Program-made: the position numbers and the translations under genes
Notes under the pieces: generated by a model
Told to the model about the DNA's origin: nothing
What the model saw: only the letters and a program-made list of their open reading frames with translations
Databases searched by the model: none
Shown here: piece by piece, positions 1 through 64,000 of the stretch
Position numbering within the stretch: position 1 is the first letter of the stretch
Layout: every line of letters starts with the position of its first letter
DNA from: Bacillus sp. RO3
Lineage (GTDB): Bacteria > Bacillota > Bacilli > Bacillales > Bacillaceae_B
DNA length: 64,000 nucleotides
Reading direction: 5' to 3'
Assembly (NCBI RefSeq): GCF_012911895.1
Contig: NZ_JAAXCV010000012.1
Location: 1 to 64,000 of the forward strand

Positions 1-2
1 CT

Positions 3-290
3 GAACCTACTCCTGATGAAATAAATACAGAAGAAAAAAATGAACAAGAAGAACCAACAAATGATGAAGATCAGGAAAGTAAAGACAACAGCGGTCAACC
101 AGTTGAAGAAACAGTAGTGGAAACTCCTTCAGAGGAAGAACCAAGCGAAGAAAATCCAGTGAATCAAGATCCTAAACTGGAAAAAGACGAAGATGCGATT
201 GTTCCTCCACCAGAGGAAAAGAAGGAACCGGAAACAGTTCCTACTCCTGTCAACGAGTCTTCAGATGATAGTAGTATCAATAGCTCATAA
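3..290 (+). CDS. tapA: C-terminal part of a TapA-like matrix-fibre accessory protein (5' truncated by window edge)
   Basis: An open frame enters at the left edge and stops at TAA 288-290, 21 bases before sipW. The visible 95 residues are very rich in Glu, Pro, Asp, Asn and Ser, with no hydrophobic segment, ending NESSDDSSINSS. The known Bacillus order is tapA-sipW-tasA, and TapA (YqxM), which helps assemble and anchor TasA fibres, has a disordered acidic C-terminus. The identity therefore rests on position and composition only; no conserved TapA domain is visible. It could be another secreted protein with an acidic tail. Confidence 0.5.
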   Translation, partial: EPTPDEINTEEKNEQEEPTNDEDQESKDNSGQPVEETVVETPSEEEPSEENPVNQDPKLEKDEDAIVPPPEEKKEPETVPTPVNESSDDSSINSS

Positions 291-311
291 CATACAAAAG
301 TAGGTGAGAAA

Positions 312-896
312 GTGAAAAGAAAAACCATCAAATTTCTTAGTACAGCAGTGAACATCATTTTAATGGCAAATCTACTGATTATGGTCTTCCTGGTTATTTC
401 ATCCAGAGCATCTGGAGGAGAGCCTAAAGCATTTGGATATCAGTTCAAATCAGTACTATCGGGTTCTATGGAACCCACTTTTAAAACAGGTTCTATCATT
501 GCTGTTAAACCATTAGATGAAAATCAAAAAGCGAGTTTAGGAGAGAACGACGTCATCACATTCAATAAAAATGAGACTGAAGTCGTCACTCATAGAATAA
601 TAGATGTAATCAAGCAGGAAAGCGGAACACTCTATGTTACCAAGGGAGACAGCAACAAAGACAAAGATCTAAGTCCCGTTCTCTCGGATAATGTAATGGC
701 CATATATGAAGGCTTTACAATTCCTTATCTCGGTTACGTAGTGAGCTTCGCTCAATCACCTAAAGGAACAGCTCTACTACTAATTATTCCTGGGATCCTA
801 CTATTAGGCTATGCAGCACTCAACGTTATGCAAGCTCTAAAAGAACTCGAGCGTAAAACCAAACCGGTTGATGACCAACCAAATAAAACCGCTTAA
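312..896 (+). CDS. sipW: Signal peptidase I of the SipW (ER-like) type
   Basis: 194 residues with a GTG start at 312 preceded by a close AGGTGAG site. An N-terminal membrane segment (about residues 10-30) is followed by the box SGSMEPT with nucleophile Ser52, and by THRI with His94. ER-type enzymes such as SipW use Ser/His instead of the Ser/Lys pair of ordinary bacterial signal peptidases. A second hydrophobic stretch (about 150-172) precedes a charged tail. In Bacillus, SipW matures TasA and TapA, and tasA is the next gene. A 7-bp hairpin (CTCTTAT, loop TTAC) at 912-929 lies between the two and could separate or stabilise transcripts. Confidence 0.93.
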   Translation: MKRKTIKFLSTAVNIILMANLLIMVFLVISSRASGGEPKAFGYQFKSVLSGSMEPTFKTGSIIAVKPLDENQKASLGENDVITFNKNETEVVTHRIIDVIKQESGTLYVTKGDSNKDKDLSPVLSDNVMAIYEGFTIPYLGYVVSFAQSPKGTALLLIIPGILLLGYAALNVMQALKELERKTKPVDDQPNKTA

Positions 897-969
897 TTTG
901 TGGCACCACTCTTATTTACATAAGAGATAATATAAAATAAAAATTAAAAAACATTAGGAGGAACAAAGA

Positions 970-1722
970 ATGACAATTAAAAAGAAGTTAGGTATGGGAA
1001 TTTTAACTGGAGTTATGGGATTGTCTTTAGTTGGTGGGGGAACTTGGGCTGCGTTTACAGATGAAGAGGTAGCCATGAATAAATTTGCGGCTGGTACTTT
1101 GAATCTTCAACTTGAAGATAAAGGAGGAGCTGTTTTAACTCAATCACTAGATATTTCTAACATGAAACCTGGTGACTCTAAAGATTTTGATATATTCTTT
1201 GATAACATCGGAACCTTAGGTATTAAAAATGTGTTTATGTCGGGTGCTAAGGTTGCCAACAGTTTTCAAGATGCCCCAGCACCAGATGGGGAGAGTGAAA
1301 ATTTTTCAAATTCAGAAGCTCAATTTTTAAAACAATTTTCAATTAAAGTTTTCGATGGTGCAAAAAATAAAGTTCTTGGTTCAATGAACTTAAATGAGTT
1401 CTTGAAAGGTACAACATCAAAAGATGCAATTAAAAAGGCCACCGAACCTGGGATGGGACTGCCTGTAGATGCAGATAGAGACAAAATAGTTGTCACAATT
1501 AAATTCGAAGATGAGGGTAATCAAAACAAGTTTATGGGTGACGCTGCTCAATTCAAGCTATTATTCCAAGCTACTCAACAGGATGGAATTCATATTAATC
1601 ATGACGGTACTGGATCAAATGGAGAAGGAGTAGTTGAAGACGATAAGGGTTATATTATCTACAACGAAAATCAACCTTATAAAGTAAATGATCCTATTGG
1701 TAATGAAGGTGGAAATAACTGA
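970..1722 (+). CDS. tasA: TasA/camelysin-family major biofilm fibre protein
   Basis: 250 residues with a good AGGAGG site at 956-961. The N-terminus has a basic start, a hydrophobic core and the camelysin-type motif GGGTWAAFTDEE near residues 22-34, where SipW cleaves. Then come NKFAAGTLNLQL and NMKPGDSKDFDIFFDNIGTLGIKNV, typical of the TasA/CotN family, whose mature subunits polymerise into extracellular matrix fibres. The C-terminal tail (from about 200) is polar and Gly/Asn rich. It lies 73 bases after sipW in the same direction and is followed by a strong intrinsic hairpin at 1737-1765, so most transcripts should end there. Confidence 0.92.
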   Translation: MTIKKKLGMGILTGVMGLSLVGGGTWAAFTDEEVAMNKFAAGTLNLQLEDKGGAVLTQSLDISNMKPGDSKDFDIFFDNIGTLGIKNVFMSGAKVANSFQDAPAPDGESENFSNSEAQFLKQFSIKVFDGAKNKVLGSMNLNEFLKGTTSKDAIKKATEPGMGLPVDADRDKIVVTIKFEDEGNQNKFMGDAAQFKLLFQATQQDGIHINHDGTGSNGEGVVEDDKGYIIYNENQPYKVNDPIGNEGGNN

Positions 1723-1736
1723 TTAAATTAATTATC

Positions 1737-1765
1737 AAAAGGGTGGGGAAATCCCACCCTTTTTT
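1737..1765 (+). terminator. Intrinsic terminator after tasA
   Basis: Perfect 11-bp stem AAAAGGGTGGG / CCCACCCTTTT with loop GAAAT and a T-tract. It sits between tasA and the next gene, so it probably lowers expression of the downstream sortase substrate relative to tasA. Confidence 0.85.
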
Positions 1766-1781
1766 AAAAGGAGAATTAGAT

Positions 1782-2438
1782 ATGAAAAAATACCTAATAT
1801 TTGTTGGGATTCTTCTAATGCTCATTTCCCTTCCAAATTTTGTATTTAGTGCTGGTAACAGAGACCTTGGGTTGGATATCAGCGCAAATAATCTCCTTTT
1901 TAATACAGGTAATATGAAACCAGGGGATTCTATTTCTAAAAATTTAACCATTCAAAATAATGGTAAGGAAGATTTTGAGTATATGATAGAAGTATTAAAT
2001 GAAGTCAAAGAAAAAGATATTCTTTTTAAAGAGTTAGAAATTACTGTATTAAGAGGAGAAAAACCGATATATTCAGGAAAATTAAAGGACATTGGAAGTT
2101 TAGAGCCTGTTTTACTTAAGATTCAAACACAAGATCACTTATTTTTTACTATAGAAATGCCTTATGAATTGGGCAACGAATATCAAGGAGTGGTAACAGA
2201 GTTCATGATTAGAGTGGTTGCTCAAGTATCGGGCGATGAAACATCAACCCCAACGTCTCCTCAAGTTGATTCCGAAAATAATGAAAATCCGACTGTACCT
2301 GTTTTTTCCCAGGGGCCAAGTCTTCCAAATACAGGGACTAATATTTATAGCATTTTACTACTAGGTGCGATCTTGATCACAACAGGACTCACATTTATCT
2401 TCATAAATAAAAGAATATCCAGCAAAAAAGAATCATAA
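1782..2438 (+). CDS. LPXTG-anchored surface protein with TasA-like N-terminal domain
   Basis: 218 residues from ATG 1782, which follows AAAAGGAG; an in-frame ATG at 1743 is inside the preceding terminator hairpin and is not credible. A signal peptide (about 1-24) leads into a domain with LLFNTGNMKPGDSISKNL, which repeats the NMKPGDS motif of the upstream TasA and looks like a beta-sandwich TasA/camelysin relative. A Thr/Pro/Asn-rich linker precedes LPNTG at about residue 181, a hydrophobic segment and the basic tail NKRISSKKES: a complete sortase A sorting signal. I infer a peptidoglycan-linked anchor or cap for TasA fibres. No sortase gene is present in this window. Confidence 0.8.
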   Translation: MKKYLIFVGILLMLISLPNFVFSAGNRDLGLDISANNLLFNTGNMKPGDSISKNLTIQNNGKEDFEYMIEVLNEVKEKDILFKELEITVLRGEKPIYSGKLKDIGSLEPVLLKIQTQDHLFFTIEMPYELGNEYQGVVTEFMIRVVAQVSGDETSTPTSPQVDSENNENPTVPVFSQGPSLPNTGTNIYSILLLGAILITTGLTFIFINKRISSKKES

Positions 2439-2461
2439 ATAAATATAAAACAGGTGATACC

Positions 2462-2659
2462 ATGTACAAAAAAATCTGCACACGCTGTACAAGATCTTCC
2501 TTCAGTAGCGTGGAAACCGGCCAGTGGGTCTGTCCTTCATGTGGTTTTGACTTGACTGACAGGCCGTTTTATTCCCCCACTCATTACCAGAATATTAATG
2601 AAAAAGTCCTCCCTCTCAGAAACAAGCTGGAAATCTACAAAAAACGTCAACATCAGTAA
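2462..2659 (+). CDS. Small zinc-ribbon protein of unknown function
   Basis: 65 residues with a CAGGTGAT ribosome site 8-10 bases upstream of ATG 2462. The CTRC and CPSC knuckles (CxxC, 17 residues, CxxC) form a plausible zinc ribbon. The C-terminal 30 residues are polar and basic. It follows the LPNTG gene by 23 bases, so it may be the last gene of the matrix operon. No specific function can be assigned; a DNA/RNA-binding or protein-interaction adaptor is possible. Confidence 0.65.
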   Translation: MYKKICTRCTRSSFSSVETGQWVCPSCGFDLTDRPFYSPTHYQNINEKVLPLRNKLEIYKKRQHQ

Positions 2660-2816
2660 GAATTCGACAAAATAGCTTAATTTTCATGTATGAAAAGGGA
2701 ACAATAATAGACGTATTCATAAATATTGTCATAAAAACGTCATTAATGTAGGAAAAAAGTGTAAATTAAATTAACAGAAAAGACAAAAAACAACATAAAG
2801 TCAGAATATTTAGTAG

Positions 2817-2822
2817 TATAAT
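2817..2822 (+). promoter_or_regulatory. Probable -10 element for the riboswitch-sinI transcript
   Basis: A perfect TATAAT lies 23 bases upstream of the aptamer. No good -35 box is found 17 bases upstream (CATAAA), so the promoter may be weak or activator dependent. Confidence 0.4.
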
Positions 2823-2844
2823 CGAATCAGTTCAATGGAAAGTG

Positions 2845-3003
2845 TCAGACAAAGGCAAACTTATTGAAAAGTAAGGACGCAAAGTCACAGATCTAAGGTA
2901 GGAAAGTAGTCATATCTTTCTAAACATCTTACATATAATGGACAGAAAATAAAGGATGGAAAAGGTGTGGTTATTTGAGAACTAAGATGGCTGGACTGCC
3001 TGA
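2845..3003 (+). ncRNA. c-di-GMP-I (GEMM) type riboswitch controlling sinI
   Basis: The left half has the GEMM signature: AAAGGCAAAC (2851-2860), a P2 stem around a GAAA loop, then GGACGCAAAGTC (2875-2886) and ATCTAAGG with the tetraloop-receptor-like CTAAG. The right half, GATGGCTGGACTGCCTGA (2986-3003), matches the GCCGGGTTGCCGA-type 3' end of known c-di-GMP-I aptamers. TCAG (2845-2848) pairs with CTGA (3000-3003) as P1. The P3 arm is unusually long, about 85 bases. The identity comes from recognised consensus segments; ligand binding is inferred. Confidence 0.78.
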
Positions 3004-3027
3004 AATACGTGCATGTATTTTGGGAGG
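2996..3027 (+). promoter_or_regulatory. Hairpin sequestering the sinI ribosome binding site (expression platform)
   Basis: CTGCCTGAAATAC (2996-3008) pairs with GTATTTTGGGAGG (3015-3027) around a 6-base loop: 12 of 13 positions pair, including G-U. The right arm contains the sinI Shine-Dalgarno GGGAGG. The left arm CTGCCTGA (2996-3003) is also the 3' end of the aptamer including P1, so the two structures exclude each other. Ligand-stabilised P1 should free the site, predicting a translational ON switch. Confidence 0.72.
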
Positions 3028-3029
3028 GA

Positions 3030-3173
3030 ATGAGAATGACAAATCGTGAACTTGACCTTGAATGGATGGAATTGATTAAACAAGCACTGGACGCCGGAAT
3101 TTCAAAAAAGGAAATCAGGGAATTTCTTCATAGCCAGTCCCAGGACATGAAAGCCGACTTCAAAGTGATTTAA
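3030..3173 (+). CDS. sinI: SinI-like antirepressor
   Basis: 47 residues from ATG 3030 (ATG 3036 is an in-frame alternative) behind GGGAGGG. The core ELDLEWMELIKQALDAGISK followed by KEIREFL is the SinI/SinR dimerisation helix-turn-helix and closely resembles the C-terminal part of the neighbouring SinR (DHEWLKIAEEAMDSGITKEQ). SinI binds SinR and removes it from DNA, derepressing matrix operons. Here sinI is convergent with sinR and preceded by a c-di-GMP-type riboswitch, unlike the tandem sinI-sinR arrangement of B. subtilis, where sinI is under Spo0A control. Confidence 0.88.
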   Translation: MRMTNRELDLEWMELIKQALDAGISKKEIREFLHSQSQDMKADFKVI

Positions 3174-3180
3174 TATAAAT

Positions 3181-3210
3181 AAAGTCTTGCGAGCACAGTC
3201 GCAAGACTTT
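3181..3210. terminator. Bidirectional terminator between sinI and sinR
   Basis: Perfect 12-bp inverted repeat AAAGTCTTGCGA / TCGCAAGACTTT with loop GCACAG and A/T-rich flanks on both sides, 7 bases after the sinI stop and overlapping the end of sinR. Confidence 0.88.
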
Positions 3211-3529
3211 ATTTATTGCCTAACTTCCATTTATTGAATTCAATGAACTCCCTGAATTGTTCCTTCGTGATACCGGAATCCATTGCTTCTTCAGCAATTT
3301 TAAGCCATTCGTGATCAATGTTTTGATCATCCGGCTGATCATGTAATAAAGCATCCATGGAGATCCCTAAAGCAGCAGACACTTTTTGAAGGAATTGAAT
3401 GGATGGATTTTGTTGAAGGTTCCGTTCAATCGAGCTTAGGTATGACTTAGCGACACCAGCTTTTTCAGCAAGCTCAGTCATGGACATTCTTTTTTCTTGT
3501 CTGTATTTCTTTACTCTTTCACCGATCAA
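3209..3529 (-). CDS. sinR: SinR-like master repressor of biofilm genes
   Basis: 106 residues from TTG 3529, chosen because IGERVKKYRQEK aligns with the start of SinR and AGGTG lies 6 bases upstream; an ATG at 3559 would add ten residues without homology. Residues 1-60 form an XRE helix-turn-helix with SMTELAEKAGVAKSYLSSIE, almost identical to B. subtilis SinR. The C-terminal EWLKIAEEAMDSGITKEQ region is the SinI-binding and dimerisation domain. SinR normally represses the eps and tapA operons; the matrix operon lies 1 kb upstream here. Confidence 0.92.
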   Translation of the reverse strand: MIGERVKKYRQEKRMSMTELAEKAGVAKSYLSSIERNLQQNPSIQFLQKVSAALGISMDALLHDQPDDQNIDHEWLKIAEEAMDSGITKEQFREFIEFNKWKLGNK

Positions 3530-3621
3530 GGGGAACACCTGCCTAAAAATAACTTTCATAAAATTTACGCTACACCAATTATATCATATAGTTGGATTTT
3601 ACATGACGAAGTTTCGTATCG

Positions 3622-4062
3622 TTACACGCTTGGCTTGGCTGTTGCTGGGATCCGTGGCTTCGATACCATTTTCTCACGGAACTCACGGATTAATTCCTCG
3701 CCTGTGTATCCTTTTTGCACTAAGTCATCAAGAAGTAATTCCGCATATTCATTCCGCTGCTTTTTCAATTTCCCTTCGAACATGATACTGATATGCTCAT
3801 CCATTTCTTTAATACAGCGGATGGAGGTCATGAAAGCGGCGGGGTCATTGGCTTTATGTGAGATGACGACTTGAATTTCAAGTTCGTCCTTCCTTTGCTG
3901 TGCCTCTTGAAAGAATTCGATATATTGATTGGACATGTACGTTTCTACAAGCCACGTACTTTGCCCATCTTCTTTATTGATAATCAGACCGTCTACTAAT
4001 TCAAAGTCGCGCAGTTCATCATTCTCCACTATTTGAAGTGAAATCACTTTAAAGGTTTTCAT
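3622..4062 (-). CDS. ywpF: YwpF-family protein
   Basis: 146 residues beginning MKTFKVISLQIV, with DGLIINKEDGQSTWLVETY and NDPAAFMTSIRCIKEM, recognised as the YwpF family of Bacillaceae, for which no mechanism is established. The N-terminal half looks beta-rich and the C-terminal half helical with an Arg/Lys-rich tail. It is divergent from ssb, as in B. subtilis, where ywpF lies near ssbB (ywpH). Soluble, with no signal peptide. Confidence 0.8.
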   Translation of the reverse strand: MKTFKVISLQIVENDELRDFELVDGLIINKEDGQSTWLVETYMSNQYIEFFQEAQQRKDELEIQVVISHKANDPAAFMTSIRCIKEMDEHISIMFEGKLKKQRNEYAELLLDDLVQKGYTGEELIREFREKMVSKPRIPATAKPSV

Positions 4063-4147
4063 GAACGAACAACTCCCATTAAAAGGTTTTATCAGAATTA
4101 TATCATAATGAGATTTGATTCCCTAATAGAATCGGATTTGAAAAAAA

Positions 4148-4181
4148 AGGACAAAAGATTGAATTTTGTTCTTTTTGTCCT
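4148..4181. repeat. Inverted repeat in the ywpF-ssb divergent intergenic region
   Basis: AGGACAAAA and TTTTTGTCCT flank an AT-rich centre that includes AAAAGATTGAATTTT. It could be a hairpin or a protein site. The centre resembles a ComK half-site pair (AAAA-N-TTTT), which would fit competence-linked ssbB, but the spacing of 7 instead of 5 does not match. Confidence 0.35.
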
Positions 4182-4331
4182 GATTTTGAATGAAAAACGG
4201 AAAATCTCCCTAGGAGAATTTGTGAAATTCAAGCACAATATGCCTCAAAATTCGCAAATTCACGATTTTACAGGATAAAGGGCGTGGTTGTAAGATGAAA
4301 TTACGGTACAAGAAAGGAGGAAAGAACTTAA

Positions 4332-4706
4332 TTGATCAATCAAGTGACCCTCGTTGGAAGGCTGACAAAGGATCCTGAAGCAAAGAAAACATTGGAAGGG
4401 AAATCAGTGCTGAATGCAACGATCGCGGTGAATCGTCACTACAAGAATCAGCAAGGCCAGGTGGATACAGACTTTGTACTCTGCACGGTATGGAACAGAG
4501 CTGCAGAAAACATGGAGAAATATTGCCGAAAGGGATCGGTTGTCGGAGTGATGGGCCGGATCCAAACCAGATTTTATGACAATGATCAGGGAAAGCGTAC
4601 GTACGTAACCGAAGTTGTCGCTGAAAATGTCCGGTTCATGGACAGCAGACGGGAATCTGTCAGTATCCCTGAGCCCAAAAAAGAGCCGATTGAATTACCG
4701 TACTAA
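4332..4706 (+). CDS. ssbB: Single-stranded DNA-binding protein, SsbB type
   Basis: 124 residues from TTG 4332 behind a strong AAAGGAGG at 4314-4321. The OB fold shows NQVTLVGRLTKDPE, TIAVNRHYKN, DFVLCTVWNRAAEN and KGSVVGVMGRIQTR. It is shorter than the housekeeping SSB (about 170) and has only a brief tail ending PIELPY without the acidic DDDLPF tip that recruits repair partners. These traits match SsbB, the paralogue used in natural transformation. It is followed after 23 bases by a small coiled-coil gene. Confidence 0.88.
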   Translation: MINQVTLVGRLTKDPEAKKTLEGKSVLNATIAVNRHYKNQQGQVDTDFVLCTVWNRAAENMEKYCRKGSVVGVMGRIQTRFYDNDQGKRTYVTEVVAENVRFMDSRRESVSIPEPKKEPIELPY

Positions 4707-4729
4707 AACGGTCAAGGGGAGATGGAGTC

Positions 4730-4903
4730 GTGGCCACACTGCAGGATCTTGAAGCAAGAATCGAGAGAATGGAAACGTTAACAGAAGATCTCATCAAAAA
4801 AGTCGCAAGACTAAACGTTGAAAATTTTTATTTATCTCAACGGGTGACAGCCCTTGAGCAAGGATACGAATATCCGAATCCAATCTTAAAAACCCCGTCC
4901 TAA
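4730..4903 (+). CDS. Small coiled-coil protein
   Basis: 57 residues from GTG 4730 with AAGGGGAGA about 8 bases upstream. Heptad-like leucines and charged residues (LQDLEARIERMETLTEDLI) predict a single amphipathic coiled coil, ending in a Pro/Tyr-rich tail. It sits immediately downstream of ssb and before a terminator at 5070, so it is probably co-transcribed. Function unknown. Confidence 0.55.
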   Translation: MATLQDLEARIERMETLTEDLIKKVARLNVENFYLSQRVTALEQGYEYPNPILKTPS

Positions 4904-5069
4904 CCAGTACCTCACCCAGAATTCTTTCCATACGAATCATCCGACCTCATAAAATAGATGTCTCAACGTTCAATGGTCTCCGCAATATGCCTCAAACCAA
5001 CCTCATTAAAAATAGATTGTCAGTGGTAAGGAAAGTAAGTAGTCAATCCCCTAATTGTCTTCAGATAGA
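4904..5069 (+). other. Leader-like non-coding stretch before terminator
   Basis: No credible gene. It holds the 14-mer CAATATGCCTCAAA (near 4987), also present at about 4236 upstream of ssb, and ends in the terminator at 5070. The remaining gap to 5232 is AT rich and featureless apart from the SNF2 terminator. Confidence 0.4.
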
Positions 5070-5108
5070 GTCGGTTTCCTTTTGGGGAGCCGGCGTTTTT
5101 TTATGGAG
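5070..5108 (+). terminator. Intrinsic terminator for the ssb transcript
   Basis: GTCGGTTTCC pairs with GGGAGCCGGC (10 bp with wobbles) and is followed by GTTTTTTT. Confidence 0.7.
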
Positions 5109-5193
5109 AATTAAATAAGTATCAAAGTAAAAAACCAAAAATCCAAATATACATGTAATGCCATAGCCCATTCCTTACAACACAATATCAATC

Positions 5194-5225
5194 AAAAAAC
5201 CTCTTCCCCAAAAAAGGAAAGAGGT
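5194..5225 (-). terminator. Terminator of the ywqB-ywqA operon
   Basis: On the minus strand AACCTCTTTCC pairs with GGGGAAGAGGTT and a run of T follows, 8 bases after the helicase stop codon. Confidence 0.8.
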
Positions 5226-5232
5226 TCCACAT

Positions 5233-8058
5233 TTACTCCAACACCAACAACGATTCCAAGTCCTGATCCGACAATTCCGTGACCCACTGATCACTGCGGA
5301 TGATTTCATCATTCAATGCCTGCTTTTTCGTCAGCATGGCATCGATTTTTTCTTCCAGAGTGCCTGAAGAAACCAGCTTATGAACGTGAACGAACCGCTT
5401 CTGACCGATTCGGTAGGCACGGTCGGTCGCCTGATTTTCAACGGCGGGGTTCCACCAGCGGTCGTAGTGGACGACGTGGTTGGCGGCGGTCAGGTTCAAA
5501 CCGGTCCCGCCTGCTTTCAGTGACAGGAGAAAGACGGGGAACTCGCCGTTTTGGAATTTTTCTACAAGTTCGTCCCTTTTCCCTTTCGCCATACTGCCGT
5601 TCAGGAATGGTACATCGACGTTGAATTCGTCTTTCATCACTTCCTGGATCATTTCTCCCATTGAAATATACTGCGTGAAGATCAGGCAGGCTTCGCCGGA
5701 CTCAAGGGCGGTTTCCACAATGTCCTTCAGCTTCTGCATTTTTTCAGAGCGGGACAAAATCGACTTTGGATCTGGCTCTTTTAAATACAGCGCAGGATGG
5801 TTACAGAGCTGCTTCAGCTGATTCAGCATTTGGAGGATCAGCCCTTTTCGTTCGAAGCCGCTCAATGTTTCCACTTTGGCAAGGGTATCTTTCACGAGCT
5901 GCTCATATAGGGCCGCCTGTTCAGCGGTTAAGTGACAGTATTCTTTCTGCTCGAGCTTTTCTGGCAGGTTCAGTTCCACTTCTGGATCTTTTTTCGTCCG
6001 ACGCAATAAGAACGGCTTGATCTTCGCCTGAAGCTCTTTGACTTTTTCCTCGGATTCATCCTTTTCAATAGGGGCGATATAGTTTTTCTGATACTGGGTG
6101 AACCCGCCCAGATACCCTTGGTTAAGGAAGTCGAAGATCGACCATAGCTCGGACAGCCGGTTTTCCATAGGGGTCCCGGTAAGAGCGATGTGGTGCTTTC
6201 CGTTCAGCTTCCTTATTGCACGGGATTGCTTCGTGTTGGCATTCTTGATGTTCTGCGCTTCATCGAGTGAGATGGATGTCCACTCGACTGCCGATAACTC
6301 GTCATAATCAATATGAGATAACCCATATGACGTGAGGACCACATCGACATCCTTGATCGCTAAAGCAAAATCCTCACCCTTCGCACGGACCGGACCATAA
6401 TGGAGGTGAACCTTTAAGTCCGGGGCAAACTTCTCCAACTCACGCTGCCAGTTTCCTAGAACGGAAGTAGGGGCGACAATCAGAGAAGGGGTCTCGGGCT
6501 TCTCGGTATCTTTAACATGCTGAAGATAGGTGATCAGCTGTACCGTTTTCCCAAGTCCCATATCATCTGCAAGACACGCACCGAAACCGAACTTCCGTAA
6601 AAAGAGCATCCAGCTCATCCCGAGCTGCTGATAGGGGCGGAGCTCACCGGCAAAGGCATCGGGCGTTTCCGTAAGAGGGATCGAGGAGACATTGGTCAAT
6701 TGGTGGATCATCTTTTTCATGGAACGGTTGAGCTCCAGCTGGATCCTGGCATATTGATAAGGGTCATGCTCGTCATCATCGGGCTCCATATCCGCTTCAT
6801 CAGAATCACGGGGAACGAGCTCCTGCTCCAGCATATCCTGGATCGAGATCCCTTCCTGTTTCGCCTTCGTCATCATCTGTTGAATCCGGCGAATCATGGC
6901 AGGGTCAAGCTTCATCCACTGACCCCGTATTTTCACAAGCCTGCGTTGATTATCCACAAGCTGATTGAAATCATCCTCCGACAGATTGACGCCGTTCATG
7001 GATAGCCGCCAGTCGAAATCGAGCATGGCATTCAATCCGACAAAGGAAGGCCGGTAGCTAGTGTCCGTGTTTTTAAGCTTGGCTTTCACCAGTACCTGGG
7101 CGTCCTTCATCGCTTCCCACCAGGAAGGAAGGAGGATTTCGATATCCAGGTCGATGAGCTTTTCACTCAGAACCGATAAGAAATCCCAGGCATCGTGCTC
7201 CCCGAGAGCGGTACGGAGTGATCCATCGACATCACGAAGGATCGGCATCATCCTCATCCAGCGTTCCTGTTCTTCGGAAACATCAGGAAGATGCTTCTTC
7301 CATGAAGGGGGAACCGTATCTTCTGCCAGGGAAATGACCCGGCTCGTTTTCTTCCTGTCCCGTAAGATCGTTTCCAGTTCCCATGATTCATCCTCATCAA
7401 GAGGTTCAGAGATTCGCAGGCCGATTGAAAATGGAAGCTCCTCATCCTCACCTGCAATCCACTCACTCCATCGTTTTTCATCGAAATACGCATCAAGTTC
7501 CTCGGACGTCAACGTACTCTCCTTCAACTTCTGGATCCGCTTCATCGCACTCGAACCGCCTGAAGCCATCGCCTCAGTCAACGCACCCTGAAACCAATTT
7601 TTCGTTAAGGTCTTGAGGGACGGACCTCCGTCTGGAAGCTCTTCCTCCCAGAATTCATCATTGAAGTTCGACCACACTTCATCAGGGATATGGAACTGCA
7701 ACCCTTTTTCCTGCCATTCCTGGAATCGTGGCAGCCACCTGCCCGTTTCCACTGCTTCATAGATGACAGGGGCAATCGCAATGCATGCCTGGCCGGTCTC
7801 GTCCCAGTCCCACTGGATCATGCTGCTGAAATGCTCACCGGCAAGGAGGGTGAGAAGCTGCCACTGGCTCACGGCAACTCCGTCCGCTGAAGTGTCGATG
7901 AGAGTCCCGTAGTAACTTTCTTCATGCCAAAGGAATAACTGACCCAACCATTCTTTCGGGGGGAGGAGTTCTCCTTCACCATTTTCAGCAGTGATGAAGA
8001 AACGGTCTTCATATTCTGTTGTGTTGATGTTGATTTTTACAGAAGACAGTTTAAGCAT
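5233..8058 (-). CDS. ywqA: SNF2/Rad54-family DNA translocase (YwqA-like)
   Basis: 941 residues. The C-terminal half is a full SF2 motor: Walker A DDMGLGKT near residue 500, SLDEAQNIKN (motif II, DEAQ variant) near 599, LTGTPMENR (motif III), GGTGLNLT and TDRAYRIGQ (motif VI) near 880. The N-terminal 450 residues match the SNF2-associated bacterial domain. These ATPases move along double-stranded DNA and remodel bound proteins; the cellular role of YwqA is not established. Its start overlaps the stop of the SWIM-domain gene by 8 bases, so the two are translationally coupled and probably work together. Confidence 0.9.
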   Translation of the reverse strand: MLKLSSVKININTTEYEDRFFITAENGEGELLPPKEWLGQLFLWHEESYYGTLIDTSADGVAVSQWQLLTLLAGEHFSSMIQWDWDETGQACIAIAPVIYEAVETGRWLPRFQEWQEKGLQFHIPDEVWSNFNDEFWEEELPDGGPSLKTLTKNWFQGALTEAMASGGSSAMKRIQKLKESTLTSEELDAYFDEKRWSEWIAGEDEELPFSIGLRISEPLDEDESWELETILRDRKKTSRVISLAEDTVPPSWKKHLPDVSEEQERWMRMMPILRDVDGSLRTALGEHDAWDFLSVLSEKLIDLDIEILLPSWWEAMKDAQVLVKAKLKNTDTSYRPSFVGLNAMLDFDWRLSMNGVNLSEDDFNQLVDNQRRLVKIRGQWMKLDPAMIRRIQQMMTKAKQEGISIQDMLEQELVPRDSDEADMEPDDDEHDPYQYARIQLELNRSMKKMIHQLTNVSSIPLTETPDAFAGELRPYQQLGMSWMLFLRKFGFGACLADDMGLGKTVQLITYLQHVKDTEKPETPSLIVAPTSVLGNWQRELEKFAPDLKVHLHYGPVRAKGEDFALAIKDVDVVLTSYGLSHIDYDELSAVEWTSISLDEAQNIKNANTKQSRAIRKLNGKHHIALTGTPMENRLSELWSIFDFLNQGYLGGFTQYQKNYIAPIEKDESEEKVKELQAKIKPFLLRRTKKDPEVELNLPEKLEQKEYCHLTAEQAALYEQLVKDTLAKVETLSGFERKGLILQMLNQLKQLCNHPALYLKEPDPKSILSRSEKMQKLKDIVETALESGEACLIFTQYISMGEMIQEVMKDEFNVDVPFLNGSMAKGKRDELVEKFQNGEFPVFLLSLKAGGTGLNLTAANHVVHYDRWWNPAVENQATDRAYRIGQKRFVHVHKLVSSGTLEEKIDAMLTKKQALNDEIIRSDQWVTELSDQDLESLLVLE
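7615..7628. repeat. Dispersed element GAGGGACGGACCTC inside the SNF2 gene
   Basis: Exact 14-bp copy lying within coding sequence, read on the coding strand as part of DGGPSLK. Confidence 0.7.
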
Positions 8059-9688
8059 CGATTAACTTACCCTTTCTGCACTCTTCTTGGAACGCGCGTA
8101 ATCGTTTGTACTTATCTAATATATAGGCAAGATACACATCCCATTTTTCGGTTTTCTTCGTTTTTTTATAGATCGTCCGGATCTTTTTGAGGTAGCGGAC
8201 AGCCTGCTTGTAGCTGTCTCGGTTCTTCTGGTCGATGGCTTCTGAGACGCCTGAATAATAGATGGGAAGGGCAAGCTCCGGTGCCTCCTTCGTTACATCC
8301 CTGAGGCCCATGCCTTCCATCTCCTGAATGCTGTAGCTCATATACTTCTGCAATTCCACCCATTCACGATAGGCCCGTGCATTGATCAGGTACTCATTGT
8401 AGGAGAAGAAGCTGTAAGGAAGCATGGAAAGGAGGAGCTCATTCACAAGGGAAGGGTCCTTTTCCATCAGCCAATCCATGGGCAGAATCCGCACGAACCA
8501 GCGGACAAACCGGGTTGCCTCATAGTAATCAAGGGATTCGATGTGATCAGGCATCCTCGACAGAATATGACGCACAAGGAAGAATCCCGCTTCATAACGC
8601 TTACCTACGAAAAATTTACGAAGCCAGAATTCACTGAAGGCGACTAATTCTGTACCTAGCCTGACCACCACTTCTTCCGCTTTTTCCAGATCCTCCAATA
8701 GTAAAGATTGATGGAGGATCGCAACGTTGTAAAAAGTCGAGTCGTTCTCTTTATGTGCCTCCAGGCGGTTCATTTCATCACGGCGCCAAGACTTCTGCTT
8801 GAATAGGTAATACCATAAGAAGCGGTACACCTCTGCTTTCATCATCGTACTATTCTCAGTTGAATCGCTCATATCAATGGTCTCTTTCTTTAAGAAGGCA
8901 ATGTACGGATCAAAGCTGAAAGGCATGGCATGAATCGAAAGCTTTTCCACCGCATCCTCCATTTCCCCTAACAGGAAATCATACATGCTGTACTGCTCAC
9001 GGCTCAGCTCGACATTTCTTTTCTGCAGATACAAATCAATATGAATCGACAGATAGAAGGTCGCAAACAGTTGATAAAGTGGCTTCCATTCCCGTTCGAA
9101 TGGAGCTTCTTTCATGAATCGTTTTGTCATATTTTGAACGAGGACATCCATTAAATAGGGCTGTCTTTCAAGTAACTCAAGGTCCTCCTGTTTGAGGAGC
9201 GAGTCGAAGAACTGCCACCATTCCTCCGGTGTGTTCCCCCGTGTTTTCCGTTCGTTCAATAGATCGCTTGCTTTCTTCAGGGCGCCGGTGCTGCCATGCT
9301 TTTTCAATAAATCATCCAGTGACCCGGATGGCTTCCCTTCTGAGCGGCTCCGCCATTTCTGGATCCATTCACTGACCCGGCCAACCTTGTTGTACAGCAT
9401 AAAAAAGGTTGCCATTTGATGCCGGCACCAACCATCTTGAGGGCACGAGCACTTGCTTAAAAGGGGAAATGAAAAATTCAGCTCAAGCGTGACAGGCGTC
9501 ACATCCTGCACCTCAGCCGTCACTTCATCATCCCTCACCTTTACGTTCGAAACCAGATTCTGTCGGAACAGGAGTAGGCCCTTTGAAACCACATTCCTGC
9601 CCGCGTCCTGGTTCGGGTCCAGCTCACCCTGTATCGACTGACTCATGGGAAGTAATTTATCCTTCAACTCCTGAATACGAATCGACAT
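8051..9688 (-). CDS. ywqB: SWIM zinc-finger protein (YwqB-like)
   Basis: 545 residues from ATG 9688, which has GGAGAGG about 7 bases upstream; an upstream in-frame start at 9841 would add 51 low-complexity residues without a ribosome site. Residues about 85-100 carry CSCPQDGWCRH, the CxCx(n)CxH zinc signature of SWIM domains, found next to bacterial SNF2 proteins and thought to bind DNA or partner proteins. The rest is helical with no recognised catalytic motif. The gene order SWIM-SNF2 with an overlap matches ywqB-ywqA. Confidence 0.87.
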   Translation of the reverse strand: MSIRIQELKDKLLPMSQSIQGELDPNQDAGRNVVSKGLLLFRQNLVSNVKVRDDEVTAEVQDVTPVTLELNFSFPLLSKCSCPQDGWCRHQMATFFMLYNKVGRVSEWIQKWRSRSEGKPSGSLDDLLKKHGSTGALKKASDLLNERKTRGNTPEEWWQFFDSLLKQEDLELLERQPYLMDVLVQNMTKRFMKEAPFEREWKPLYQLFATFYLSIHIDLYLQKRNVELSREQYSMYDFLLGEMEDAVEKLSIHAMPFSFDPYIAFLKKETIDMSDSTENSTMMKAEVYRFLWYYLFKQKSWRRDEMNRLEAHKENDSTFYNVAILHQSLLLEDLEKAEEVVVRLGTELVAFSEFWLRKFFVGKRYEAGFFLVRHILSRMPDHIESLDYYEATRFVRWFVRILPMDWLMEKDPSLVNELLLSMLPYSFFSYNEYLINARAYREWVELQKYMSYSIQEMEGMGLRDVTKEAPELALPIYYSGVSEAIDQKNRDSYKQAVRYLKKIRTIYKKTKKTEKWDVYLAYILDKYKRLRAFQEECRKGKLIDA

Positions 9689-10047
9689 CAACCAACCTCT
9701 CCAATCTATAAAATCGCATTCTTTTATTATAACGCATATAGAGGGGGAAAAGGAACATGGGACGGAGGAAGTGAAGGAAGAGGGGGAAGTTCGTGGTGGC
9801 GATGTGTGTCGAATGGTGGGGGGCCATGTTGGGCTGTGCATGGCTCCACATATAGAGACACCAAAGGTCGCCAGTCGATAGAATATGAGTCAAAGTCGAT
9901 AAAATAATCAGAAAGTTGATAGAATATGGTCCAAAGTCGATAAAATAAACCCAAAAGTTGATAAAAAATAAACCCAACTCGATAAAAAACCCGCTCAGCT
10001 CACATCCAACCATCACCAATCCATCAAAAATCTGCTCTTTTCCCTGG
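9689..10047. other. Intergenic region with degenerate tandem repeats
   Basis: Apart from the tandem repeat at 9871-9990 no gene is supported. Minus-strand open frames here translate the repeat into Phe/Ile/Asp-rich text and have no ribosome site. Confidence 0.6.
9871..9990. repeat. About six degenerate 20-23 bp tandem repeats
   Basis: Successive units contain AGTCGATAGAATA, AGTCGATAAAATA, AGTTGATAGAATA, AGTCGATAAAATA, AGTTGATAAAAAA and ACTCGATAAAAAA, spaced 19-23 bases. The conserved core is ARTYGATARAA. The function is unknown; it may be a replication-slippage product or a protein-binding array. Confidence 0.7.
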
Positions 10048-11661
10048 TCAATCCTCCACATGGACGTAAAACGTCTTCCCGTCAAACACATTTACACTGT
10101 TAAGCCTCACCATTTCACCATTTTTCCAGTAAAAGTCCTTGTTTTCTGGAAACCGGAGAGTCTCGTTCCCACGCTCAGCAACCATGACAGGATTATTGGA
10201 GGTCCGTCCCTCAATCTTGACCTCATAGCCCTTTGTACGATAATAATCTTTACCGTTCACATACCAGGAGGAAAACCGATCTGATTGTAAGGTGAAGCCC
10301 ATGTAGGAAGCAACCGTTTTGGGGATGTCCGTGTTCTCCATAAGCCCTTCAGGCTTACCGGGCCCATAGGCATATAGAAAGACATCCTCTCCCGTATGAC
10401 CATGGGTGGTGAAACCAAGGTTTGCCCGTTTCGCCAACAGCTTCACCATTCGGTCCTCAAGCCCACCTAGGCTTTTAGAGGCATCCTTCAGGGCACAATA
10501 TTCTTTCTTATTCAAACGATCCAGCCCATAGTTTGAAAGGACCTCCTTTAGATTAGAACGATCCTCTTTGAGTTCTGAAACAGCACCTTTTACTGTCAGC
10601 CTGGCTTTTTTCAAAGGCTCTACAAAGCTTTCTACGGGCTGCTGCTTATAATCCTCATTCGTTTCCTGATTCCCCATAGTCAATCCGCTGTTTCCGTGAT
10701 CGGTGACGGCAATCACCATCGTATTCCCGTCTTCGCGAGCGAATGTCAACGCTTCGCCGACTGCATCGTCAAAGCTTAGCACTTCACTGATCATCGCGAC
10801 TGGATCATTTTTATGAGCGGCCCAATCCACCTTGCTGCCCTCGACCATCAGGAAAAATCCTTTCCTCTTTTGAGACAATTTGTCGATGGCAACCGAGGTC
10901 ATTTCAGCCAGGGAAGGTTCATCTGGGTGCAGTGTTTTCCGGTCCATTTCGTAAGCAAGGTCCTCGTCGGCAAATGAACCCCATAATTTAGACGCTTGGC
11001 TTGTAAGAAGTCCGTCCCTCTTCAAGATCAGGTCGTAGCCCCGGGAGCGGATGACTTCAAGGAGGCTTTCTCCATCTTCACGGCTGATTTCTTTCGTCTT
11101 GAGCATGCCGTCATCGTTTTTCATAGAGCCTTTGGACTTCGGTTTCAGCCAGGCTGCCCCTCCACCTAATACGACATCCATTCCTTGATACACCTGCTGC
11201 TCACCGATATCCCCGAATTCATCGCGGTTTAACACATGAGATGTGAAAGCCGCCGGTGTCGCGTGCTGCACAGGAGAGGTGGAAACGATACCGGTGGCGT
11301 AGCCTGATTGTTTAGCGGCTTCAAGCACGTTCAGAAGCGGCCGTCCCTCGGGATGCATTCCGATATAATCTGCTTTGGTTTTCACGCCCGTGGCCATAGC
11401 CGACCCGGCAGCAGCGGAATCTGTGATCGCTGACTGGGCAGAATACGTACGAACACCTCCCACTAATATGTCATCTAGTTGAAGGTCCGTTCCTCGATAC
11501 CAGCGAGACAGGGTGAGGATGTCGGAGTTTGTGCCGTCCATGATCATGAGGATGACGTTTTTAGTGGGGGCTGGGGCGGCGAAGAGGCAGGAGGGTGGAA
11601 AGCTGAAAGCCATAAGGGCCATCAGGATGACGAGGACAGTGAGGCGTTTAAGGTTTTTCAT
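10048..11661 (-). CDS. phoA: Secreted alkaline phosphatase
   Basis: 537 residues with a signal peptide (about 1-28, ending in AA), so the enzyme is exported. Metal ligands and nucleophile are visible: MIMDGTN with Asp42, TDSAAAGSAMATG with catalytic Ser82, then VTDHGNSGL and TTHGHTGEDV for the second zinc site. It hydrolyses phosphate monoesters outside the cell, usually under phosphate starvation; no Pho box was identified. The C-terminal 90 residues (KDYYRTKGYEV to HVED) extend beyond the catalytic domain and may be a beta-rich accessory module. AAGGAGC precedes the ATG. Confidence 0.93.
   Translation of the reverse strand: MKNLKRLTVLVILMALMAFSFPPSCLFAAPAPTKNVILMIMDGTNSDILTLSRWYRGTDLQLDDILVGGVRTYSAQSAITDSAAAGSAMATGVKTKADYIGMHPEGRPLLNVLEAAKQSGYATGIVSTSPVQHATPAAFTSHVLNRDEFGDIGEQQVYQGMDVVLGGGAAWLKPKSKGSMKNDDGMLKTKEISREDGESLLEVIRSRGYDLILKRDGLLTSQASKLWGSFADEDLAYEMDRKTLHPDEPSLAEMTSVAIDKLSQKRKGFFLMVEGSKVDWAAHKNDPVAMISEVLSFDDAVGEALTFAREDGNTMVIAVTDHGNSGLTMGNQETNEDYKQQPVESFVEPLKKARLTVKGAVSELKEDRSNLKEVLSNYGLDRLNKKEYCALKDASKSLGGLEDRMVKLLAKRANLGFTTHGHTGEDVFLYAYGPGKPEGLMENTDIPKTVASYMGFTLQSDRFSSWYVNGKDYYRTKGYEVKIEGRTSNNPVMVAERGNETLRFPENKDFYWKNGEMVRLNSVNVFDGKTFYVHVED
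10199..10212. repeat. Dispersed element inside the alkaline phosphatase gene
   Basis: Exact GAGGTCCGTCCCTC, coding IEGRTS on the minus strand. A 13-base partial copy is at 11008-11020, and a one-mismatch copy at 11483-11495 encodes RGTDL. Confidence 0.7.
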
Positions 11662-11741
11662 GTTGAATAAGAGCTCCTTTTTTATCGTGATTACCCACTA
11701 GTATCTGTCGGGTGATAAGGAGTATGTATACAGGATTCATA

Positions 11742-11771
11742 AAAAAAGCATCTAAACCAATGGTTCAGATG
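11742..11771 (-). terminator. Terminator of the YknW/YknX-like operon
   Basis: On the minus strand GCATCTGAACC / GGTTTAGATGC with a 3-base loop followed by seven T. Confidence 0.85.
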
Positions 11772-11783
11772 CAGCTTTACCGA

Positions 11784-13025
11784 TTATTTTCGTTCCAATA
11801 GGCCAATTAACAGGTTTTCTAATACCGTCGGGCGGTCTACTTTCTTCAAGTTGCGGAGTGTGATTCTGCTCCAGTCGATTCCCGTTATGAATGGAGTCCC
11901 GTTGTTTAATGAAGGGATGTCCCCTGGGTACACGATGTAGTATTCTCCAGCCTTCACGCCTGATTTGATTTGCTGCTGGCCATTTACCTGGAGACCCGTT
12001 TCGACTTTGCGCTTCTCAACGGTCCCTTTTTCTGTAAGAATCCAGATGAAGGTGGAGGAGCCGTCCTTTTCAACTGCTGTCACGGGAACAACAAATGCAC
12101 CTTTTACTTCCTCTGTAATGATCGAGAGGAACACATGATGACCGGGAAGGAGCTTGTTTTCAGCCTCTTGAACTTTCACTTCCACCGGATAGGTGCTATC
12201 CATCTCTAGATGCGGATCGTTTTTTGGGAGATTAGCCACCCTGGTTACGATTCCATTTAGGCTCTTTTTCTCGATGTCCGATTGAATGACGGCATTCATG
12301 TTTTCTTCCACCGTTACAATTTCTTCTTCCGTAAGATCTGTCTTCACGATCGTGGATTGAGATGAAATCGTGATGAGCGGATTCTCAATTGAATGGGAAA
12401 GGTCCTTGATGGTTCCTTCCACACTGCTTTGAACCGTTAAAGTGGTCTCGTATGAATCGATATCGGAAATCTGCCTCTCCAGGTGATCGACTTGGGTCTC
12501 CAGACGATCGATTTCCAATTCTTTAGCGGCAATTTCTTTTTTTATGTCATATTCAGACTGGAGGGAACTTGCATCAATGGGAATCTCATTATCGTCGGTG
12601 GAGCGAATGGGTAAGGAAGACTCCAGGCTTTCCAGGTCATCAACGTTGTCTTCGATGCTGTCAATTTCATCTTCCAGTTGTTCCACTTCCGATTCAAGGA
12701 CATTTTTTTGCTGAATTTGATCTGTCACTTCATACTCATAAAGCGGTGTGCCGGAAGTGATCTGATCTCCTTCCTTAACGAGGAACTTCTTGAATGAGCC
12801 GAATTCGTCGTTGAAATAGAGGTAGCTTTCTTCTTCAGATGTGACGACACCCGGTTTCGGAAGTTCCTTTACGAGATCATCCTTACTGGTAATTTCCCAA
12901 TTGGCCACCCGTACTTCGCGGTCGACCTTGCTGTTCGCTTTTTCAATCAGGTATGCATTTGCACCGACAAACAATAGAGAGAGTGTCAGGGTGCTGTAAA
13001 GAATTCTTCTATTCAATATGTTCAC
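11784..13025 (-). CDS. Membrane-fusion (HlyD/YknX-like) efflux adaptor
   Basis: 413 residues. One N-terminal membrane segment (about 8-27) is followed by a lipoyl/barrel half, a long coiled-coil hairpin (about 105-200, very rich in Glu, Leu and Asp: LESEVEQLEDEIDSIEDNVD), then the second lipoyl half and a beta-barrel domain with LPGHHVFLSI and AFVVPVTAVEKDG. This is the architecture of periplasmic-type adaptors that in Firmicutes join ABC exporters such as YknXYZ. It follows the Yip1-like gene by 13 bases. No ATPase or permease follows, so its partner must be encoded elsewhere. Confidence 0.83.
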   Translation of the reverse strand: MNILNRRILYSTLTLSLLFVGANAYLIEKANSKVDREVRVANWEITSKDDLVKELPKPGVVTSEEESYLYFNDEFGSFKKFLVKEGDQITSGTPLYEYEVTDQIQQKNVLESEVEQLEDEIDSIEDNVDDLESLESSLPIRSTDDNEIPIDASSLQSEYDIKKEIAAKELEIDRLETQVDHLERQISDIDSYETTLTVQSSVEGTIKDLSHSIENPLITISSQSTIVKTDLTEEEIVTVEENMNAVIQSDIEKKSLNGIVTRVANLPKNDPHLEMDSTYPVEVKVQEAENKLLPGHHVFLSIITEEVKGAFVVPVTAVEKDGSSTFIWILTEKGTVEKRKVETGLQVNGQQQIKSGVKAGEYYIVYPGDIPSLNNGTPFITGIDWSRITLRNLKKVDRPTVLENLLIGLLERK

Positions 13026-13038
13026 AGCCTTTAGAAAG

Positions 13039-13704
13039 TTAAAGTAGGGTTGATAAATCTAAGAATGCCAATAGTGCGTTCAGAGACCAAAAGAGTAAAT
13101 TGGTCAATAGAACCACTAACCAGATGATCCAGTTCTTTTGACCGGTTAACCGTTTGATACCTTTATATTGGATGTAGAAAACCCAAATTTTAAAAAGAGA
13201 GAAGCTTCCCATTAAATAAATAATATATGATTTTGATGTGATATATTGGGTGATGACTCCCAATGAGAGTGGTGAAGAGTACCATTCTAGTGAAAAGAAT
13301 AGAGATAACGGTATATAGGTTAGTTTTTCTGCTAATAAAATTAATAGGACGATGCCTTGAGTGATAACCAGCTTACGGTATTCACCTTCGTCTGAAATGG
13401 TCCAAAAGATCAATGAAGAGAAAAATAGGACGATCGCTGCATAAATCAGTCCGGCAAGTAGCCTGCCTGAGAAGAATAAGAATTTCTCCAGTTCATAAGC
13501 GGTCGGTGAAAGTTCCGTCATTTCTCTAGAAAGAGGATCCATTCCGATTCCAAAAGCAGAAATGAGACCAAATACGATAATGGATAATAAATAGAGGTAA
13601 AAGTTGCGTTTTCTATATCCCTTTAGCACTTCCATCTCTTTCAGTTGATAAAAGAAGGTTGATGGCTGGGTGAAACCCCTGAATAACTTGACTTCTTTAT
13701 GCAT
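13039..13704 (-). CDS. Yip1-like (YknW-like) multi-pass membrane protein
   Basis: 221 residues from ATG 13704, which has GGAGG 10 bases upstream; an ATG 33 bases earlier lacks a ribosome site. About five hydrophobic segments are visible (for example LYLLSIIVFGLISAFGIG and KNWIIWLVVLLTNLLF). The size, topology and downstream HlyD-like partner resemble YknW, a Yip1-domain protein that assists the YknXYZ exporter and SdpC resistance in B. subtilis. The assignment is by layout rather than by a diagnostic motif. Confidence 0.55.
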   Translation of the reverse strand: MHKEVKLFRGFTQPSTFFYQLKEMEVLKGYRKRNFYLYLLSIIVFGLISAFGIGMDPLSREMTELSPTAYELEKFLFFSGRLLAGLIYAAIVLFFSSLIFWTISDEGEYRKLVITQGIVLLILLAEKLTYIPLSLFFSLEWYSSPLSLGVITQYITSKSYIIYLMGSFSLFKIWVFYIQYKGIKRLTGQKNWIIWLVVLLTNLLFWSLNALLAFLDLSTLL

Positions 13705-13801
13705 AAAATGTTGGCCTCCAGCTTGTGTAAATTCCATCTCTTATTCTATCGAAAATCATCGAACTTTTCCATATATTGTAGAACGAATTCTGAAATTAAA
13801 T

Positions 13802-13828
13802 AAAAAAAGCGTCCGATTGACGCTTTTT
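13802..13828 (-). terminator. Terminator of the riboswitch-controlled small membrane protein gene
   Basis: On the minus strand AAAAAGCGTC pairs with GACGCTTTTT around AATCG, with a T-tract. It overlaps the stop codon. Confidence 0.88.
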
Positions 13829-13958
13829 ACATCTGGTACGTTAGAAGTGTAGTACCCGCTATGAGGATGATCGTAAATAAAAATAATCCCGCATACAATA
13901 ATCTTTTTTTCTGTTTTTTTCTCTTATACATTTGTTCCGGAGTTAAAAACGACGACAA
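13827..13958 (-). CDS. 43-residue single-span membrane protein under c-di-GMP-type riboswitch
   Basis: Starts at TTG 13958, 8 bases after AGGAGG (minus strand of 13967-13972); TTG 13964 is too close to that site. The protein begins SSFLTPEQMYKRKKQKKRLL, a cytoplasmic basic stretch, followed by one membrane helix LLYAGLFLFTIILIAGTTLL and a four-residue tail, TYQM. It has its own promoter, riboswitch and terminator, so it is a genuine unit. The function is unknown; small membrane regulators of motility, secretion or a larger enzyme are possibilities. Confidence 0.72.
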   Translation of the reverse strand: MSSFLTPEQMYKRKKQKKRLLYAGLFLFTIILIAGTTLLTYQM

Positions 13959-13972
13959 GTACAATCCCTCCT

Positions 13973-14052
13973 GGTTTGGTAGCTGGCTGGCATGGTTAGC
14001 CCCTATAGCTTTGCGTCATCACCTTTCGATGATTTTGCCATTATTCATAACC
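13973..14052 (-). ncRNA. Second c-di-GMP-I (GEMM) type riboswitch
   Basis: Read on the minus strand: ATGGCAAAATCATCGAAAGG, TGATGACGCAAAGCTATAGG, GGCTAACC, then ATGCCAGCCAGCTACCA. The invariant GGCAAA, GNRA-capped P2 (ATCATC-GAAA-GGTGAT), GACGCAAAGCTATAGGG and CAGCCxGxTxCC segments are all present. GGTT (14049-14052) and AACC (13973-13976) can extend P1 right up to the AGGAGG of the downstream gene, suggesting translational control. A GEMM-Ib (c-AMP-GMP) specificity cannot be excluded by eye. Confidence 0.75.
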
Positions 14053-14060
14053 TTCCTTTT

Positions 14061-14090
14061 ATTCTATCGACAAATTACTACAAAGTGTAA
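14061..14090 (-). promoter_or_regulatory. SigA-like promoter for the second riboswitch
   Basis: On the minus strand TTACAC, an 18-base spacer and TAGAAT, placing the transcript start just before the aptamer. Confidence 0.5.
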
Positions 14091-14246
14091 TAGGTAATTC
14101 ATCCTTATTTAATGGAAATTTTTTATAAATACTCTACCGCTTCGTGTATATTTTTGGTATTATAACAAGTAATTGATGTTTGAACTCTAGTCTAATAGTG
14201 TATTAAAGTGATAGAAACTGTTATATATTGTAGGAGGTTGTCTTTT

Positions 14247-14408
14247 TTGAAAGGAAACGTCAGTAAGGATCAGTATGTTCTCTCTGTTATCCAAAAGGCT
14301 TATGACAAGGGCCAGCAAGGCAATATGAATACTGATAAGATGATTGATTGGTTAAAGCAGGAATTACAAACTGGATATACATTAAGTCAAAATAGAAAAG
14401 CGCTGTAG
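14247..14408 (+). CDS. Small protein of unknown function (53 residues)
   Basis: Starts at TTG 14247, 9 bases after AGGAGG (14232-14237); an ATG 39 bases upstream has no ribosome site. The protein begins MKGNVSKDQYVLSVIQKAYD and continues with an acidic-amphipathic helix (DKMIDWLKQELQ). It is soluble. A terminator overlaps its end, so it is monocistronic. I do not recognise the family. Confidence 0.62.
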   Translation: MKGNVSKDQYVLSVIQKAYDKGQQGNMNTDKMIDWLKQELQTGYTLSQNRKAL

Positions 14409-14437
14409 AATCCTAGGTGGGAGTCTCAGCGCTTTTT
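14396..14437 (+). terminator. Terminator of the 53-residue protein gene
   Basis: AAAAGCGCTG / CAGCGCTTTTT, 10-bp stem with a 21-base loop and a T-run. Confidence 0.8.
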
Positions 14438-14535
14438 GGTTTGTAAAGAAGCTTGGATTGTACATATTGAGATAAGGCATTTCATAGGGCTGCAGGCAAA
14501 CACACGAGCTGGAAGCAACATTCGCTCTAGCTTTT

Positions 14536-14958
14536 CTACCAGTCCTTCATCATATGGTAAAGGTGATTGACCTGGGTGATGAATTTTTCTTTGCGCTTTT
14601 CTGTGAAGTAGGCAAGGGAAGACAGAGTCCTCTTGAATTTCGGGTAGTCCTGGAGGATTTTCACTATTTCTTTCTTTTCATCGTCTTCGAAGTGTTCTCT
14701 TAGAATCATGGGATTATGACTTCTACCAAGGCCGGCACTGTCCTCGCCATACATGATCCGGTTCATTTCATGGGTGGGGATCCTATAGACTTCCTTAAAG
14801 GTAAGAAGCATTTTGTAAGGAATGTCCCGTGAGCCATTTTCGTAGTTTGACAGGGTACTTTGGTTGATATTCAAACGAAGGGCGGCTTCTCTTTGGGTCA
14901 ACTCCAGTACGTCACTTCGATAGCGCTTTAACTCTACATGTAATTCCATTCTATTCAC
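14536..14958 (-). CDS. XRE-family transcriptional regulator
   Basis: 140 residues from GTG 14958 (AAGGGA 7 bases upstream; ATG 14949 is the alternative). Residues about 8-60 contain the helix-turn-helix LTQREAALRLNINQSTLSNYENGSRDIP. The C-terminal 70 residues are helical and charged without a recognised ligand domain. It is transcribed away from the next gene, and a 12-bp perfect palindrome at 15025-15036 lies in the shared upstream region and is a candidate operator. Confidence 0.85.
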   Translation of the reverse strand: MNRMELHVELKRYRSDVLELTQREAALRLNINQSTLSNYENGSRDIPYKMLLTFKEVYRIPTHEMNRIMYGEDSAGLGRSHNPMILREHFEDDEKKEIVKILQDYPKFKRTLSSLAYFTEKRKEKFITQVNHLYHMMKDW

Positions 14959-15024
14959 CGACTATCCCTTTTTCCTTCAAGATAAAGGTTTTAATAGTCA
15001 TCAAATGAAAATTACACGATTTGA

Positions 15025-15036
15025 AATACTAGTATT
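15025..15036. promoter_or_regulatory. Perfect 12-bp palindrome AATACTAGTATT
   Basis: Located about 65 bases upstream of the XRE regulator gene in an AT-rich divergent region, typical of an autoregulatory operator. No binding data; inference from position and symmetry. Confidence 0.35.
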
Positions 15037-15148
15037 GATGACAAATACAAATAATTTGGAAAAAGTATACAACATTACGCGAAAACGTATTAATATGTAA
15101 ATATAGTTGTAATTTTGTCGAATTGGGGGTAAAGGTGGAGGTAATAGA

Positions 15149-15346
15149 ATGGTAGATCAGAATAAAAGGGGAAATGTCAGTCAATCATCACACAAAGGAA
15201 GCTGTAAAACGGGCTTCCCTGGAGGCTATATATGGATACGCCTGCAACCAAATTCAAACTTAGTCATCAGCACTAAGAATAACGGAAAACAGCGTGTGAT
15301 CTACTATTCTCAAGCCTGCTTCCACAAAGAAGATATCGGCATCTAA
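15149..15346 (+). CDS. Possible small basic protein
   Basis: 65 residues with a fair ribosome site (GGTGGAGG, 7 bases before ATG 15149). The sequence has Gly/Lys/Asn-rich stretches and two Cys residues but no recognisable domain, and it ends just before a copy of the dispersed element. It could equally be a spurious frame. Confidence 0.38.
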   Translation: MVDQNKRGNVSQSSHKGSCKTGFPGGYIWIRLQPNSNLVISTKNNGKQRVIYYSQACFHKEDIGI

Positions 15347-15349
15347 AGA

Positions 15350-15432
15350 GAGGGACGGACCTCTAAAGTTGTGAATTGATTCGGAAATCCTGATGAATCA
15401 ATACGTAACCATTCCCTTGAGGTCCGTCCCTC
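15350..15432. repeat. Inverted pair of dispersed elements upstream of the RAYT gene
   Basis: GAGGGACGGACCTC at 15350-15363 and its reverse complement at 15419-15432 face each other across 55 bases, 70-80 bases before the transposase gene. Paired, oppositely oriented short palindromic units next to a RAYT gene are how REP/BIME elements are organised. Confidence 0.75.
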
Positions 15433-15511
15433 AAAAAAAGAGGATTTTGCCCATTTGTGTCGAATAGTTAATGGCAGGAAGTGATTTATATTGTAAGGAG
15501 TGATGTTATTG

Positions 15512-16102
15512 ATGCGAATGCCTCGGGATTGGCGTCCGGGAGCCACTTATCATGTAACGGCACGGGGGAACCGAAAGCAGGACCTGTTCCACGATGCCGA
15601 AGACCGAAAGAAATATTTACTGTACCTGCAGGAGACGAAAGACAAGTATCCTTTTACCCTCCACGCCTACTGTTTGATGTCTAACCACATCCATCTTCTA
15701 ATCGAAACCCACGATGTTCCCCTGGAGCAGATCTTCAGAATCCTTCACACCCGTTACGCTATATTTTTCAACAAGAAATACGATTATGTCGGACATGTCT
15801 TCCAAGGGAGGTATGGCTCAACTAAGATAGATACCCCTGCCTATTTTATGAAAGCCAGCCGGTACATCCACCAAAACCCCGTTAAAGCGAAGCTCACGGT
15901 CGTCCCCGAATATTACCCCTGGAGCAGCTACCCCGCATTCGTTCATTCCCTTGCAGACCCGCTCCTTTCAAAGGAGAGGACCCTGTCCTATTTTCCGGAT
16001 TCACAAGTACAACTTTATAAGGAATATGTAGATAAAGAAGAGAAAAATGATCTAAAAAATGAGAAGCATGAAGAAACTACCACTAAAATGGTAAATAAAT
16101 AA
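15512..16102 (+). CDS. REP-associated tyrosine transposase (Y1_Tnp / RAYT family)
   Basis: 196 residues from ATG 15512 (AAGGAG at 15495-15500; TTG 15509 or ATG 15503 are alternatives). It opens PRDWRPGATYHVTARGNRKQ; YCLMSNHIHLLIET carries the HUH-type metal motif, and FQGRYGSTKID with ASRYIHQNPVKA and YPWSSYPAF are family hallmarks, with a conserved Tyr expected as the single-strand nucleophile. RAYTs process palindromic REP sequences. Here the element GAGGGACGGACCTC is clustered around the gene, so it is the likely cognate repeat. Confidence 0.9.
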   Translation: MRMPRDWRPGATYHVTARGNRKQDLFHDAEDRKKYLLYLQETKDKYPFTLHAYCLMSNHIHLLIETHDVPLEQIFRILHTRYAIFFNKKYDYVGHVFQGRYGSTKIDTPAYFMKASRYIHQNPVKAKLTVVPEYYPWSSYPAFVHSLADPLLSKERTLSYFPDSQVQLYKEYVDKEEKNDLKNEKHEETTTKMVNK

Positions 16103-16192
16103 TATATTTTTGTAAAAAATTAGAGGATTAATGAGTTTCATGTCGAAATCTAATGTCATTAGTAATATTTTCCTATTTTAAGGAGGAGGAAT

Positions 16193-16675
16193 ATGGAGAA
16201 AGATTTTATATTGGTGTTTGAGGATATACACGTTTCAAGGAAAAGGATCATAAAATCCAAAAAGCACTTAGTGGTGTTTCAAGGCAGGCAATATAACAAC
16301 AAGCTTGTGGTTGTCAACAGTTCGCCGGGATTTTCACTTGCACTTGAAAGCATCATTTACTCTGATAAGATTCTTGAGACGGCTGGGTTTTCAGATCTGT
16401 TTGCGGTGCCCATCGATCGGAATCGTTCCATCCCCTTTAAATTTGTCAGGATAGGGGACGAGCCTCCCAAAGACTGCAAAGTGGTGCTGGAAAGGCGTAA
16501 TGGTACCGAGCTGTTGAATATCGAACTGTTATATCCGGAGAATGGAACACTTTCAAATGAAGACAAGCAAGATATTCTATCCTACATTAGTATGAAGAAC
16601 GACGAAGGCATGGTGACGTATCTGTTGAATAACCCACGAGTCTTCAAAGGGAAAGGAAAGAAACAGGAAGAGTAA
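16193..16675 (+). CDS. Hypothetical protein (160 residues)
   Basis: Very strong ribosome site AAGGAGGAGG just before ATG 16193. The protein is soluble, mixed alpha/beta, starting MEKDFILVFEDIHVSRKRII and ending in a basic GKGKKQEE tail. No catalytic or binding motif is recognised. It is isolated between the transposase and hutP, so its context is uninformative. Confidence 0.65.
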   Translation: MEKDFILVFEDIHVSRKRIIKSKKHLVVFQGRQYNNKLVVVNSSPGFSLALESIIYSDKILETAGFSDLFAVPIDRNRSIPFKFVRIGDEPPKDCKVVLERRNGTELLNIELLYPENGTLSNEDKQDILSYISMKNDEGMVTYLLNNPRVFKGKGKKQEE

Positions 16676-16729
16676 GGAGGAATCAGACGAACCTAAATGG
16701 AATAGGGACGTCTAGTTTATCCCTTATTT

Positions 16730-16743
16730 GAGGGACGGACCTC
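16730..16743. repeat. Dispersed element downstream of the 160-residue gene
   Basis: Exact copy extended to TTTGAGG-GACGGA-CCTCAAA, which can form a 7-bp mini-hairpin. Confidence 0.7.
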
Positions 16744-16860
16744 AAATGGCCATTTTTCAATCCAGAGAACCCCTTCCGGACCCTCCCATGATTCCCCTCG
16801 AAACCCTTTACCACGCTACCAAACTACCTCTCTAAGTTTCTAAAATCAGCACTTTTTTCA

Positions 16861-16889
16861 TTGACCTCTCCACGGTCAGACCATAGAAT
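16861..16889 (+). promoter_or_regulatory. SigA-type promoter of the hut operon
   Basis: TTGACC, 17-base spacer, TAGAAT, about 50 bases before the hutP start. Confidence 0.6.
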
Positions 16890-16940
16890 AATAGTAGTTA
16901 TTAGTATTTTTAGAATTTTCACGTAAGGTGCGAATGCCAC

Positions 16941-17387
16941 TTGGAAAAGACAGACCATACTCGTATCGGAAAGAACGCCATGCTTCTTCTGCTGGTTGAC
17001 CGGGATGAAGAAGAATGGAATCGACATTTCAATGAATTGAATTGGAGCTACTGTACCGGTAAGATCGGATCCATGGACAGCCAGAAAATCGTGGCTGCCA
17101 TCGAGACGGCTGCGAAGAGAAGTGATTTAGTCCGGGAAGATCTGTACAGGGAAATGCATGCCTTGTACCACGCCATCATGGAGGCTCTGACGGGAGTAAC
17201 CCGGGGGCAGACACAATTGGGTGAGATTCTGCGTACCGTGGGATTGCGGTTCTCCGTTGTGAGGGGGACTCCATATGAAAGTGAAGAAGAAGGCGAATGG
17301 ATCGCAGTAGCATTGTACGGGACGATTGGTGCACCCATTAAAGGTCTGGAGCATGAGACAATCGGTCTTGGAATCAATCATATTTAA
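16941..17387 (+). CDS. hutP: HutP, RNA-binding antiterminator of the hut operon
   Basis: 148 residues from TTG 16941. The segments [53 protein letters not shown] and [20 protein letters not shown] match B. subtilis HutP closely, including the His-rich metal site. With L-histidine and Mg2+, HutP hexamers bind spaced NAG triplets in the hut leader RNA and prevent termination before hutH. A long hairpin sits exactly there (17416-17467). Weak TAAGGTG upstream. Confidence 0.95.
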
Positions 17388-17409
17388 ATGAATCAGAGCC
17401 TAGAGATAT

Positions 17410-17467
17410 TAGTGGAAAGGAGGCTCGACCAAAGGCAGAAGTCTGTCTTTGGTCGAGCCTCTTTTTT
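17410..17467 (+). terminator. HutP-controlled terminator between hutP and hutH
   Basis: GAGGCTCGACCAAAG (17420-17434) pairs perfectly with CTTTGGTCGAGCCTC (17447-17461); the stem extends inward by GCAG/CTGT to a 4-base loop, and six T follow. NAG triplets (CAG, TAG, TAG) lie just upstream at 17395-17413. This is the position of the regulated hut terminator in B. subtilis. Confidence 0.87.
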
Positions 17468-17503
17468 GTGTGTTCGTTGGTTGTTGAGGGAGGGTGGATT
17501 TTG

Positions 17504-17618
17504 AAGGTCCGTCCCTCAGTCGTTTAAAGCGTTGAAGAATAAAATTGAAACAGTATTGATTTAGCGGGGCTATGTAGGGCTGAAGGTGTAGGGTGACAAA
17601 TGGAGTAGGTCCGTCCCT
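17504..17618. repeat. Two direct copies of the dispersed element in the hut leader
   Basis: AAGGTCCGTCCCTC at 17504-17517 and AGGTCCGTCCCT at 17607-17618 bracket the 90 bases between the terminator and hutH. Confidence 0.65.
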
Positions 17619-17642
17619 GAAAAAAATGGAGAGGTGATCAGG

Positions 17643-19167
17643 ATGGTGGAGTTGACGGGTTGTAGTTTGACGTTGGAGGAAGCAGGCAGGGTGATTTATG
17701 GGAAGGAGCAGGTGGTGCTTTCGCCGGTCAGTATGGAGCGGGTGCGGAAGAGTCGCGAGGCGGTTGAGCGTATTGTGAAGGAGAAGCGTGTGGTGTACGG
17801 GATCAACACGGGGTTTGGGAAGTTCAGTGATGTGTTGATTGATGCGGATGATGTGGAGGAGCTTCAGCTCAACCTGATTCATTCCCATGCTTGCGGAGTG
17901 GGTGATCCATTTCCCGAGAATGTTTCACGGGCGATGCTGCTGTTGAGATGCAATGCCCTGTTAAAAGGGTATTCAGGCGTCAGACCGGTCATCGTCGAGC
18001 GATTGGCAGAGTTCCTGAACAAAGGAATCCATCCTGTTGTCCCTCAGCAGGGCTCACTTGGAGCAAGCGGGGACCTGGCGCCCCTTTCCCATTTGGCGCT
18101 GGCGCTTATGGGGGAAGGCAAAGTTCATTACCAGGGAGAGGTTCATCAAACTCTGCCTGTACTTTCGAAAGAAAATATCTTCCCGATCCAGCTTCAGGCA
18201 AAAGAAGGACTGGCCCTCATCAACGGAACACAGGCCATGACGGCGATGGGAGTCATCGGGTATCTGGAAGCGGAGGAACTCGCCTTACAGAGTGAAATGA
18301 TCGCCAGTCTGACCTTGGAAGGACTTAGAGGGATCATGGATGCCTTTGACGAAGATATTCATTTAGTAAGGGGGTATCCTCAACAGGTGGCAACGGCAAA
18401 ACGAATCCGTGAGTATGTGGAAGACAGTAAGCTAACAACGAAACAGGGTGAGCTGAGGGTACAGGATGCCTATTCACTCCGGTGCATCCCCCAGGTCCAC
18501 GGGGCTTCGTGGCAGGCCCTTGATTACGTGAAGGAAAAGCTTGAGATCGAAATGAACGCTGCAACGGATAACCCGCTCATTTTTGATAATGGGGAAAAAA
18601 TCATCTCAGGCGGAAATTTCCACGGTCAGCCCATCGCGTTCGCCATGGATTTTATGAAGATTGCCGTTGCTGAGCTTGCCAACATCTCAGAAAGGCGAAT
18701 CGAGAGGCTAGTGAATCCGCAGCTCAATGACCTGCCGCCGTTCCTGAGCCCGCAGCCTGGACTGCAATCGGGTGCCATGATCATGCAATACTGCGCAGCA
18801 TCACTCGTATCCGAGAACAAAACACTCGCCCATCCGGCGAGCGTCGATTCGATTCCATCATCAGCCAACCAGGAAGACCATGTGAGCATGGGGACGATCG
18901 GATCGAGACACGCCTACCAGATCCTGCAGAACACCAGAAGAGTCCTCGCAGTCGAGCTCATCTGCAATCTGCAGGCAGTCGAACATAGAGGGACGGACCT
19001 TATGGCGAGTAAGACGCGCCAATTTTACGAAGCAGCGAGAAAGGTCATTCCTTCCATCACCAAGGACCGCATCTTCTCGAAAGATATAGAAAAAGCCAAC
19101 CAGTGGCTGCAGCAGATCTCATTATGCACACTCATCAAACCAACCAAAACAAAGGAGGAAACGACAA

Positions 19168-19175
<8 letters not shown>
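17643..19175 (+). CDS. hutH: Histidine ammonia-lyase
   Basis: 510 residues from ATG 17643 (GGAGAGG 8 bases upstream; GTG 17634 is less likely). The first step of histidine breakdown: L-histidine to urocanate and ammonia. [13 protein letters not shown] and [14 protein letters not shown] are present; Ala141-Ser142-Gly143 cyclise to the MIO electrophile. The C-terminal part shows [18 protein letters not shown]-type active-site sequence (here [18 protein letters not shown]). The stop overlaps the hutU start by 8 bases. A copy of the dispersed element at 18987 encodes RGTDL near the C-terminus. Confidence 0.97.
18987..19000. repeat. Dispersed element within hutH
   Basis: AGAGGGACGGACCT, read in frame as RGTDL. 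Confidence 0.65.
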
Positions 19176-23054
<3,879 letters not shown>

Positions 23055-23056
23055 CC

Positions 23057-23100
23057 AAGGTCCGTCCCTCACCGCTTTAATGTGTTGAGGGACGGACCTT
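23057..23100 (+). terminator. Hairpin made of two inverted dispersed elements after hutG
   Basis: AAGGTCCGTCCCTCA (23057-23071) and TGAGGGACGGACCTT (23086-23100) form a perfect 15-bp stem. The T-tract is short, so termination is inferred. A further copy, GAGGGACGGACC, is at 23300-23311. Confidence 0.65.
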
Positions 23101-23377
23101 TAACCTTCAATACACCGTATGCTTAGTAGATAAAGAACGAATAGTATTCCAAAACGTATCCAAAATGAACGGGTGCGTTTTTTAATGGGAACGGAACGTC
23201 AAAAAAGTCTGCGGAATGTGAGACACCAACCCTCCCCCGTCCGTCTAATCAATGAATAACTTACAAAAATGTAAAAAAATGCATTAATCTTAACGAAGTG
23301 AGGGACGGACCCTGCAGGGAATGGTGACTAAGAAAAACCGCTGGGCTCCAGCAAGGTCCCATCAAGGAGGAAACGAA
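23101..23377. other. Upstream region of the ECF sigma gene
   Basis: No gene seen. It contains the single dispersed element at 23300 and AT-rich sequence. I looked for an ECF-type GAAC / CGTC autoregulatory promoter and found no pair at the usual 16-17 base spacing. Confidence 0.4.
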
Positions 23378-23944
23378 ATGGAAGAAGTATTACAACATGA
23401 GAAGGGGGGAGTGGTGCAGATGGAGATCAGCGAGGAAAGGTTGATTGAGAATTTGATAGATGAGTATGAAGTGCAGGTGACGAAATTGGCGTACTTATAT
23501 GTGAAAGACTGGCCGGCTGCACAGGATATTACACAAGAGGTATTCATTAAAGCGTTTCATGCTCTCCACCAGTTCAATCACAATTCCTCTTATAAAACGT
23601 GGATTTACCGAATTGCCATCAACCTATGTAAGGACTATAAACGCTCAGCTTACTTCAGAAGAAATACGATCGTAAACAAATTTCATACCCTGCTTAAAAA
23701 AGAGGCGTCAGTAAGCCCGGAACAAGAGCTCATCCTGAACGAAGAAAACGACTCAGTCGCATCTCATGTATTCTCTTTGCCCCTGAAATATAAAGAAGTC
23801 ATACTATTATACTACTACGAAGAATTATCCACCCAGGAAATCGGAGACATGCTGGGGATCAATCCTTCAACGGTTCGGACGAGGCTGGATCGTGGACGGG
23901 AGAAATTGAAGAAAACGATGGGAGGGAGGTTTCCAAATGAATAA
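23378..23944 (+). CDS. ECF-type RNA polymerase sigma factor
   Basis: 188 residues from ATG 23378, which follows AAGGAGG (23363-23370); the longer frame from 23321 adds 19 residues without a ribosome site. Region 2 shows YLYVKDWPAAQDITQEVFIK and SSYKTWIYRIAINLCKDY; region 4 shows PLKYKEVILLYYYEELSTQE and LGINPSTVRTRLDRGREKLK. Such factors direct stress or envelope regulons. The stop overlaps the start of a membrane protein by 8 bases, the usual sigma/anti-sigma coupling. Confidence 0.92.
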   Translation: MEEVLQHEKGGVVQMEISEERLIENLIDEYEVQVTKLAYLYVKDWPAAQDITQEVFIKAFHALHQFNHNSSYKTWIYRIAINLCKDYKRSAYFRRNTIVNKFHTLLKKEASVSPEQELILNEENDSVASHVFSLPLKYKEVILLYYYEELSTQEIGDMLGINPSTVRTRLDRGREKLKKTMGGRFPNE

Positions 23945-25256
23945 GGATCCCTTACACAACCTAAAAGATGAAATCGAACAGGATGTATTCAAAAACACCA
24001 CCCCGGTCAGTAAAAAAAGAGTCATCTTGACGAAGATACGAAGCGAAAAACAAAAGGAGTCATCAACAAAAACGATCTTTATAAATCTTGGCGTCCCCAT
24101 ATGCATCATCCTGATCCTCTCTATTCTGGGCAGCAGTTATCTGACAAAGGAGGACCTGGTGAAAGAGAAAGAAAAAGAAGAGCCGGCAGATCAACTCACA
24201 TACGTACCAACGGACGAGCTGGATGAAAGAATAATAGAAGAAAAAGCCATCATCAGAAAATCGGCGACCCCCGCTGATGAAGTGAAAGAGGAACCAAAGC
24301 AAGAAACAGAAGCTCCACGAGAGGAGAAGAAAGAGGAAGACCAGATGGTACCGGTGGATACACCTCCCCTCTCCGTCTTTGACTTTTCCATCATTCTAAA
24401 TCAGCCAAACGAATTCAAGGAAAAAGCAGCCAATGGTACGTTCATCGGAACTCCGTTTACCATTGGAGATCCGATTGATGAGATACAGGAGTTATATAAG
24501 GACAGGTATGAGGATGTCAATATGATGAAGGGTCATAAAACGTATGACCGGATCGAGAATTATCTCCTTCACTTCGCTCAAGATGAAAAAAAGCTTTTAC
24601 AGATACGCTCCAATATCAGCCAGTCTTATAATCTGGATCAGGTTATAAACACCCTGGGTGAACCGTATTATTTCTATAATGTAATGGAAGGTGTTTATTC
24701 AGCGGATTATCACTTTGGTGAATATATAGTGGAAATGGAGCTGAAAGGGCGCAACAAACTTAAGCCCGATACGGCGGGAGAAATCCAAATCATCGATCGA
24801 CATTCAATGATTACGTCAGTCTCTCTATTTAAAGGGAAGGGAGGTTCCAACTACCTGAGTAAGGATGTTAAGTACCTTGGGGAAGAAGAACCGGTAAAAT
24901 TGACATTCCGTCCCGAGTGGTTCAATGAAGCGCGGGATTATATCGTGGAAAAGACGGTATCCCATGCCGTCCTCCTGCGTTCAGAACAGGAACCATTGGA
25001 ATTTCAGATTGTCGTACCTCAGGAAACGCCAGAGGACGAAATGAGAGCGATAGCAAACGACTTCTTGAAAAGGCTGACCGCTGTTGCAAACGAGGCCATC
25101 GAAGAGGGAACGTTATGGGATGATTACACCTACGTCATTCATATCGAGAACAGTATTGACGGGTATTACGATACGGGTGTGAGCAGTCGGGAAACGAGAC
25201 ATCAAGGCGGTTATCCAGAAATCAACTGGAAAGGCGATTTAAATACAATTGAGTAG
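23937..25256 (+). CDS. Membrane-anchored probable anti-sigma factor with extracellular domain
   Basis: 439 residues. A short cytoplasmic N-terminus (1-45), one membrane helix (about 47-69, FINLGVPICIILILSILGSS), a long Glu/Lys/Pro linker (about 70-140) and a large extracytoplasmic region with possible tandem SmpA-like folds (GTPFTIGDPIDEIQELYKDR). The overlap with the sigma gene and the topology suggest it holds the sigma factor at the membrane. No zinc-finger anti-sigma motif (HxxxCxxC) is visible, so the mode of inhibition is unclear. Confidence 0.65.
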   Translation: MNKDPLHNLKDEIEQDVFKNTTPVSKKRVILTKIRSEKQKESSTKTIFINLGVPICIILILSILGSSYLTKEDLVKEKEKEEPADQLTYVPTDELDERIIEEKAIIRKSATPADEVKEEPKQETEAPREEKKEEDQMVPVDTPPLSVFDFSIILNQPNEFKEKAANGTFIGTPFTIGDPIDEIQELYKDRYEDVNMMKGHKTYDRIENYLLHFAQDEKKLLQIRSNISQSYNLDQVINTLGEPYYFYNVMEGVYSADYHFGEYIVEMELKGRNKLKPDTAGEIQIIDRHSMITSVSLFKGKGGSNYLSKDVKYLGEEEPVKLTFRPEWFNEARDYIVEKTVSHAVLLRSEQEPLEFQIVVPQETPEDEMRAIANDFLKRLTAVANEAIEEGTLWDDYTYVIHIENSIDGYYDTGVSSRETRHQGGYPEINWKGDLNTIE

Positions 25257-25270
25257 AGGTCCGTCCCTCT
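25255..25270. repeat. Dispersed element overlapping the anti-sigma stop codon
   Basis: AGAGGTCCGTCCCTCT, starting at the second base of the TAG stop. Confidence 0.65.
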
Positions 25271-25276
25271 AAACCA

Positions 25277-25305
25277 AAGGGTCCATCCGATTAGGATGGA
25301 CCCTT
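25277..25305 (+). terminator. Terminator of the sigma/anti-sigma operon
   Basis: Perfect 12-bp stem AAGGGTCCATCC / GGATGGACCCTT, loop GATTA. Confidence 0.8.
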
Positions 25306-25328
25306 GATTATGTTAGTGTACCGATTGT

Positions 25329-25652
25329 TTAGATGGTCACTTGTTTGTTTAAATCATAGCCGGTGTGGACTTCTTTCATTCCGATGACTTTTAGGAAATG
25401 CTGAAGCTTTTTCATGCAGGGCTCTGCCAGTTCACCAACGATTTCGAACTGATCAATGACGGCACACTTTTCAACAACGGCAGCTGTCGCACTTTGGGAC
25501 TTACGATACGTTACATGGTTATCCATCACATACGTCGATGCCATGGCTTCCCCGATCTTACAATCACCTTTGGAAAATTCGAAATGGAATTGGATGGACA
25601 TATCCATATCTGAGTATAGAGGATTTACTTTCATGCTTATGTTTTTCATCAT
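25329..25652 (-). CDS. Hypothetical protein (107 residues)
   Basis: Starts MMKNISMKVNPLYSDMDMSI with AAAGGGGG upstream. Alternating hydrophobic residues suggest a beta-rich N-terminal half (MSIQFHFEFSKGD) and a helical C-terminus. It has three Cys and many Met and no signal peptide. The family is not recognised. It is transcribed alone, between two terminators. Confidence 0.62.
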   Translation of the reverse strand: MMKNISMKVNPLYSDMDMSIQFHFEFSKGDCKIGEAMASTYVMDNHVTYRKSQSATAAVVEKCAVIDQFEIVGELAEPCMKKLQHFLKVIGMKEVHTGYDLNKQVTI

Positions 25653-25815
25653 GAAGCCCCCTTTCTTTTATTGTACTTTTATCCTAACATAACCATGAGA
25701 AAAGGGATTTTAGGCTTATGAACGTATATTAGAGATACAACTTTAATTATGTAGTAAATAAACCGTTTTTTGTCTTGTTTTATAACTTTAGGCATATTAG
25801 ATAAAGTAGTTGAAC

Positions 25816-25842
25816 AAAAAAACTTCCTCAAAAATGAGGAAG
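25816..25842 (-). terminator. Terminator of the signalling-peptide gene
   Basis: On the minus strand CTTCCTCA pairs with TGAGGAAG and seven T follow. Confidence 0.85.
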
Positions 25843-25862
25843 CATTATGAATATAGACCGGC

Positions 25863-25991
25863 TTAGTATGCCCAACCAGGTAAGTCATTCTGAGGAGTAG
25901 TAACATTTCCATTTGCAGCAACACTTGAAGTCCCGGCAAAGCCTAAAATAAGGATTGATGCTGTCAAAATTGTAAGAAATCGTCTTTTCAT
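25863..25991 (-). CDS. PapR-like exported signalling peptide precursor
   Basis: 42 residues from ATG 25991 behind GGGAGG. A basic start (MKRRF), a hydrophobic core (about 6-20) and a cleavage-like SSVAAN site form a signal peptide; the remaining NGNVTTPQNDLPGWAY is hydrophilic with an aromatic end. PapR, the partner of PlcR in the B. cereus group, is of the same size and matures to a C-terminal peptide such as ADLPFEF; the DLP followed by an aromatic tail is shared. The gene is divergent from a PlcR-like receptor gene and has its own terminator. The active form is inferred to be the last 5-8 residues. Confidence 0.72.
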   Translation of the reverse strand: MKRRFLTILTASILILGFAGTSSVAANGNVTTPQNDLPGWAY

Positions 25992-26030
25992 AGGTCTTTC
26001 CTCCCTTTCTTCTTTAAAAGAAGATTCGTT

Positions 26031-26036
26031 ATTATA
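26031..26036 (-). promoter_or_regulatory. Probable -10 element of the signalling-peptide gene
   Basis: TATAAT on the minus strand with a poor -35 region (ATAATT), compatible with activator-dependent expression. Confidence 0.35.
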
Positions 26037-26078
26037 ATTAAAAGTAATGTTATAATTATTAAAACATATTTCCTATGA

Positions 26079-26121
26079 CTGTAAAAAGGGAATGTACCTT
26101 GCTTTTATCTTATTTTTACAG
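26079..26121. promoter_or_regulatory. Candidate operator between the PlcR-like and peptide genes
   Basis: CTGTAAAAA (26079-26087) and TTTTTACAG (26113-26121) form a 9-bp inverted repeat with 25 bases between; a second TTTTAC follows at about 26125. A canonical PlcR box (TATGNANNNNTNCATA) was not found. Confidence 0.35.
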
Positions 26122-26190
26122 TGTTTTACGGTATTTTCTAAGGATTATAGAAAAAAATATAACTCTAAGCATAATTTAGGAGAGGGTTTA

Positions 26191-27072
26191 ATGGATTTTG
26201 GGGCAGTGGGTAGAAAGATTAAAGAGCTTAGAAAAAATAGTGGATTATCCCAGGAAGAATTGGCTGAAGGCATTTGTACTCAGGCACAGATTAGTAAGAT
26301 TGAAAAGGGAGATGTGTTTCCATATGCATCTACTCTATATCAAATTTCACAAAAATTAGGAGTAGATGTCAACTACTTTTTCGACATAGGTACAACTCCC
26401 AGATTGGATTACGTACAAGAAGTCTTTAAGCAACTCCAAATTATGAGGAGAAGTCTTAGGTTTGAAGAAATGATGGACATTGTAAGAACAGAAGAAGACA
26501 ATCCACTATTTCTTCAGAATAAAAAGAATATGCAACTACTCCTTTGGCATAAAGGCATCTATCTTTGGGAGGTTAAAAAAGACGTAGAATCTGCCATCTC
26601 TACGTTAAGAGAGGCTTTAAATATCACACATATTAAGGGTAAAGTCATGTTCGAAAGGGAAATCGAAATCCTCTTAACCATTGGAGGGATTTACTATAAA
26701 GATGAGAATGAGAAGGCCTTGACGGTATTTGAAGAAGCCAAAGGTCATCTTCAAGCGTTACCCCATATAAATGATTATACCATTAAAACAAGATTATTCT
26801 ATAACATGTCCAGAGTGTTAACCAAAATCAATAGGATCCAAGATTCAAATAAATATTGTGAAGATGCCATTAAGTGGTGTTTGAACAAGGATAGTCTATA
26901 TTTACTGGGAGAATTACATTATCAGATCGGATATAATTTAGAGCTGTTGAATCAGCCGAAGAAAGCCAAGAATTTTATGCAGAAAGCACTTATTGTATTT
27001 GAACTGCAGGAAGACAATAAATATATTAATTTTATCAAAAATAAAATAAAAGAATTATCTGATGTTGAATGA
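26191..27072 (+). CDS. PlcR-like RRNPP-family quorum-sensing regulator
   Basis: 293 residues from ATG 26191 (AGGAGAGG just upstream; an earlier in-frame ATG adds 33 residues without a site). Residues 5-60 are an XRE helix-turn-helix (LSQEELAEGICTQAQISKIE, then KGDVFPYASTLYQISQKLGV) very like PlcR. The rest is a series of TPR helices typical of RRNPP receptors, which bind re-imported oligopeptides. PlcR (285 residues) activates exported enzymes and its peptide gene when bound to PapR. The divergent peptide gene ending DLPGWAY is the natural ligand candidate. Confidence 0.82.
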   Translation: MDFGAVGRKIKELRKNSGLSQEELAEGICTQAQISKIEKGDVFPYASTLYQISQKLGVDVNYFFDIGTTPRLDYVQEVFKQLQIMRRSLRFEEMMDIVRTEEDNPLFLQNKKNMQLLLWHKGIYLWEVKKDVESAISTLREALNITHIKGKVMFEREIEILLTIGGIYYKDENEKALTVFEEAKGHLQALPHINDYTIKTRLFYNMSRVLTKINRIQDSNKYCEDAIKWCLNKDSLYLLGELHYQIGYNLELLNQPKKAKNFMQKALIVFELQEDNKYINFIKNKIKELSDVE

Positions 27073-27224
27073 GGGTTTAATCGTTTGGAATGTAAACGAT
27101 TCCAAGTTATATAGTTACGAAAGCACAAATCAATATGACTTAATATTCACTTCCTGCCTTTAAGTAAAAGCTACTTAAGGGGTATAAGGGTGGACCTATA
27201 GTAGATAGGAGGGGGAGTAAATAT

Positions 27225-27917
27225 ATGAGTAAAAAACAAAAAATATGGCTAAAAATAAGCGGTGCCATCTTCATCGTCGGCATTGTCCTTATGATGATCG
27301 CAGCCTACTTCCTCATCCAATCCATAAGAGAAAGCTTCTACCAAAGCTCCTTCGAAAAGAGATATGAATTTACTTCTTTACAAGAAGACGGATCAGTCGA
27401 TACAGTTCAAGTCTTCCATGGGGTGAAAATCAATACCTATGTAGAGGAGGAGAGCGATCCTCCAACGATCATCCTTGAAATAAATGATGAAGAAGAAGCA
27501 GAGTTGAAAGGGTATGAGATAAATGTGGACGATGAAGAAGGTATGAAAGCTTTCTCCGGAGGAATTCAATATAAATTGGTGACCGACACAACATCAGGTA
27601 AAGAAGAATTCATCGTCAGCCTACTTACCTCTCCTGCTAATGAATCAGAATCATCCGCCACATACAGAACCTACACCATCAACGAAAACGGCATCGTTAA
27701 AAAAAGTGACTTCACCACTGAATCAAAATCAAAGCTTGAGACCCAATGGATAAGAGGAATATCCAAAGATACTCATGGATACTATACTGACCTGCCTTAT
27801 CAGGATGGGGGAACGTCATCCCTATGGTTTCTCTCCTTCATGGGATTACTGTTTATGACAGGTGGATTCTGGTTGGGGAGGACATTATTAATCAATAAAA
27901 GTGGAGCAGCAGCTTAA
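27225..27917 (+). CDS. Hypothetical membrane protein with extracytoplasmic domain
   Basis: 230 residues preceded by AGGAGGGGG. Two membrane helices, one near each end (about 13-33 and 203-222), enclose a Glu/Asp/Ser-rich region of about 165 residues containing VDTVQVFHGVKINTYVEEES. The predicted topology puts this region outside the cell. No domain is recognised. It lies between the PlcR-like gene and tagU with its own terminator. Confidence 0.6.
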   Translation: MSKKQKIWLKISGAIFIVGIVLMMIAAYFLIQSIRESFYQSSFEKRYEFTSLQEDGSVDTVQVFHGVKINTYVEEESDPPTIILEINDEEEAELKGYEINVDDEEGMKAFSGGIQYKLVTDTTSGKEEFIVSLLTSPANESESSATYRTYTINENGIVKKSDFTTESKSKLETQWIRGISKDTHGYYTDLPYQDGGTSSLWFLSFMGLLFMTGGFWLGRTLLINKSGAAA

Positions 27918-27936
27918 ACGCCGGCTGTTCTTTTTA
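27904..27936 (+). terminator. Terminator of the 230-residue membrane protein gene
   Basis: GAGCAGC / GGCTGTTC stem overlapping the stop codon, followed by five T. Confidence 0.6.
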
Positions 27937-27944
27937 ACAACTAA

Positions 27945-27978
27945 TAAAAAAACCAGCCCCATATAAACAGGAGCTGGC
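27945..27978 (-). terminator. Terminator of the LCP-family gene
   Basis: On the minus strand CCAGCTCC / GGGGCTGG then seven T. Confidence 0.8.
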
Positions 27979-27984
27979 ATTCCA

Positions 27985-28917
27985 TTAGTCTTCCAAATCC
28001 AGATGATCCTTCAAATCACTCTGCACCTTCTGTTTTTCTGCTTCAGGTACAACATAATAATAAATATTACTGATCATCTGCCCATCGCCAGTGATCTGGC
28101 TCTGAGAAATGTCCTTGGTTGCGCTTTTGTAATTCTTTTGGATATTGACCATCTCGTCTAATGTCAGGTTTGTTTTGATGTTATTTCCGATAGCTCCAAA
28201 AATATCTCCATAGTTCCATAAAGAAGAGACACTGGCTCCTTCTTTAATGACGGCTTGAATCACTTGACGCTGACGTGCCTGACGTCCGAAATCACCACGG
28301 GGGTCTTGTTTCCTCATGCGTGAATAGAGCAGGGCTTCTTCACCGTCCAATGAAATTTGCCCTTCGTTGAACGTTATTCCACTGTACGTGAAGGCGAAAT
28401 CATTGTTGACGGTCACGCCACCGACCGCATTTACGATGTCCTTAAAACCTTCCATGTTGATCTTTGCATAGTAGTCGATTGGAATGTCCAGGAATTCTTC
28501 TACGGTATCCATGGCCATTTCAACCCCGCCAAATGCATAAGCATGGTTAATTTTATCCTCATAGCCTTTACCGACTATATTCACGAGGGTATCCCGGGGG
28601 ATACTCAGCATCTTCGTCGTTTTCTCTTGAGGGTTTACCGTGACGACGATCATCGTATCAGAACGGCCTCTGTCACCTTCCCGTTCATCCACCCCTAATA
28701 ATAACACGGAAAAAGGCTGCTTCTTCTCGAATTCGACCTCTTCTGTCCGCTTCTCGGATTTCGGGCGATCGATTTGTTCATTCATGGTTTCAGCTGTCTT
28801 GTTCAATGAATGATATATGGAATATACGTAGCCTGCGCCAGCGATAAGAAGAAGGAGGAAGACCGCTCCAACGACTTTAGGCCACTTGCGCTTCTTTTGA
28901 TGTTTATCCGCTCTCAA
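27985..28917 (-). CDS. tagU: LytR-CpsA-Psr family wall-polymer ligase (TagU-like)
   Basis: 310 residues from TTG 28917, which has AGGTGGG 6 bases upstream; GTG 28929 lies inside that ribosome site. A basic N-terminus and one membrane helix (about 14-35) are followed by an extracellular LCP domain: FSVLLLGVDEREGDRGRSDT, MLSIPRDTLVNI, INHAYAFGG, VGGVTVNNDFAF, ALLYSRMRKQDPRGDFGRQARQ. These Asp/Arg clusters bind the polyprenyl-pyrophosphate head. LCP enzymes attach teichoic acids or other anionic polymers to peptidoglycan, so it may serve the polymer cluster 4 kb downstream. Confidence 0.9.
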   Translation of the reverse strand: MRADKHQKKRKWPKVVGAVFLLLLIAGAGYVYSIYHSLNKTAETMNEQIDRPKSEKRTEEVEFEKKQPFSVLLLGVDEREGDRGRSDTMIVVTVNPQEKTTKMLSIPRDTLVNIVGKGYEDKINHAYAFGGVEMAMDTVEEFLDIPIDYYAKINMEGFKDIVNAVGGVTVNNDFAFTYSGITFNEGQISLDGEEALLYSRMRKQDPRGDFGRQARQRQVIQAVIKEGASVSSLWNYGDIFGAIGNNIKTNLTLDEMVNIQKNYKSATKDISQSQITGDGQMISNIYYYVVPEAEKQKVQSDLKDHLDLED

Positions 28918-29113
28918 ATTGTTTCCCACCTAGTAATCATAAATTTTACACATAAGAAAAATATACTAGAAAAAGATGAAAAAAGAAATACATTAGTAAA
29001 ATTTTGTCTGCCCCTGACAGGAAGGAAAGGTTATTGGAATAAATTGTCGAATAGGTCCCTCTGAGTTGGATTCATTTGGTACAATGATAAAGAAGAAAAA
29101 GAGGGGGGATACT

Positions 29114-30859
29114 TTGACTAAGAAACTGGGAATCATCATGATTTTACTCATCCTGGCCTTCAGCTGGATGGAAACGGACAGGATAAAGGCGAATACCAAT
29201 GTACAACGTATAAGTGGAGAAAACAGATATGATACGGCAAGTTGGATTTCCATGTGGGGATGGAATCAGTCAGACGAGATTGTACTCGCAAGTGGAGAAA
29301 CATTTCCTGACGCACTGGCCGGGGGACCCCTTGCATATCAATTGGATGCCCCTATATTACTGACATATAAGCATCGATTACCGATTGATACAAAAGAAAG
29401 AATTCAAGAGTTGAAAGCGAAGCATGTATACATATTAGGCGGGGTGGGGGCCATTGACTCAGCCGTGGAGATTCAATTAAGAGAACTAGGGATGAAGATT
29501 ACCAGAATTGGAGGCGACGATCGTTTCCAAACTGCTGCCAAGATAGCGGCATACCTGCCTTCAGACAAAGTCGTCGTGGCAAACGGCCGGAACTTTCCTG
29601 ATGCCCTGGCTGTGGCACCCTATGCGGCAAAGAATGAAATCCCCATTGTTCTGACCGAATCCACCCGCCTGCCGCAGGCTACAAAACAAATCGTGAATGA
29701 AAAGAAAACCACTATATTAATAGGAGGAGAAGGAGTTGTTTCTTCCGATGTCGCTTCGAAACTTCCTTCTTATACCCGGTATGGCGGTGTGAATCGTTAT
29801 GAAACAGCCAGGAAGATCATTGAAGGTCTTCCCCTGGAAAAGGATCAAGCCTTTGTTGCAACGGGAACGAATTTTGCCGATGCACTGTCCGGATCTGTAC
29901 TGGCAGCAAAAAAAGGTGCACCGATTCTTTTAGTTGAAAAGGATAAAATACCTTCTCCGATGAAAGATCTAGTAAACTCGTATGGGAGATTTTCCATATT
30001 GGGAGGTGCGAATGCCATATCTTCCGTCGTAAAGGAACGATTAATCGGCAGCACGGAAGAATTTCAGTTCCAGGGAGTTCATGTGAATGCCTCCGAAGCA
30101 TTAGTACGTTCTACTTTGGGGAGTCCCCAGCGCGTCGATGAAAGTCGATTCAGCTTTGACTGGCACGTATATAATAAGGATCCGAAGAAGTATATTCAAT
30201 ATGGTGTCTTCGATGGCAGAGTAGTGTCCGTCTATTCCAACTCGGATAGCTGGGTATCGAAAGCCGGAATTAAGCTTGGATTGGGGAAAGGACAGGCAGA
30301 GACCCTTATGGCACAAATAGGCGCGGTCCATGATCAGGCAAACGACTATTACCATAATGGCATGCTCATACGCCTCTATTATGATCAACATGATGAAAAC
30401 ACGCTGTCGGGAATATTCATCATAAGGGAAGATTTCACCATGACCAACCCGGATGTGAATAAAGCAGATTTAAGAAGCAGCTTGGAGAAGCAGATTCTCG
30501 ATCAAGCAAATGCATTACGGGCACGCCATCTCGTTGCGCCTCTTCAGGCGGATGCAAAGGCAGGGGATGTGGCAAGGTCCCACAGTAAAGATATGGCGGT
30601 CAGGAACTTCTTCAGCCACGATAACCCTGATGGTCTTTCACCGTTTCAGCGGATGGACCAGGCAAGAATCTCCTATTCTTCAGCAGGAGAAAACATCGCG
30701 GCCGGTCAGTTCAATGCGTTGGAAGTGCATAATGACTGGGTCAACTCATCCGGTCACCGCAAAAACATCCTAAGCCCCCTCTACAAGAGACTCGGGGTGG
30801 GAGTCCATTTAGGCGGGGAGTATGGCGTGTACTATACCGAGAATTTCTATACCCCATGA
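29114..30859 (+). CDS. Secreted protein with three CWB2 repeats, CAP-associated and CAP/SCP domains
   Basis: 581 residues from TTG 29114 (AGGGGGGAT 5 bases upstream). A signal peptide (about 1-26) is followed by three cell-wall-binding repeat 2 units (about 30-330: ISGENRYDTASW, ASGETFPDALAGGPLAY, VYILGGVGAI and two more cycles), a CAP-associated domain (about 335-460) and a C-terminal CAP/SCP-PR1 domain with ARSHSKDMAVRNFFSHDNPDG, YSSAGENIA and WVNSSGHRKNIL. CWB2 holds proteins on anionic wall polymers; the role of the bacterial CAP domain is not settled. Confidence 0.88.
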   Translation: MTKKLGIIMILLILAFSWMETDRIKANTNVQRISGENRYDTASWISMWGWNQSDEIVLASGETFPDALAGGPLAYQLDAPILLTYKHRLPIDTKERIQELKAKHVYILGGVGAIDSAVEIQLRELGMKITRIGGDDRFQTAAKIAAYLPSDKVVVANGRNFPDALAVAPYAAKNEIPIVLTESTRLPQATKQIVNEKKTTILIGGEGVVSSDVASKLPSYTRYGGVNRYETARKIIEGLPLEKDQAFVATGTNFADALSGSVLAAKKGAPILLVEKDKIPSPMKDLVNSYGRFSILGGANAISSVVKERLIGSTEEFQFQGVHVNASEALVRSTLGSPQRVDESRFSFDWHVYNKDPKKYIQYGVFDGRVVSVYSNSDSWVSKAGIKLGLGKGQAETLMAQIGAVHDQANDYYHNGMLIRLYYDQHDENTLSGIFIIREDFTMTNPDVNKADLRSSLEKQILDQANALRARHLVAPLQADAKAGDVARSHSKDMAVRNFFSHDNPDGLSPFQRMDQARISYSSAGENIAAGQFNALEVHNDWVNSSGHRKNILSPLYKRLGVGVHLGGEYGVYYTENFYTP

Positions 30860-30862
30860 AAA

Positions 30863-30892
30863 AATCCCCCTGTGACGACGTCATGGGGGGAT
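30863..30892. terminator. Bidirectional terminator between CAP and LysM genes
   Basis: AATCCCCCTGTGAC / GTCATGGGGGGATT stem with a 3-base loop and A/T tracts on both sides; the two genes converge on it. Confidence 0.83.
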
Positions 30893-30898
30893 TCTATT

Positions 30899-32146
30899 CT
30901 ATAACTCATAAAATCTCTTAAATCCATCGAACTTGGATTTCCAGTATGAATTATCCAAGCTGGTGATTTGTACACCATGATCTCCTGCATGAATGAATTC
31001 ATTATTCCCTAAATAAATGCCTAAGTGAGAAATGCCTTTTTTATATGTATTTTCGAAGAAAACAAGATCTCCAGGCTGCGGAGTATTCACGTAATAAGAA
31101 CGGCTGTAATACCCTTCACTGTTCAGGCGCTTGATACTGTCCGCCCCTGCTTCTTTGAACACATAATAGATGAATCCGCTGCAATCAAATCCACCTGGCA
31201 AAGAGCCTCCCCATACATACGGAGTCCCCATATGAGACGTTGCCTCACTTAATAATTTATCAATACTGAAGGAAGCGGGTGTTCCTGGCTTATCCTGCTT
31301 TGGCGGAGAGGCCACTGGTTTCTTCCCTGCCTTAACTTGAAGGACCTGTCCGACCTGCAAGAAGTCATTCTTGAGTCCGTTCCAGCTTTTCAACTCCGCC
31401 ACTGAAACATCGAACTTCATACTGATATGGGACAATGTATCCCCGGACTGTACCGTATACGACTGCTGACCGGTCGCCGGTTTAGGTTTAGCAGGTGAAG
31501 GAGCTGCAGGGGCCGGGGCTTGTCCGTTCCCTTTGGAAACCTTTAACACCTGTCCTGGATAAATCAGATGTCCCTTTAATCCATTCCAGGAAGTCAACTC
31601 ACTCACCGATACAGAGTGGGCAAGGGCGATTTTCCCAAGGGTATCACCGGATTTCACGGTGTACGTTGAGTGCTCCTTTGGTTGTGCTGGCTTAGGTGCC
31701 GGTGCAGGCGTAGGAGCAGGGGAGGAGGCAGATGCCTTTGAAACCTTAAGGACCTGTCCAGGATAGATCAAATGATTCTTAATTCCATTCCAACTCGATA
31801 AATCCGAAACCGATACAGAATGGGCAAGAGCGATCTGTCCAAGCGTATCCCCAGATTTAACGATATAGGTCTTTTTGCCTTCGTTCTTATTGCTCTCTGC
31901 TTTCTTTGGTGGAGAAGTAGGACTGGTCGATCCGCTTTGTGCAACCTTCAACAGCTGGTTAGGGTAGATCAGCTCTGACTGCAGCTTATTCCAGCTCTTC
32001 AGGTTCGAAACCGTCGTATCGTACTCTCGTGCGATGGTCCATAAGGAATCACCGGCTTCTACCTTATGGGTGCTTGCGGCCGCATAACTAACAAAGGAAG
32101 AGGAAAGAACAGCCGTAGCTGCTACAGTGGTCAGGGTCTTTTTCAC
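30899..32146 (-). CDS. LysM (x4) NlpC/P60 D,L-endopeptidase
   Basis: 415 residues. Signal peptide (about 1-25), then four LysM peptidoglycan-binding modules starting near 26, 92, 159 and 230 (each with V.(S/A)GDTL..IA and WN.L...LIYPGQ.LKV), joined by Pro/Ala-rich linkers. The C-terminal NlpC/P60 domain (about 300-415) has DCSGF (catalytic Cys), SHLGIYLGN (His) and HAGDHGV. It cleaves the gamma-D-Glu-diaminopimelate bond and acts in cell separation, like LytF/CwlS/LytE. It is monocistronic. Confidence 0.93.
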   Translation of the reverse strand: MKKTLTTVAATAVLSSSFVSYAAASTHKVEAGDSLWTIAREYDTTVSNLKSWNKLQSELIYPNQLLKVAQSGSTSPTSPPKKAESNKNEGKKTYIVKSGDTLGQIALAHSVSVSDLSSWNGIKNHLIYPGQVLKVSKASASSPAPTPAPAPKPAQPKEHSTYTVKSGDTLGKIALAHSVSVSELTSWNGLKGHLIYPGQVLKVSKGNGQAPAPAAPSPAKPKPATGQQSYTVQSGDTLSHISMKFDVSVAELKSWNGLKNDFLQVGQVLQVKAGKKPVASPPKQDKPGTPASFSIDKLLSEATSHMGTPYVWGGSLPGGFDCSGFIYYVFKEAGADSIKRLNSEGYYSRSYYVNTPQPGDLVFFENTYKKGISHLGIYLGNNEFIHAGDHGVQITSLDNSYWKSKFDGFKRFYEL

Positions 32147-32700
32147 GAATATTTCTCCTTTATTGTCATAGTTTGGTAGATAATACTGTCATTTTATCAC
32201 ATTAAAGGGAGAATGAGAGGGAAAAGTTTTCAATTTACTAGTAAAATTTACCCGTTTGTATTTCTTTTGTGGTAATATCTAGTAATTATGGAATTCGTGT
32301 TAATCTAATGGGATTTTTATAGTTTAATATATGTAACAAATAGTTTCATTTATGTTAAATATATTACAGGAATCGACTGGAAATAACCCTATAATATGAT
32401 ATAATATGACAGGATTTTTAATAAACGGACCCAAATGACACATTGCAACTGATTGCTCCATCATCTTACGCAATCAGTTGTTTTGTAATGTGCTCTCTTT
32501 CACAAAGAAAATGAGAATAAGAATCCTATATGAGTAAATGTAAGGTGAGTCTAAAGTGTGAAAGTAGGCAATCCGATATATATACCAAGATGCTCTTGTA
32601 GTGCATATAGTCGAATCAAAGATTTATTTTATAAGAATCAAGATTAAAGAGATTATGGGAAATGGAAACAATTATTGAAGGAAAGTATTGGTGGGGTTGA
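32147..32700. other. Long AT-rich leader region of the wall-polymer operon
   Basis: No credible gene in 550 bases. It holds overlapping TATAAT-like boxes around 32391-32406 and the hairpin at 32439-32492. The first glycosyltransferase ATG follows a modest GGTGGGG site. Confidence 0.5.
32439..32492 (+). promoter_or_regulatory. Large hairpin in the leader of the polymer operon
   Basis: CAACTGATTGC (32446-32456) pairs perfectly with GCAATCAGTTG (32470-32480) and is followed by TTTTGT; outer CACATT / AATGTG can also pair. It lies 210 bases before the first gene, so it could be an attenuator or mark the end of an upstream short RNA. Confidence 0.5.
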
Positions 32701-33942
32701 ATGAAGAAGATATTAATCATTTCACAAAATTTCTATCCGGAAATCGGCAGTGCGGGCAACAGGATGAAAAATATCTTCTTGCTGTTAAAGAAGCGTGGCT
32801 ATGATGTTGATATGTTAACAACAGAACCTACTTATCCTACTAAGAAAATCTATGAAAATGAAGAATTCTGGGATGACCCTTCTATTAATGAATATGAATC
32901 TTCTATTAATAGGATAAAAATCAGGGATAGAAAATATTCCAGGGGGATATTTAACCGATTATTATTTTATTTGGAAATGTACTTTAAGTTTATGGTGGAA
33001 GTATTCATTAACCGCTCCAAGTATGATGTGGTGTTAGTCACCTCCCCTGCTATATTCGTAGCGATGGTGGGAGTCATGGCGAAATGGAGATTCAGGTCCA
33101 AGCTGATATTGGATGTGCGGGATCTATGGCCGGAATCATTGAAAGGCGTTGGTGTGTTTAACTATAAATGGATACTCGCCTTTTTTAATAAGGTAGAAAA
33201 GTTTATATATAAATCGTCCGATGAGATCATCATTAATAGTCGGGGCTTTAAGGATCATATTGTGAACAAGCGTAACATTGATCCATCAAAACTTTCGTTT
33301 ATGCCCAATGCTGCAAGAGTTGAAGAAATCAGGTCAAACATAACCAGTACGGATCGTTTTAAAGTCATATACGCAGGGAACATTGGATTAGCTCAAGATG
33401 GGGAGTTATTGATTGAGTTAGCAAAAGAACTTCGAAAGAAAGATATCGATTTCAGCATTATTGGTTATGGGTTGAAAAGACAAGAAGTTTACGATCAGAT
33501 CAAGAAACATAACCTGTCAAATGTTACATTTATTTCCCCTAAAACGCGCAGAGAGTGCCTTCAAATTATCTCTCAGCACCATGCAGGAATCGTTACTCTG
33601 AATAATAAGTCGGTGTTCGAAACGGTTCTCCCGGGAAAAGTGATCGATTATATGACGTGTGGGGTACCTATTGTAGCGGCTGTGTCAGGGTATTCAAAAG
33701 AGGTCATTGAGGATGAACATGTAGGATTTGCAGTAGAGGATAGAGACAGTCAGAAGCTGGTCGATCTAATAGAGTTTCTCCAGAAAAATAAAAAAGTACT
33801 CAATGAAATGTCTCAGAATGGTAATAAATATGTAAAGAAAAATTTCAATTGGGATGCTAACATAGACACATTGGTGAATGTGATTGATAAATTGATATAT
33901 TCAAAAAAATACAATGAACAAGGTAAGGTTAAAAACATATGA
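32701..33942 (+). CDS. Family 4 glycosyltransferase
   Basis: 413 residues, cytoplasmic. N-terminal Rossmann domain starting ILIISQNFYPEIGSAGNRM, with LILDVRDLWPESLKGVG, then the GT4 donor domain with KVIYAGNIGLAQDGELLIE and the E-x7-E region (FETVLPGKVIDYMTCGVPIVA). It resembles WcaI/WbuB-type transferases for polysaccharides or lipid-linked oligosaccharides. The stop overlaps the next start by 4 bases. First gene of the polymer operon. Confidence 0.85.
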   Translation: MKKILIISQNFYPEIGSAGNRMKNIFLLLKKRGYDVDMLTTEPTYPTKKIYENEEFWDDPSINEYESSINRIKIRDRKYSRGIFNRLLFYLEMYFKFMVEVFINRSKYDVVLVTSPAIFVAMVGVMAKWRFRSKLILDVRDLWPESLKGVGVFNYKWILAFFNKVEKFIYKSSDEIIINSRGFKDHIVNKRNIDPSKLSFMPNAARVEEIRSNITSTDRFKVIYAGNIGLAQDGELLIELAKELRKKDIDFSIIGYGLKRQEVYDQIKKHNLSNVTFISPKTRRECLQIISQHHAGIVTLNNKSVFETVLPGKVIDYMTCGVPIVAAVSGYSKEVIEDEHVGFAVEDRDSQKLVDLIEFLQKNKKVLNEMSQNGNKYVKKNFNWDANIDTLVNVIDKLIYSKKYNEQGKVKNI

Positions 33943-35237
33943 AAAAAAACGTATGTATGTTTGTTTGGAATCATTTCACTAACGATGCCCGAGTCATGAG
34001 AGAATGTACAGCATTATCACAAAATCATTACAAGGTAGACCTAATATGCATAGATGATCCAAAAGATGATAGCATAAACAGATTCGAAGAAATGAATCCT
34101 AACTTCAATGTGTATAGAGTGAGAAGATACCCACTCCTATTGGAGCTGCTTCAAAAAGTTTATCAAATAAGTTTGAAGAACAAGATGATTGGATTCCTGC
34201 TTTTATTGTCCTGGCTTGCATCAGCGTTTGTTGCGCCATTCATCGTACTGCCTGTTAGCGGACTGCTGTTTTTGTTGTGGCGTACTAAATTACGTGTTGT
34301 ATGGATTAGAGGAAGCATCATCTTAAGAATGATTGCCAGAGGATGGCAGAGAAAATACGATATTTATCACTCTAATGACCTTAATACCCTTCCTCAAGGG
34401 TATATATGCGCGAAATGGAGAATAAATAGAAAGAAATTAGTGTACGACTCTCATGAAGTTCAGACTAGTCGAACAGGCTATGATAGTGGTATTTATGGGA
34501 AAATGGAAGGTTTTCTGATTAATAAGATTGATAGTATGATTGTGGAAAACCACACAAGAGCAAAATATAATGAGGATTTATATGGGTTTTATCCAGGAGT
34601 GGTGTATAACTACCCATTTAAGCAGCAAGAGAGTGTAATAGAGGATGAGAAAGTGGATCTTCATGAATTATTAAATTTACCCAAGGATGAGAAAATCCTC
34701 CTATACCAAGGTGGAATACAGACTGGAAGGGGATTGGAGAATCTCGTGAAAGCAGTTCCTCTCTTTAGTGAAGGAACTCTTGTCTTTATAGGTGATGGCC
34801 GTATAAAACCCACCTTATTAAAGATGGTCGAAGAGCTGAATCTACAACATCGGGTGAAATTCATCCCTAAAGTTCCGTTGAAAGAGTTACCTAAATATAC
34901 AAGGAATGCATATTTAGGCTTTCAAGTTTTAAATAATGTATGTTTTAATCACTATTCTGCCTCATCAAACAAATTGTTTGAATATATGATGAGCGGAGTA
35001 CCGGTAGTTGCCTGTAGTTTTCCCGAAATTAAAAAAGTGGTTGAGGAAAACCAACTGGGCCTTTGTGTAGATTCACACAATCATGTAGAAATTTCCAAAG
35101 CTGTAAACATACTGTTGAAAGATGTTGAACTTCGGAATAAGATGAGTCAAAATAGTAAAAGTGCAAGCAGAACGTATAATTGGGATTTAGAAAAACAAAA
35201 TTTCTATACTATTTACGATCGCTTATATATAAGCTGA
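33939..35237 (+). CDS. Family 4 glycosyltransferase
   Basis: 432 residues. The N-terminal domain has CMFVWNHFTNDARVMREC and YDIYHSNDLNTLPQGYI, with a hydrophobic stretch (about 85-115) that may dip into the membrane. The donor domain has ILLYQGGIQTGRGLENLVKA, FIGDGRIKP and YSASSNKLFEYMMSGVPVVA (E-x7-E region). It is translationally coupled to the preceding transferase. Sugar and acceptor are not predictable by eye. Confidence 0.84.
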   Translation: MKKNVCMFVWNHFTNDARVMRECTALSQNHYKVDLICIDDPKDDSINRFEEMNPNFNVYRVRRYPLLLELLQKVYQISLKNKMIGFLLLLSWLASAFVAPFIVLPVSGLLFLLWRTKLRVVWIRGSIILRMIARGWQRKYDIYHSNDLNTLPQGYICAKWRINRKKLVYDSHEVQTSRTGYDSGIYGKMEGFLINKIDSMIVENHTRAKYNEDLYGFYPGVVYNYPFKQQESVIEDEKVDLHELLNLPKDEKILLYQGGIQTGRGLENLVKAVPLFSEGTLVFIGDGRIKPTLLKMVEELNLQHRVKFIPKVPLKELPKYTRNAYLGFQVLNNVCFNHYSASSNKLFEYMMSGVPVVACSFPEIKKVVEENQLGLCVDSHNHVEISKAVNILLKDVELRNKMSQNSKSASRTYNWDLEKQNFYTIYDRLYIS

Positions 35238-35267
35238 AAAAATATAACGTTGGAGGAATCAATCAAT

Positions 35268-36542
35268 ATGAAACTTTGTACTGTAGGATTAGGTTATATC
35301 GGATTACCAACTTCCATCATGTTCGCTAAACATGACGTAGAAGTTGTGGGAGTGGATGTTAGTCAAAGAGTGATAGATTCATTAAATGCGGGACTGATTC
35401 ATATTGAAGAGCCCGGCTTACAAGAAGCTCTGAATGAAGTAATTGAAAAAAAGACTTTCCGTGCTTCCCTGTTTCCGGAAAAAGCTGATGCGTTTATTGT
35501 TGCAGTACCGACACCTAATCTAGATGATCAGTACAAATCTTGTGACTTAACATATGTCTTAAGTGCTGTAAGCAATATCATCCCTTACTTGGAAAAAGGA
35601 AATGTCTTAATAGTAGAATCAACAATCGGTCCAAGAAGTATGGATGACTCAGTAAAGCCTCTGATTGAAGAAGCCGGCTTTAAAGTTGGGGAAGATATCT
35701 TCCTGGTACACTGCCCAGAACGAGTATTACCGGGTCAAATTCTACATGAGTTAATTTACAATAATCGTATTGTAGGAGGAATCACTCCAGCTTGTACAGA
35801 AGCAGGTGCCAAAGTCTACAGTACGTTTGTTCAAGGTGAAATCATCAAGACAAACGCCAAAACGGCAGAAATGTCTAAATTGATGGAAAATACGTTTCGT
35901 GATGTAAACATTGCATTGGCAAATGAGTTGACCAAGGTTTGCAACGAACTGGACATCAACGCGTTAGATGTAATAGATATGGCAAATAAACACCCACGTG
36001 TAAACCTGCATACTCCAGGACCAGGGGTAGGAGGACATTGTTTAGCTGTTGATCCATACTTTATTGTGGCAAAAGCACCTGAACAGGCTCAAATCATTAA
36101 TCTAGCGAGAAATGTGAATGTATCTATGCCTTCTTATGTAGTTGAAAATGTGAACAATCTTATGGAACAAGTAAACGGAAAAATCCTTACGGTCTTCGGT
36201 CTTACGTATAAGGGGAATGTTGATGACATCCGTGAAAGTCCAGCGATGGAAATCAAAGATATGCTGGAATTCCAAGGGAAATATGAAGTGCGCTCATTTG
36301 ACCCGCATGTAGAGGCAGACTTCGTAATAAATGATATGGAAGAAGCTGTGAATGGTTCTGATCTTGTACTTGTTTTGACTGACCACAATGAATTTAAAGC
36401 CTTGGATTCTGAACAACTGAAAGGTATGAGAACAAAGCGTATTTTTGATACAAAGAATGTTGTGAAAAATACAAGCGATGATATTGAATATATCAACTTT
36501 GGTAATTTATACGAAGCTAACAAAGCTCCTGTATTAGTCTAA
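35268..36542 (+). CDS. wecC: UDP-N-acetyl-D-mannosamine dehydrogenase
   Basis: 424 residues from ATG 35268 (TTGGAGG about 10 bases upstream; an in-frame ATG at 35250 precedes that site). NAD-binding LGYIGLPTSIMFA, VPTPNLDD, STIGPRSMD, HCPERVLPGQ, AKTAEMSKLMENTFRDVNIA, the active-site motif GPGVGGHCLAVDPYF (catalytic Cys) and GLTYKGNVDDIRESPA. It oxidises UDP-ManNAc to UDP-ManNAcA, giving the polymer a uronic acid. The substrate is supplied by the MnaA encoded at 46204. Confidence 0.93.
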   Translation: MKLCTVGLGYIGLPTSIMFAKHDVEVVGVDVSQRVIDSLNAGLIHIEEPGLQEALNEVIEKKTFRASLFPEKADAFIVAVPTPNLDDQYKSCDLTYVLSAVSNIIPYLEKGNVLIVESTIGPRSMDDSVKPLIEEAGFKVGEDIFLVHCPERVLPGQILHELIYNNRIVGGITPACTEAGAKVYSTFVQGEIIKTNAKTAEMSKLMENTFRDVNIALANELTKVCNELDINALDVIDMANKHPRVNLHTPGPGVGGHCLAVDPYFIVAKAPEQAQIINLARNVNVSMPSYVVENVNNLMEQVNGKILTVFGLTYKGNVDDIRESPAMEIKDMLEFQGKYEVRSFDPHVEADFVINDMEEAVNGSDLVLVLTDHNEFKALDSEQLKGMRTKRIFDTKNVVKNTSDDIEYINFGNLYEANKAPVLV

Positions 36543-36616
36543 TATGGTGATAAATGGACTGGAAATCTAATTTTTTCAGTCCATTTATTTTAATAACGTA
36601 AGAGAGAGGTATACAG

Positions 36617-37909
36617 ATGTTTACATTTACAGAACAGGTCTATAATAGCAATCTTCCAATAAAATATGTTCTAGAAGAAGGCATTCATAATAAAGATCAC
36701 TTACTTGTTGTATTTTCTGGTTTTCATAATGAAACGAACTCATACCGATACAACTATATTAAAACACTGAGGAACTTTGACTGTAATAAATTATTCATCC
36801 TGGATAACTATGGACCGAGAGGAAGTTATTATTTAGGAAATGAAATGAACTATGAAGTGGAGACATCTGTCCAATCATTGATTTCATTCATGGCGAGTAA
36901 ATTGAATATCAGTCCTTCTAATATCATATCGGCAGGTACTTCAAAAGGGGGAAGTGCTGCTCTTTACTATGGAATGAAATATAATTATGGTCATGTGATC
37001 ACAGGTGCCCCTCAAACGAAAATTGCAGATTATATCCGAAAGTTTGCCAAAGAAACAGCGGACTACATTTTAGGCATTGATCCAACTTCATATGAGGTTT
37101 CCTATATAAATAATTTGATATTTAAACAAATGGATAAAGATCATCTTCCATCTATATCGTTATTATCAAGTACCAACGATATCCAGTATAAGCATCACAT
37201 TGTTCCTTTAGTGAACTCGTTTGATGATCTTGGAAAAAAGATCGATTTAACAATTGATGATACGATTATGAGCCATAACGAAATCGCCGTTTCATTCCCG
37301 GCTTACCTTTTGAAAAAGGTAATGGGGATCATTCACGGCTTAGACATAAATGACGTAAGTGTTCAAACTGTGTCCAATACCTTAGAAGTTAGGGCTGACA
37401 TAAATGTTTCAGATTCAACCAACATGGCAACTTCATTAGTCATAGCAGGTAGCGAAGGAAACTACTTTGAGGCGCCATTCCTACAGGCTCTTACTATGGA
37501 CATGAAGGACTTGAAAAATATTGGTACAGGTAAACCTGAAGTTGTTTCTATGGAATTACACTTCTTCAAAGGTCAGGAAGTTATCAGTAAGTATCCGCTG
37601 GAGAAGATCATTGCTGGCGGCGGCATAGTATTCAAAGGAACGAAATTCGAAATTCAAAACGGTGAAATTCATTTCGAGGTAGAAATTGAAGATAGTTCAG
37701 AACTTGAATTCGCTTATTATATTCGCAAAGATAACAAGGTGATTGACCGGATTAAATATCAATCATCTAAGAAATTCAACTATCTCATTAACGATACTGG
37801 TAAATATCAAATCCATTATTTCATTTCAACCAACGATGGCGAAAAGCTCAGCAATCGAACTGAAGAGATTGAGGTTGAAAGGGTAAATACTGCGTTAGTA
37901 GGAGTGTAA
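36617..37909 (+). CDS. Alpha/beta-hydrolase-fold capsule biosynthesis protein with Tyr-rich C-terminal module
   Basis: 430 residues, no signal peptide. The N-terminal half resembles an alpha/beta hydrolase related to accessory-Sec Asp2 and XcbB/CpsF-type capsule proteins: HLLVVFSGFHNETNSYRYNY and SAGTSKGGSAALYYGMKY, with putative nucleophile Ser109. The C-terminal 150 residues are beta-rich with LEFAYYIRKDNKVIDRIKY and GKYQIHYFIS, similar to the tail of the glycosyltransferase at 47435. Possibly an O-acetyl esterase/transferase or a carbohydrate-binding assembly factor. Family assignment is tentative. Confidence 0.6.
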   Translation: MFTFTEQVYNSNLPIKYVLEEGIHNKDHLLVVFSGFHNETNSYRYNYIKTLRNFDCNKLFILDNYGPRGSYYLGNEMNYEVETSVQSLISFMASKLNISPSNIISAGTSKGGSAALYYGMKYNYGHVITGAPQTKIADYIRKFAKETADYILGIDPTSYEVSYINNLIFKQMDKDHLPSISLLSSTNDIQYKHHIVPLVNSFDDLGKKIDLTIDDTIMSHNEIAVSFPAYLLKKVMGIIHGLDINDVSVQTVSNTLEVRADINVSDSTNMATSLVIAGSEGNYFEAPFLQALTMDMKDLKNIGTGKPEVVSMELHFFKGQEVISKYPLEKIIAGGGIVFKGTKFEIQNGEIHFEVEIEDSSELEFAYYIRKDNKVIDRIKYQSSKKFNYLINDTGKYQIHYFISTNDGEKLSNRTEEIEVERVNTALVGV

Positions 37910-37913
37910 TAGG

Positions 37914-38420
37914 GTGGAAAAACTATTAAAAGACCACAATGAAAGTAAAGAAATACAAAAGCTAATGGAAGATATCAGTCTGCTCTTAGCTCAAAAACAG
38001 CAGCTTGAAGAGGATCTGAGACTGGAAAAAGAACAATCTGCCAAGCTTCAACAACAGCAAACCTTACACATGGCAGACATCACTAAGCAATTGTACGAAA
38101 ATAGTCAGCTCATCTTACAATTACGAAAAGACTTAAGAGGCGGTAAGGTAAACGGCAAGAATTTCAGCGGGAACAGTGAACTGGAAAAGGAATTGAGGCT
38201 AGCTAAGGAAGATGCAGCGAAGGCTAATGCCGCCTTAACAACAGAAAAAAGAAATAAGCTGGAATTGATGGAAGCGTTGAAAGAAAGCTATGAAAAAGAG
38301 GAAAGAGTTTTACGATCGTACTCCAAATTATTATCAAGGTATGAATCCCTGAAATCCTCTAAATTAGGAAAACTGACACTTTCTTACTGGAAAGTTATGA
38401 AAAGGCTGCGTAGGAGGTAA
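37914..38420 (+). CDS. Coiled-coil protein of the polymer cluster
   Basis: 168 residues from GTG 37914, four bases after the previous stop, with TAGGAG upstream. Nearly the whole chain is a coiled coil (Leu/Glu/Lys/Gln heptads, for example LEEDLRLEKEQSAKLQQQQT), ending in basic KRLRRR. The following gene also begins with a coiled coil, so the two may form a complex or length-measuring scaffold. No enzyme motif. Confidence 0.7.
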   Translation: MEKLLKDHNESKEIQKLMEDISLLLAQKQQLEEDLRLEKEQSAKLQQQQTLHMADITKQLYENSQLILQLRKDLRGGKVNGKNFSGNSELEKELRLAKEDAAKANAALTTEKRNKLELMEALKESYEKEERVLRSYSKLLSRYESLKSSKLGKLTLSYWKVMKRLRRR

Positions 38421-38424
38421 CAGG

Positions 38425-41127
38425 ATGGATCAAGTAAGCATTCAAAACAGGTTACAATCAATTAAGAAGCTTAAAGCGAAACTTCAAAAGGAAATCGATA
38501 AAGAGAAAGAACAAATTGAAGCGATCATTAGAAATGATCGAACAGTTATCCATTCCAATGCGAAGACTAGTAACGATATACTGGAGTTAACTCAACAAGA
38601 AATCAATAGCTATTTAGAAAAAAGGGATAAGTTAGCAGACCTTCACTTCTTGGAAAATGCGTTATCCTCCATTAATCAGATTCCGGATAGTAACGGTTCA
38701 AAGTTCTATAGCAAAAAAGATGTCAAGATAGGGATCATTGCAGACGAATTTTTATATCAGTCGTTCAAAGGAATCGCCGAATTTGTTTATATTACCCAAA
38801 AAAATTACAAGCAATATGCTGATCAACTGGACGTATTTTTTATTGCCACTACCTGGCGTGGATTAAACAAAGAGTGGAGAGGTCTAGGGAACCCGCAGTC
38901 TAAACGCAGAGATGAATTAAGAGAAATCATTAACCTATATAAAGAAAAAGACATTAAAGTGGTTTTCTTTTCAAAAGAAGACCCGGTTAATTATGATCTT
39001 TTTGTTGGGATCGCTCAGGATTGTGATTATATTTTTACAACTGCCCGAGAGAAAGTGGAGGATTACAAGAAGGATTGTAAAAACGAAAACGTAGATGTTC
39101 TATCGTTTGGAATCAATCCGCTGTATCATAACCCTATCGGTATGAGGAAGTTCAAGAAGCGTAATGAAGTATTTTTCGCAGGGTCTTGGTATCAAAAGTA
39201 CCCTCATCGACAAGAAGATACGAAGATGATATTTAATGGAATCAAGAAATCCGATAAGGGTCTAAAAATAATAGACAGAAATTATTCGTTGAATCATCCG
39301 AATTATTTCTTCCCTGAAGAATATCTTGAAAGCGTATCTCCTGAGGTCCCGCATGAACATCTGCAAAAGTTACACAAGTTATATGATTGGTCTTTAAATT
39401 TCAATTCTGTAAAGTATAGTGAGACGATGTTCGCCAACAGAATTTACGAACTTCAGGCAATAGGGAATATTATCATTTCCAACTATAGCTTAGCTATTAA
39501 TAATAAGTTTCCAAATGTATTCATCGTAAATAGTGAAAATGAAGTTAAAGACATCCTGCATGGGTTTACAGAAGAAGAAATCTATAAACATCAAATGTAT
39601 GGCCTGAGACAGGTCATGAATAGAGATACGACATTTGACAGAATCAGTTTTGTTTTAGAGAAACTTCAACTAAACGAAAAGCCTTTAAATAGAAATGTTG
39701 CCGTAGTGGTACGGGATATTACTCATCAGGTTGAGAAATCGTTCAACGCGCAAACCTATGAAAATAAGTCGCTGATCCTGGAAAAAGACCTTACAGCTCA
39801 GCTGCTTGCTGAATATGATATGGTTGCTTTCTTCTCCAGTGAGAATGTTTACTATGAATATTATTTAGAGGATATGGTAAACGGCTTTAAATTCACCGAT
39901 TCAGATTATATAACGAAGGACGCTTACTTACATGGTCATGAACTAGTACCGGGTGTTGAACATGATTATGTGGACAAAATGCCGGATAAGTATCGAACGG
40001 TCTTCTGGTCCAGTTCCTTCTCAGTTGATGATTTAGTGAAATTCGAAGGGGAAGTTGCGCTTCCAAATGGTTACAGTATAGATCGATTTGAATTTAACAG
40101 CCATGAAGCAAAGCAAACAGGTCAATCTGAAAACTATATGCTATCTGTTATAGTCCCTATTTATAATAACGGTAAGTATTTATTGAATAAATGCTTCAAT
40201 AGTTTAAGAAGAAGCAGTGTGTTCCATGATATGGAGATCATTCTTGTAGATGACGGATCATCAGATAGAGAAACGTTAATAAACATCAAAAGACTAGAGC
40301 GTGATTATCCTAATGTAAAGAGTTTCTCTTATACGGATGGGGGCAGCGGAAGTGCATCGAGACCGAGAAATAAAGGAATTGAGCTTGCTTCAGCACCATA
40401 TGTAACCTACCTCGATCCAGATAATGAAGCGATTAATGACGGGTATGCAAAGCTGCTAGAAATCATTACTTCTGACAAAAAACTAGATATGGTAGTAGGG
40501 AATATCATCAAGATAGATAATACCAAGTCTATTAAATTTAATTACTATAATACGGTCTTAAAATATAATAAAGAAGGCCTTATCAAAGATGCGAAAGAGT
40601 TCTTGAAAAAAGTAAATCTAAGAGCGCAAAGCATTCAAGCCTTAGTTGTCAAAAAGGACATTATAGTGGACAACCATTTAACAATGGTAGAGCGGGCTGG
40701 TGGCCAAGACACCTTATTCTTCCATGAGCTATTAATCCATGCACGTAAAACCAAAGTAATTGATCTTGATATTCATATTTACTATGCAGCAGTAGAGGGA
40801 TCCGTTACAAACACTATTACGAAAAAGTTCTTCACCAAATTCCATATCCTTGAAAAAGAAAGGCTGCCTTTCCTTCTGGAAAATGGACTGATGGATGTTT
40901 ATATGGACAAGCGTTTTGATTTCTATTTTACCAACTGGTACATGAAGCGCTTAGTGAATATCCAAGAAGATCAATTAGAGGAGTCACTGCATACTCTCTA
41001 TGAGATTTACTCACTTTACAAAGACTATATCAAAAACGAAAGTGAGCTTCTTAAACGATTTGATCAGCTATATAGAAATAAAAAGTATATGGAAATAGTA
41101 GATGAAGTGAAACTGAAACTTAAGTAA
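38425..41127 (+). CDS. Fused glycosyltransferase: CgeB-like plus family 2 domain
   Basis: 900 residues, cytoplasmic. Residues 1-50 form a coiled coil. About 105-430 resemble CgeB/YkvP-type transferases (VKIGIIADEFLYQSF, VFFAGSWYQKYPHR, YSETMFANRIYELQAIGNII). From about 570 a GT-A domain appears: MLSVIVPIYNNGKYLLNKCF, EIILVDDGSSD, SASRPRNKGIELASAPYVTY, LDPDNEA (DxD-like). It has two possible active sites, so it may add two sugars or make a repeat unit. It is five bases after the coiled-coil gene. Confidence 0.8.
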   Translation: MDQVSIQNRLQSIKKLKAKLQKEIDKEKEQIEAIIRNDRTVIHSNAKTSNDILELTQQEINSYLEKRDKLADLHFLENALSSINQIPDSNGSKFYSKKDVKIGIIADEFLYQSFKGIAEFVYITQKNYKQYADQLDVFFIATTWRGLNKEWRGLGNPQSKRRDELREIINLYKEKDIKVVFFSKEDPVNYDLFVGIAQDCDYIFTTAREKVEDYKKDCKNENVDVLSFGINPLYHNPIGMRKFKKRNEVFFAGSWYQKYPHRQEDTKMIFNGIKKSDKGLKIIDRNYSLNHPNYFFPEEYLESVSPEVPHEHLQKLHKLYDWSLNFNSVKYSETMFANRIYELQAIGNIIISNYSLAINNKFPNVFIVNSENEVKDILHGFTEEEIYKHQMYGLRQVMNRDTTFDRISFVLEKLQLNEKPLNRNVAVVVRDITHQVEKSFNAQTYENKSLILEKDLTAQLLAEYDMVAFFSSENVYYEYYLEDMVNGFKFTDSDYITKDAYLHGHELVPGVEHDYVDKMPDKYRTVFWSSSFSVDDLVKFEGEVALPNGYSIDRFEFNSHEAKQTGQSENYMLSVIVPIYNNGKYLLNKCFNSLRRSSVFHDMEIILVDDGSSDRETLINIKRLERDYPNVKSFSYTDGGSGSASRPRNKGIELASAPYVTYLDPDNEAINDGYAKLLEIITSDKKLDMVVGNIIKIDNTKSIKFNYYNTVLKYNKEGLIKDAKEFLKKVNLRAQSIQALVVKKDIIVDNHLTMVERAGGQDTLFFHELLIHARKTKVIDLDIHIYYAAVEGSVTNTITKKFFTKFHILEKERLPFLLENGLMDVYMDKRFDFYFTNWYMKRLVNIQEDQLEESLHTLYEIYSLYKDYIKNESELLKRFDQLYRNKKYMEIVDEVKLKLK

Positions 41128-41150
41128 CGACTTACGGGGGTCAATTAGTT

Positions 41151-43697
41151 ATGCTTAAAGACATTCACAAAATAAATAGTACTCTGGAAGAAATGAAAGA
41201 GCTCACTTTTCCAAGCGGCCAACCTTTTCAATTAACCATTACCTTGAATGAGGTTAAATATGAATTCTATATTCATTTAAAGAAGGACTCAGACCGATTA
41301 GTGGTCCTGGGTTCCGGGGCCTATAACTCAGCCAAGATGTCCCCGCCGGTTTTTCAACGGTTCTCATGGGCTGAAGATATTGATGCTTCTACGATTTACT
41401 ATAACGATCCTACCTTATATTTAGGCAAGATTAACCTGGGATGGGGACAAGGGACAGAGGATAGATTCTATTTAGAAGAGTTAGCAGGCATATTGGATGA
41501 AATCTTTATGTGTCTTAACGCAGTCAGAGACAAGGTAACGTTTTATGGAAGTTCTGCTGGCGGGTTCATGAGTATGTATTTAGCAGGCTTGTTGAAGGGG
41601 ACGAGTGCGGTTGTTAATAATCCGCAAACAATAGTTAACAATTATTATGAAGGACATGTTACCCGCATGTACGAGTGTTCTTATCCTAATCACAGTAAAG
41701 AGAATATATTAAAACAATATACAAAAAGACTGAATATAACAGAGTTCTTTAAATCAATAAAATATATTCCTAAAGTATATTATTTACAGAATCTCGGTTG
41801 TCATCATGATGTGAAAAATCATCTTACTCCATTCATTGAAAGTATTAAAACCGTTAATGAATCTTTTGCCTTCAACAATATTAAATTTGATTATTACTAT
41901 AATAAAGAACAAGGACATGATCCGTTAGCCAAAGAACAAACTCTTACATTTCTAAACAAAAATGATCTCTTTAGTCTTAACTATAGTCGTCAATTTGAGG
42001 TAGGTGGAAATATGCAAGATAACGTAAAACTATTAGACCTTGATCCTTCCCAGATAATCAAGATTTCCGAAGTGAAGAAAGATTCAGAGGAAGTAGCAAA
42101 TAAAATTTATAACAATCAATTCTTCTTTTTCAATAGCTTAGACACAATAAACTTTGAAGAAGGAATTGATTGGAATTACAAACATTATAAAAATAGCTCG
42201 ACATACCAACTTTATCTTCATTCTTTGAATGTAGTAAGTTTTCTGTTAAATGCTTTTGAAAAAACGAAAGATAAAAAATACTTTGTTAAAAGCAAGGAAA
42301 TAATTGACTCTTGGATGGAGTTCGAAAGTACCTCACCAAAAAATGATATGATTTGGTATGATCATCCTTCAGCATATCGTGCACAGAACCTGGTATATTT
42401 CTTGGTGATTGCTAAGAAAATTTCCTATGATATTTCTGGAAAAGAAAAAGAATACGTTTCGATGGTAGAGAAGCATGCTAATTACTTGTATTCTGATAAA
42501 GATTATCGAAAAAATAATCACGGAATCATGATGGACAGATCATTAATCATGTTAGGAAGAGTATTGGAACATCCCAAAGCTGATAATTGGGTAGAAAAAG
42601 GGATCTGGAGACTGAAGGATACATTCTATACAAGCTATAGCTCTAAAGGTGTGCATCTGGAGAACTCTCCTGAGTATCATAGAATTGTTAGAAATCTTTA
42701 CTTATCTACAGAAAAATTCTTAAACAAGAATGAGTTAACTCTGGGTGAGGATTTGCTGAATTTATTAACGTTATCTGACAGATACTTTAACTATTTAGTC
42801 AAGCCTAATGGTGTATTACCTAAAATAGGTGACTCCGGAAAGATTACTGTTGGAGCAGATCATAAAAGGTATGCTAGCTTTTTTGATCAAACATCAGGAA
42901 CGTCTATTCTACAATCCAAAAATGACCTGGCTCCAGAAAGGTCTACCTGGATGTCATTTGTGTGTGGATATGGAACAACCACCCATAAACACTATGATGA
43001 CTTATCAATGAATTTATTCTTTAATGGTCATGATATATTAGTTGATTCAGGAAAATACAGCTACGGAAAATCTAAAATAAGAAGTTATGTTATCTCACCA
43101 AGAGCACATTCTACGTTAATCATAAATGACGATAAACAAAGAAATCGATATACATTTGATAAGAAAAATGATGATTATAAAAACATTTATACTACCTCAT
43201 TTTCCACAAGTGAAAATATGGATCTGGTTAAAGGGATTAATAAAGGATACGAAAATGCGGCCTTAGAGAGAGCTATTCTATTCTTAAAACCAGATATAGT
43301 CGTAATCATTGATTTAATAAATGCTGAAGCCAATCAGAAGGTTTCTCAATTATTCAATTTGGCACCTCACATTGAAGTACACTCTATGGATAAAACGAAA
43401 GCTGTTCTACAATCACATGGTGACTTAATAGAGTTTGAACAAATGAATGATGTTGATAGTTCTAAAGTAATCAAAGGAGATGTCAATTTGCCTGTAGCGG
43501 TGGTCGCTGATAAATTTGGAGAAGTTTTCGAAACAAACCAATTGGAATTCAATAAAGAAGTTGAGAAAGATTATTATTTAACAGTTGTTAAGCTAGGTGA
43601 AAGAGCTATATCACGTTTTGTCGATGCTTCATTCGATATGAAGACAGGGAAACTTTCTGTTAAAACCACTGACGATGCTATCAATATGTACATCTAG
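41151..43697 (+). CDS. Fusion of alpha/beta-hydrolase-like and heparinase II/III-like domains
   Basis: 848 residues without signal peptide or membrane helix. N-terminal part (about 1-290): Asp2-like hydrolase fold with RLVVLGSGAYNSAK and FYGSSAGGFMSMYLAG (nucleophile Ser135). C-terminal part (about 310-848): an alpha/alpha barrel plus beta-sandwich like polysaccharide lyase families of the heparinase II/III group, with NNHGIMMDRSLIML, HLENSPEYHRI, GTTTHKHYDDLSMNLFFNG, HDILVDSGKYSYG. A lyase that cuts uronic-acid polymers would normally be exported; here it sits in a synthesis operon, so it may edit or quality-check intracellular polymer. Confidence 0.7.
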   Translation: MLKDIHKINSTLEEMKELTFPSGQPFQLTITLNEVKYEFYIHLKKDSDRLVVLGSGAYNSAKMSPPVFQRFSWAEDIDASTIYYNDPTLYLGKINLGWGQGTEDRFYLEELAGILDEIFMCLNAVRDKVTFYGSSAGGFMSMYLAGLLKGTSAVVNNPQTIVNNYYEGHVTRMYECSYPNHSKENILKQYTKRLNITEFFKSIKYIPKVYYLQNLGCHHDVKNHLTPFIESIKTVNESFAFNNIKFDYYYNKEQGHDPLAKEQTLTFLNKNDLFSLNYSRQFEVGGNMQDNVKLLDLDPSQIIKISEVKKDSEEVANKIYNNQFFFFNSLDTINFEEGIDWNYKHYKNSSTYQLYLHSLNVVSFLLNAFEKTKDKKYFVKSKEIIDSWMEFESTSPKNDMIWYDHPSAYRAQNLVYFLVIAKKISYDISGKEKEYVSMVEKHANYLYSDKDYRKNNHGIMMDRSLIMLGRVLEHPKADNWVEKGIWRLKDTFYTSYSSKGVHLENSPEYHRIVRNLYLSTEKFLNKNELTLGEDLLNLLTLSDRYFNYLVKPNGVLPKIGDSGKITVGADHKRYASFFDQTSGTSILQSKNDLAPERSTWMSFVCGYGTTTHKHYDDLSMNLFFNGHDILVDSGKYSYGKSKIRSYVISPRAHSTLIINDDKQRNRYTFDKKNDDYKNIYTTSFSTSENMDLVKGINKGYENAALERAILFLKPDIVVIIDLINAEANQKVSQLFNLAPHIEVHSMDKTKAVLQSHGDLIEFEQMNDVDSSKVIKGDVNLPVAVVADKFGEVFETNQLEFNKEVEKDYYLTVVKLGERAISRFVDASFDMKTGKLSVKTTDDAINMYI

Positions 43698-43740
43698 TTA
43701 CTTGACTCAGTTAAAATAAATAAAAAGGAAGCATGACTGT

Positions 43741-44544
43741 ATGACTTTAGTATTTCAGATAATGAAGGAGCAATTTTTCAACTGGCATCTCATATTTCGC
43801 CTAGCAAGTTTTGAAGTAAAAAGTAAATATCAATTACATTATTTAGGGGTTCTATGGCAGTTTATACAACCTATTATTCAGATAATGATTTATTGGTTTG
43901 TTTTTGGAGTTGGTATAAGAGGTGGAAGTCCAGTAGGTGAAGTTCCATACTTTTTATGGCTAATTACGGGTTTAATTCCTTGGCTATATATTAATCCGAG
44001 CGTAATTCAAGGATCAAACAGTGTTTATTCTAAAATAAACCTCGTTTCAAAAATGAAATTTCCCGTTAGCGTATTGCCAACCATTACAATAATAGGGAAT
44101 GGGTTCAATTTCATTATTTTGTTAGGGGTATTAATGGTAATTTTATTACTGAATGGAATTTTTTCAGGGCTATATTTGATTCAATTACCATATTATCTAC
44201 TATGTCTCTTTGTTTTACTATTTTCTCTTACTTTATTATTTTCAACGTTATCAACAATAGTGAGAGATTTCCAGGTGCTGCTGCAATCTACGATGAGAAT
44301 GATGTTGTATTTAACACCTATTCTTTGGGAGACAGGAGATCTGCCAAAACTTCTCGAGACCATTTTAAAGCTAAACCCTTTTTATTATATTATTGAAGGA
44401 TTCCGTAATGTATTTTTAGGAAACGGTTGGTTTTTTAATGATATGACTTATACTATTTATTTTTGGTTCTCTATATTACTAATCATATTAGTTGGGTCAA
44501 AACTTCATATTAAATTTAAAACTAAATTTGTAGATTATTTATAA
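43741..44544 (+). CDS. tagG: Wall-polymer ABC exporter permease (TagG-like)
   Basis: 267 residues with six hydrophobic segments and the family-typical N-terminal amphipathic region (FEVKSKYQLHYLGVLWQFIQPIIQIMIYWFVFG split across the first helix), LITGLIPWLYI, SKMKFPVSVLP and LYLTPILWETGDLP with LKLNPFYYIIEGFRN. It is an ABC-2 permease of the teichoic acid/O-antigen exporter group. Its stop shares bases with an ATG of the next gene. Paired with TagH it moves the undecaprenol-linked polymer out. Confidence 0.9.
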   Translation: MTLVFQIMKEQFFNWHLIFRLASFEVKSKYQLHYLGVLWQFIQPIIQIMIYWFVFGVGIRGGSPVGEVPYFLWLITGLIPWLYINPSVIQGSNSVYSKINLVSKMKFPVSVLPTITIIGNGFNFIILLGVLMVILLLNGIFSGLYLIQLPYYLLCLFVLLFSLTLLFSTLSTIVRDFQVLLQSTMRMMLYLTPILWETGDLPKLLETILKLNPFYYIIEGFRNVFLGNGWFFNDMTYTIYFWFSILLIILVGSKLHIKFKTKFVDYL

Positions 44545-44564
44545 TGTTGGAGGCTTATCTATAT

Positions 44565-46211
44565 ATGAAGCCAAAAGTAACACTAAAAAATGTATCAAAA
44601 AAATATTCTCTTTACAGAAAAAAATCGGATAAATTACTGGATGTTTTTTCTGCAAACAAAAGAAGCAAAAACTTTTTTGCATTAAAGAATGTTTCCTTAG
44701 AAGTATTTGAAGGTGAGACAATAGGAGTGGTCGGAATAAATGGTTCTGGGAAGTCAACTTTATCCAGTATATTGGCCCAAGTTATCCCACCATCTTCAGG
44801 GGAGATAATTATTGATGGACAACCTTCCTTGATTGCCATCTCTGCAGGTTTAAACAACAACTTATCTGGATTAGAAAATATTGAACTAAAGTGTTTGATG
44901 CTAGGTTTGAGTAAAGAGGAAATAAAGGCATTGAAACCTGAAATTATAGAATTTGCGGATATCGGTGATTTCATTGATCAGCCTGTGAAAAATTATTCGA
45001 GTGGTATGAAATCGAGGTTAGGCTTTGCGATTTCCGTGTATACTCACCCGGATTTATTAATAGTAGACGAAGCCTTATCTGTTGGTGATCAAACCTTTTA
45101 TGATAAGTGTTTAGTGAAAATTAACGAATTCAAAGCCCAGGGTAAAACCATATTTTTCATAAGCCATTCTATTTCTCAAATTAGTAAAATGGCGGATCGA
45201 GTAATGTGGCTCCATTTTGGAGAACTGAAAAAATTCGGGGAAGCAAAAGAAGTCATAAAAGAATACCAAGAATTTATTAAATGGTTCAATCAAAAAAGTA
45301 AAATAGAGAAGAAAGAGTATAAACAACAAATGTTAAGTTCCCAATCACAAAATAGTGATCAAGAGGGGTTTAATAATAGTAGAAGCAACAAGTATGAGAA
45401 AAAATCATTATCAGGCTTCTTATTTTATTTGCAGCTAATGGTTGTGATGGCAGGACTTTTTATATCTGGAACTCTGTTATTCTTTGAAGATCCGTTTAAA
45501 AAGATAAATAATTACATTAGTATCCCTTTTGTTTCCCAATTATCATCAGATAATAGTAAGGAGGAAGTACTTAAAGAACCATCCTCAGAAAAAATTGGTC
45601 GCACTGGCTATATTCAAGTGGAAAATGCGGTTCTCTATAAAGATGAAAAATTAACGGACAAACAAATAGTATTGCCTTTTTCTACAGAAGTATTTGTTCA
45701 GGAATTTATAGAGGAAGATTATTATAAGGTTCTATATGAAAGTGAAAATTACTATGTCAAAGCTGATGCGTTAACTACAGAAATTAACAGTAGTGAACTG
45801 TCCACCCTATCATTTGAAGACCAACTATTCGTTTTTAATGAACCTGTAGTTAGTTCATATTCTTATTTTACAGCATTCTTTGATTCTTCTTATGATGAAA
45901 TTGTCAACTCATTACGAGGGTTAACTGATGAGGAAGAAAACCAAGACGGTAATCGTTATTTAGTCTATGGATATGATAATGTAACCTATAGATTAAATAA
46001 TGATAATGTCTCCGATGCAATAATATTTAATGAAATTAACTTGGATAATGAAGCTGTGCAGCTTTTAAAAGAAGAAGCTAAGTTAATATCAGATAGTGAA
46101 GAATTGTATCTTGTAGAGACTGAACAATATAATTGGTATTATGATCTAGAGAAAAATGAATTATTGTTAGAGAAAAAGAATTCTACTGAAGAAGGTGACC
46201 AAATTGACTAA
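44565..46211 (+). CDS. tagH: Wall-polymer ABC exporter ATPase (TagH-like) with extracytoplasmic C-terminal domain
   Basis: 548 residues from ATG 44565 (TTGGAGG upstream), which aligns with B. subtilis TagH; ATG 44544 adds seven residues. Walker A GINGSGKST, the TagH-type QPVKNYSSGMKSRLGFA signature, Walker B DLLIVDEALSVGD, and switch FISHS. After the ATPase (about 260) comes a Lys/Ser linker, one membrane helix (about 298-320) and an outside region with an SH3-like fold (GYIQVENAVLYKD, ADALTTEI). Such tails may contact polymer or peptidoglycan. Overlaps the mnaA start. Confidence 0.9.
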   Translation: MKPKVTLKNVSKKYSLYRKKSDKLLDVFSANKRSKNFFALKNVSLEVFEGETIGVVGINGSGKSTLSSILAQVIPPSSGEIIIDGQPSLIAISAGLNNNLSGLENIELKCLMLGLSKEEIKALKPEIIEFADIGDFIDQPVKNYSSGMKSRLGFAISVYTHPDLLIVDEALSVGDQTFYDKCLVKINEFKAQGKTIFFISHSISQISKMADRVMWLHFGELKKFGEAKEVIKEYQEFIKWFNQKSKIEKKEYKQQMLSSQSQNSDQEGFNNSRSNKYEKKSLSGFLFYLQLMVVMAGLFISGTLLFFEDPFKKINNYISIPFVSQLSSDNSKEEVLKEPSSEKIGRTGYIQVENAVLYKDEKLTDKQIVLPFSTEVFVQEFIEEDYYKVLYESENYYVKADALTTEINSSELSTLSFEDQLFVFNEPVVSSYSYFTAFFDSSYDEIVNSLRGLTDEEENQDGNRYLVYGYDNVTYRLNNDNVSDAIIFNEINLDNEAVQLLKEEAKLISDSEELYLVETEQYNWYYDLEKNELLLEKKNSTEEGDQID

Positions 46212-47352
46212 CCCAATTAAAGTAATGACAATCTTTGGTACAAGACCAGAAGCGATTAAAATGGCGCCACTTGTTCTTGAACTAGAGAAGCACCCAGAAA
46301 AATTTGAGTCTATCGTGACGGTAACTGCACAGCATCGTCAAATGCTTGATCAAGTGTTGAAAATATTCGAGATTACTCCTGACCATGATTTAAATATCAT
46401 GAAGGACCGCCAAACACTTACGGGTGTTACAACTCGTGCATTAGAAGGATTAGATAAGGTGATGAAGGAAGTTAAACCTGACATTGTACTTGTTCATGGA
46501 GATACGACAACAACATTTGTAGCAAGTATGGCAGCTTTTTACAATCAAATTTCTGTTGGGCATGTAGAAGCAGGCTTACGTACATGGGACAAATATTCAC
46601 CTTACCCTGAAGAAATGAACCGTCAACTAACGGGTGTCATTGCAGACCTTCACTTCTCACCGACGGATAAATCGGCACAGAATCTTTTGAATGAAAATAA
46701 AAAAGAAAAAACCATCTTTGTTACTGGAAATACAGCAATCGACGCTTTAAAAACGACAGTTCAAGACGATTACTCTCATGATATCCTAAACAAGCTTGGT
46801 GATGACCGTCTTATATTATTAACAGCTCACCGCCGTGAAAACTTAGGTGAACCAATGAGAAATATGTTTAGAGCAATTAAGCGTATAGTTGAAGAACATG
46901 ATGATGTTCAAGTTGTTTATCCTGTACATCTTAACCCAGCTGTTCGCGAAGCTGCAGATGAGATCTTAGGAAACGATCCACGTATTCAACTTATTGAGCC
47001 CCTGGACGTTATTGATTTTCATAACTTTGCAGCAAGAGCTCATCTAATCTTAACGGATTCTGGTGGTGTTCAAGAAGAGGCTCCATCATTAGGGGTTCCT
47101 GTACTCGTGTTACGTGATACGACTGAAAGGCCAGAAGGAATAGATGCAGGTACTTTGAAACTTGCCGGAGTGGAAGAAGAGAATATCTACAATCTTGCTA
47201 AAGAGTTGCTAACGGATTCAGCTCGTTATGATAGTATGGCAAAAGCGACAAATCCATATGGTGATGGTCAAGCATCGAGACGAATAGCAGAAGCAATTAA
47301 CTACTATTTTAACAGTGAAAATAATTCTCGCCCGGAACCTTACAAATCATAA
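46204..47352 (+). CDS. mnaA: UDP-N-acetylglucosamine 2-epimerase
   Basis: 382 residues from TTG 46204 (AAGGTG 6 bases upstream; GTG 46195 is in the same frame and lies within that site). Motifs FGTRPEAIKMAPLV, VTAQHRQMLDQVL, VLVHGDTTTTF, GHVEAGLRT, PEEMNRQL, LLTAHRRENLGEP, VYPVHLNP and LTDSGGVQEEAPSLG are nearly identical to B. subtilis MnaA. It makes UDP-ManNAc, the substrate of the dehydrogenase at 35268 and of teichoic acid linkage-unit synthesis. It closes the first transcript of the cluster. Confidence 0.95.
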   Translation: MTNPIKVMTIFGTRPEAIKMAPLVLELEKHPEKFESIVTVTAQHRQMLDQVLKIFEITPDHDLNIMKDRQTLTGVTTRALEGLDKVMKEVKPDIVLVHGDTTTTFVASMAAFYNQISVGHVEAGLRTWDKYSPYPEEMNRQLTGVIADLHFSPTDKSAQNLLNENKKEKTIFVTGNTAIDALKTTVQDDYSHDILNKLGDDRLILLTAHRRENLGEPMRNMFRAIKRIVEEHDDVQVVYPVHLNPAVREAADEILGNDPRIQLIEPLDVIDFHNFAARAHLILTDSGGVQEEAPSLGVPVLVLRDTTERPEGIDAGTLKLAGVEEENIYNLAKELLTDSARYDSMAKATNPYGDGQASRRIAEAINYYFNSENNSRPEPYKS

Positions 47353-47354
47353 TG

Positions 47355-47389
47355 AAAAAAGAGCTGACTATACATGTCGGCTCTTTTTT
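47355..47389 (+). terminator. Terminator after mnaA
   Basis: AAAAAAGAGCTGAC / GTCGGCTCTTTTTT, 14-bp stem with one wobble, loop TATACAT. Confidence 0.88.
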
Positions 47390-47434
47390 GGGATTAATCC
47401 AAATATAAATATATTAAGGAAAAGGTGAAAGCAA

Positions 47435-48877
47435 ATGCATATTCTAATTCCTGTTTTTTTCAATGCTCCTGCTGGAGGATTGCATGAAAATGTCTTTTCT
47501 ACAGCTAAAGAATGTATAAAAAATAAGCATGAAGTTACCGTTTTGTGTAAAGAAGGTGTTTTTACTAATAAGTTATTAAAAAGCGGTGTTAATGTAATTA
47601 ATACAACTTTCGATCCTTCTGATTTGCCCAGAACTTTTAAAGAAATAGCCCAACTTCACTCACATCGGAAAATCGATATTATACATACACATCCTTTTCA
47701 CTCAAGGAAGATAGCACAGCTAGTATCCAAAGTATTAGGCATCCCATTGTTTTTAACCATGCATGGAAAGTATTATGATCAAATTGGAAAAAACATAGAC
47801 GATATCGATCTTGTTTTTACGGTTTCAGAAGGAATTAAAGAACATCTTTTGAAGTATCTTGATAAAGCCAAAAAGCATGACTACAGACATAAATTTTTTG
47901 TGGTACCAAATGGTGTGGATAGAAAAATATTTAACTGCGATCAAGATCTCATACTGGAATCTGAGAATGAAAGTGGTGTAATTAATATTTCTCTGGTGAC
48001 TAGACTTGATAAAGATAAAGAATTTATTATTAACATTTTTTATAAAGCTCTTGAGTTTACTAGTAGAAATAGTAGTAAAAGGGTTAAATGGACCATTGTA
48101 GGAGAGGGAACACTGAAAGATGAAATCATTGAAAGATGTAATAGAATAACTGAAGGAAAACTGGAAGTTCAATTTGTAGGGTGGAAAGAAGACGAAGCGT
48201 TGCGGGATGAGTATTTAAAAAGCGATATCATCCTTGCTCCTGGCAGATGCGCATTAGAGGGTATGAGTTGTGGAAAGCCTGTGATCGCACTGGGAAGTAA
48301 AGGTTATATTGGGTTAATTGATCATAAAAATTGGATGCAAGGTGTGTATAGTAACTTTGGTGGGGTTGGAAATAAAGCTGAAGATTATAGTGAAGGGTCA
48401 GTTGAGAATGACTTAATTACGCTATTAAATAATAAAGTATATAGAGATGAAGTCGGGAAATTTAGTGAAAGTCTAGTAACCCAATTTTTTGATGAGGAAA
48501 AAATAAATCAAAATATATTAGGTTATTATAAAATGTACTCATTGAAAAACGAGCAAACTCATAGCATTACTATTGATGAAGCTGAAGCTGAAATGGAAAA
48601 ATTATTGCTGTCCAGTGAAGTGAAGGAGATATTCATGGATAAGAAAAGCGTACGTGAATATGACTTTTCAATAGATAATACTATAGGGAACTTACAATAC
48701 GGTTGGTATATTTATGAATATGGGGTAGAGAATCGATTGGTAGATAGAAAACCTTTCGGGGATTCAAATCATTATAATTATCATTTTTCACATAAAGGAA
48801 AATTCAAAGCAAAATGTATTATAAAAACCCCTAACGCCAAAATTTCTCTATTTAGTAAAGAAATAAATATACAATAG
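47435..48877 (+). CDS. Family 4 glycosyltransferase with Tyr-rich C-terminal module
   Basis: 480 residues. GT4 part (about 1-365): AGGLHENVFSTAKECIKNKH, DIIHTHPFHSRKIAQL, FVVPNGVDRKIF, ISLVTRLDKDKEF, WTIVGEGTLKDEII, FVGWKEDEALRDEYLKSDI and LAPGRCALEGMSCGKPVIA (E-x7-E region). The C-terminal 70 residues (YGWYIYEYGVENRLVDRK to KFKAKCIIKTPNAKISLF) resemble the tail of the protein at 36617. It follows the mnaA terminator, so it needs read-through or its own promoter. Confidence 0.82.
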   Translation: MHILIPVFFNAPAGGLHENVFSTAKECIKNKHEVTVLCKEGVFTNKLLKSGVNVINTTFDPSDLPRTFKEIAQLHSHRKIDIIHTHPFHSRKIAQLVSKVLGIPLFLTMHGKYYDQIGKNIDDIDLVFTVSEGIKEHLLKYLDKAKKHDYRHKFFVVPNGVDRKIFNCDQDLILESENESGVINISLVTRLDKDKEFIINIFYKALEFTSRNSSKRVKWTIVGEGTLKDEIIERCNRITEGKLEVQFVGWKEDEALRDEYLKSDIILAPGRCALEGMSCGKPVIALGSKGYIGLIDHKNWMQGVYSNFGGVGNKAEDYSEGSVENDLITLLNNKVYRDEVGKFSESLVTQFFDEEKINQNILGYYKMYSLKNEQTHSITIDEAEAEMEKLLLSSEVKEIFMDKKSVREYDFSIDNTIGNLQYGWYIYEYGVENRLVDRKPFGDSNHYNYHFSHKGKFKAKCIIKTPNAKISLFSKEINIQ

Positions 48878-48896
48878 TAGCTATGACCACTAAGAA

Positions 48897-48933
48897 CCTA
48901 AGTGCCCCTTTAAAAATAAAGGGGACTTGGGAT
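48897..48933. repeat. Hairpin between convergent genes without T-tract
   Basis: CCTAAGTGCCCCTTT / AAAGGGGACTTGGG with loop AAAAAT separates the glycosyltransferase and the PIG-L gene. It may terminate both transcripts despite lacking a T-run. Confidence 0.5.
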
Positions 48934-49668
48934 CTACCGATGCCAACGACTCTCCCCATACTTCTCCGCCTTCACAAAATAAGGCTCCACCGAAATATAC
49001 CCAATCGAATAAAATCCTTCATCAGGTTCCCAAATCCGGTAAGCATCCAAGCTTTTTTCATACTCATCACTGAACTCATCAGGAACGGAATACGTGTCGT
49101 CATAATCCAGGTTCTCAAATTCTTGAACGGGAAGATAATAAAGGGCGGAGGGAATGGTCCCGTCCTCAACCAGTTTTTTCAATGCTTCTCCAGAAGCTGC
49201 ATGATCCCGGTGAGGGTCCCGATAGGATAAGGCATGGTGTCTTGCTTCAGGGTAATGATCATTCATTTCCTTCATGATATCCATGATGTCCTCTTCCTTG
49301 ATGGCACCATCTGGAAGGTCATAGATGTAGACATTGTCAGGTTTAACTCCCAGTTCTTCGACGGATTTGTTGAATTCCTTTACCCTTGAGTTACCGAATT
49401 CTTCTTTGGTAATGGGGGGCAGGCTTTCTTCTGTCAGATTGTCATTAATTTTGTTGATGGATTGGCTCGCTTCACCGTGTGAAAGGAGGACCACGGCCAC
49501 TTCATGTCCCTTGTCGATTTGACGGAGGATGGAAGGTCCCAGGCTGAGGGTTTCGTCGTCAGCGTGGGGAGCGTAAAAGACAGAGGTTTCAGGTTCTTTT
49601 TCAAAAAGGGTGCAGCCGCTTAAGAAAGCGGATAGTAGAAAAATGACAGGTAAATAAACAGCTTTCAT
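48934..49668 (-). CDS. Lipoprotein PIG-L-family deacetylase
   Basis: 244 residues. N-terminal lipobox LLSAFLSGC gives a lipid-anchored extracellular protein. The PIG-L/LmbE zinc motif is present: YAPHADDETLSLGPSI (HxDDE), VVLLSHGEAS, and HHALSYRDPHRDHAASG (HPDHxx-like). These enzymes remove N-acetyl groups from GlcNAc-type sugars. Position next to the polymer cluster suggests the exported polymer or peptidoglycan as substrate, but this is inference. It is monocistronic. Confidence 0.87.
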   Translation of the reverse strand: MKAVYLPVIFLLSAFLSGCTLFEKEPETSVFYAPHADDETLSLGPSILRQIDKGHEVAVVLLSHGEASQSINKINDNLTEESLPPITKEEFGNSRVKEFNKSVEELGVKPDNVYIYDLPDGAIKEEDIMDIMKEMNDHYPEARHHALSYRDPHRDHAASGEALKKLVEDGTIPSALYYLPVQEFENLDYDDTYSVPDEFSDEYEKSLDAYRIWEPDEGFYSIGYISVEPYFVKAEKYGESRWHR

Positions 49669-49787
49669 GTTGACCTCCAGGTGGAAGAATAGTAAAAACT
49701 TTACTTATTGATTCTATCAAAGTTTTTTGTGCTGGTGTATACTTTCATAGTAGGAAAGTATAGAACGTGAAGTGAAAGGAACACAGT

Positions 49788-50933
49788 ATGGAACAAGTTC
49801 AACGGACAGAGAAATCTGTACAAGAGAAAAAGAAAAGAAGAGTGTATTCCCTCGATATGTTAAGGGGGATCATTGTAGCGTTATCCGTGTTTTTAAGCAC
49901 GATTCCTTACGGGGAGGCGGAGTACCCATATTTCCGTCATGCACAGTGGTATGGGGTGACCTTGATTGATATCATCTTACCAACGTTCATCACCATTTTT
50001 GGTGTGAGTATGGCGATTGCGTATCAGCGCGGGGTAAAATGGGAGAAGATTCTGAAGCGGACCGTCCGATTGATTGTGTACGGCATCATTTTCACCATCA
50101 TTGTGGAATGGACGTTGGATTTTCCGACTATCCGCCTCACTGGTGTGTTGCAGATGTTCGCCTTTCTCGGGATTGTGACGGTGGCCATCACCAAGTTTGT
50201 GCAATCTCCATTGAAATTGATGGGGATTGCCCTGCTGGTGTCGTCGGTGTATGGTGGGCTCATCCTTTATACAGGTCAATCCTGTGAAGGCGGATTGCCT
50301 CAGCCCGAATGTAACCCTTCCTATGTGATAGACAGCACAGTGTTTGGGGAAAAGCATTTATACCACCATGGCGAGCGGGGATATGATCCTGAAGGTCTGG
50401 TCACGAGTGTATCAGCTTTATCAAATGTTCTGTTCGGATATGCGTTTGGCCGATTGATCCTCATCCGTAAAGAGACAGGGGCATGGCGTGAGTTATTGGG
50501 GATTGGCGTATTATTGGTCGCCCTGTCCCTGGCGTGGGATCATTTCCTCCCTTATAATAAACGGCTGTGGACGCCTGCCTTTGCCCTCTTGGCAGCAGGA
50601 TTCTCAGCAGGCATGCTGTCGATTCTTTATCTCATATTCGACAAACGTAAGAGGGATGCCAAGGAGACGGCGCTAAAGCCGGTTGTTTGGTTCCTGGAGG
50701 CCTATGGACGTAACAGCTTCCTGATTTACTTCGGGAAATTCATGCTCGGCTCCGTGCTGATCCATCTTTCCGTCACCGACGACGGAATGGAAAAATCGAT
50801 CTCGAGAGTCATAAACGAATGGGTCGCAACCTTTACTTCCCATCCACAACTGGCATATGGACTACTTAATCTGCTCTTCTGGACGATCGTAGCGTTCGTT
50901 TGTCACAGGAAGAAATGGTATTTAAAAGTATAG
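49788..50933 (+). CDS. Multi-pass acyltransferase (heparan-alpha-glucosaminide N-acetyltransferase-like)
   Basis: 381 residues, about ten hydrophobic segments. It begins with the family signature RVYSLDMLRGIIVALSVFL (SLDxxRG), followed by ILPTFITIFGVSMAIAY, LTGVLQMFAFLGIV and, near the end, LEAYGRNSFLIYFGKFML. This DUF1624/HGSNAT-like family transfers acetyl groups across the membrane to amino or hydroxyl groups of glycans. Next to a PIG-L deacetylase it could re-acetylate or decorate wall glycans; the link is speculative. Confidence 0.78.
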   Translation: MEQVQRTEKSVQEKKKRRVYSLDMLRGIIVALSVFLSTIPYGEAEYPYFRHAQWYGVTLIDIILPTFITIFGVSMAIAYQRGVKWEKILKRTVRLIVYGIIFTIIVEWTLDFPTIRLTGVLQMFAFLGIVTVAITKFVQSPLKLMGIALLVSSVYGGLILYTGQSCEGGLPQPECNPSYVIDSTVFGEKHLYHHGERGYDPEGLVTSVSALSNVLFGYAFGRLILIRKETGAWRELLGIGVLLVALSLAWDHFLPYNKRLWTPAFALLAAGFSAGMLSILYLIFDKRKRDAKETALKPVVWFLEAYGRNSFLIYFGKFMLGSVLIHLSVTDDGMEKSISRVINEWVATFTSHPQLAYGLLNLLFWTIVAFVCHRKKWYLKV

Positions 50934-50940
50934 AACGAAG

Positions 50941-50977
50941 AAGGTCCGTCCCTCAGAGAAAAGGGACGGACCTTTTT
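50941..50977. terminator. Terminator built from two inverted dispersed elements
   Basis: AAGGTCCGTCCCT (50941-50953) and AGGGACGGACCTT (50962-50974) form a 13-bp stem followed by seven T. It is the only copy of the element outside 7.6-25.3 kb and serves as an intergenic terminator between convergent genes. Confidence 0.82.
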
Positions 50978-51535
50978 TTAGTTTTGATTCAAGGTCTTTT
51001 CGAATAATAAACTGGCGTAGGTTCTTGTGTATTTCAAAATCGTTTCCCCGACTTCTTCAGCAGGAAATGCAAATAATGGCTGGAACAGTTCTTTATTGCT
51101 GACTGTACCGAATGCGTCCATGAATTGGTAGGTCAAGCGACGTTCCATCATGGTAGTCGTATAATAAATTTCAAGCTGGGTGACTTTATTATTGACGGAT
51201 TCTTCTTTTTCCAGCTGTTCCTGATAAAGGGGAATGAGATTGTCAAGATCATTCCGGATGCGTTCATCGGCCCGGTTCATGAGCTTTGATACACCTTCAA
51301 GATCGGGGTACTTTGAGTTCATGAGTAGCGGTTGCAGAATGCCGTGTAGAGCCTTGGTGGATTCGACATGAATGACAATATGTTCCGTGAGGCTCCGTAT
51401 GTATTCGGGTTGTTGTTCGGAAGCTTTGAGGACCTCGAGTAAGTGATGGTTTACTTCATTTCGGAGTTCATCTTTATCGGTATGGATAAGTAATTTCTTA
51501 AAGATGGTTGCAACGGATTGTGTGAGTGATTCCAT
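50978..51535 (-). CDS. Hypothetical helical protein (185 residues)
   Basis: All-helical, acidic, soluble protein (MESLTQSVATIFKKLLIHTD at the start). There is no signal peptide and no recognised motif. Its stop codon is at the base of the dispersed-element terminator. A regulator- or chaperone-like helical bundle is possible, but nothing in the context assigns a function. Confidence 0.6.
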   Translation of the reverse strand: MESLTQSVATIFKKLLIHTDKDELRNEVNHHLLEVLKASEQQPEYIRSLTEHIVIHVESTKALHGILQPLLMNSKYPDLEGVSKLMNRADERIRNDLDNLIPLYQEQLEKEESVNNKVTQLEIYYTTTMMERRLTYQFMDAFGTVSNKELFQPLFAFPAEEVGETILKYTRTYASLLFEKTLNQN

Positions 51536-51719
51536 GGATTGTATGCCTACTTTCTTATGTGTGGTTTTAAGTATGATACTATTTTATCAGTGAATTACAG
51601 AAAATTCTATATATTACTTGATAAAAGGCTGTTTACGTGAAATGGTTTCTTTTAGATGGAAAGGAAATGGTGATTTCCCCTGCAATCATCTACCGAGAGT
51701 TTTTTCTGGATTTAAAAAT

Positions 51720-51767
51720 AAAACCCGAACTCATTTGCCTTCCAGGAAGAAATTGAGTTCAGGTTTT
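51720..51767 (-). terminator. Terminator of the first PPC-CWB2 gene
   Basis: On the minus strand AAAACCTGAACTCA / TGAGTTCGGGTTTT with a T-rich tail; one mismatch. Confidence 0.72.
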
Positions 51768-51795
51768 ATCGTTTTGTTTCGAGCCTCATGAATTC

Positions 51796-53205
51796 CTATT
51801 CCAGGTTCTCATTCAAAACGGCCCAGATGTCCTCTTCGACTTTTGGTTGAATGGCTTTCATACCTCCAAGGATCCTTACATCATACGTATAATCAATCAT
51901 CAGGTTTTTGATGGCTGGATGTAATCCATGGGGGGTGGTCAATAATAAAGGTACCCCTGTGTGTGCTGCAAGGGCTGAGCCTGTTAACGCATCGGCAAAT
52001 TGAGTCCCCGTTGCAAAGAATACAGAACCCGTATGGACGTTAAAGTTCTGAATGATGCGGGCGTTGGTTTCATAACGATTTGCACCGGCTATTCGTATTG
52101 GATTGTTCAATTTAGACTGGACGGATTGACTGATGACGCCTAAACCACCTACCACGTAGCTTTCCTTGTAGGCGTTCGCTTGAGCGAGGGTAGAGGCAGG
52201 GATTGTGTCCTTATCAGATAAAAGAATCGGATAGCCTTCCTGGGCAGCTATAGACGCAATCGACAACGCATCAGGATAGTTCTTTCCACTCACAACAACA
52301 GCCGCATCTCGGTTTGGAAGGGATTTAGAAATGGCAACTGCTGTTTCATATCGATCTTTCCCACTGATCCGGTCAACCGTTAATCCCAAGTCTTTCAATT
52401 CTTCTGCTACCTGATCAGAAATCACGCCTGGTCCCCCCAGGATGGTTACTTTTTTAACATCCAGGTCGTCAATTCCTTTTTTCACTGAAGGATGCAGAGT
52501 ATGTTTGGAAGTTAATAGAATGGGAGCTTGCTTCTGATAAGCCAGAGGTGCTCCTGCCAGGGCGTCAGGGAAGTTGTTTCCTGTGGCTAAAATCAATTCG
52601 GCACTTCCTGTATCCCACCCATTCAATGCAACCTGAAGAGCCGTTTCATATCGATCGGCACCGTAGATTCTTTCTACATGGGGCTTTAGATAGAATTGCA
52701 AGACCACCAGCCCATATTCGTTATCCTCTCCTAAATCACTCGTATTCTTAACAGACACATAGTACGTTCCAGCTGTGGATGGGTAAAAGGCTGAATACCC
52801 GTCTTCTTCTTGAACAAAAAACTCATTTGGTTCAACGACATGTTTGTTTTCATCATATAAGGTGATGTCTAAAGGAATATCGGTCGTTTCATCCATAAAC
52901 GAACCGTATACATACAATGGAGCGTCTGAATCCAGCACGACTTTATACAGATCGACATCGTCTAGTGGAAGACTCCCTTTTACATAGGTCGGTTCAAAAA
53001 AATCACCGGCCGTGACGTCATTTGCCTCTTCAAATGTATTATTTGGTTCTAGTTCTGTTACTACTTTTTCTGTTTCTTCTTGATTTCCTAAAAGCTCGAC
53101 TTTTTGTTGTAATGAAATCGAAGAAGCGTCTGCGAAAGCAGACCCGCTAAATAGACTGGAAGCGAGCAAGACGGATCCAATCGAAGTAATGAAACACTTT
53201 TTCAT
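51796..53205 (-). CDS. Secreted CWB2 protein with PPC-like N-terminal domain (paralogue 1)
   Basis: 469 residues. Signal peptide (about 1-26, ending AFA). Residues about 50-170 resemble a bacterial pre-peptidase C-terminal (PPC) beta-sandwich: TELEPNNTFEEANDV, DVDLYKVVLDSD, TYYVSVKNTSD. Three CWB2 repeats follow (from about 175: RIYGADRYETALQVAL, LATGNNFPDALAGAPLAY, KVTILGGPGVIS, RISGKDRYETAVAISK, RIAGANRYETNARI). There is no catalytic domain, so it is a structural or adhesive surface protein. It has its own terminator and is a close paralogue of the next gene. Confidence 0.85.
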   Translation of the reverse strand: MKKCFITSIGSVLLASSLFSGSAFADASSISLQQKVELLGNQEETEKVVTELEPNNTFEEANDVTAGDFFEPTYVKGSLPLDDVDLYKVVLDSDAPLYVYGSFMDETTDIPLDITLYDENKHVVEPNEFFVQEEDGYSAFYPSTAGTYYVSVKNTSDLGEDNEYGLVVLQFYLKPHVERIYGADRYETALQVALNGWDTGSAELILATGNNFPDALAGAPLAYQKQAPILLTSKHTLHPSVKKGIDDLDVKKVTILGGPGVISDQVAEELKDLGLTVDRISGKDRYETAVAISKSLPNRDAAVVVSGKNYPDALSIASIAAQEGYPILLSDKDTIPASTLAQANAYKESYVVGGLGVISQSVQSKLNNPIRIAGANRYETNARIIQNFNVHTGSVFFATGTQFADALTGSALAAHTGVPLLLTTPHGLHPAIKNLMIDYTYDVRILGGMKAIQPKVEEDIWAVLNENLE

Positions 53206-53276
53206 TTTTTTCCCCCATTAAGCGATATGTCTCTTTTTGTGTAAATATGTATAATCATAGTTTATCATAAGACCAT

Positions 53277-53308
53277 AAAAAAACGCGTTCTTTTTACAAG
53301 AACGCGTT
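53277..53308 (-). terminator. Terminator of the second PPC-CWB2 gene
   Basis: On the minus strand AACGCGTTCTT / AAGAACGCGTT with seven T following. Confidence 0.88.
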
Positions 53309-53319
53309 CGTATATCTGG

Positions 53320-54696
53320 TTAATTTCCTTCAACGATGGACCAGAAGTCGTCTTCTACTTTTTGGTGGATGGCTTTCGTTCCTCCAAGGATGGTTACTCC
53401 AAAGGTAGAATCCATCACAAGATCTTTAATTGCCGGATGAATTTCGTTTGGAGTCGTAAGTACTAGTGGTTCACCCCAGTTTGCTGCCAGGACCGAACCC
53501 GTTAACGCATCGGCGAACTGAGTGCCTGTAGCCACAAAGACGAAATCAGTAGGAACGCCAAACTCTTGAATGATATTGGCATTGGTTTCATAACGGTTTT
53601 CCCCTGCGATTCTAGTTGGAAGCGGTAGCTTAGTAAGGACAGTGTCACTGATGACACCACGGCCGCCGATCACATAGTTCATTTCATAGGTTTTTGCTTG
53701 TGTTAAAGTCGTTGCCGGGATGGTCTCTTTCTCAGAAAGAAGGATAGGGTATCCATTCTGTGCTGCAATGGAAGCGATGGATAGAGCATCCGGATAATTC
53801 TTCCCACTTACGACAACAGCCGTATCGTTTTTAGGCAGCTTTTTGGAAATAGCCACGGCTGTTTCATAGCGGTCTTTCCCGCTGATTCGTGTAACGGAAA
53901 CGTCAAGGTCTTTTAATTCATTTACTACATCATTCGAAATGACGCCGGGACCTCCGAGAATCGTCACTTTATTGACACCTAACTCATAAATGGCTTCCTC
54001 AACGGCTGGGTGAAGGCTCCCTTTCGTCGTCAAAAGGATAGGAGCATCTTTATGGTAGGCAAGGGGTGCCCCCGCTAAAGCATCTGGGAAGTTGCTGCCA
54101 GTGGCTAAAATGATTTCATCTGTTCCAAACCCCCAGCCTTGAAGGGCGATTTCAAGTGCCGTTTCATACCGATCTGCACCGAATAAGCGATCTACATAAG
54201 GCTCAAGAGAGAATTGTGACGGGACGATTACATATTCCTCACCATTTGCGAGATTCTTACTATCTTTTACGGAAACATAATACGTCCCTGCAGTTACGGA
54301 GTAATCCGCCATAAATCCGTCTATTTCATCTGAACTTATTTCATTGGGTTCAATGATATTTTTGTTTTCATCATAAAGAGTGATATCCAATAAAATGCTT
54401 GGATCTTCGTTCCAGGATCCGCCGTAAAGGAAGAATGGATCTTCTGTATCAAGTTGAACTTTAAACATGTCAACATCATCTTTTGTGAATGTCCCTTTTA
54501 CTGCGTCCTCCAATACGATGTCATTGGCATTGTTGAAGGTGTTATTAGGTTCTTCTTCAACAAAGAATCCATCGCGATCGTATGCCTGGAGCTCCATCTT
54601 TTGTTGAGCCGATGGGCTTTCAGCTGAGACTGCACCACTAAATAGACTGGTTGCCAATAATGCTGAGCCGACTGAAGCAATAAACCATTTTTTCAT
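53320..54696 (-). CDS. Secreted CWB2 protein with PPC-like N-terminal domain (paralogue 2)
   Basis: 458 residues, same layout as the gene at 51796: signal peptide (about 1-25, VSA), PPC-like domain (EEEPNNTFNNANDIVLEDAV, DVDMFKVQLDTEDPFFLYGG, TYYVSVKDSKNLANG), then three CWB2 repeats (RLFGADRYETALEIAL, LATGSNFPDALAGAPLAY, RISGKDRYETAVAISK, RIAGENRYETNANI). Large identical blocks with the neighbour show tandem duplication. Transcribed from a promoter region shared with the divergent epimerase gene. Confidence 0.85.
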   Translation of the reverse strand: MKKWFIASVGSALLATSLFSGAVSAESPSAQQKMELQAYDRDGFFVEEEPNNTFNNANDIVLEDAVKGTFTKDDVDMFKVQLDTEDPFFLYGGSWNEDPSILLDITLYDENKNIIEPNEISSDEIDGFMADYSVTAGTYYVSVKDSKNLANGEEYVIVPSQFSLEPYVDRLFGADRYETALEIALQGWGFGTDEIILATGSNFPDALAGAPLAYHKDAPILLTTKGSLHPAVEEAIYELGVNKVTILGGPGVISNDVVNELKDLDVSVTRISGKDRYETAVAISKKLPKNDTAVVVSGKNYPDALSIASIAAQNGYPILLSEKETIPATTLTQAKTYEMNYVIGGRGVISDTVLTKLPLPTRIAGENRYETNANIIQEFGVPTDFVFVATGTQFADALTGSVLAANWGEPLVLTTPNEIHPAIKDLVMDSTFGVTILGGTKAIHQKVEDDFWSIVEGN

Positions 54697-55015
54697 CTTT
54701 CTTTCCCCCGATTTTTCTGCTCTTGGAATTTTAAATGAAACTGTTCTTGAGCTGGAACAGAATGATGTTCCTGGTCCTTCATTACCGAATTTTCATAACA
54801 TCTAGATTAGTATAATAGCGATTTCAAAAATTTGCTAGATAGGAACATATAAATATTTTTTGCTAATTTTTTCCATAATTCACAGAGTGGGATTGATAAA
54901 AAATTAAGGGTGTTTTACATTTACATGACCAGATAGAAACAGGATATGATTTTTGCTATACTTAACAGAAGTGATGAAAAAAAGAACTCTCCATTTTGAA
55001 AGGGGAACAACATAC
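54697..55015. other. Divergent promoter region between CWB2 gene and epimerase gene
   Basis: No gene. It contains an inverted repeat GGAACA (54754-54759) / TGTTCC (54766-54771), TAGTATAAT-like -10 candidates near 54816 and TATACT near 54957. Confidence 0.4.
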
Positions 55016-55963
55016 ATGAGCAAGATCCTGGTTACTGGAGGGGCCGGCTTCATCGGCTCTCATATTGTAGAAGAATGGTTAACGAAAAACGAGGAAGTCG
55101 TGGTGATAGATAACTTCTCCATGGGAGCAATGGAAAACCTTCCCGAAGACAATAGGCTTACCGTGGTGGAAGGGGATATTTCTTCTAAAGAGACGATTGA
55201 AAGGTTGTTTCAAGAGCATCGCTTTAAAAAGATCTTCCATCTTGGTGCGATTGCGAGCGTAGCGGCATCAGTGGAAAATCCACTTCATACCCATCAAACC
55301 AATCTGGAAGCGACTTTATTCTTATTGGAAGCAGCCCGGAAACAGGGAGGGCTCCAGAGGTTTGTATTTGCTTCATCGGCTGCGGTTTACGGAGATGAGC
55401 CGACCCTTCCGAAGAAAGAGACATCGACAATCAGACCGTTGACTCCTTATGCCATAGACAAATTCGCTTCAGAGCAATATGTCCTTGCATTCAGCCGGTT
55501 GTATGACATACCGGCAACGGCCGTCCGATTCTTCAACGTGTTCGGAAACAGACAAAATCCGTCGTCACCTTACTCCGGAGTCGTATCCATTTTAACGGAT
55601 AAATTCAAGCAGTTAGTAAACAAAGAAGAAACCAGCTTCACATTATACGGAGACGGGGAGCAGACGAGAGACTTCATTTATGTAAAAGATGTCGTCCAGG
55701 CGAATCTTCTTGTATCGGAAGATGAGAGAGCCATCGGGAAAGTATTCAATGTCGGGACAGGTGATTCGACAAGCCTGAACGAATTGATTGGCATGTACGA
55801 AGAGATCACGAATACGAAACTGCCCATCGAACAACTGGAAGAGCGTTCAGGAGACATTAAAGAGTCCTATTCGGATATCTCGGAGCTTAAATCATTAGGA
55901 TTTAGCCCTGAGTACTCCATGAGAGAAGGACTATTGGAGTATTGGAATAAAGAAAATGAATAA
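55016..55963 (+). CDS. NAD-dependent UDP-sugar epimerase/dehydratase (GalE-like SDR)
   Basis: 315 residues from ATG 55016 (AAAGGGG upstream; the longer frame from 54953 overlaps promoter sequence). Extended SDR: GGAGFIGSHIVEEW (NAD binding), DNFSMGAMENL, SSAAVYGDE, active-site YAIDKFASEQ (YxxxK), FFNVFGNRQNPSSPYSGVVS, GDGEQTRDFIYVKDV. UDP-glucose or UDP-GlcNAc 4-epimerase is most likely. It may supply a sugar for the wall polymer although it lies 6 kb from that cluster. Confidence 0.87.
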   Translation: MSKILVTGGAGFIGSHIVEEWLTKNEEVVVIDNFSMGAMENLPEDNRLTVVEGDISSKETIERLFQEHRFKKIFHLGAIASVAASVENPLHTHQTNLEATLFLLEAARKQGGLQRFVFASSAAVYGDEPTLPKKETSTIRPLTPYAIDKFASEQYVLAFSRLYDIPATAVRFFNVFGNRQNPSSPYSGVVSILTDKFKQLVNKEETSFTLYGDGEQTRDFIYVKDVVQANLLVSEDERAIGKVFNVGTGDSTSLNELIGMYEEITNTKLPIEQLEERSGDIKESYSDISELKSLGFSPEYSMREGLLEYWNKENE

Positions 55964-55965
55964 TC

Positions 55966-56002
55966 AAAAATGCCCGTTCTGTTAACAGGAACGGGCATTT
56001 TT
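55966..56002 (+). terminator. Terminator of the epimerase gene
   Basis: AAAAATGCCCGTTC / GAACGGGCATTTTT, loop TGTTAACAG. Confidence 0.9.
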
Positions 56003-56135
56003 GTGTCGTTTGAAGGAAGGTATATTACAAAAAAGGGGTAATTATGACGAAATTTGTTACGTAATTGTAAAATAATTTCGAAAATTTTAATGGTACTATT
56101 GTTTTTGTAGAATTATAGAGAAGGGGATTTGAGAA

Positions 56136-57449
56136 ATGTCATATGATCGTAAACCTGTATCTATTACTTTTGTCACGGTAGTCAGCTTCATGTTTTTATT
56201 GTTTTTCCAGACCCCTGCGTCGGCCGCAGGTGCAAAAATAGATCGAGTGAGTGGAATGGACCGTTATGAAACGGCCGTCAAAGTCTCCAAACAAGGATGG
56301 ACCAGTGCAAACACGGTCGTCATCGCAGTGGGTAATAACTTCCCGGATGCGCTGGCGGGTGCGCCCCTTGCGGACAAGCATAATGCACCGATCCTACTAG
56401 TAACAAAGGATGGCGTTCCATATAGTGTGAAACAAGAATTAAAACGATTGAAACCGAGTAAGGCATACATATTGGGGGGAAGTTCCGTCATTTCCCCTTC
56501 TGTTGAAGCTCAGCTTAAAGAGTTGGGCATTACCAGTACACGAGTTGCCGGGGAAAATAGATATGAAACGGCTGCGAAAATCGCTGAGCTGGTAGGGGGC
56601 TCCCAGGCGATTGTCACCTACGGAAGGGATTTCCCTGACAGTCTCGCCATCGCGCCTGTTGCTGCCAGTAAATCGATGCCGATCCTATTGACTGAAAAGA
56701 ATCATATTCCTGAAGAAACGAAACAAGCTTTACGTAACTATAGCTCTTCCATTCTTGTAGGCGGTACCGGAGTCATAAGTGAAGGCGTCAAAAAACAATT
56801 GCCAAGGGCAACCCGTATCTCCGGGAAAGACCGGTACGATACGGCCACGAAGGTAGCCGAAAAATATTATTCAGCTTCGAACAGGACCGTCATTGCAACA
56901 GGGGAAAGCTATGCAGATGCATTGACAGGATCTGTTCTTGCAGCAAAGAAAGATTCACCGGTAATGCTGATCCAGTCTAATCATGTTCCCAGTTCTGTGA
57001 AATCTACTGTTGATAAGCTGGATATCAATCACTTTACGATCATCGGAGGGACTTCTGTCATTTCAGAAAAAGCCCAAAGTCTATTTGGTTTTGATACGGA
57101 TGCTTTAACCAAGACAGCCAAGCAATATATAGGGACACCTTATAAATGGGGTGGAACGACTCCAAGCGGATTTGACTGCAGTGGTTATTTAAATTATGTA
57201 TATGATATACACGGAATCGATCTGCCGAGAACGACCTCAGAGATCTGGAACTTCGGCTCCCGCTCAAGTTCTCCTGAGGTAGGGGATATCGTCATGTTTG
57301 AAACGTACAAGCCGGGCCCGTCCCACGGCGGGATCTATATTGGCAACAATCAGTTCATCCACGCGGGGGACCGCGGGGTAGAGGTGACGAGTATGGATAA
57401 TGTGTATTGGAAGCCCCGTTATTTAGGAGCGGTGAAGGTTGTAAATTAA
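56136..57449 (+). CDS. CWB2 (x3) NlpC/P60 cell-wall hydrolase
   Basis: 437 residues. Signal peptide (about 1-30, ASAAG). Three CWB2 repeats (about 35-320: RVSGMDRYETAVKVSK, RVAGENRYETAAKIAE, RISGKDRYDTATKVAE). C-terminal NlpC/P60 domain (about 323-437) with GTPYKWGGTTPSGFDCSGYL (catalytic Cys), GPSHGGIYIGNNQFIHAGDRG (His). Its catalytic part matches the LysM endopeptidase at 30899 (HAGDxGV, SLDNxYWK-like tail), so the same enzyme type is delivered by two different wall anchors. Confidence 0.9.
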   Translation: MSYDRKPVSITFVTVVSFMFLLFFQTPASAAGAKIDRVSGMDRYETAVKVSKQGWTSANTVVIAVGNNFPDALAGAPLADKHNAPILLVTKDGVPYSVKQELKRLKPSKAYILGGSSVISPSVEAQLKELGITSTRVAGENRYETAAKIAELVGGSQAIVTYGRDFPDSLAIAPVAASKSMPILLTEKNHIPEETKQALRNYSSSILVGGTGVISEGVKKQLPRATRISGKDRYDTATKVAEKYYSASNRTVIATGESYADALTGSVLAAKKDSPVMLIQSNHVPSSVKSTVDKLDINHFTIIGGTSVISEKAQSLFGFDTDALTKTAKQYIGTPYKWGGTTPSGFDCSGYLNYVYDIHGIDLPRTTSEIWNFGSRSSSPEVGDIVMFETYKPGPSHGGIYIGNNQFIHAGDRGVEVTSMDNVYWKPRYLGAVKVVN

Positions 57450-57462
57450 TAGACCGATAGAG

Positions 57463-57493
57463 AAACTGTTTGTCATTTGGCAAGCAGTTTTTT
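57463..57493 (+). terminator. Terminator of the CWB2-NlpC/P60 gene
   Basis: AAACTGTTTG / CAAGCAGTTT (one wobble) followed by T-run. Confidence 0.82.
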
Positions 57494-57499
57494 TCTATT

Positions 57500-57660
57500 T
57501 ACCCGGCTTACCGGGAAGGTAAACATAGTCTTTTAAAATCCGTTACGCCAAGGTGAAAGGGTACGGTTAATATGCACTCATACATATTAATCGGAAGTCA
57601 GTGAATGAAAATACAATAGTAAAAATATATTATTTTTTCAGAAAATAACACCTCCTTTTG
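57500..57660 (+). other. Non-coding stretch with nested hairpins before the vpr-like promoter
   Basis: No gene. TTTACC-CGG-CTTA-CCG-GGAA-GGTAAA (about 57498-57523) and TTAATATG / CATATTAA (about 57568-57591) are perfect inverted repeats, with CCGT / ACGG pairing between them. No known riboswitch consensus was recognised. Confidence 0.4.
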
Positions 57661-57689
57661 TTGACTAAAGAACTAACTGAGATTAAAAT
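57661..57689 (+). promoter_or_regulatory. SigA-type promoter of the vpr-like protease gene
   Basis: TTGACT, 17-base spacer, TAAAAT, about 95 bases before the start codon. Confidence 0.65.
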
Positions 57690-57784
57690 GGAAATAGAGT
57701 TCGAATTTTTCCATTATTATATTTTTTTGGAAGATACGGAGTATTTCGGACTGAGACTATTAAACTATCAAGGGGGAAAAGGGA

Positions 57785-60700
57785 TTGACGTTTAAGAAAA
57801 AGGTATTTTCGGTAATGGCAAGTGCTACTTTGGTAGCTTCTTCTTTCGCTGGAGTAACCACCTTCAATCCTGATAAGGCAGAGGCTGCTTTACAGGAGAC
57901 GAAAAAGTTCAAGGTTTCTAATTTCTCAGAAGTGTTGGCACTTTCCATGAGTAATCAAGCTGTACAGGAGCTTGTCATCGTAGGGAACGGTAAAGTAGAT
58001 GCGACGAGTCAATTGGAGAAACTAGGGGTAAAGGTAAAGCAAAACTATAAAAACTATGTATATTTAGCTGACGTACCGACACGTAAAGTAATGCAGGTCC
58101 TTGATCTGAAGAGTGTCCGTACAGTAGGGAAAAATACTGAAATCGAGCTTGGCGAAGTGAAAGATCCCGAATTAAGCGTGAAGGGTCAAAATGATGTGGA
58201 CAAGGATGCAGTCGTCACCCCTGATCAGGCTGAAACACATGCGCCGACGGGAGTGGATGATTTCCACGATAAGTTCGACGGGACAGGCACACGTATCGGA
58301 ATCATCGATTCAGGTCCGGATCCGGGTCATGAATCCTTTACAGAAGGACTGGAAGAAGGCACTCGTAAATATGGTGATTCCAAGATTGTAGCGGTAAGGG
58401 ACTATACGATTTCAAGTCGTTTCGCTACGTACCCTATCGAGGATCACTATAAGAAATATTTAGGAGACGGTGTGAACTACCTTTCCGAAGGGGACGTGCT
58501 GTTTGACGAAGGCCATGCTGAAGGTGACTCCATTACAGTTGGGGATACTACATATAACACAGCAGGACTTGACGCCTCAGACGATAAGTTTTACTTAGGG
58601 AAGACAGCATTCGAAGCCAATCCTTATCCAGAAGGCCATTCCAGATGGACGAATCAGGATTTGAATGCTGACGGTAATAATGGGAACTCCGATAACTTCT
58701 CTGTTCTCCTTGTAGGTGACAAAGTCTATATCGATACAGATATGGATAATGACTTTACTGATGAAACAGCATATAAGAATAATGAGACTGGTACGTTTGA
58801 TGTAGATGTCTCCGACGACATGCTTGGAGCGAACTTCCGTGTGAATGATATGGAACTGAACTGGTTCGGTGCCGGATTGAAGAAGATCAATCTTTTCACG
58901 GACTTTAACGGACACGGTTCCCACGTTTCCGGTATTTCTGCAGCCGATGGTCCTGGCGTGGCGAACGCATATGGAGCAGTTGCAGGTGAAGGGGTTGCCC
59001 CTGGAGCGGAGCTTGTTGGATTGCGTGTGTTCAAGGCAGCTGGCGGAGCCTATACGTTCAGTATCCAAAAAGCCATGGTTGACGCAGCCCTTCCTGAATC
59101 AGAAGGCGGATTCGGTGTCGATGTTGCCAACTTAAGCTTAGGTTCCTCACCGGATTTAAATGACGGATTGGGGTCTTATGGAGAACTTATGTCTGTGCTG
59201 AGTGAAGATACAGACATCGTATTCGTGACTTCTGCAGGGAACTCAGGTCCTGGTGCAGATACAGTAGGTTCACCAGGGGATGTCGCTCCGATTATCTCTG
59301 TTGGTGCGCACATCACGGCTGACATGTGGGCGAAGGAATACAATTACTATCCATATGGTAAAAATGCAGACGGAACTCCGAAAGACGGACAGGGATTATG
59401 GTACTTCTCTTCTGTAGGGCCAAACGAAGCAGGTAACCAAAAACCTGATATCGTAGGACCAGGTTCTGCTTATGCAGCACACCCGGTGCAAAACGGACCT
59501 TATGTCGTTATGCAGGGGACAAGTATGTCATCACCTTATGTAGCAGGGGCAGTAGCGCTACTTAAATCCGCAGCCCTTAAAGACCGCATACCATTTAACT
59601 ATGAGATTGCGAGAGAAGCATTGATTCATACTGCCAACCATATGGACGGCTATAACCGTGCCCAGGAAGGTGCTGGATTGATTGATGTTCCGGCAGCATA
59701 TGAGTATTTACGCGAGCATTACATTACGGATATTGAAGATGTGGAAGTAACGGTTTACCACGGAGAGAAAGTTTCCGGCGGACCGGGACTATACGTAAGA
59801 AACAAAGAAATCCCTGAAACAGTGGAAGTGCTTGTAGAAAACACATCCAATGATGACAAGAGCCTTGATGTGACGCCTACTGGTGATTGGATGACTCCAT
59901 CAGAGTCCAAGCTTAACCTTAAAGCCGGCGAGAGCAAAACGATCTCTGTCAGCTATGATGCGTCTAAATTGGAAACAGGCGTAAATGCTGAAACATTGGT
60001 GTTCGACGATGCTTCTACACCATACGTTGAGGCAAGATCCGCCCAAACGATTGTGACAGGTTATGAATTTAATGAGGACAATCGCTTCCGTTTCCGTGAG
60101 AATGGAGAGGTTCAGGCTTCTAAAACAAACGGATATACATTCAAAGTGGAGCCGGGTGTAAGCGAAGTCCGCTTCTCATTGAACGCTATCAGCGAAAATG
60201 ATGACTATAAAGGTCGCGTACGTGCCATTGTCTTTAATCCTGACGGAGTGGAAGTAAGTGAATTCCAAGGCTATGCAGGATACGGTGCAGGTGGATTAGG
60301 CGTGGATGACCACGTTTTCAAATCACCTAAACCAGGTGTGTGGGAAGTTCATGTGTATGCATCCCCTGGTGTTGAAGAAGGAAAAGAAGTAAACAAATAT
60401 CAATTCGAAGCAGTTGTTCAGGATGTCGTAGCTGTACCTGGTGAAGTAAAATTAGGGAAAGCGGCTCCTGGAACAGAAATGACGAAATCTGTCACATTCT
60501 CAAACTATCTATCCGGCTCTAAAGATGTGAAAGTAGTAGGTGCCCCATTCAGTACGCCTAAAACATCTTCTGAAAAGGTAGAAGTCCCTGGAGGAAATCA
60601 ATTCTACTACCAGGAAATCGATGTGAAGAACAATGTATCATTAGAGATTCAAACATCTAATCCTTCTTATGCAAGTGATGATGTTGATTTATTCCTGTTT

Positions 60701-62008
60701 GATGCAAATGGAGAGGAGGTTGCTTCTTCTGCAGGAGCTACATCCGATGAAAAGATTTCATTAACTTCTTTACCGGATGGTAAGTACAAGATCGGTATTG
60801 AAGGATATGCAACAATGGATCCTACGACGACTCTTGATTTATCAATCAGCGAGTTCGGCGTCCTTTCTCCAGGTGAAAAAGGAAAAGGTAAAGTAGAAGC
60901 CGATGCTTCGAAAACTCTTAAAGTAGGAAAATCATTAACGACTGATGTGAAAATCACAACTCCTGATGAATCTGTTAGTGCAATCGGAGCAGTCTATTTA
61001 CTTGATGCGAAAACGGATGAAGTATTATCCCTTCTTCCAATCAAAGTAGACGGTGATATCATCACTGAAGTATCAGGTCAAGACCGTGTCGGAACAGCGA
61101 TCGAAGTTTCCAAGAAGCTTCATAAAGATGGCTTTGCCGACGATCACGAATATAAAACGGTTATCCTTTCAACTGGATACAACTTCCCTGATTCATTATC
61201 TGCAGGTCCACTTGCATCAGCGATTGATGCTCCTATCCTGCCTGTAGGAAGCAACGGGAAGCTGTCTGAAGCAGTATTGGATGAAATCGAGCGTCTTGGT
61301 GCTGAAAATGTGTACATCCTTGGTGGAGAAGGTGTCGTTTCTGCTGAAGTATTTACACAATTAAACGGTATTTCCATCGATTCTTCCGATATCGAACGTT
61401 TAGAGACAGACGGAATGCCAAACCGTTACGGTACAAACCTTGCGATCGTTTCAAAACTTCAAGAACTTGGATTCAAAGGGAACGGAGTATTCGTTGCCAC
61501 TGGTAAGAACTTTGCCGATGCACTAAGTGCAGCAGCCATCGCTGGTGCCAATGATATGCCGATCGTCTTAACAGATGGTAAAGGCTTATCTGCTGAAGCG
61601 AAAGCCATCCTTGAAGATGAGAAAGTCTATGTTCTAGGTGGTAAATCGGCTGTTCCTGAAAATGTAGTAGCCGAAGCCAAGAAAGTAGCAACAGATGTGA
61701 AAGTCCTTTCCGGTGTGAACCGTTACGGTACACTGGCTGCCATCCTTGACGAGTTCGCCAGCAGCACAGATAAGCTTTATGTTGCAAGCGGTAAGAACTT
61801 CCCGGATGCATTATCTGCTGCTCCATTAGTGACAGATAACGCTGGATTACTACTGTTGACAGATCCAAACGGATTACCGAAAGAAGTAGACGCGTTCTTA
61901 ACGAAATATCTTTACCAGAACAAAATCTCTTCTGTGACTGTACTTGGTGGTAAAGGTGCAGTTGGAGAAGGTGCAAGAGAAGATCTGCAACAAAAAGTAA
62001 CAAACTAA
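57785..62008 (+). CDS. vpr: Large cell-wall subtilisin-family protease (Vpr-like) with CWB2 repeats
   Basis: 1407 residues from TTG 57785 (AAGGGGG 8 bases upstream). Signal peptide (about 1-34), I9-type propeptide (about 45-120), then a peptidase S8 domain with Asp175 (GIIDSGPD), His377 (NGHGSHVSG) and Ser580 (GTSMSSPYVAG). The 200-residue gap between Asp and His holds an acidic insert rich in Asp/Asn that may bind calcium (DLNADGNNGNSDN). Fn3-like and PPC-like beta domains follow (about 640-1080), then three CWB2 repeats (about 1090-1405). A surface-tethered protease; the CWB2 tail is an addition to ordinary Vpr. Confidence 0.88.
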   Translation: MTFKKKVFSVMASATLVASSFAGVTTFNPDKAEAALQETKKFKVSNFSEVLALSMSNQAVQELVIVGNGKVDATSQLEKLGVKVKQNYKNYVYLADVPTRKVMQVLDLKSVRTVGKNTEIELGEVKDPELSVKGQNDVDKDAVVTPDQAETHAPTGVDDFHDKFDGTGTRIGIIDSGPDPGHESFTEGLEEGTRKYGDSKIVAVRDYTISSRFATYPIEDHYKKYLGDGVNYLSEGDVLFDEGHAEGDSITVGDTTYNTAGLDASDDKFYLGKTAFEANPYPEGHSRWTNQDLNADGNNGNSDNFSVLLVGDKVYIDTDMDNDFTDETAYKNNETGTFDVDVSDDMLGANFRVNDMELNWFGAGLKKINLFTDFNGHGSHVSGISAADGPGVANAYGAVAGEGVAPGAELVGLRVFKAAGGAYTFSIQKAMVDAALPESEGGFGVDVANLSLGSSPDLNDGLGSYGELMSVLSEDTDIVFVTSAGNSGPGADTVGSPGDVAPIISVGAHITADMWAKEYNYYPYGKNADGTPKDGQGLWYFSSVGPNEAGNQKPDIVGPGSAYAAHPVQNGPYVVMQGTSMSSPYVAGAVALLKSAALKDRIPFNYEIAREALIHTANHMDGYNRAQEGAGLIDVPAAYEYLREHYITDIEDVEVTVYHGEKVSGGPGLYVRNKEIPETVEVLVENTSNDDKSLDVTPTGDWMTPSESKLNLKAGESKTISVSYDASKLETGVNAETLVFDDASTPYVEARSAQTIVTGYEFNEDNRFRFRENGEVQASKTNGYTFKVEPGVSEVRFSLNAISENDDYKGRVRAIVFNPDGVEVSEFQGYAGYGAGGLGVDDHVFKSPKPGVWEVHVYASPGVEEGKEVNKYQFEAVVQDVVAVPGEVKLGKAAPGTEMTKSVTFSNYLSGSKDVKVVGAPFSTPKTSSEKVEVPGGNQFYYQEIDVKNNVSLEIQTSNPSYASDDVDLFLFDANGEEVASSAGATSDEKISLTSLPDGKYKIGIEGYATMDPTTTLDLSISEFGVLSPGEKGKGKVEADASKTLKVGKSLTTDVKITTPDESVSAIGAVYLLDAKTDEVLSLLPIKVDGDIITEVSGQDRVGTAIEVSKKLHKDGFADDHEYKTVILSTGYNFPDSLSAGPLASAIDAPILPVGSNGKLSEAVLDEIERLGAENVYILGGEGVVSAEVFTQLNGISIDSSDIERLETDGMPNRYGTNLAIVSKLQELGFKGNGVFVATGKNFADALSAAAIAGANDMPIVLTDGKGLSAEAKAILEDEKVYVLGGKSAVPENVVAEAKKVATDVKVLSGVNRYGTLAAILDEFASSTDKLYVASGKNFPDALSAAPLVTDNAGLLLLTDPNGLPKEVDAFLTKYLYQNKISSVTVLGGKGAVGEGAREDLQQKVTN

Positions 62009-62023
62009 TAGAATATGTTTTGG

Positions 62024-62056
62024 GCCACCTGCTAGTTATAGCGGGTGGCTTTTTTT
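62024..62056 (+). terminator. Terminator of the vpr-like gene
   Basis: GCCACCTGC / GCGGGTGGC, loop TAGTTATA, then seven T. Confidence 0.88.
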
Positions 62057-62242
62057 GGCTCTTTTAAAGATTCGTACCTTTTTATAAATGGTCTGTCTGA
62101 GCTCAGTGTGTGTTCCATGTTCAAGGGAGCCACTCAGCTTTCGGATATCAACTCCTGCACTCTAATGAAACATTCACCAAAATACGGAACATGTGAACAT
62201 CTAAACCTTTCAGCCTTTCATTCTGAAAATTCCTTAAATTCA
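62057..62242. other. Intergenic stretch between the two protease genes
   Basis: No supported gene; a 66-codon frame starting in the terminator has no ribosome site. Confidence 0.5.
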
Positions 62243-62271
62243 TAGACAGGACCACCGCCATCTTATATACT
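62243..62271 (+). promoter_or_regulatory. SigA-type promoter of the second protease gene
   Basis: TAGACA, 17-base spacer, TATACT, about 48 bases before the start codon. Confidence 0.55.
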
Positions 62272-62318
62272 TTTTACAGATGATGTAAACAACATTCAAC
62301 TGAGAGAGGAGTGGCTTG

Positions 62319-64000
62319 ATGAGAATGAGAGTGATCGCATCCTTCATTATAGTAGCAGGATTTATTCTGCTTCCGGCCGGACTTTCAAACGCTGAGGAAC
62401 AGAAAAAGGTCCAGCTATTGGTGGTTCACAAAGACCAATCAGATGAAGTGTCCACGCAGTCTTCAGAAAAAGGTGAAGACAAATTCCAGGTGGTGACTGT
62501 CCCTCAAAAAGACGTTTCCAGTACCCTATCAAAATTAAATAAACATGAGGATATAGAATATGCAGAGGTCGATCAGCTCGTATACACACAGGCTGCTCCA
62601 CCGATCGATACATATTTCAATCAGCAATCACAAGACTTTGAAGTGATGAAGATATTGGAAGCGTGGGAAACATACCATCCACAGAAAGAAGTCACCGTGG
62701 CAATTGTCGATTCAGGTATCGACCTGAAGCATCCTGAGCTCCGAAGCAGACTGATAGAAGGAAAGAATTTCATCAATGAAGAAGAGCCTCCCTTTGATCA
62801 TACAGGACACGGCACACATGTAGCGGGCCTTGTGGGGGCGGTGACCAATAACAAAATGGGCATAGCCTCAGCCGCACAAAAGGTGAAGCTTATGCCTGTG
62901 AAAGTGTTTGAAGGCAAGACGACCTATATGTCCACAGTCATCCAGGGCATCCGATATGCTGCAGACAACGGAGCCGATATCATCAATTTGAGCCTGGGCA
63001 GCTATAGCAATATGAAAGCACTGGAAGAAGCGGTTGAGTATGCAGTGGACAAAGGAGCTCTAGTGGTCGGTGCTGCTGGAAATGACAATGAACATGCCGT
63101 CCTATATCCTGCCACATACTCCAACGTCCTCGCTGTGGGGAGCGTAGACTCGAGAGATTTGACGAAGTCGACGTTTTCCAACTACGGGAAAACCGTAAAT
63201 GTATCCGCACCTGGAACAAACATTTTTAGTACATGGATGGATGGCTATCAAACCCTGGATGGAACGAGTATGTCCACGGCGATTGCCAGCTCGGTTGCCT
63301 CCATGGTCAAGCAGCAGTACCCATTCCTTAAAGGACTGCAGGTAAAAGGTGTCCTGGAAGCTTCATCTACTCCATTAAAAGAGGTGGAGTTACTGGGAGA
63401 GGGCCTCATCAACGCAGAGGAAGCGTTCCGCCATGTGCAAACTAAAAATCGACTATCCGGACTTACTTCAGTGGAAACGGCGGTGGAAATCTCAAAAGCC
63501 GGCTGGTCCTCACTTGAGAGCAAGGAGCTTACGATCGGTGGCGATCGAGTAAACGGATCGTTTGTTATTCTGGCAAGCGGTGAATCCTTTCCCGACAGCC
63601 TGGCAGCTTCCCCGTTAGGAGCTTATTTGGATAGTCCGATCCTTCTGGTGAAGAATGACCGATTGAGCCAGTCTGTTTCGGACGAACTCAGACGGTTGAA
63701 CCCTTCCCACGTCGTGCTCGTCGGAGGGGAAAATGCCATCTCTAAGGAAGTGGAAAAGGAAGTGAACACTCTATCGATGGAGACCCATCGCATTCATGGT
63801 GCAGACCGATATGAAACGGCGGTAGCCATCAATAAAGTGATTCCTTACTCGTCCAACAAGGCATTTGTCGTTTCAGGCCAGAACTATCCCGATGCACTTT
63901 CCATTGCCTCCTATAGCGGCGGTATGCAATACCCGGTACTTTTTGTACAGAAAGAAAAAGTTCCACAATCGGCCATGGAGTATATAAAAGAAAAGAACAT
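62319..64000 (+). CDS. Subtilisin-family serine protease with CWB2 repeats (3' end outside window)
   Basis: Open from ATG 62319 (GAGGAG 7 bases upstream) to the window edge: 560 residues visible, no stop. Signal peptide (about 1-27, LSNAEE), a short I9-like propeptide (about 28-95), then a compact S8 catalytic domain with Asp131 (VAIVDSGIDLKHPEL), His164 (GHGTHVAG) and Ser317 (GTSMSTAIASSVASMV). From about residue 375 CWB2 repeats begin (GGDRVNGSFVILASGESFPDSL, RIHGADRYETAVAINK). Unlike the 1407-residue neighbour it has no insert between Asp and His, so it is a distinct protease type rather than a recent copy. Confidence 0.9.
   Translation, partial: MRMRVIASFIIVAGFILLPAGLSNAEEQKKVQLLVVHKDQSDEVSTQSSEKGEDKFQVVTVPQKDVSSTLSKLNKHEDIEYAEVDQLVYTQAAPPIDTYFNQQSQDFEVMKILEAWETYHPQKEVTVAIVDSGIDLKHPELRSRLIEGKNFINEEEPPFDHTGHGTHVAGLVGAVTNNKMGIASAAQKVKLMPVKVFEGKTTYMSTVIQGIRYAADNGADIINLSLGSYSNMKALEEAVEYAVDKGALVVGAAGNDNEHAVLYPATYSNVLAVGSVDSRDLTKSTFSNYGKTVNVSAPGTNIFSTWMDGYQTLDGTSMSTAIASSVASMVKQQYPFLKGLQVKGVLEASSTPLKEVELLGEGLINAEEAFRHVQTKNRLSGLTSVETAVEISKAGWSSLESKELTIGGDRVNGSFVILASGESFPDSLAASPLGAYLDSPILLVKNDRLSQSVSDELRRLNPSHVVLVGGENAISKEVEKEVNTLSMETHRIHGADRYETAVAINKVIPYSSNKAFVVSGQNYPDALSIASYSGGMQYPVLFVQKEKVPQSAMEYIKEKN

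Follow-up and report, generated by a model that had tools for sequence, protein, structure and literature searches.

The sinI locus

The window (the whole stretch of DNA analysed, 64,000 nucleotides of Bacillus sp. RO3) carries near its start a small sinI gene facing a convergent sinR, and between the sinI promoter and its start codon lies a structured leader (Table 1). With a SinI domain scoring over the cut-off and sinR at its side, the small frame has the marks of a SinI antirepressor, for which binding to SinR and a block on SinR's DNA binding are predicted, and the earlier note was right in calling it a clear sinI. The convergent arrangement recurs at 33 of the 35 loci of the window's genus (g1; 35 genomes, its own included), and a tandem sinI-sinR order was found for 12 of the 64 tabulated leaders, all 12 from other families. 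Many relatives (L010, L017, L046 and others) have a second SinR-like gene some 1–1.25 kb upstream of sinI. At the hairpin shared by the convergent gene ends, the terminator scan reported nothing.

Table 1. Features at and upstream of sinI (window positions)
Feature	Position	Strand	Evidence
TasA/camelysin-like matrix protein gene, possible SinR target	970..1722	+	Peptidase_M73 108 bits
Spo0A box TTCGACA (= TGTCGAA, other strand)	2663..2669	-	exact box upstream in genus leaders
-10 element TATAAT, sinI promoter	2817..2822	+	aligned leaders
c-di-GMP-I aptamer	2844..3003	+	RF01051 64.4 bits; R1 99.3 bits over 2845-3028
Aptamer P1 5' strand (UCAG), partner CUGA 3000-3003	2845..2848	+	CAG/CUG in 55 of 64 leaders
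P3 extension, folding into long helix	2898..2982	+	81-base cmscan insert; RNA folds
Anti-Shine-Dalgarno hairpin (expression platform)	2996..3027	+	folds, aligned platform, blocking test
C92-C93 equivalents: predicted ligand contact and first anti-SD helix pairs	2999..3000	+	leader alignment
Shine-Dalgarno (SD) sequence GGGAGGG	3022..3028	+	7 bases before ATG
sinI, 45 aa	3036..3173	+	PF08671 49.9 bits (cut-off 31.4)
18-bp hairpin at convergent sinI/sinR ends, terminator-like, no strong T run	3175..3216	.	fold -24.1 kcal/mol
sinR, convergent	3209..3559	-	HTH_3 60.4 and SinI domain 42.3 bits; solved SinR 1b0n_A 129 bits

All 12 aligned leaders have TATAA at the -10 element, and 11 of them have the full TATAAT. 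The upstream motif, which we take to be a Spo0A box, is present as an exact copy within 218 bases upstream of 28 of the 35 genus leaders, against a mean of 0.66 and a maximum of 3 for single-base shuffles. Induction of sinI by Spo0A in B. subtilis is stated in PMC8072697; this induction and the box upstream are the grounds on which we propose an AND of Spo0A and c-di-GMP. The arrangement suggests that sinI would need Spo0A for its transcription and c-di-GMP for its translation.

The matrix protein gene, presumably TasA, is separated from sinI by a gene for an LPXTG-anchored protein with a weak camelysin match (1782-2438). Its nearness to sinI, to which the earlier note had drawn attention, holds for the window and is not part of the general layout: stretches of 14–15 kb around sinI of two other Rossellomorea (L101, L102) gave no TasA or SipW match. 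Among 64 leaders with flanks of ~1.5 kb, only the window and L064 had such a match, a count that says little, since flanks of this length would include no more than the end of a tasA lying where it does in the window.

A c-di-GMP-I aptamer precedes sinI

The earlier note had claimed a c-di-GMP-I aptamer upstream of sinI and proposed a covariance check. In an Rfam cmscan of the whole window RF01051 gave a significant match there (E = 2.6e-10; gathering score 35 bits) that spans the full model (1-87), includes an 81-base insert in the P3 loop and ends 32 bases from the sinI start codon. The conserved segments on which the claim was built were all located: GGCAAAC at 2854, GACGCAAAGTC at 2876, CTAAGG at 2893 and GGCTGGACTGCC at 2989, with GGGAGGG following at 3022. 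The sinI aptamer is one of six RF01051 matches in the source genome, where the genome-wide search gave it 40.2 bits (2844-2919), presumably less because of the P3-loop insert. Model R1, built from 30 leaders (26 from other families, 4 from the same genus) with the window left out, recognized it at E = 3e-23. Across 64 leaders the P1 letters were CAG/CUG in 55 and UCG/CGA in 1 (L021 being anchored on an earlier GGCA; L095, without the GGCA anchor, was left out of this count, of the platform alignment and of the CCU-blocking test described below). The length of the P3 insert is very variable in much of the genus, and P3 is mostly short in other families.

By alignment, the ligand-contact bases G20, A47 and C92 are all present, as G2854, A2881 and C2999 (in the numbering of the Vibrio Vc2 structure), and c-di-GMP is therefore the expected ligand. 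The source genome has 11 GGDEF and 7 EAL matches. On these scores and letters we regard 2844-3003 as confirmed as a c-di-GMP-I aptamer before a true sinI, with ligand binding predicted.

A second c-di-GMP-I riboswitch of the window (13975-14049, reverse strand, 68.3 bits) precedes a 45-aa membrane-peptide frame (~13827-13964) that is followed, by eye, by a hairpin with a T run; the last 43 residues of this frame had no Pfam match. Elsewhere in the genome, a riboswitch (L105; G000:C2, aptamer 14463) lies before a cell-wall-binding CWB2 protein (225 bits), and another (L106; G000:C16, aptamer 146397) lies directly after a PelG gene (PF16933 420 bits) with a GH114 glycosidase frame next (PF03537 47 bits), possibly placing a Pel-type exopolysaccharide under c-di-GMP.

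Conservation of the leader among relatives

A SinI-based scan of named genomes gave 24 loci, 17 of them Rossellomorea or Bacillus entries scoring between Rossellomorea ones. Of the 150 genomes in the SinI search 110 gave a match, in many cases owing only to the SinI-like tail of SinR. The 70 loci (67 genomes) examined were not a random sample: stand-alone-looking open frames were chosen, best first, and some such places were left out. By cmscan, RF01051 or RF03167 precedes sinI at 65 of these 70 loci, in 64 of 67 genomes and in all 35 of the genus (20/20, 20/20, 10/10 and 15/20 loci by batch), so that the layout was indeed found again in related genomes, where the earlier note had advised looking. 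No aptamer match was found by cmscan at the other 5 SinI loci. In the last batch, the L058 aptamer precedes another SinI frame of the same stretch; one genome (G072) has two aptamer-sinI loci (L068, L073). Among named loci outside the genus, the aptamer also adjoins sinI in Alkalihalobacterium (L094) and Mesobacillus (L095, 96.1 bits with R1), and none was found at the three named Metabacillus loci scanned. Two Muribaculaceae matches (L099, L100) had no riboswitch and were taken as chance. RF01051 was absent from all 14 control genomes, B. subtilis among them.

Of 397 genomes of the order, 94 contain the hairpin signature CCTGRAATRCN{3,14}GTATTTTNGGRGG, each a single time, and they span 24 of 135 genera; the reversed signature was found in none of the 397. 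Thirty signature loci were read: 29 had a recognized SinI frame and L111 a similar frame by eye. The aptamer core was present by letters in 24 (including L111), cmscan added L112, and the other five (L118-L122) had no aptamer up to E = 1.

An anti-Shine-Dalgarno hairpin that shares bases with the aptamer

As the earlier note had described, the 3' end of the aptamer also forms one strand of a hairpin that buries the sinI ribosome site. In the fold of a 61-base region its pairs run from C2999-G3024 to C3008-G3015, with outer pairs C2996-G3027 and U2997-G3026 that are missing from another fold of the sinI leader. In the hairpin, C2999, C3000, U3001 and G3002 are paired with the SD region. Alternatively, C3000-G3002 could form P1 with CAG 2846-2848, and C2999 is the predicted ligand contact. 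The same letters are thus claimed by two structures.

The 61-base region alone had a z of only -1.19 (20 of 200 shuffles at least as stable), so its stability was dropped as proof in itself and the weight of the hairpin comes from conservation. The platform alignment has 64 rows and 52 distinct sequences, and in the latter 97.6% of cells form the anti-SD pairs, compared with 41–58% for slid partners; column shuffles averaged 96.8%, and 1 of 500 reached the observed value. Covariation in this helix is weak, with two pairs changed on both sides, and it too was dropped as proof. Some divergent leaders appear, by eye, to bury the SD with other letters, as in L065 (GCUGCC with GGUAGC).

Blocking the common CCU raised mean SD openness from 0.40 to 0.74 over 64 leaders, a test run without a shuffle control. 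Openness rose by >0.15 in 51 of the 64 and fell by >0.05 in 3; in the window, the unpaired fraction of the SD went from 0.45 to 0.95 at a cost of 6.1 kcal/mol. Among 15 rows inspected, L053, L058 and L062 had no SD pairing with the aptamer strand and L054 had little. L059 and L067, lacking the CC, were left out of analysis A3. The result was weaker in a version of the test with a longer 3' end (no SD match for L065). There, 47 of 64 leaders rose by 0.2 or more, and the window reached 0.21 from 0.10 (local) or 0.14 (full). In 21 of 64 loci no more than 2 of 40 platform shuffles reached the observed gain; for the window 8 of 40 did. The anti-SD helix is predicted to exclude the ligand-bound fold, with less force once the 3' end is longer. 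The terminator scan found no terminator-like site in 2400-3700, and control by a terminator was dropped as a candidate.

Since binding and SD burial are mutually exclusive in the letters, the reading that fits best is a translational ON switch, and this is what we predict; the ON sign proposed in the earlier note held at this predicted level. The conserved letters support it strongly and the energy calculations moderately.

Hairpin without aptamer in the genus of B. subtilis

The five signature loci without an aptamer all belong to one genus, g43, in which the SinI of locus L165 is identical to PDB 1b0n_B (57 of 57 residues), and we take g43 as Bacillus in the strict sense. A slightly looser signature was present in 75 of 80 genomes of the family (f43), once in each, with none in controls: 42 of 44 g43 genomes, compared with 33 of 36 in the other genera. 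Under strict filters RF01051 had no match anywhere in 21 g43 genomes, 19 of which have the platform, and none adjoined the platform among 12 places listed for g43; 12 further g43 genomes had one match each, outside those 12 places, one of these genomes (G266) being covered by the cmscan of signature loci. In the sister genera at least 22 of 33 platforms were adjoined by RF01051 among the matches listed, all such adjoining counts being lower bounds owing to the strict filters and the matches listed.

Subtilis-type leaders (this label and pumilus-type are our own, after SinI identity), L165 for example, have ATGGCCGGACTGGCTGAAATAC before the hairpin where aptamers read ATGGCTGGACTGCCTGAAATAC. 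In an anchored comparison with the consensus of the aptamer 3' strand, 12 of 13 of them matched 9–11 of 14 bases and L163 only 5, and the other g43 leader type matched 7–8; the null for this comparison covers only matches of ≥11 of 14 (3 of 12529 positions, probably the sites themselves). R1 gave 17.8–25.9 bits for all 14 g43 leaders tested, compared with 99.3 for the window. Aligned to four aptamers without an anchor, Bacillus-type leaders mostly did no better than shuffles. Ahead of the same SD hairpin, pumilus-type leaders (L139-L155) carry a strongly conserved GGGCGGAAACATGACGCAAGC...ATGCGTTAAGTGCC; no Rfam match was found in the five genomes that were tested (L118-L122), and these leaders may hold a changed aptamer rather than a dead one.

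Loss of the aptamer within g43 is the simplest account of these distributions, and we regard the B. subtilis sinI leader as a probable relic of a riboswitch.

Relation to known systems

The window shares core, fold and ligand-contact bases with RF01051 (GEMM-I) riboswitches generally, and differs from them in its long P3 extension and in an SD-hairpin platform that uses the P1 strand and C92. B. subtilis sinI-sinR, which is under Spo0A, resembles the window locus in its Spo0A box, SD hairpin letters and gene pair, and differs in that no aptamer was found. The earlier note knew of no described c-di-GMP riboswitch on sinI; this did not stand, since Table 4 of PMC4342826 gives a putative one in Bacillus methanolicus MGA3, (c-di-GMP)-sinI at BMMGA3_08510. 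That likeness is a table entry, which in the part of the source available comes without mechanism, conservation or test. The cbpA 'on' riboswitch of Bacillus thuringiensis, as excerpted from PMC7423583 and PMC7793685, likewise puts a biofilm-related Bacillus gene under c-di-GMP, but that gene encodes an adhesin, whereas the window switch would act on the SinI-SinR hub. A microarray in PMC7793685 had sinI up at high c-di-GMP, with no mechanism given in the available portion. In Paenibacillus, according to PMC9943018, a SinR-like gene (P40081_02330) has an 'antisense-acting' c-di-GMP-I riboswitch; it points at a sinR-like gene as in the convergent layout of the window, but is explained there as antisense control. 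It may be a convergently placed sinI riboswitch that went unnoticed. PMC13340098, so far as seen, deals with tasA. Neither the sinI leader hairpin nor its translation was found in titles and abstracts among the matches listed in the open-licence literature, and subscription papers may hold more. The riboswitch class is a known one, and its association with sinI is in print as the table entry of PMC4342826; conservation, mechanism and relic appear new within the literature searchable.

Proposed mechanism and alternatives

In the explanation that we favour, transcription from a Spo0A-type promoter would start shortly upstream of the aptamer. Without ligand, the aptamer 3' strand (C2996-G3002) would pair with the SD region and SinI would go untranslated. 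Binding of c-di-GMP through C2999 would stabilize P1 (UCAG 2845-2848 with CUGA 3000-3003) and remove the lower half of the anti-SD helix, leaving only its AU upper stem, so that the SD would be free and SinI made; SinI would then bind SinR and, we infer, lift the repression of matrix genes. Aptamer and hairpin together would be the older state in these Bacillaceae, from which the B. subtilis genus would have kept promoter and hairpin and lost the aptamer. Taken as a whole, a c-di-GMP translational ON switch on sinI, with later loss of the aptamer in that genus, is in our judgement likely, and the interpretation offered in the earlier note is partly supported.

That the ligand is a related dinucleotide is extremely unlikely. 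RF03167 (c-di-GMP-I-GGC) is the top clan match in 14 of the first 20 loci, a ranking that may stem from its laxer P3 loop; however, its consensus reads GACGCGAA, with G after GACGC at the A47 position, whereas the core GACGCAAA occurs in 64 of 66 leaders and the other two also have A after CGC. RF03167 scores the window at 56.7 bits, below its cut-off of 59, and with A2881 in place it was ruled out as the true class. An OFF switch, in which c-di-GMP would lower SinI, for example by stabilizing a larger fold that hides the start region, could draw on the upper AU stem persisting in the bound state and on the SD pairing elsewhere when more coding sequence is included (the small gain of the window with the longer 3' end). 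We nonetheless hold it very improbable, as the bases that bury the SD are those of the ligand contacts and P1, and blocking them opens the SD in most leaders. That the leader works mainly through transcription (termination or RNA stability) and less through translation is also improbable: many c-di-GMP-I riboswitches act on termination, and RNA decay can follow translation, but no terminator-like site was found in 2400-3700 and the conserved leader element is an SD hairpin that lacks a U run. The tandem loci favour translation as well, since translational control of sinI alone would shift the SinI:SinR ratio, while a terminator would cut both genes.

For the history of the leader we put at about even the chances that direct c-di-GMP control of SinI translation is ancestral in the order and that B. 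subtilis lost the sensor, its platform still folding and now constitutive or answering another factor. That the hairpin of the B. subtilis genus arose as an independent SD hairpin, or that its aptamer changed to sense something else, is a rather doubtful alternative. It gains from the L139-L155 leader type, which keeps GACGCAA and UGCC in a different, well conserved sequence and whose unanchored alignments to the four aptamers were mostly no better than shuffles; against it stand the recurrence of the same hairpin letters ahead of sinI, in 42 of 44 genomes as well as in aptamer-bearing sister genera, and the anchored matches to the aptamer 3' strand in nearly all subtilis-type leaders.

Implications

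No biofilm switch of Bacillus is better studied than SinI-SinR, and c-di-GMP serves bacteria in general as the biofilm signal; to our knowledge the two are usually described apart. A conserved sinI riboswitch would join them in one RNA, with Spo0A supplying the message and c-di-GMP licensing its translation, so that the SinI:SinR ratio would shift with sinR untouched. The probable relic makes it possible to test what the hairpin conserved at the ribosome site of B. subtilis sinI does at present. If the wiring is ancestral, B. subtilis, the model organism, would be the exception. c-di-GMP is not known to matter much for B. subtilis biofilms, and loss of the sensor could, if true, explain this minor role.
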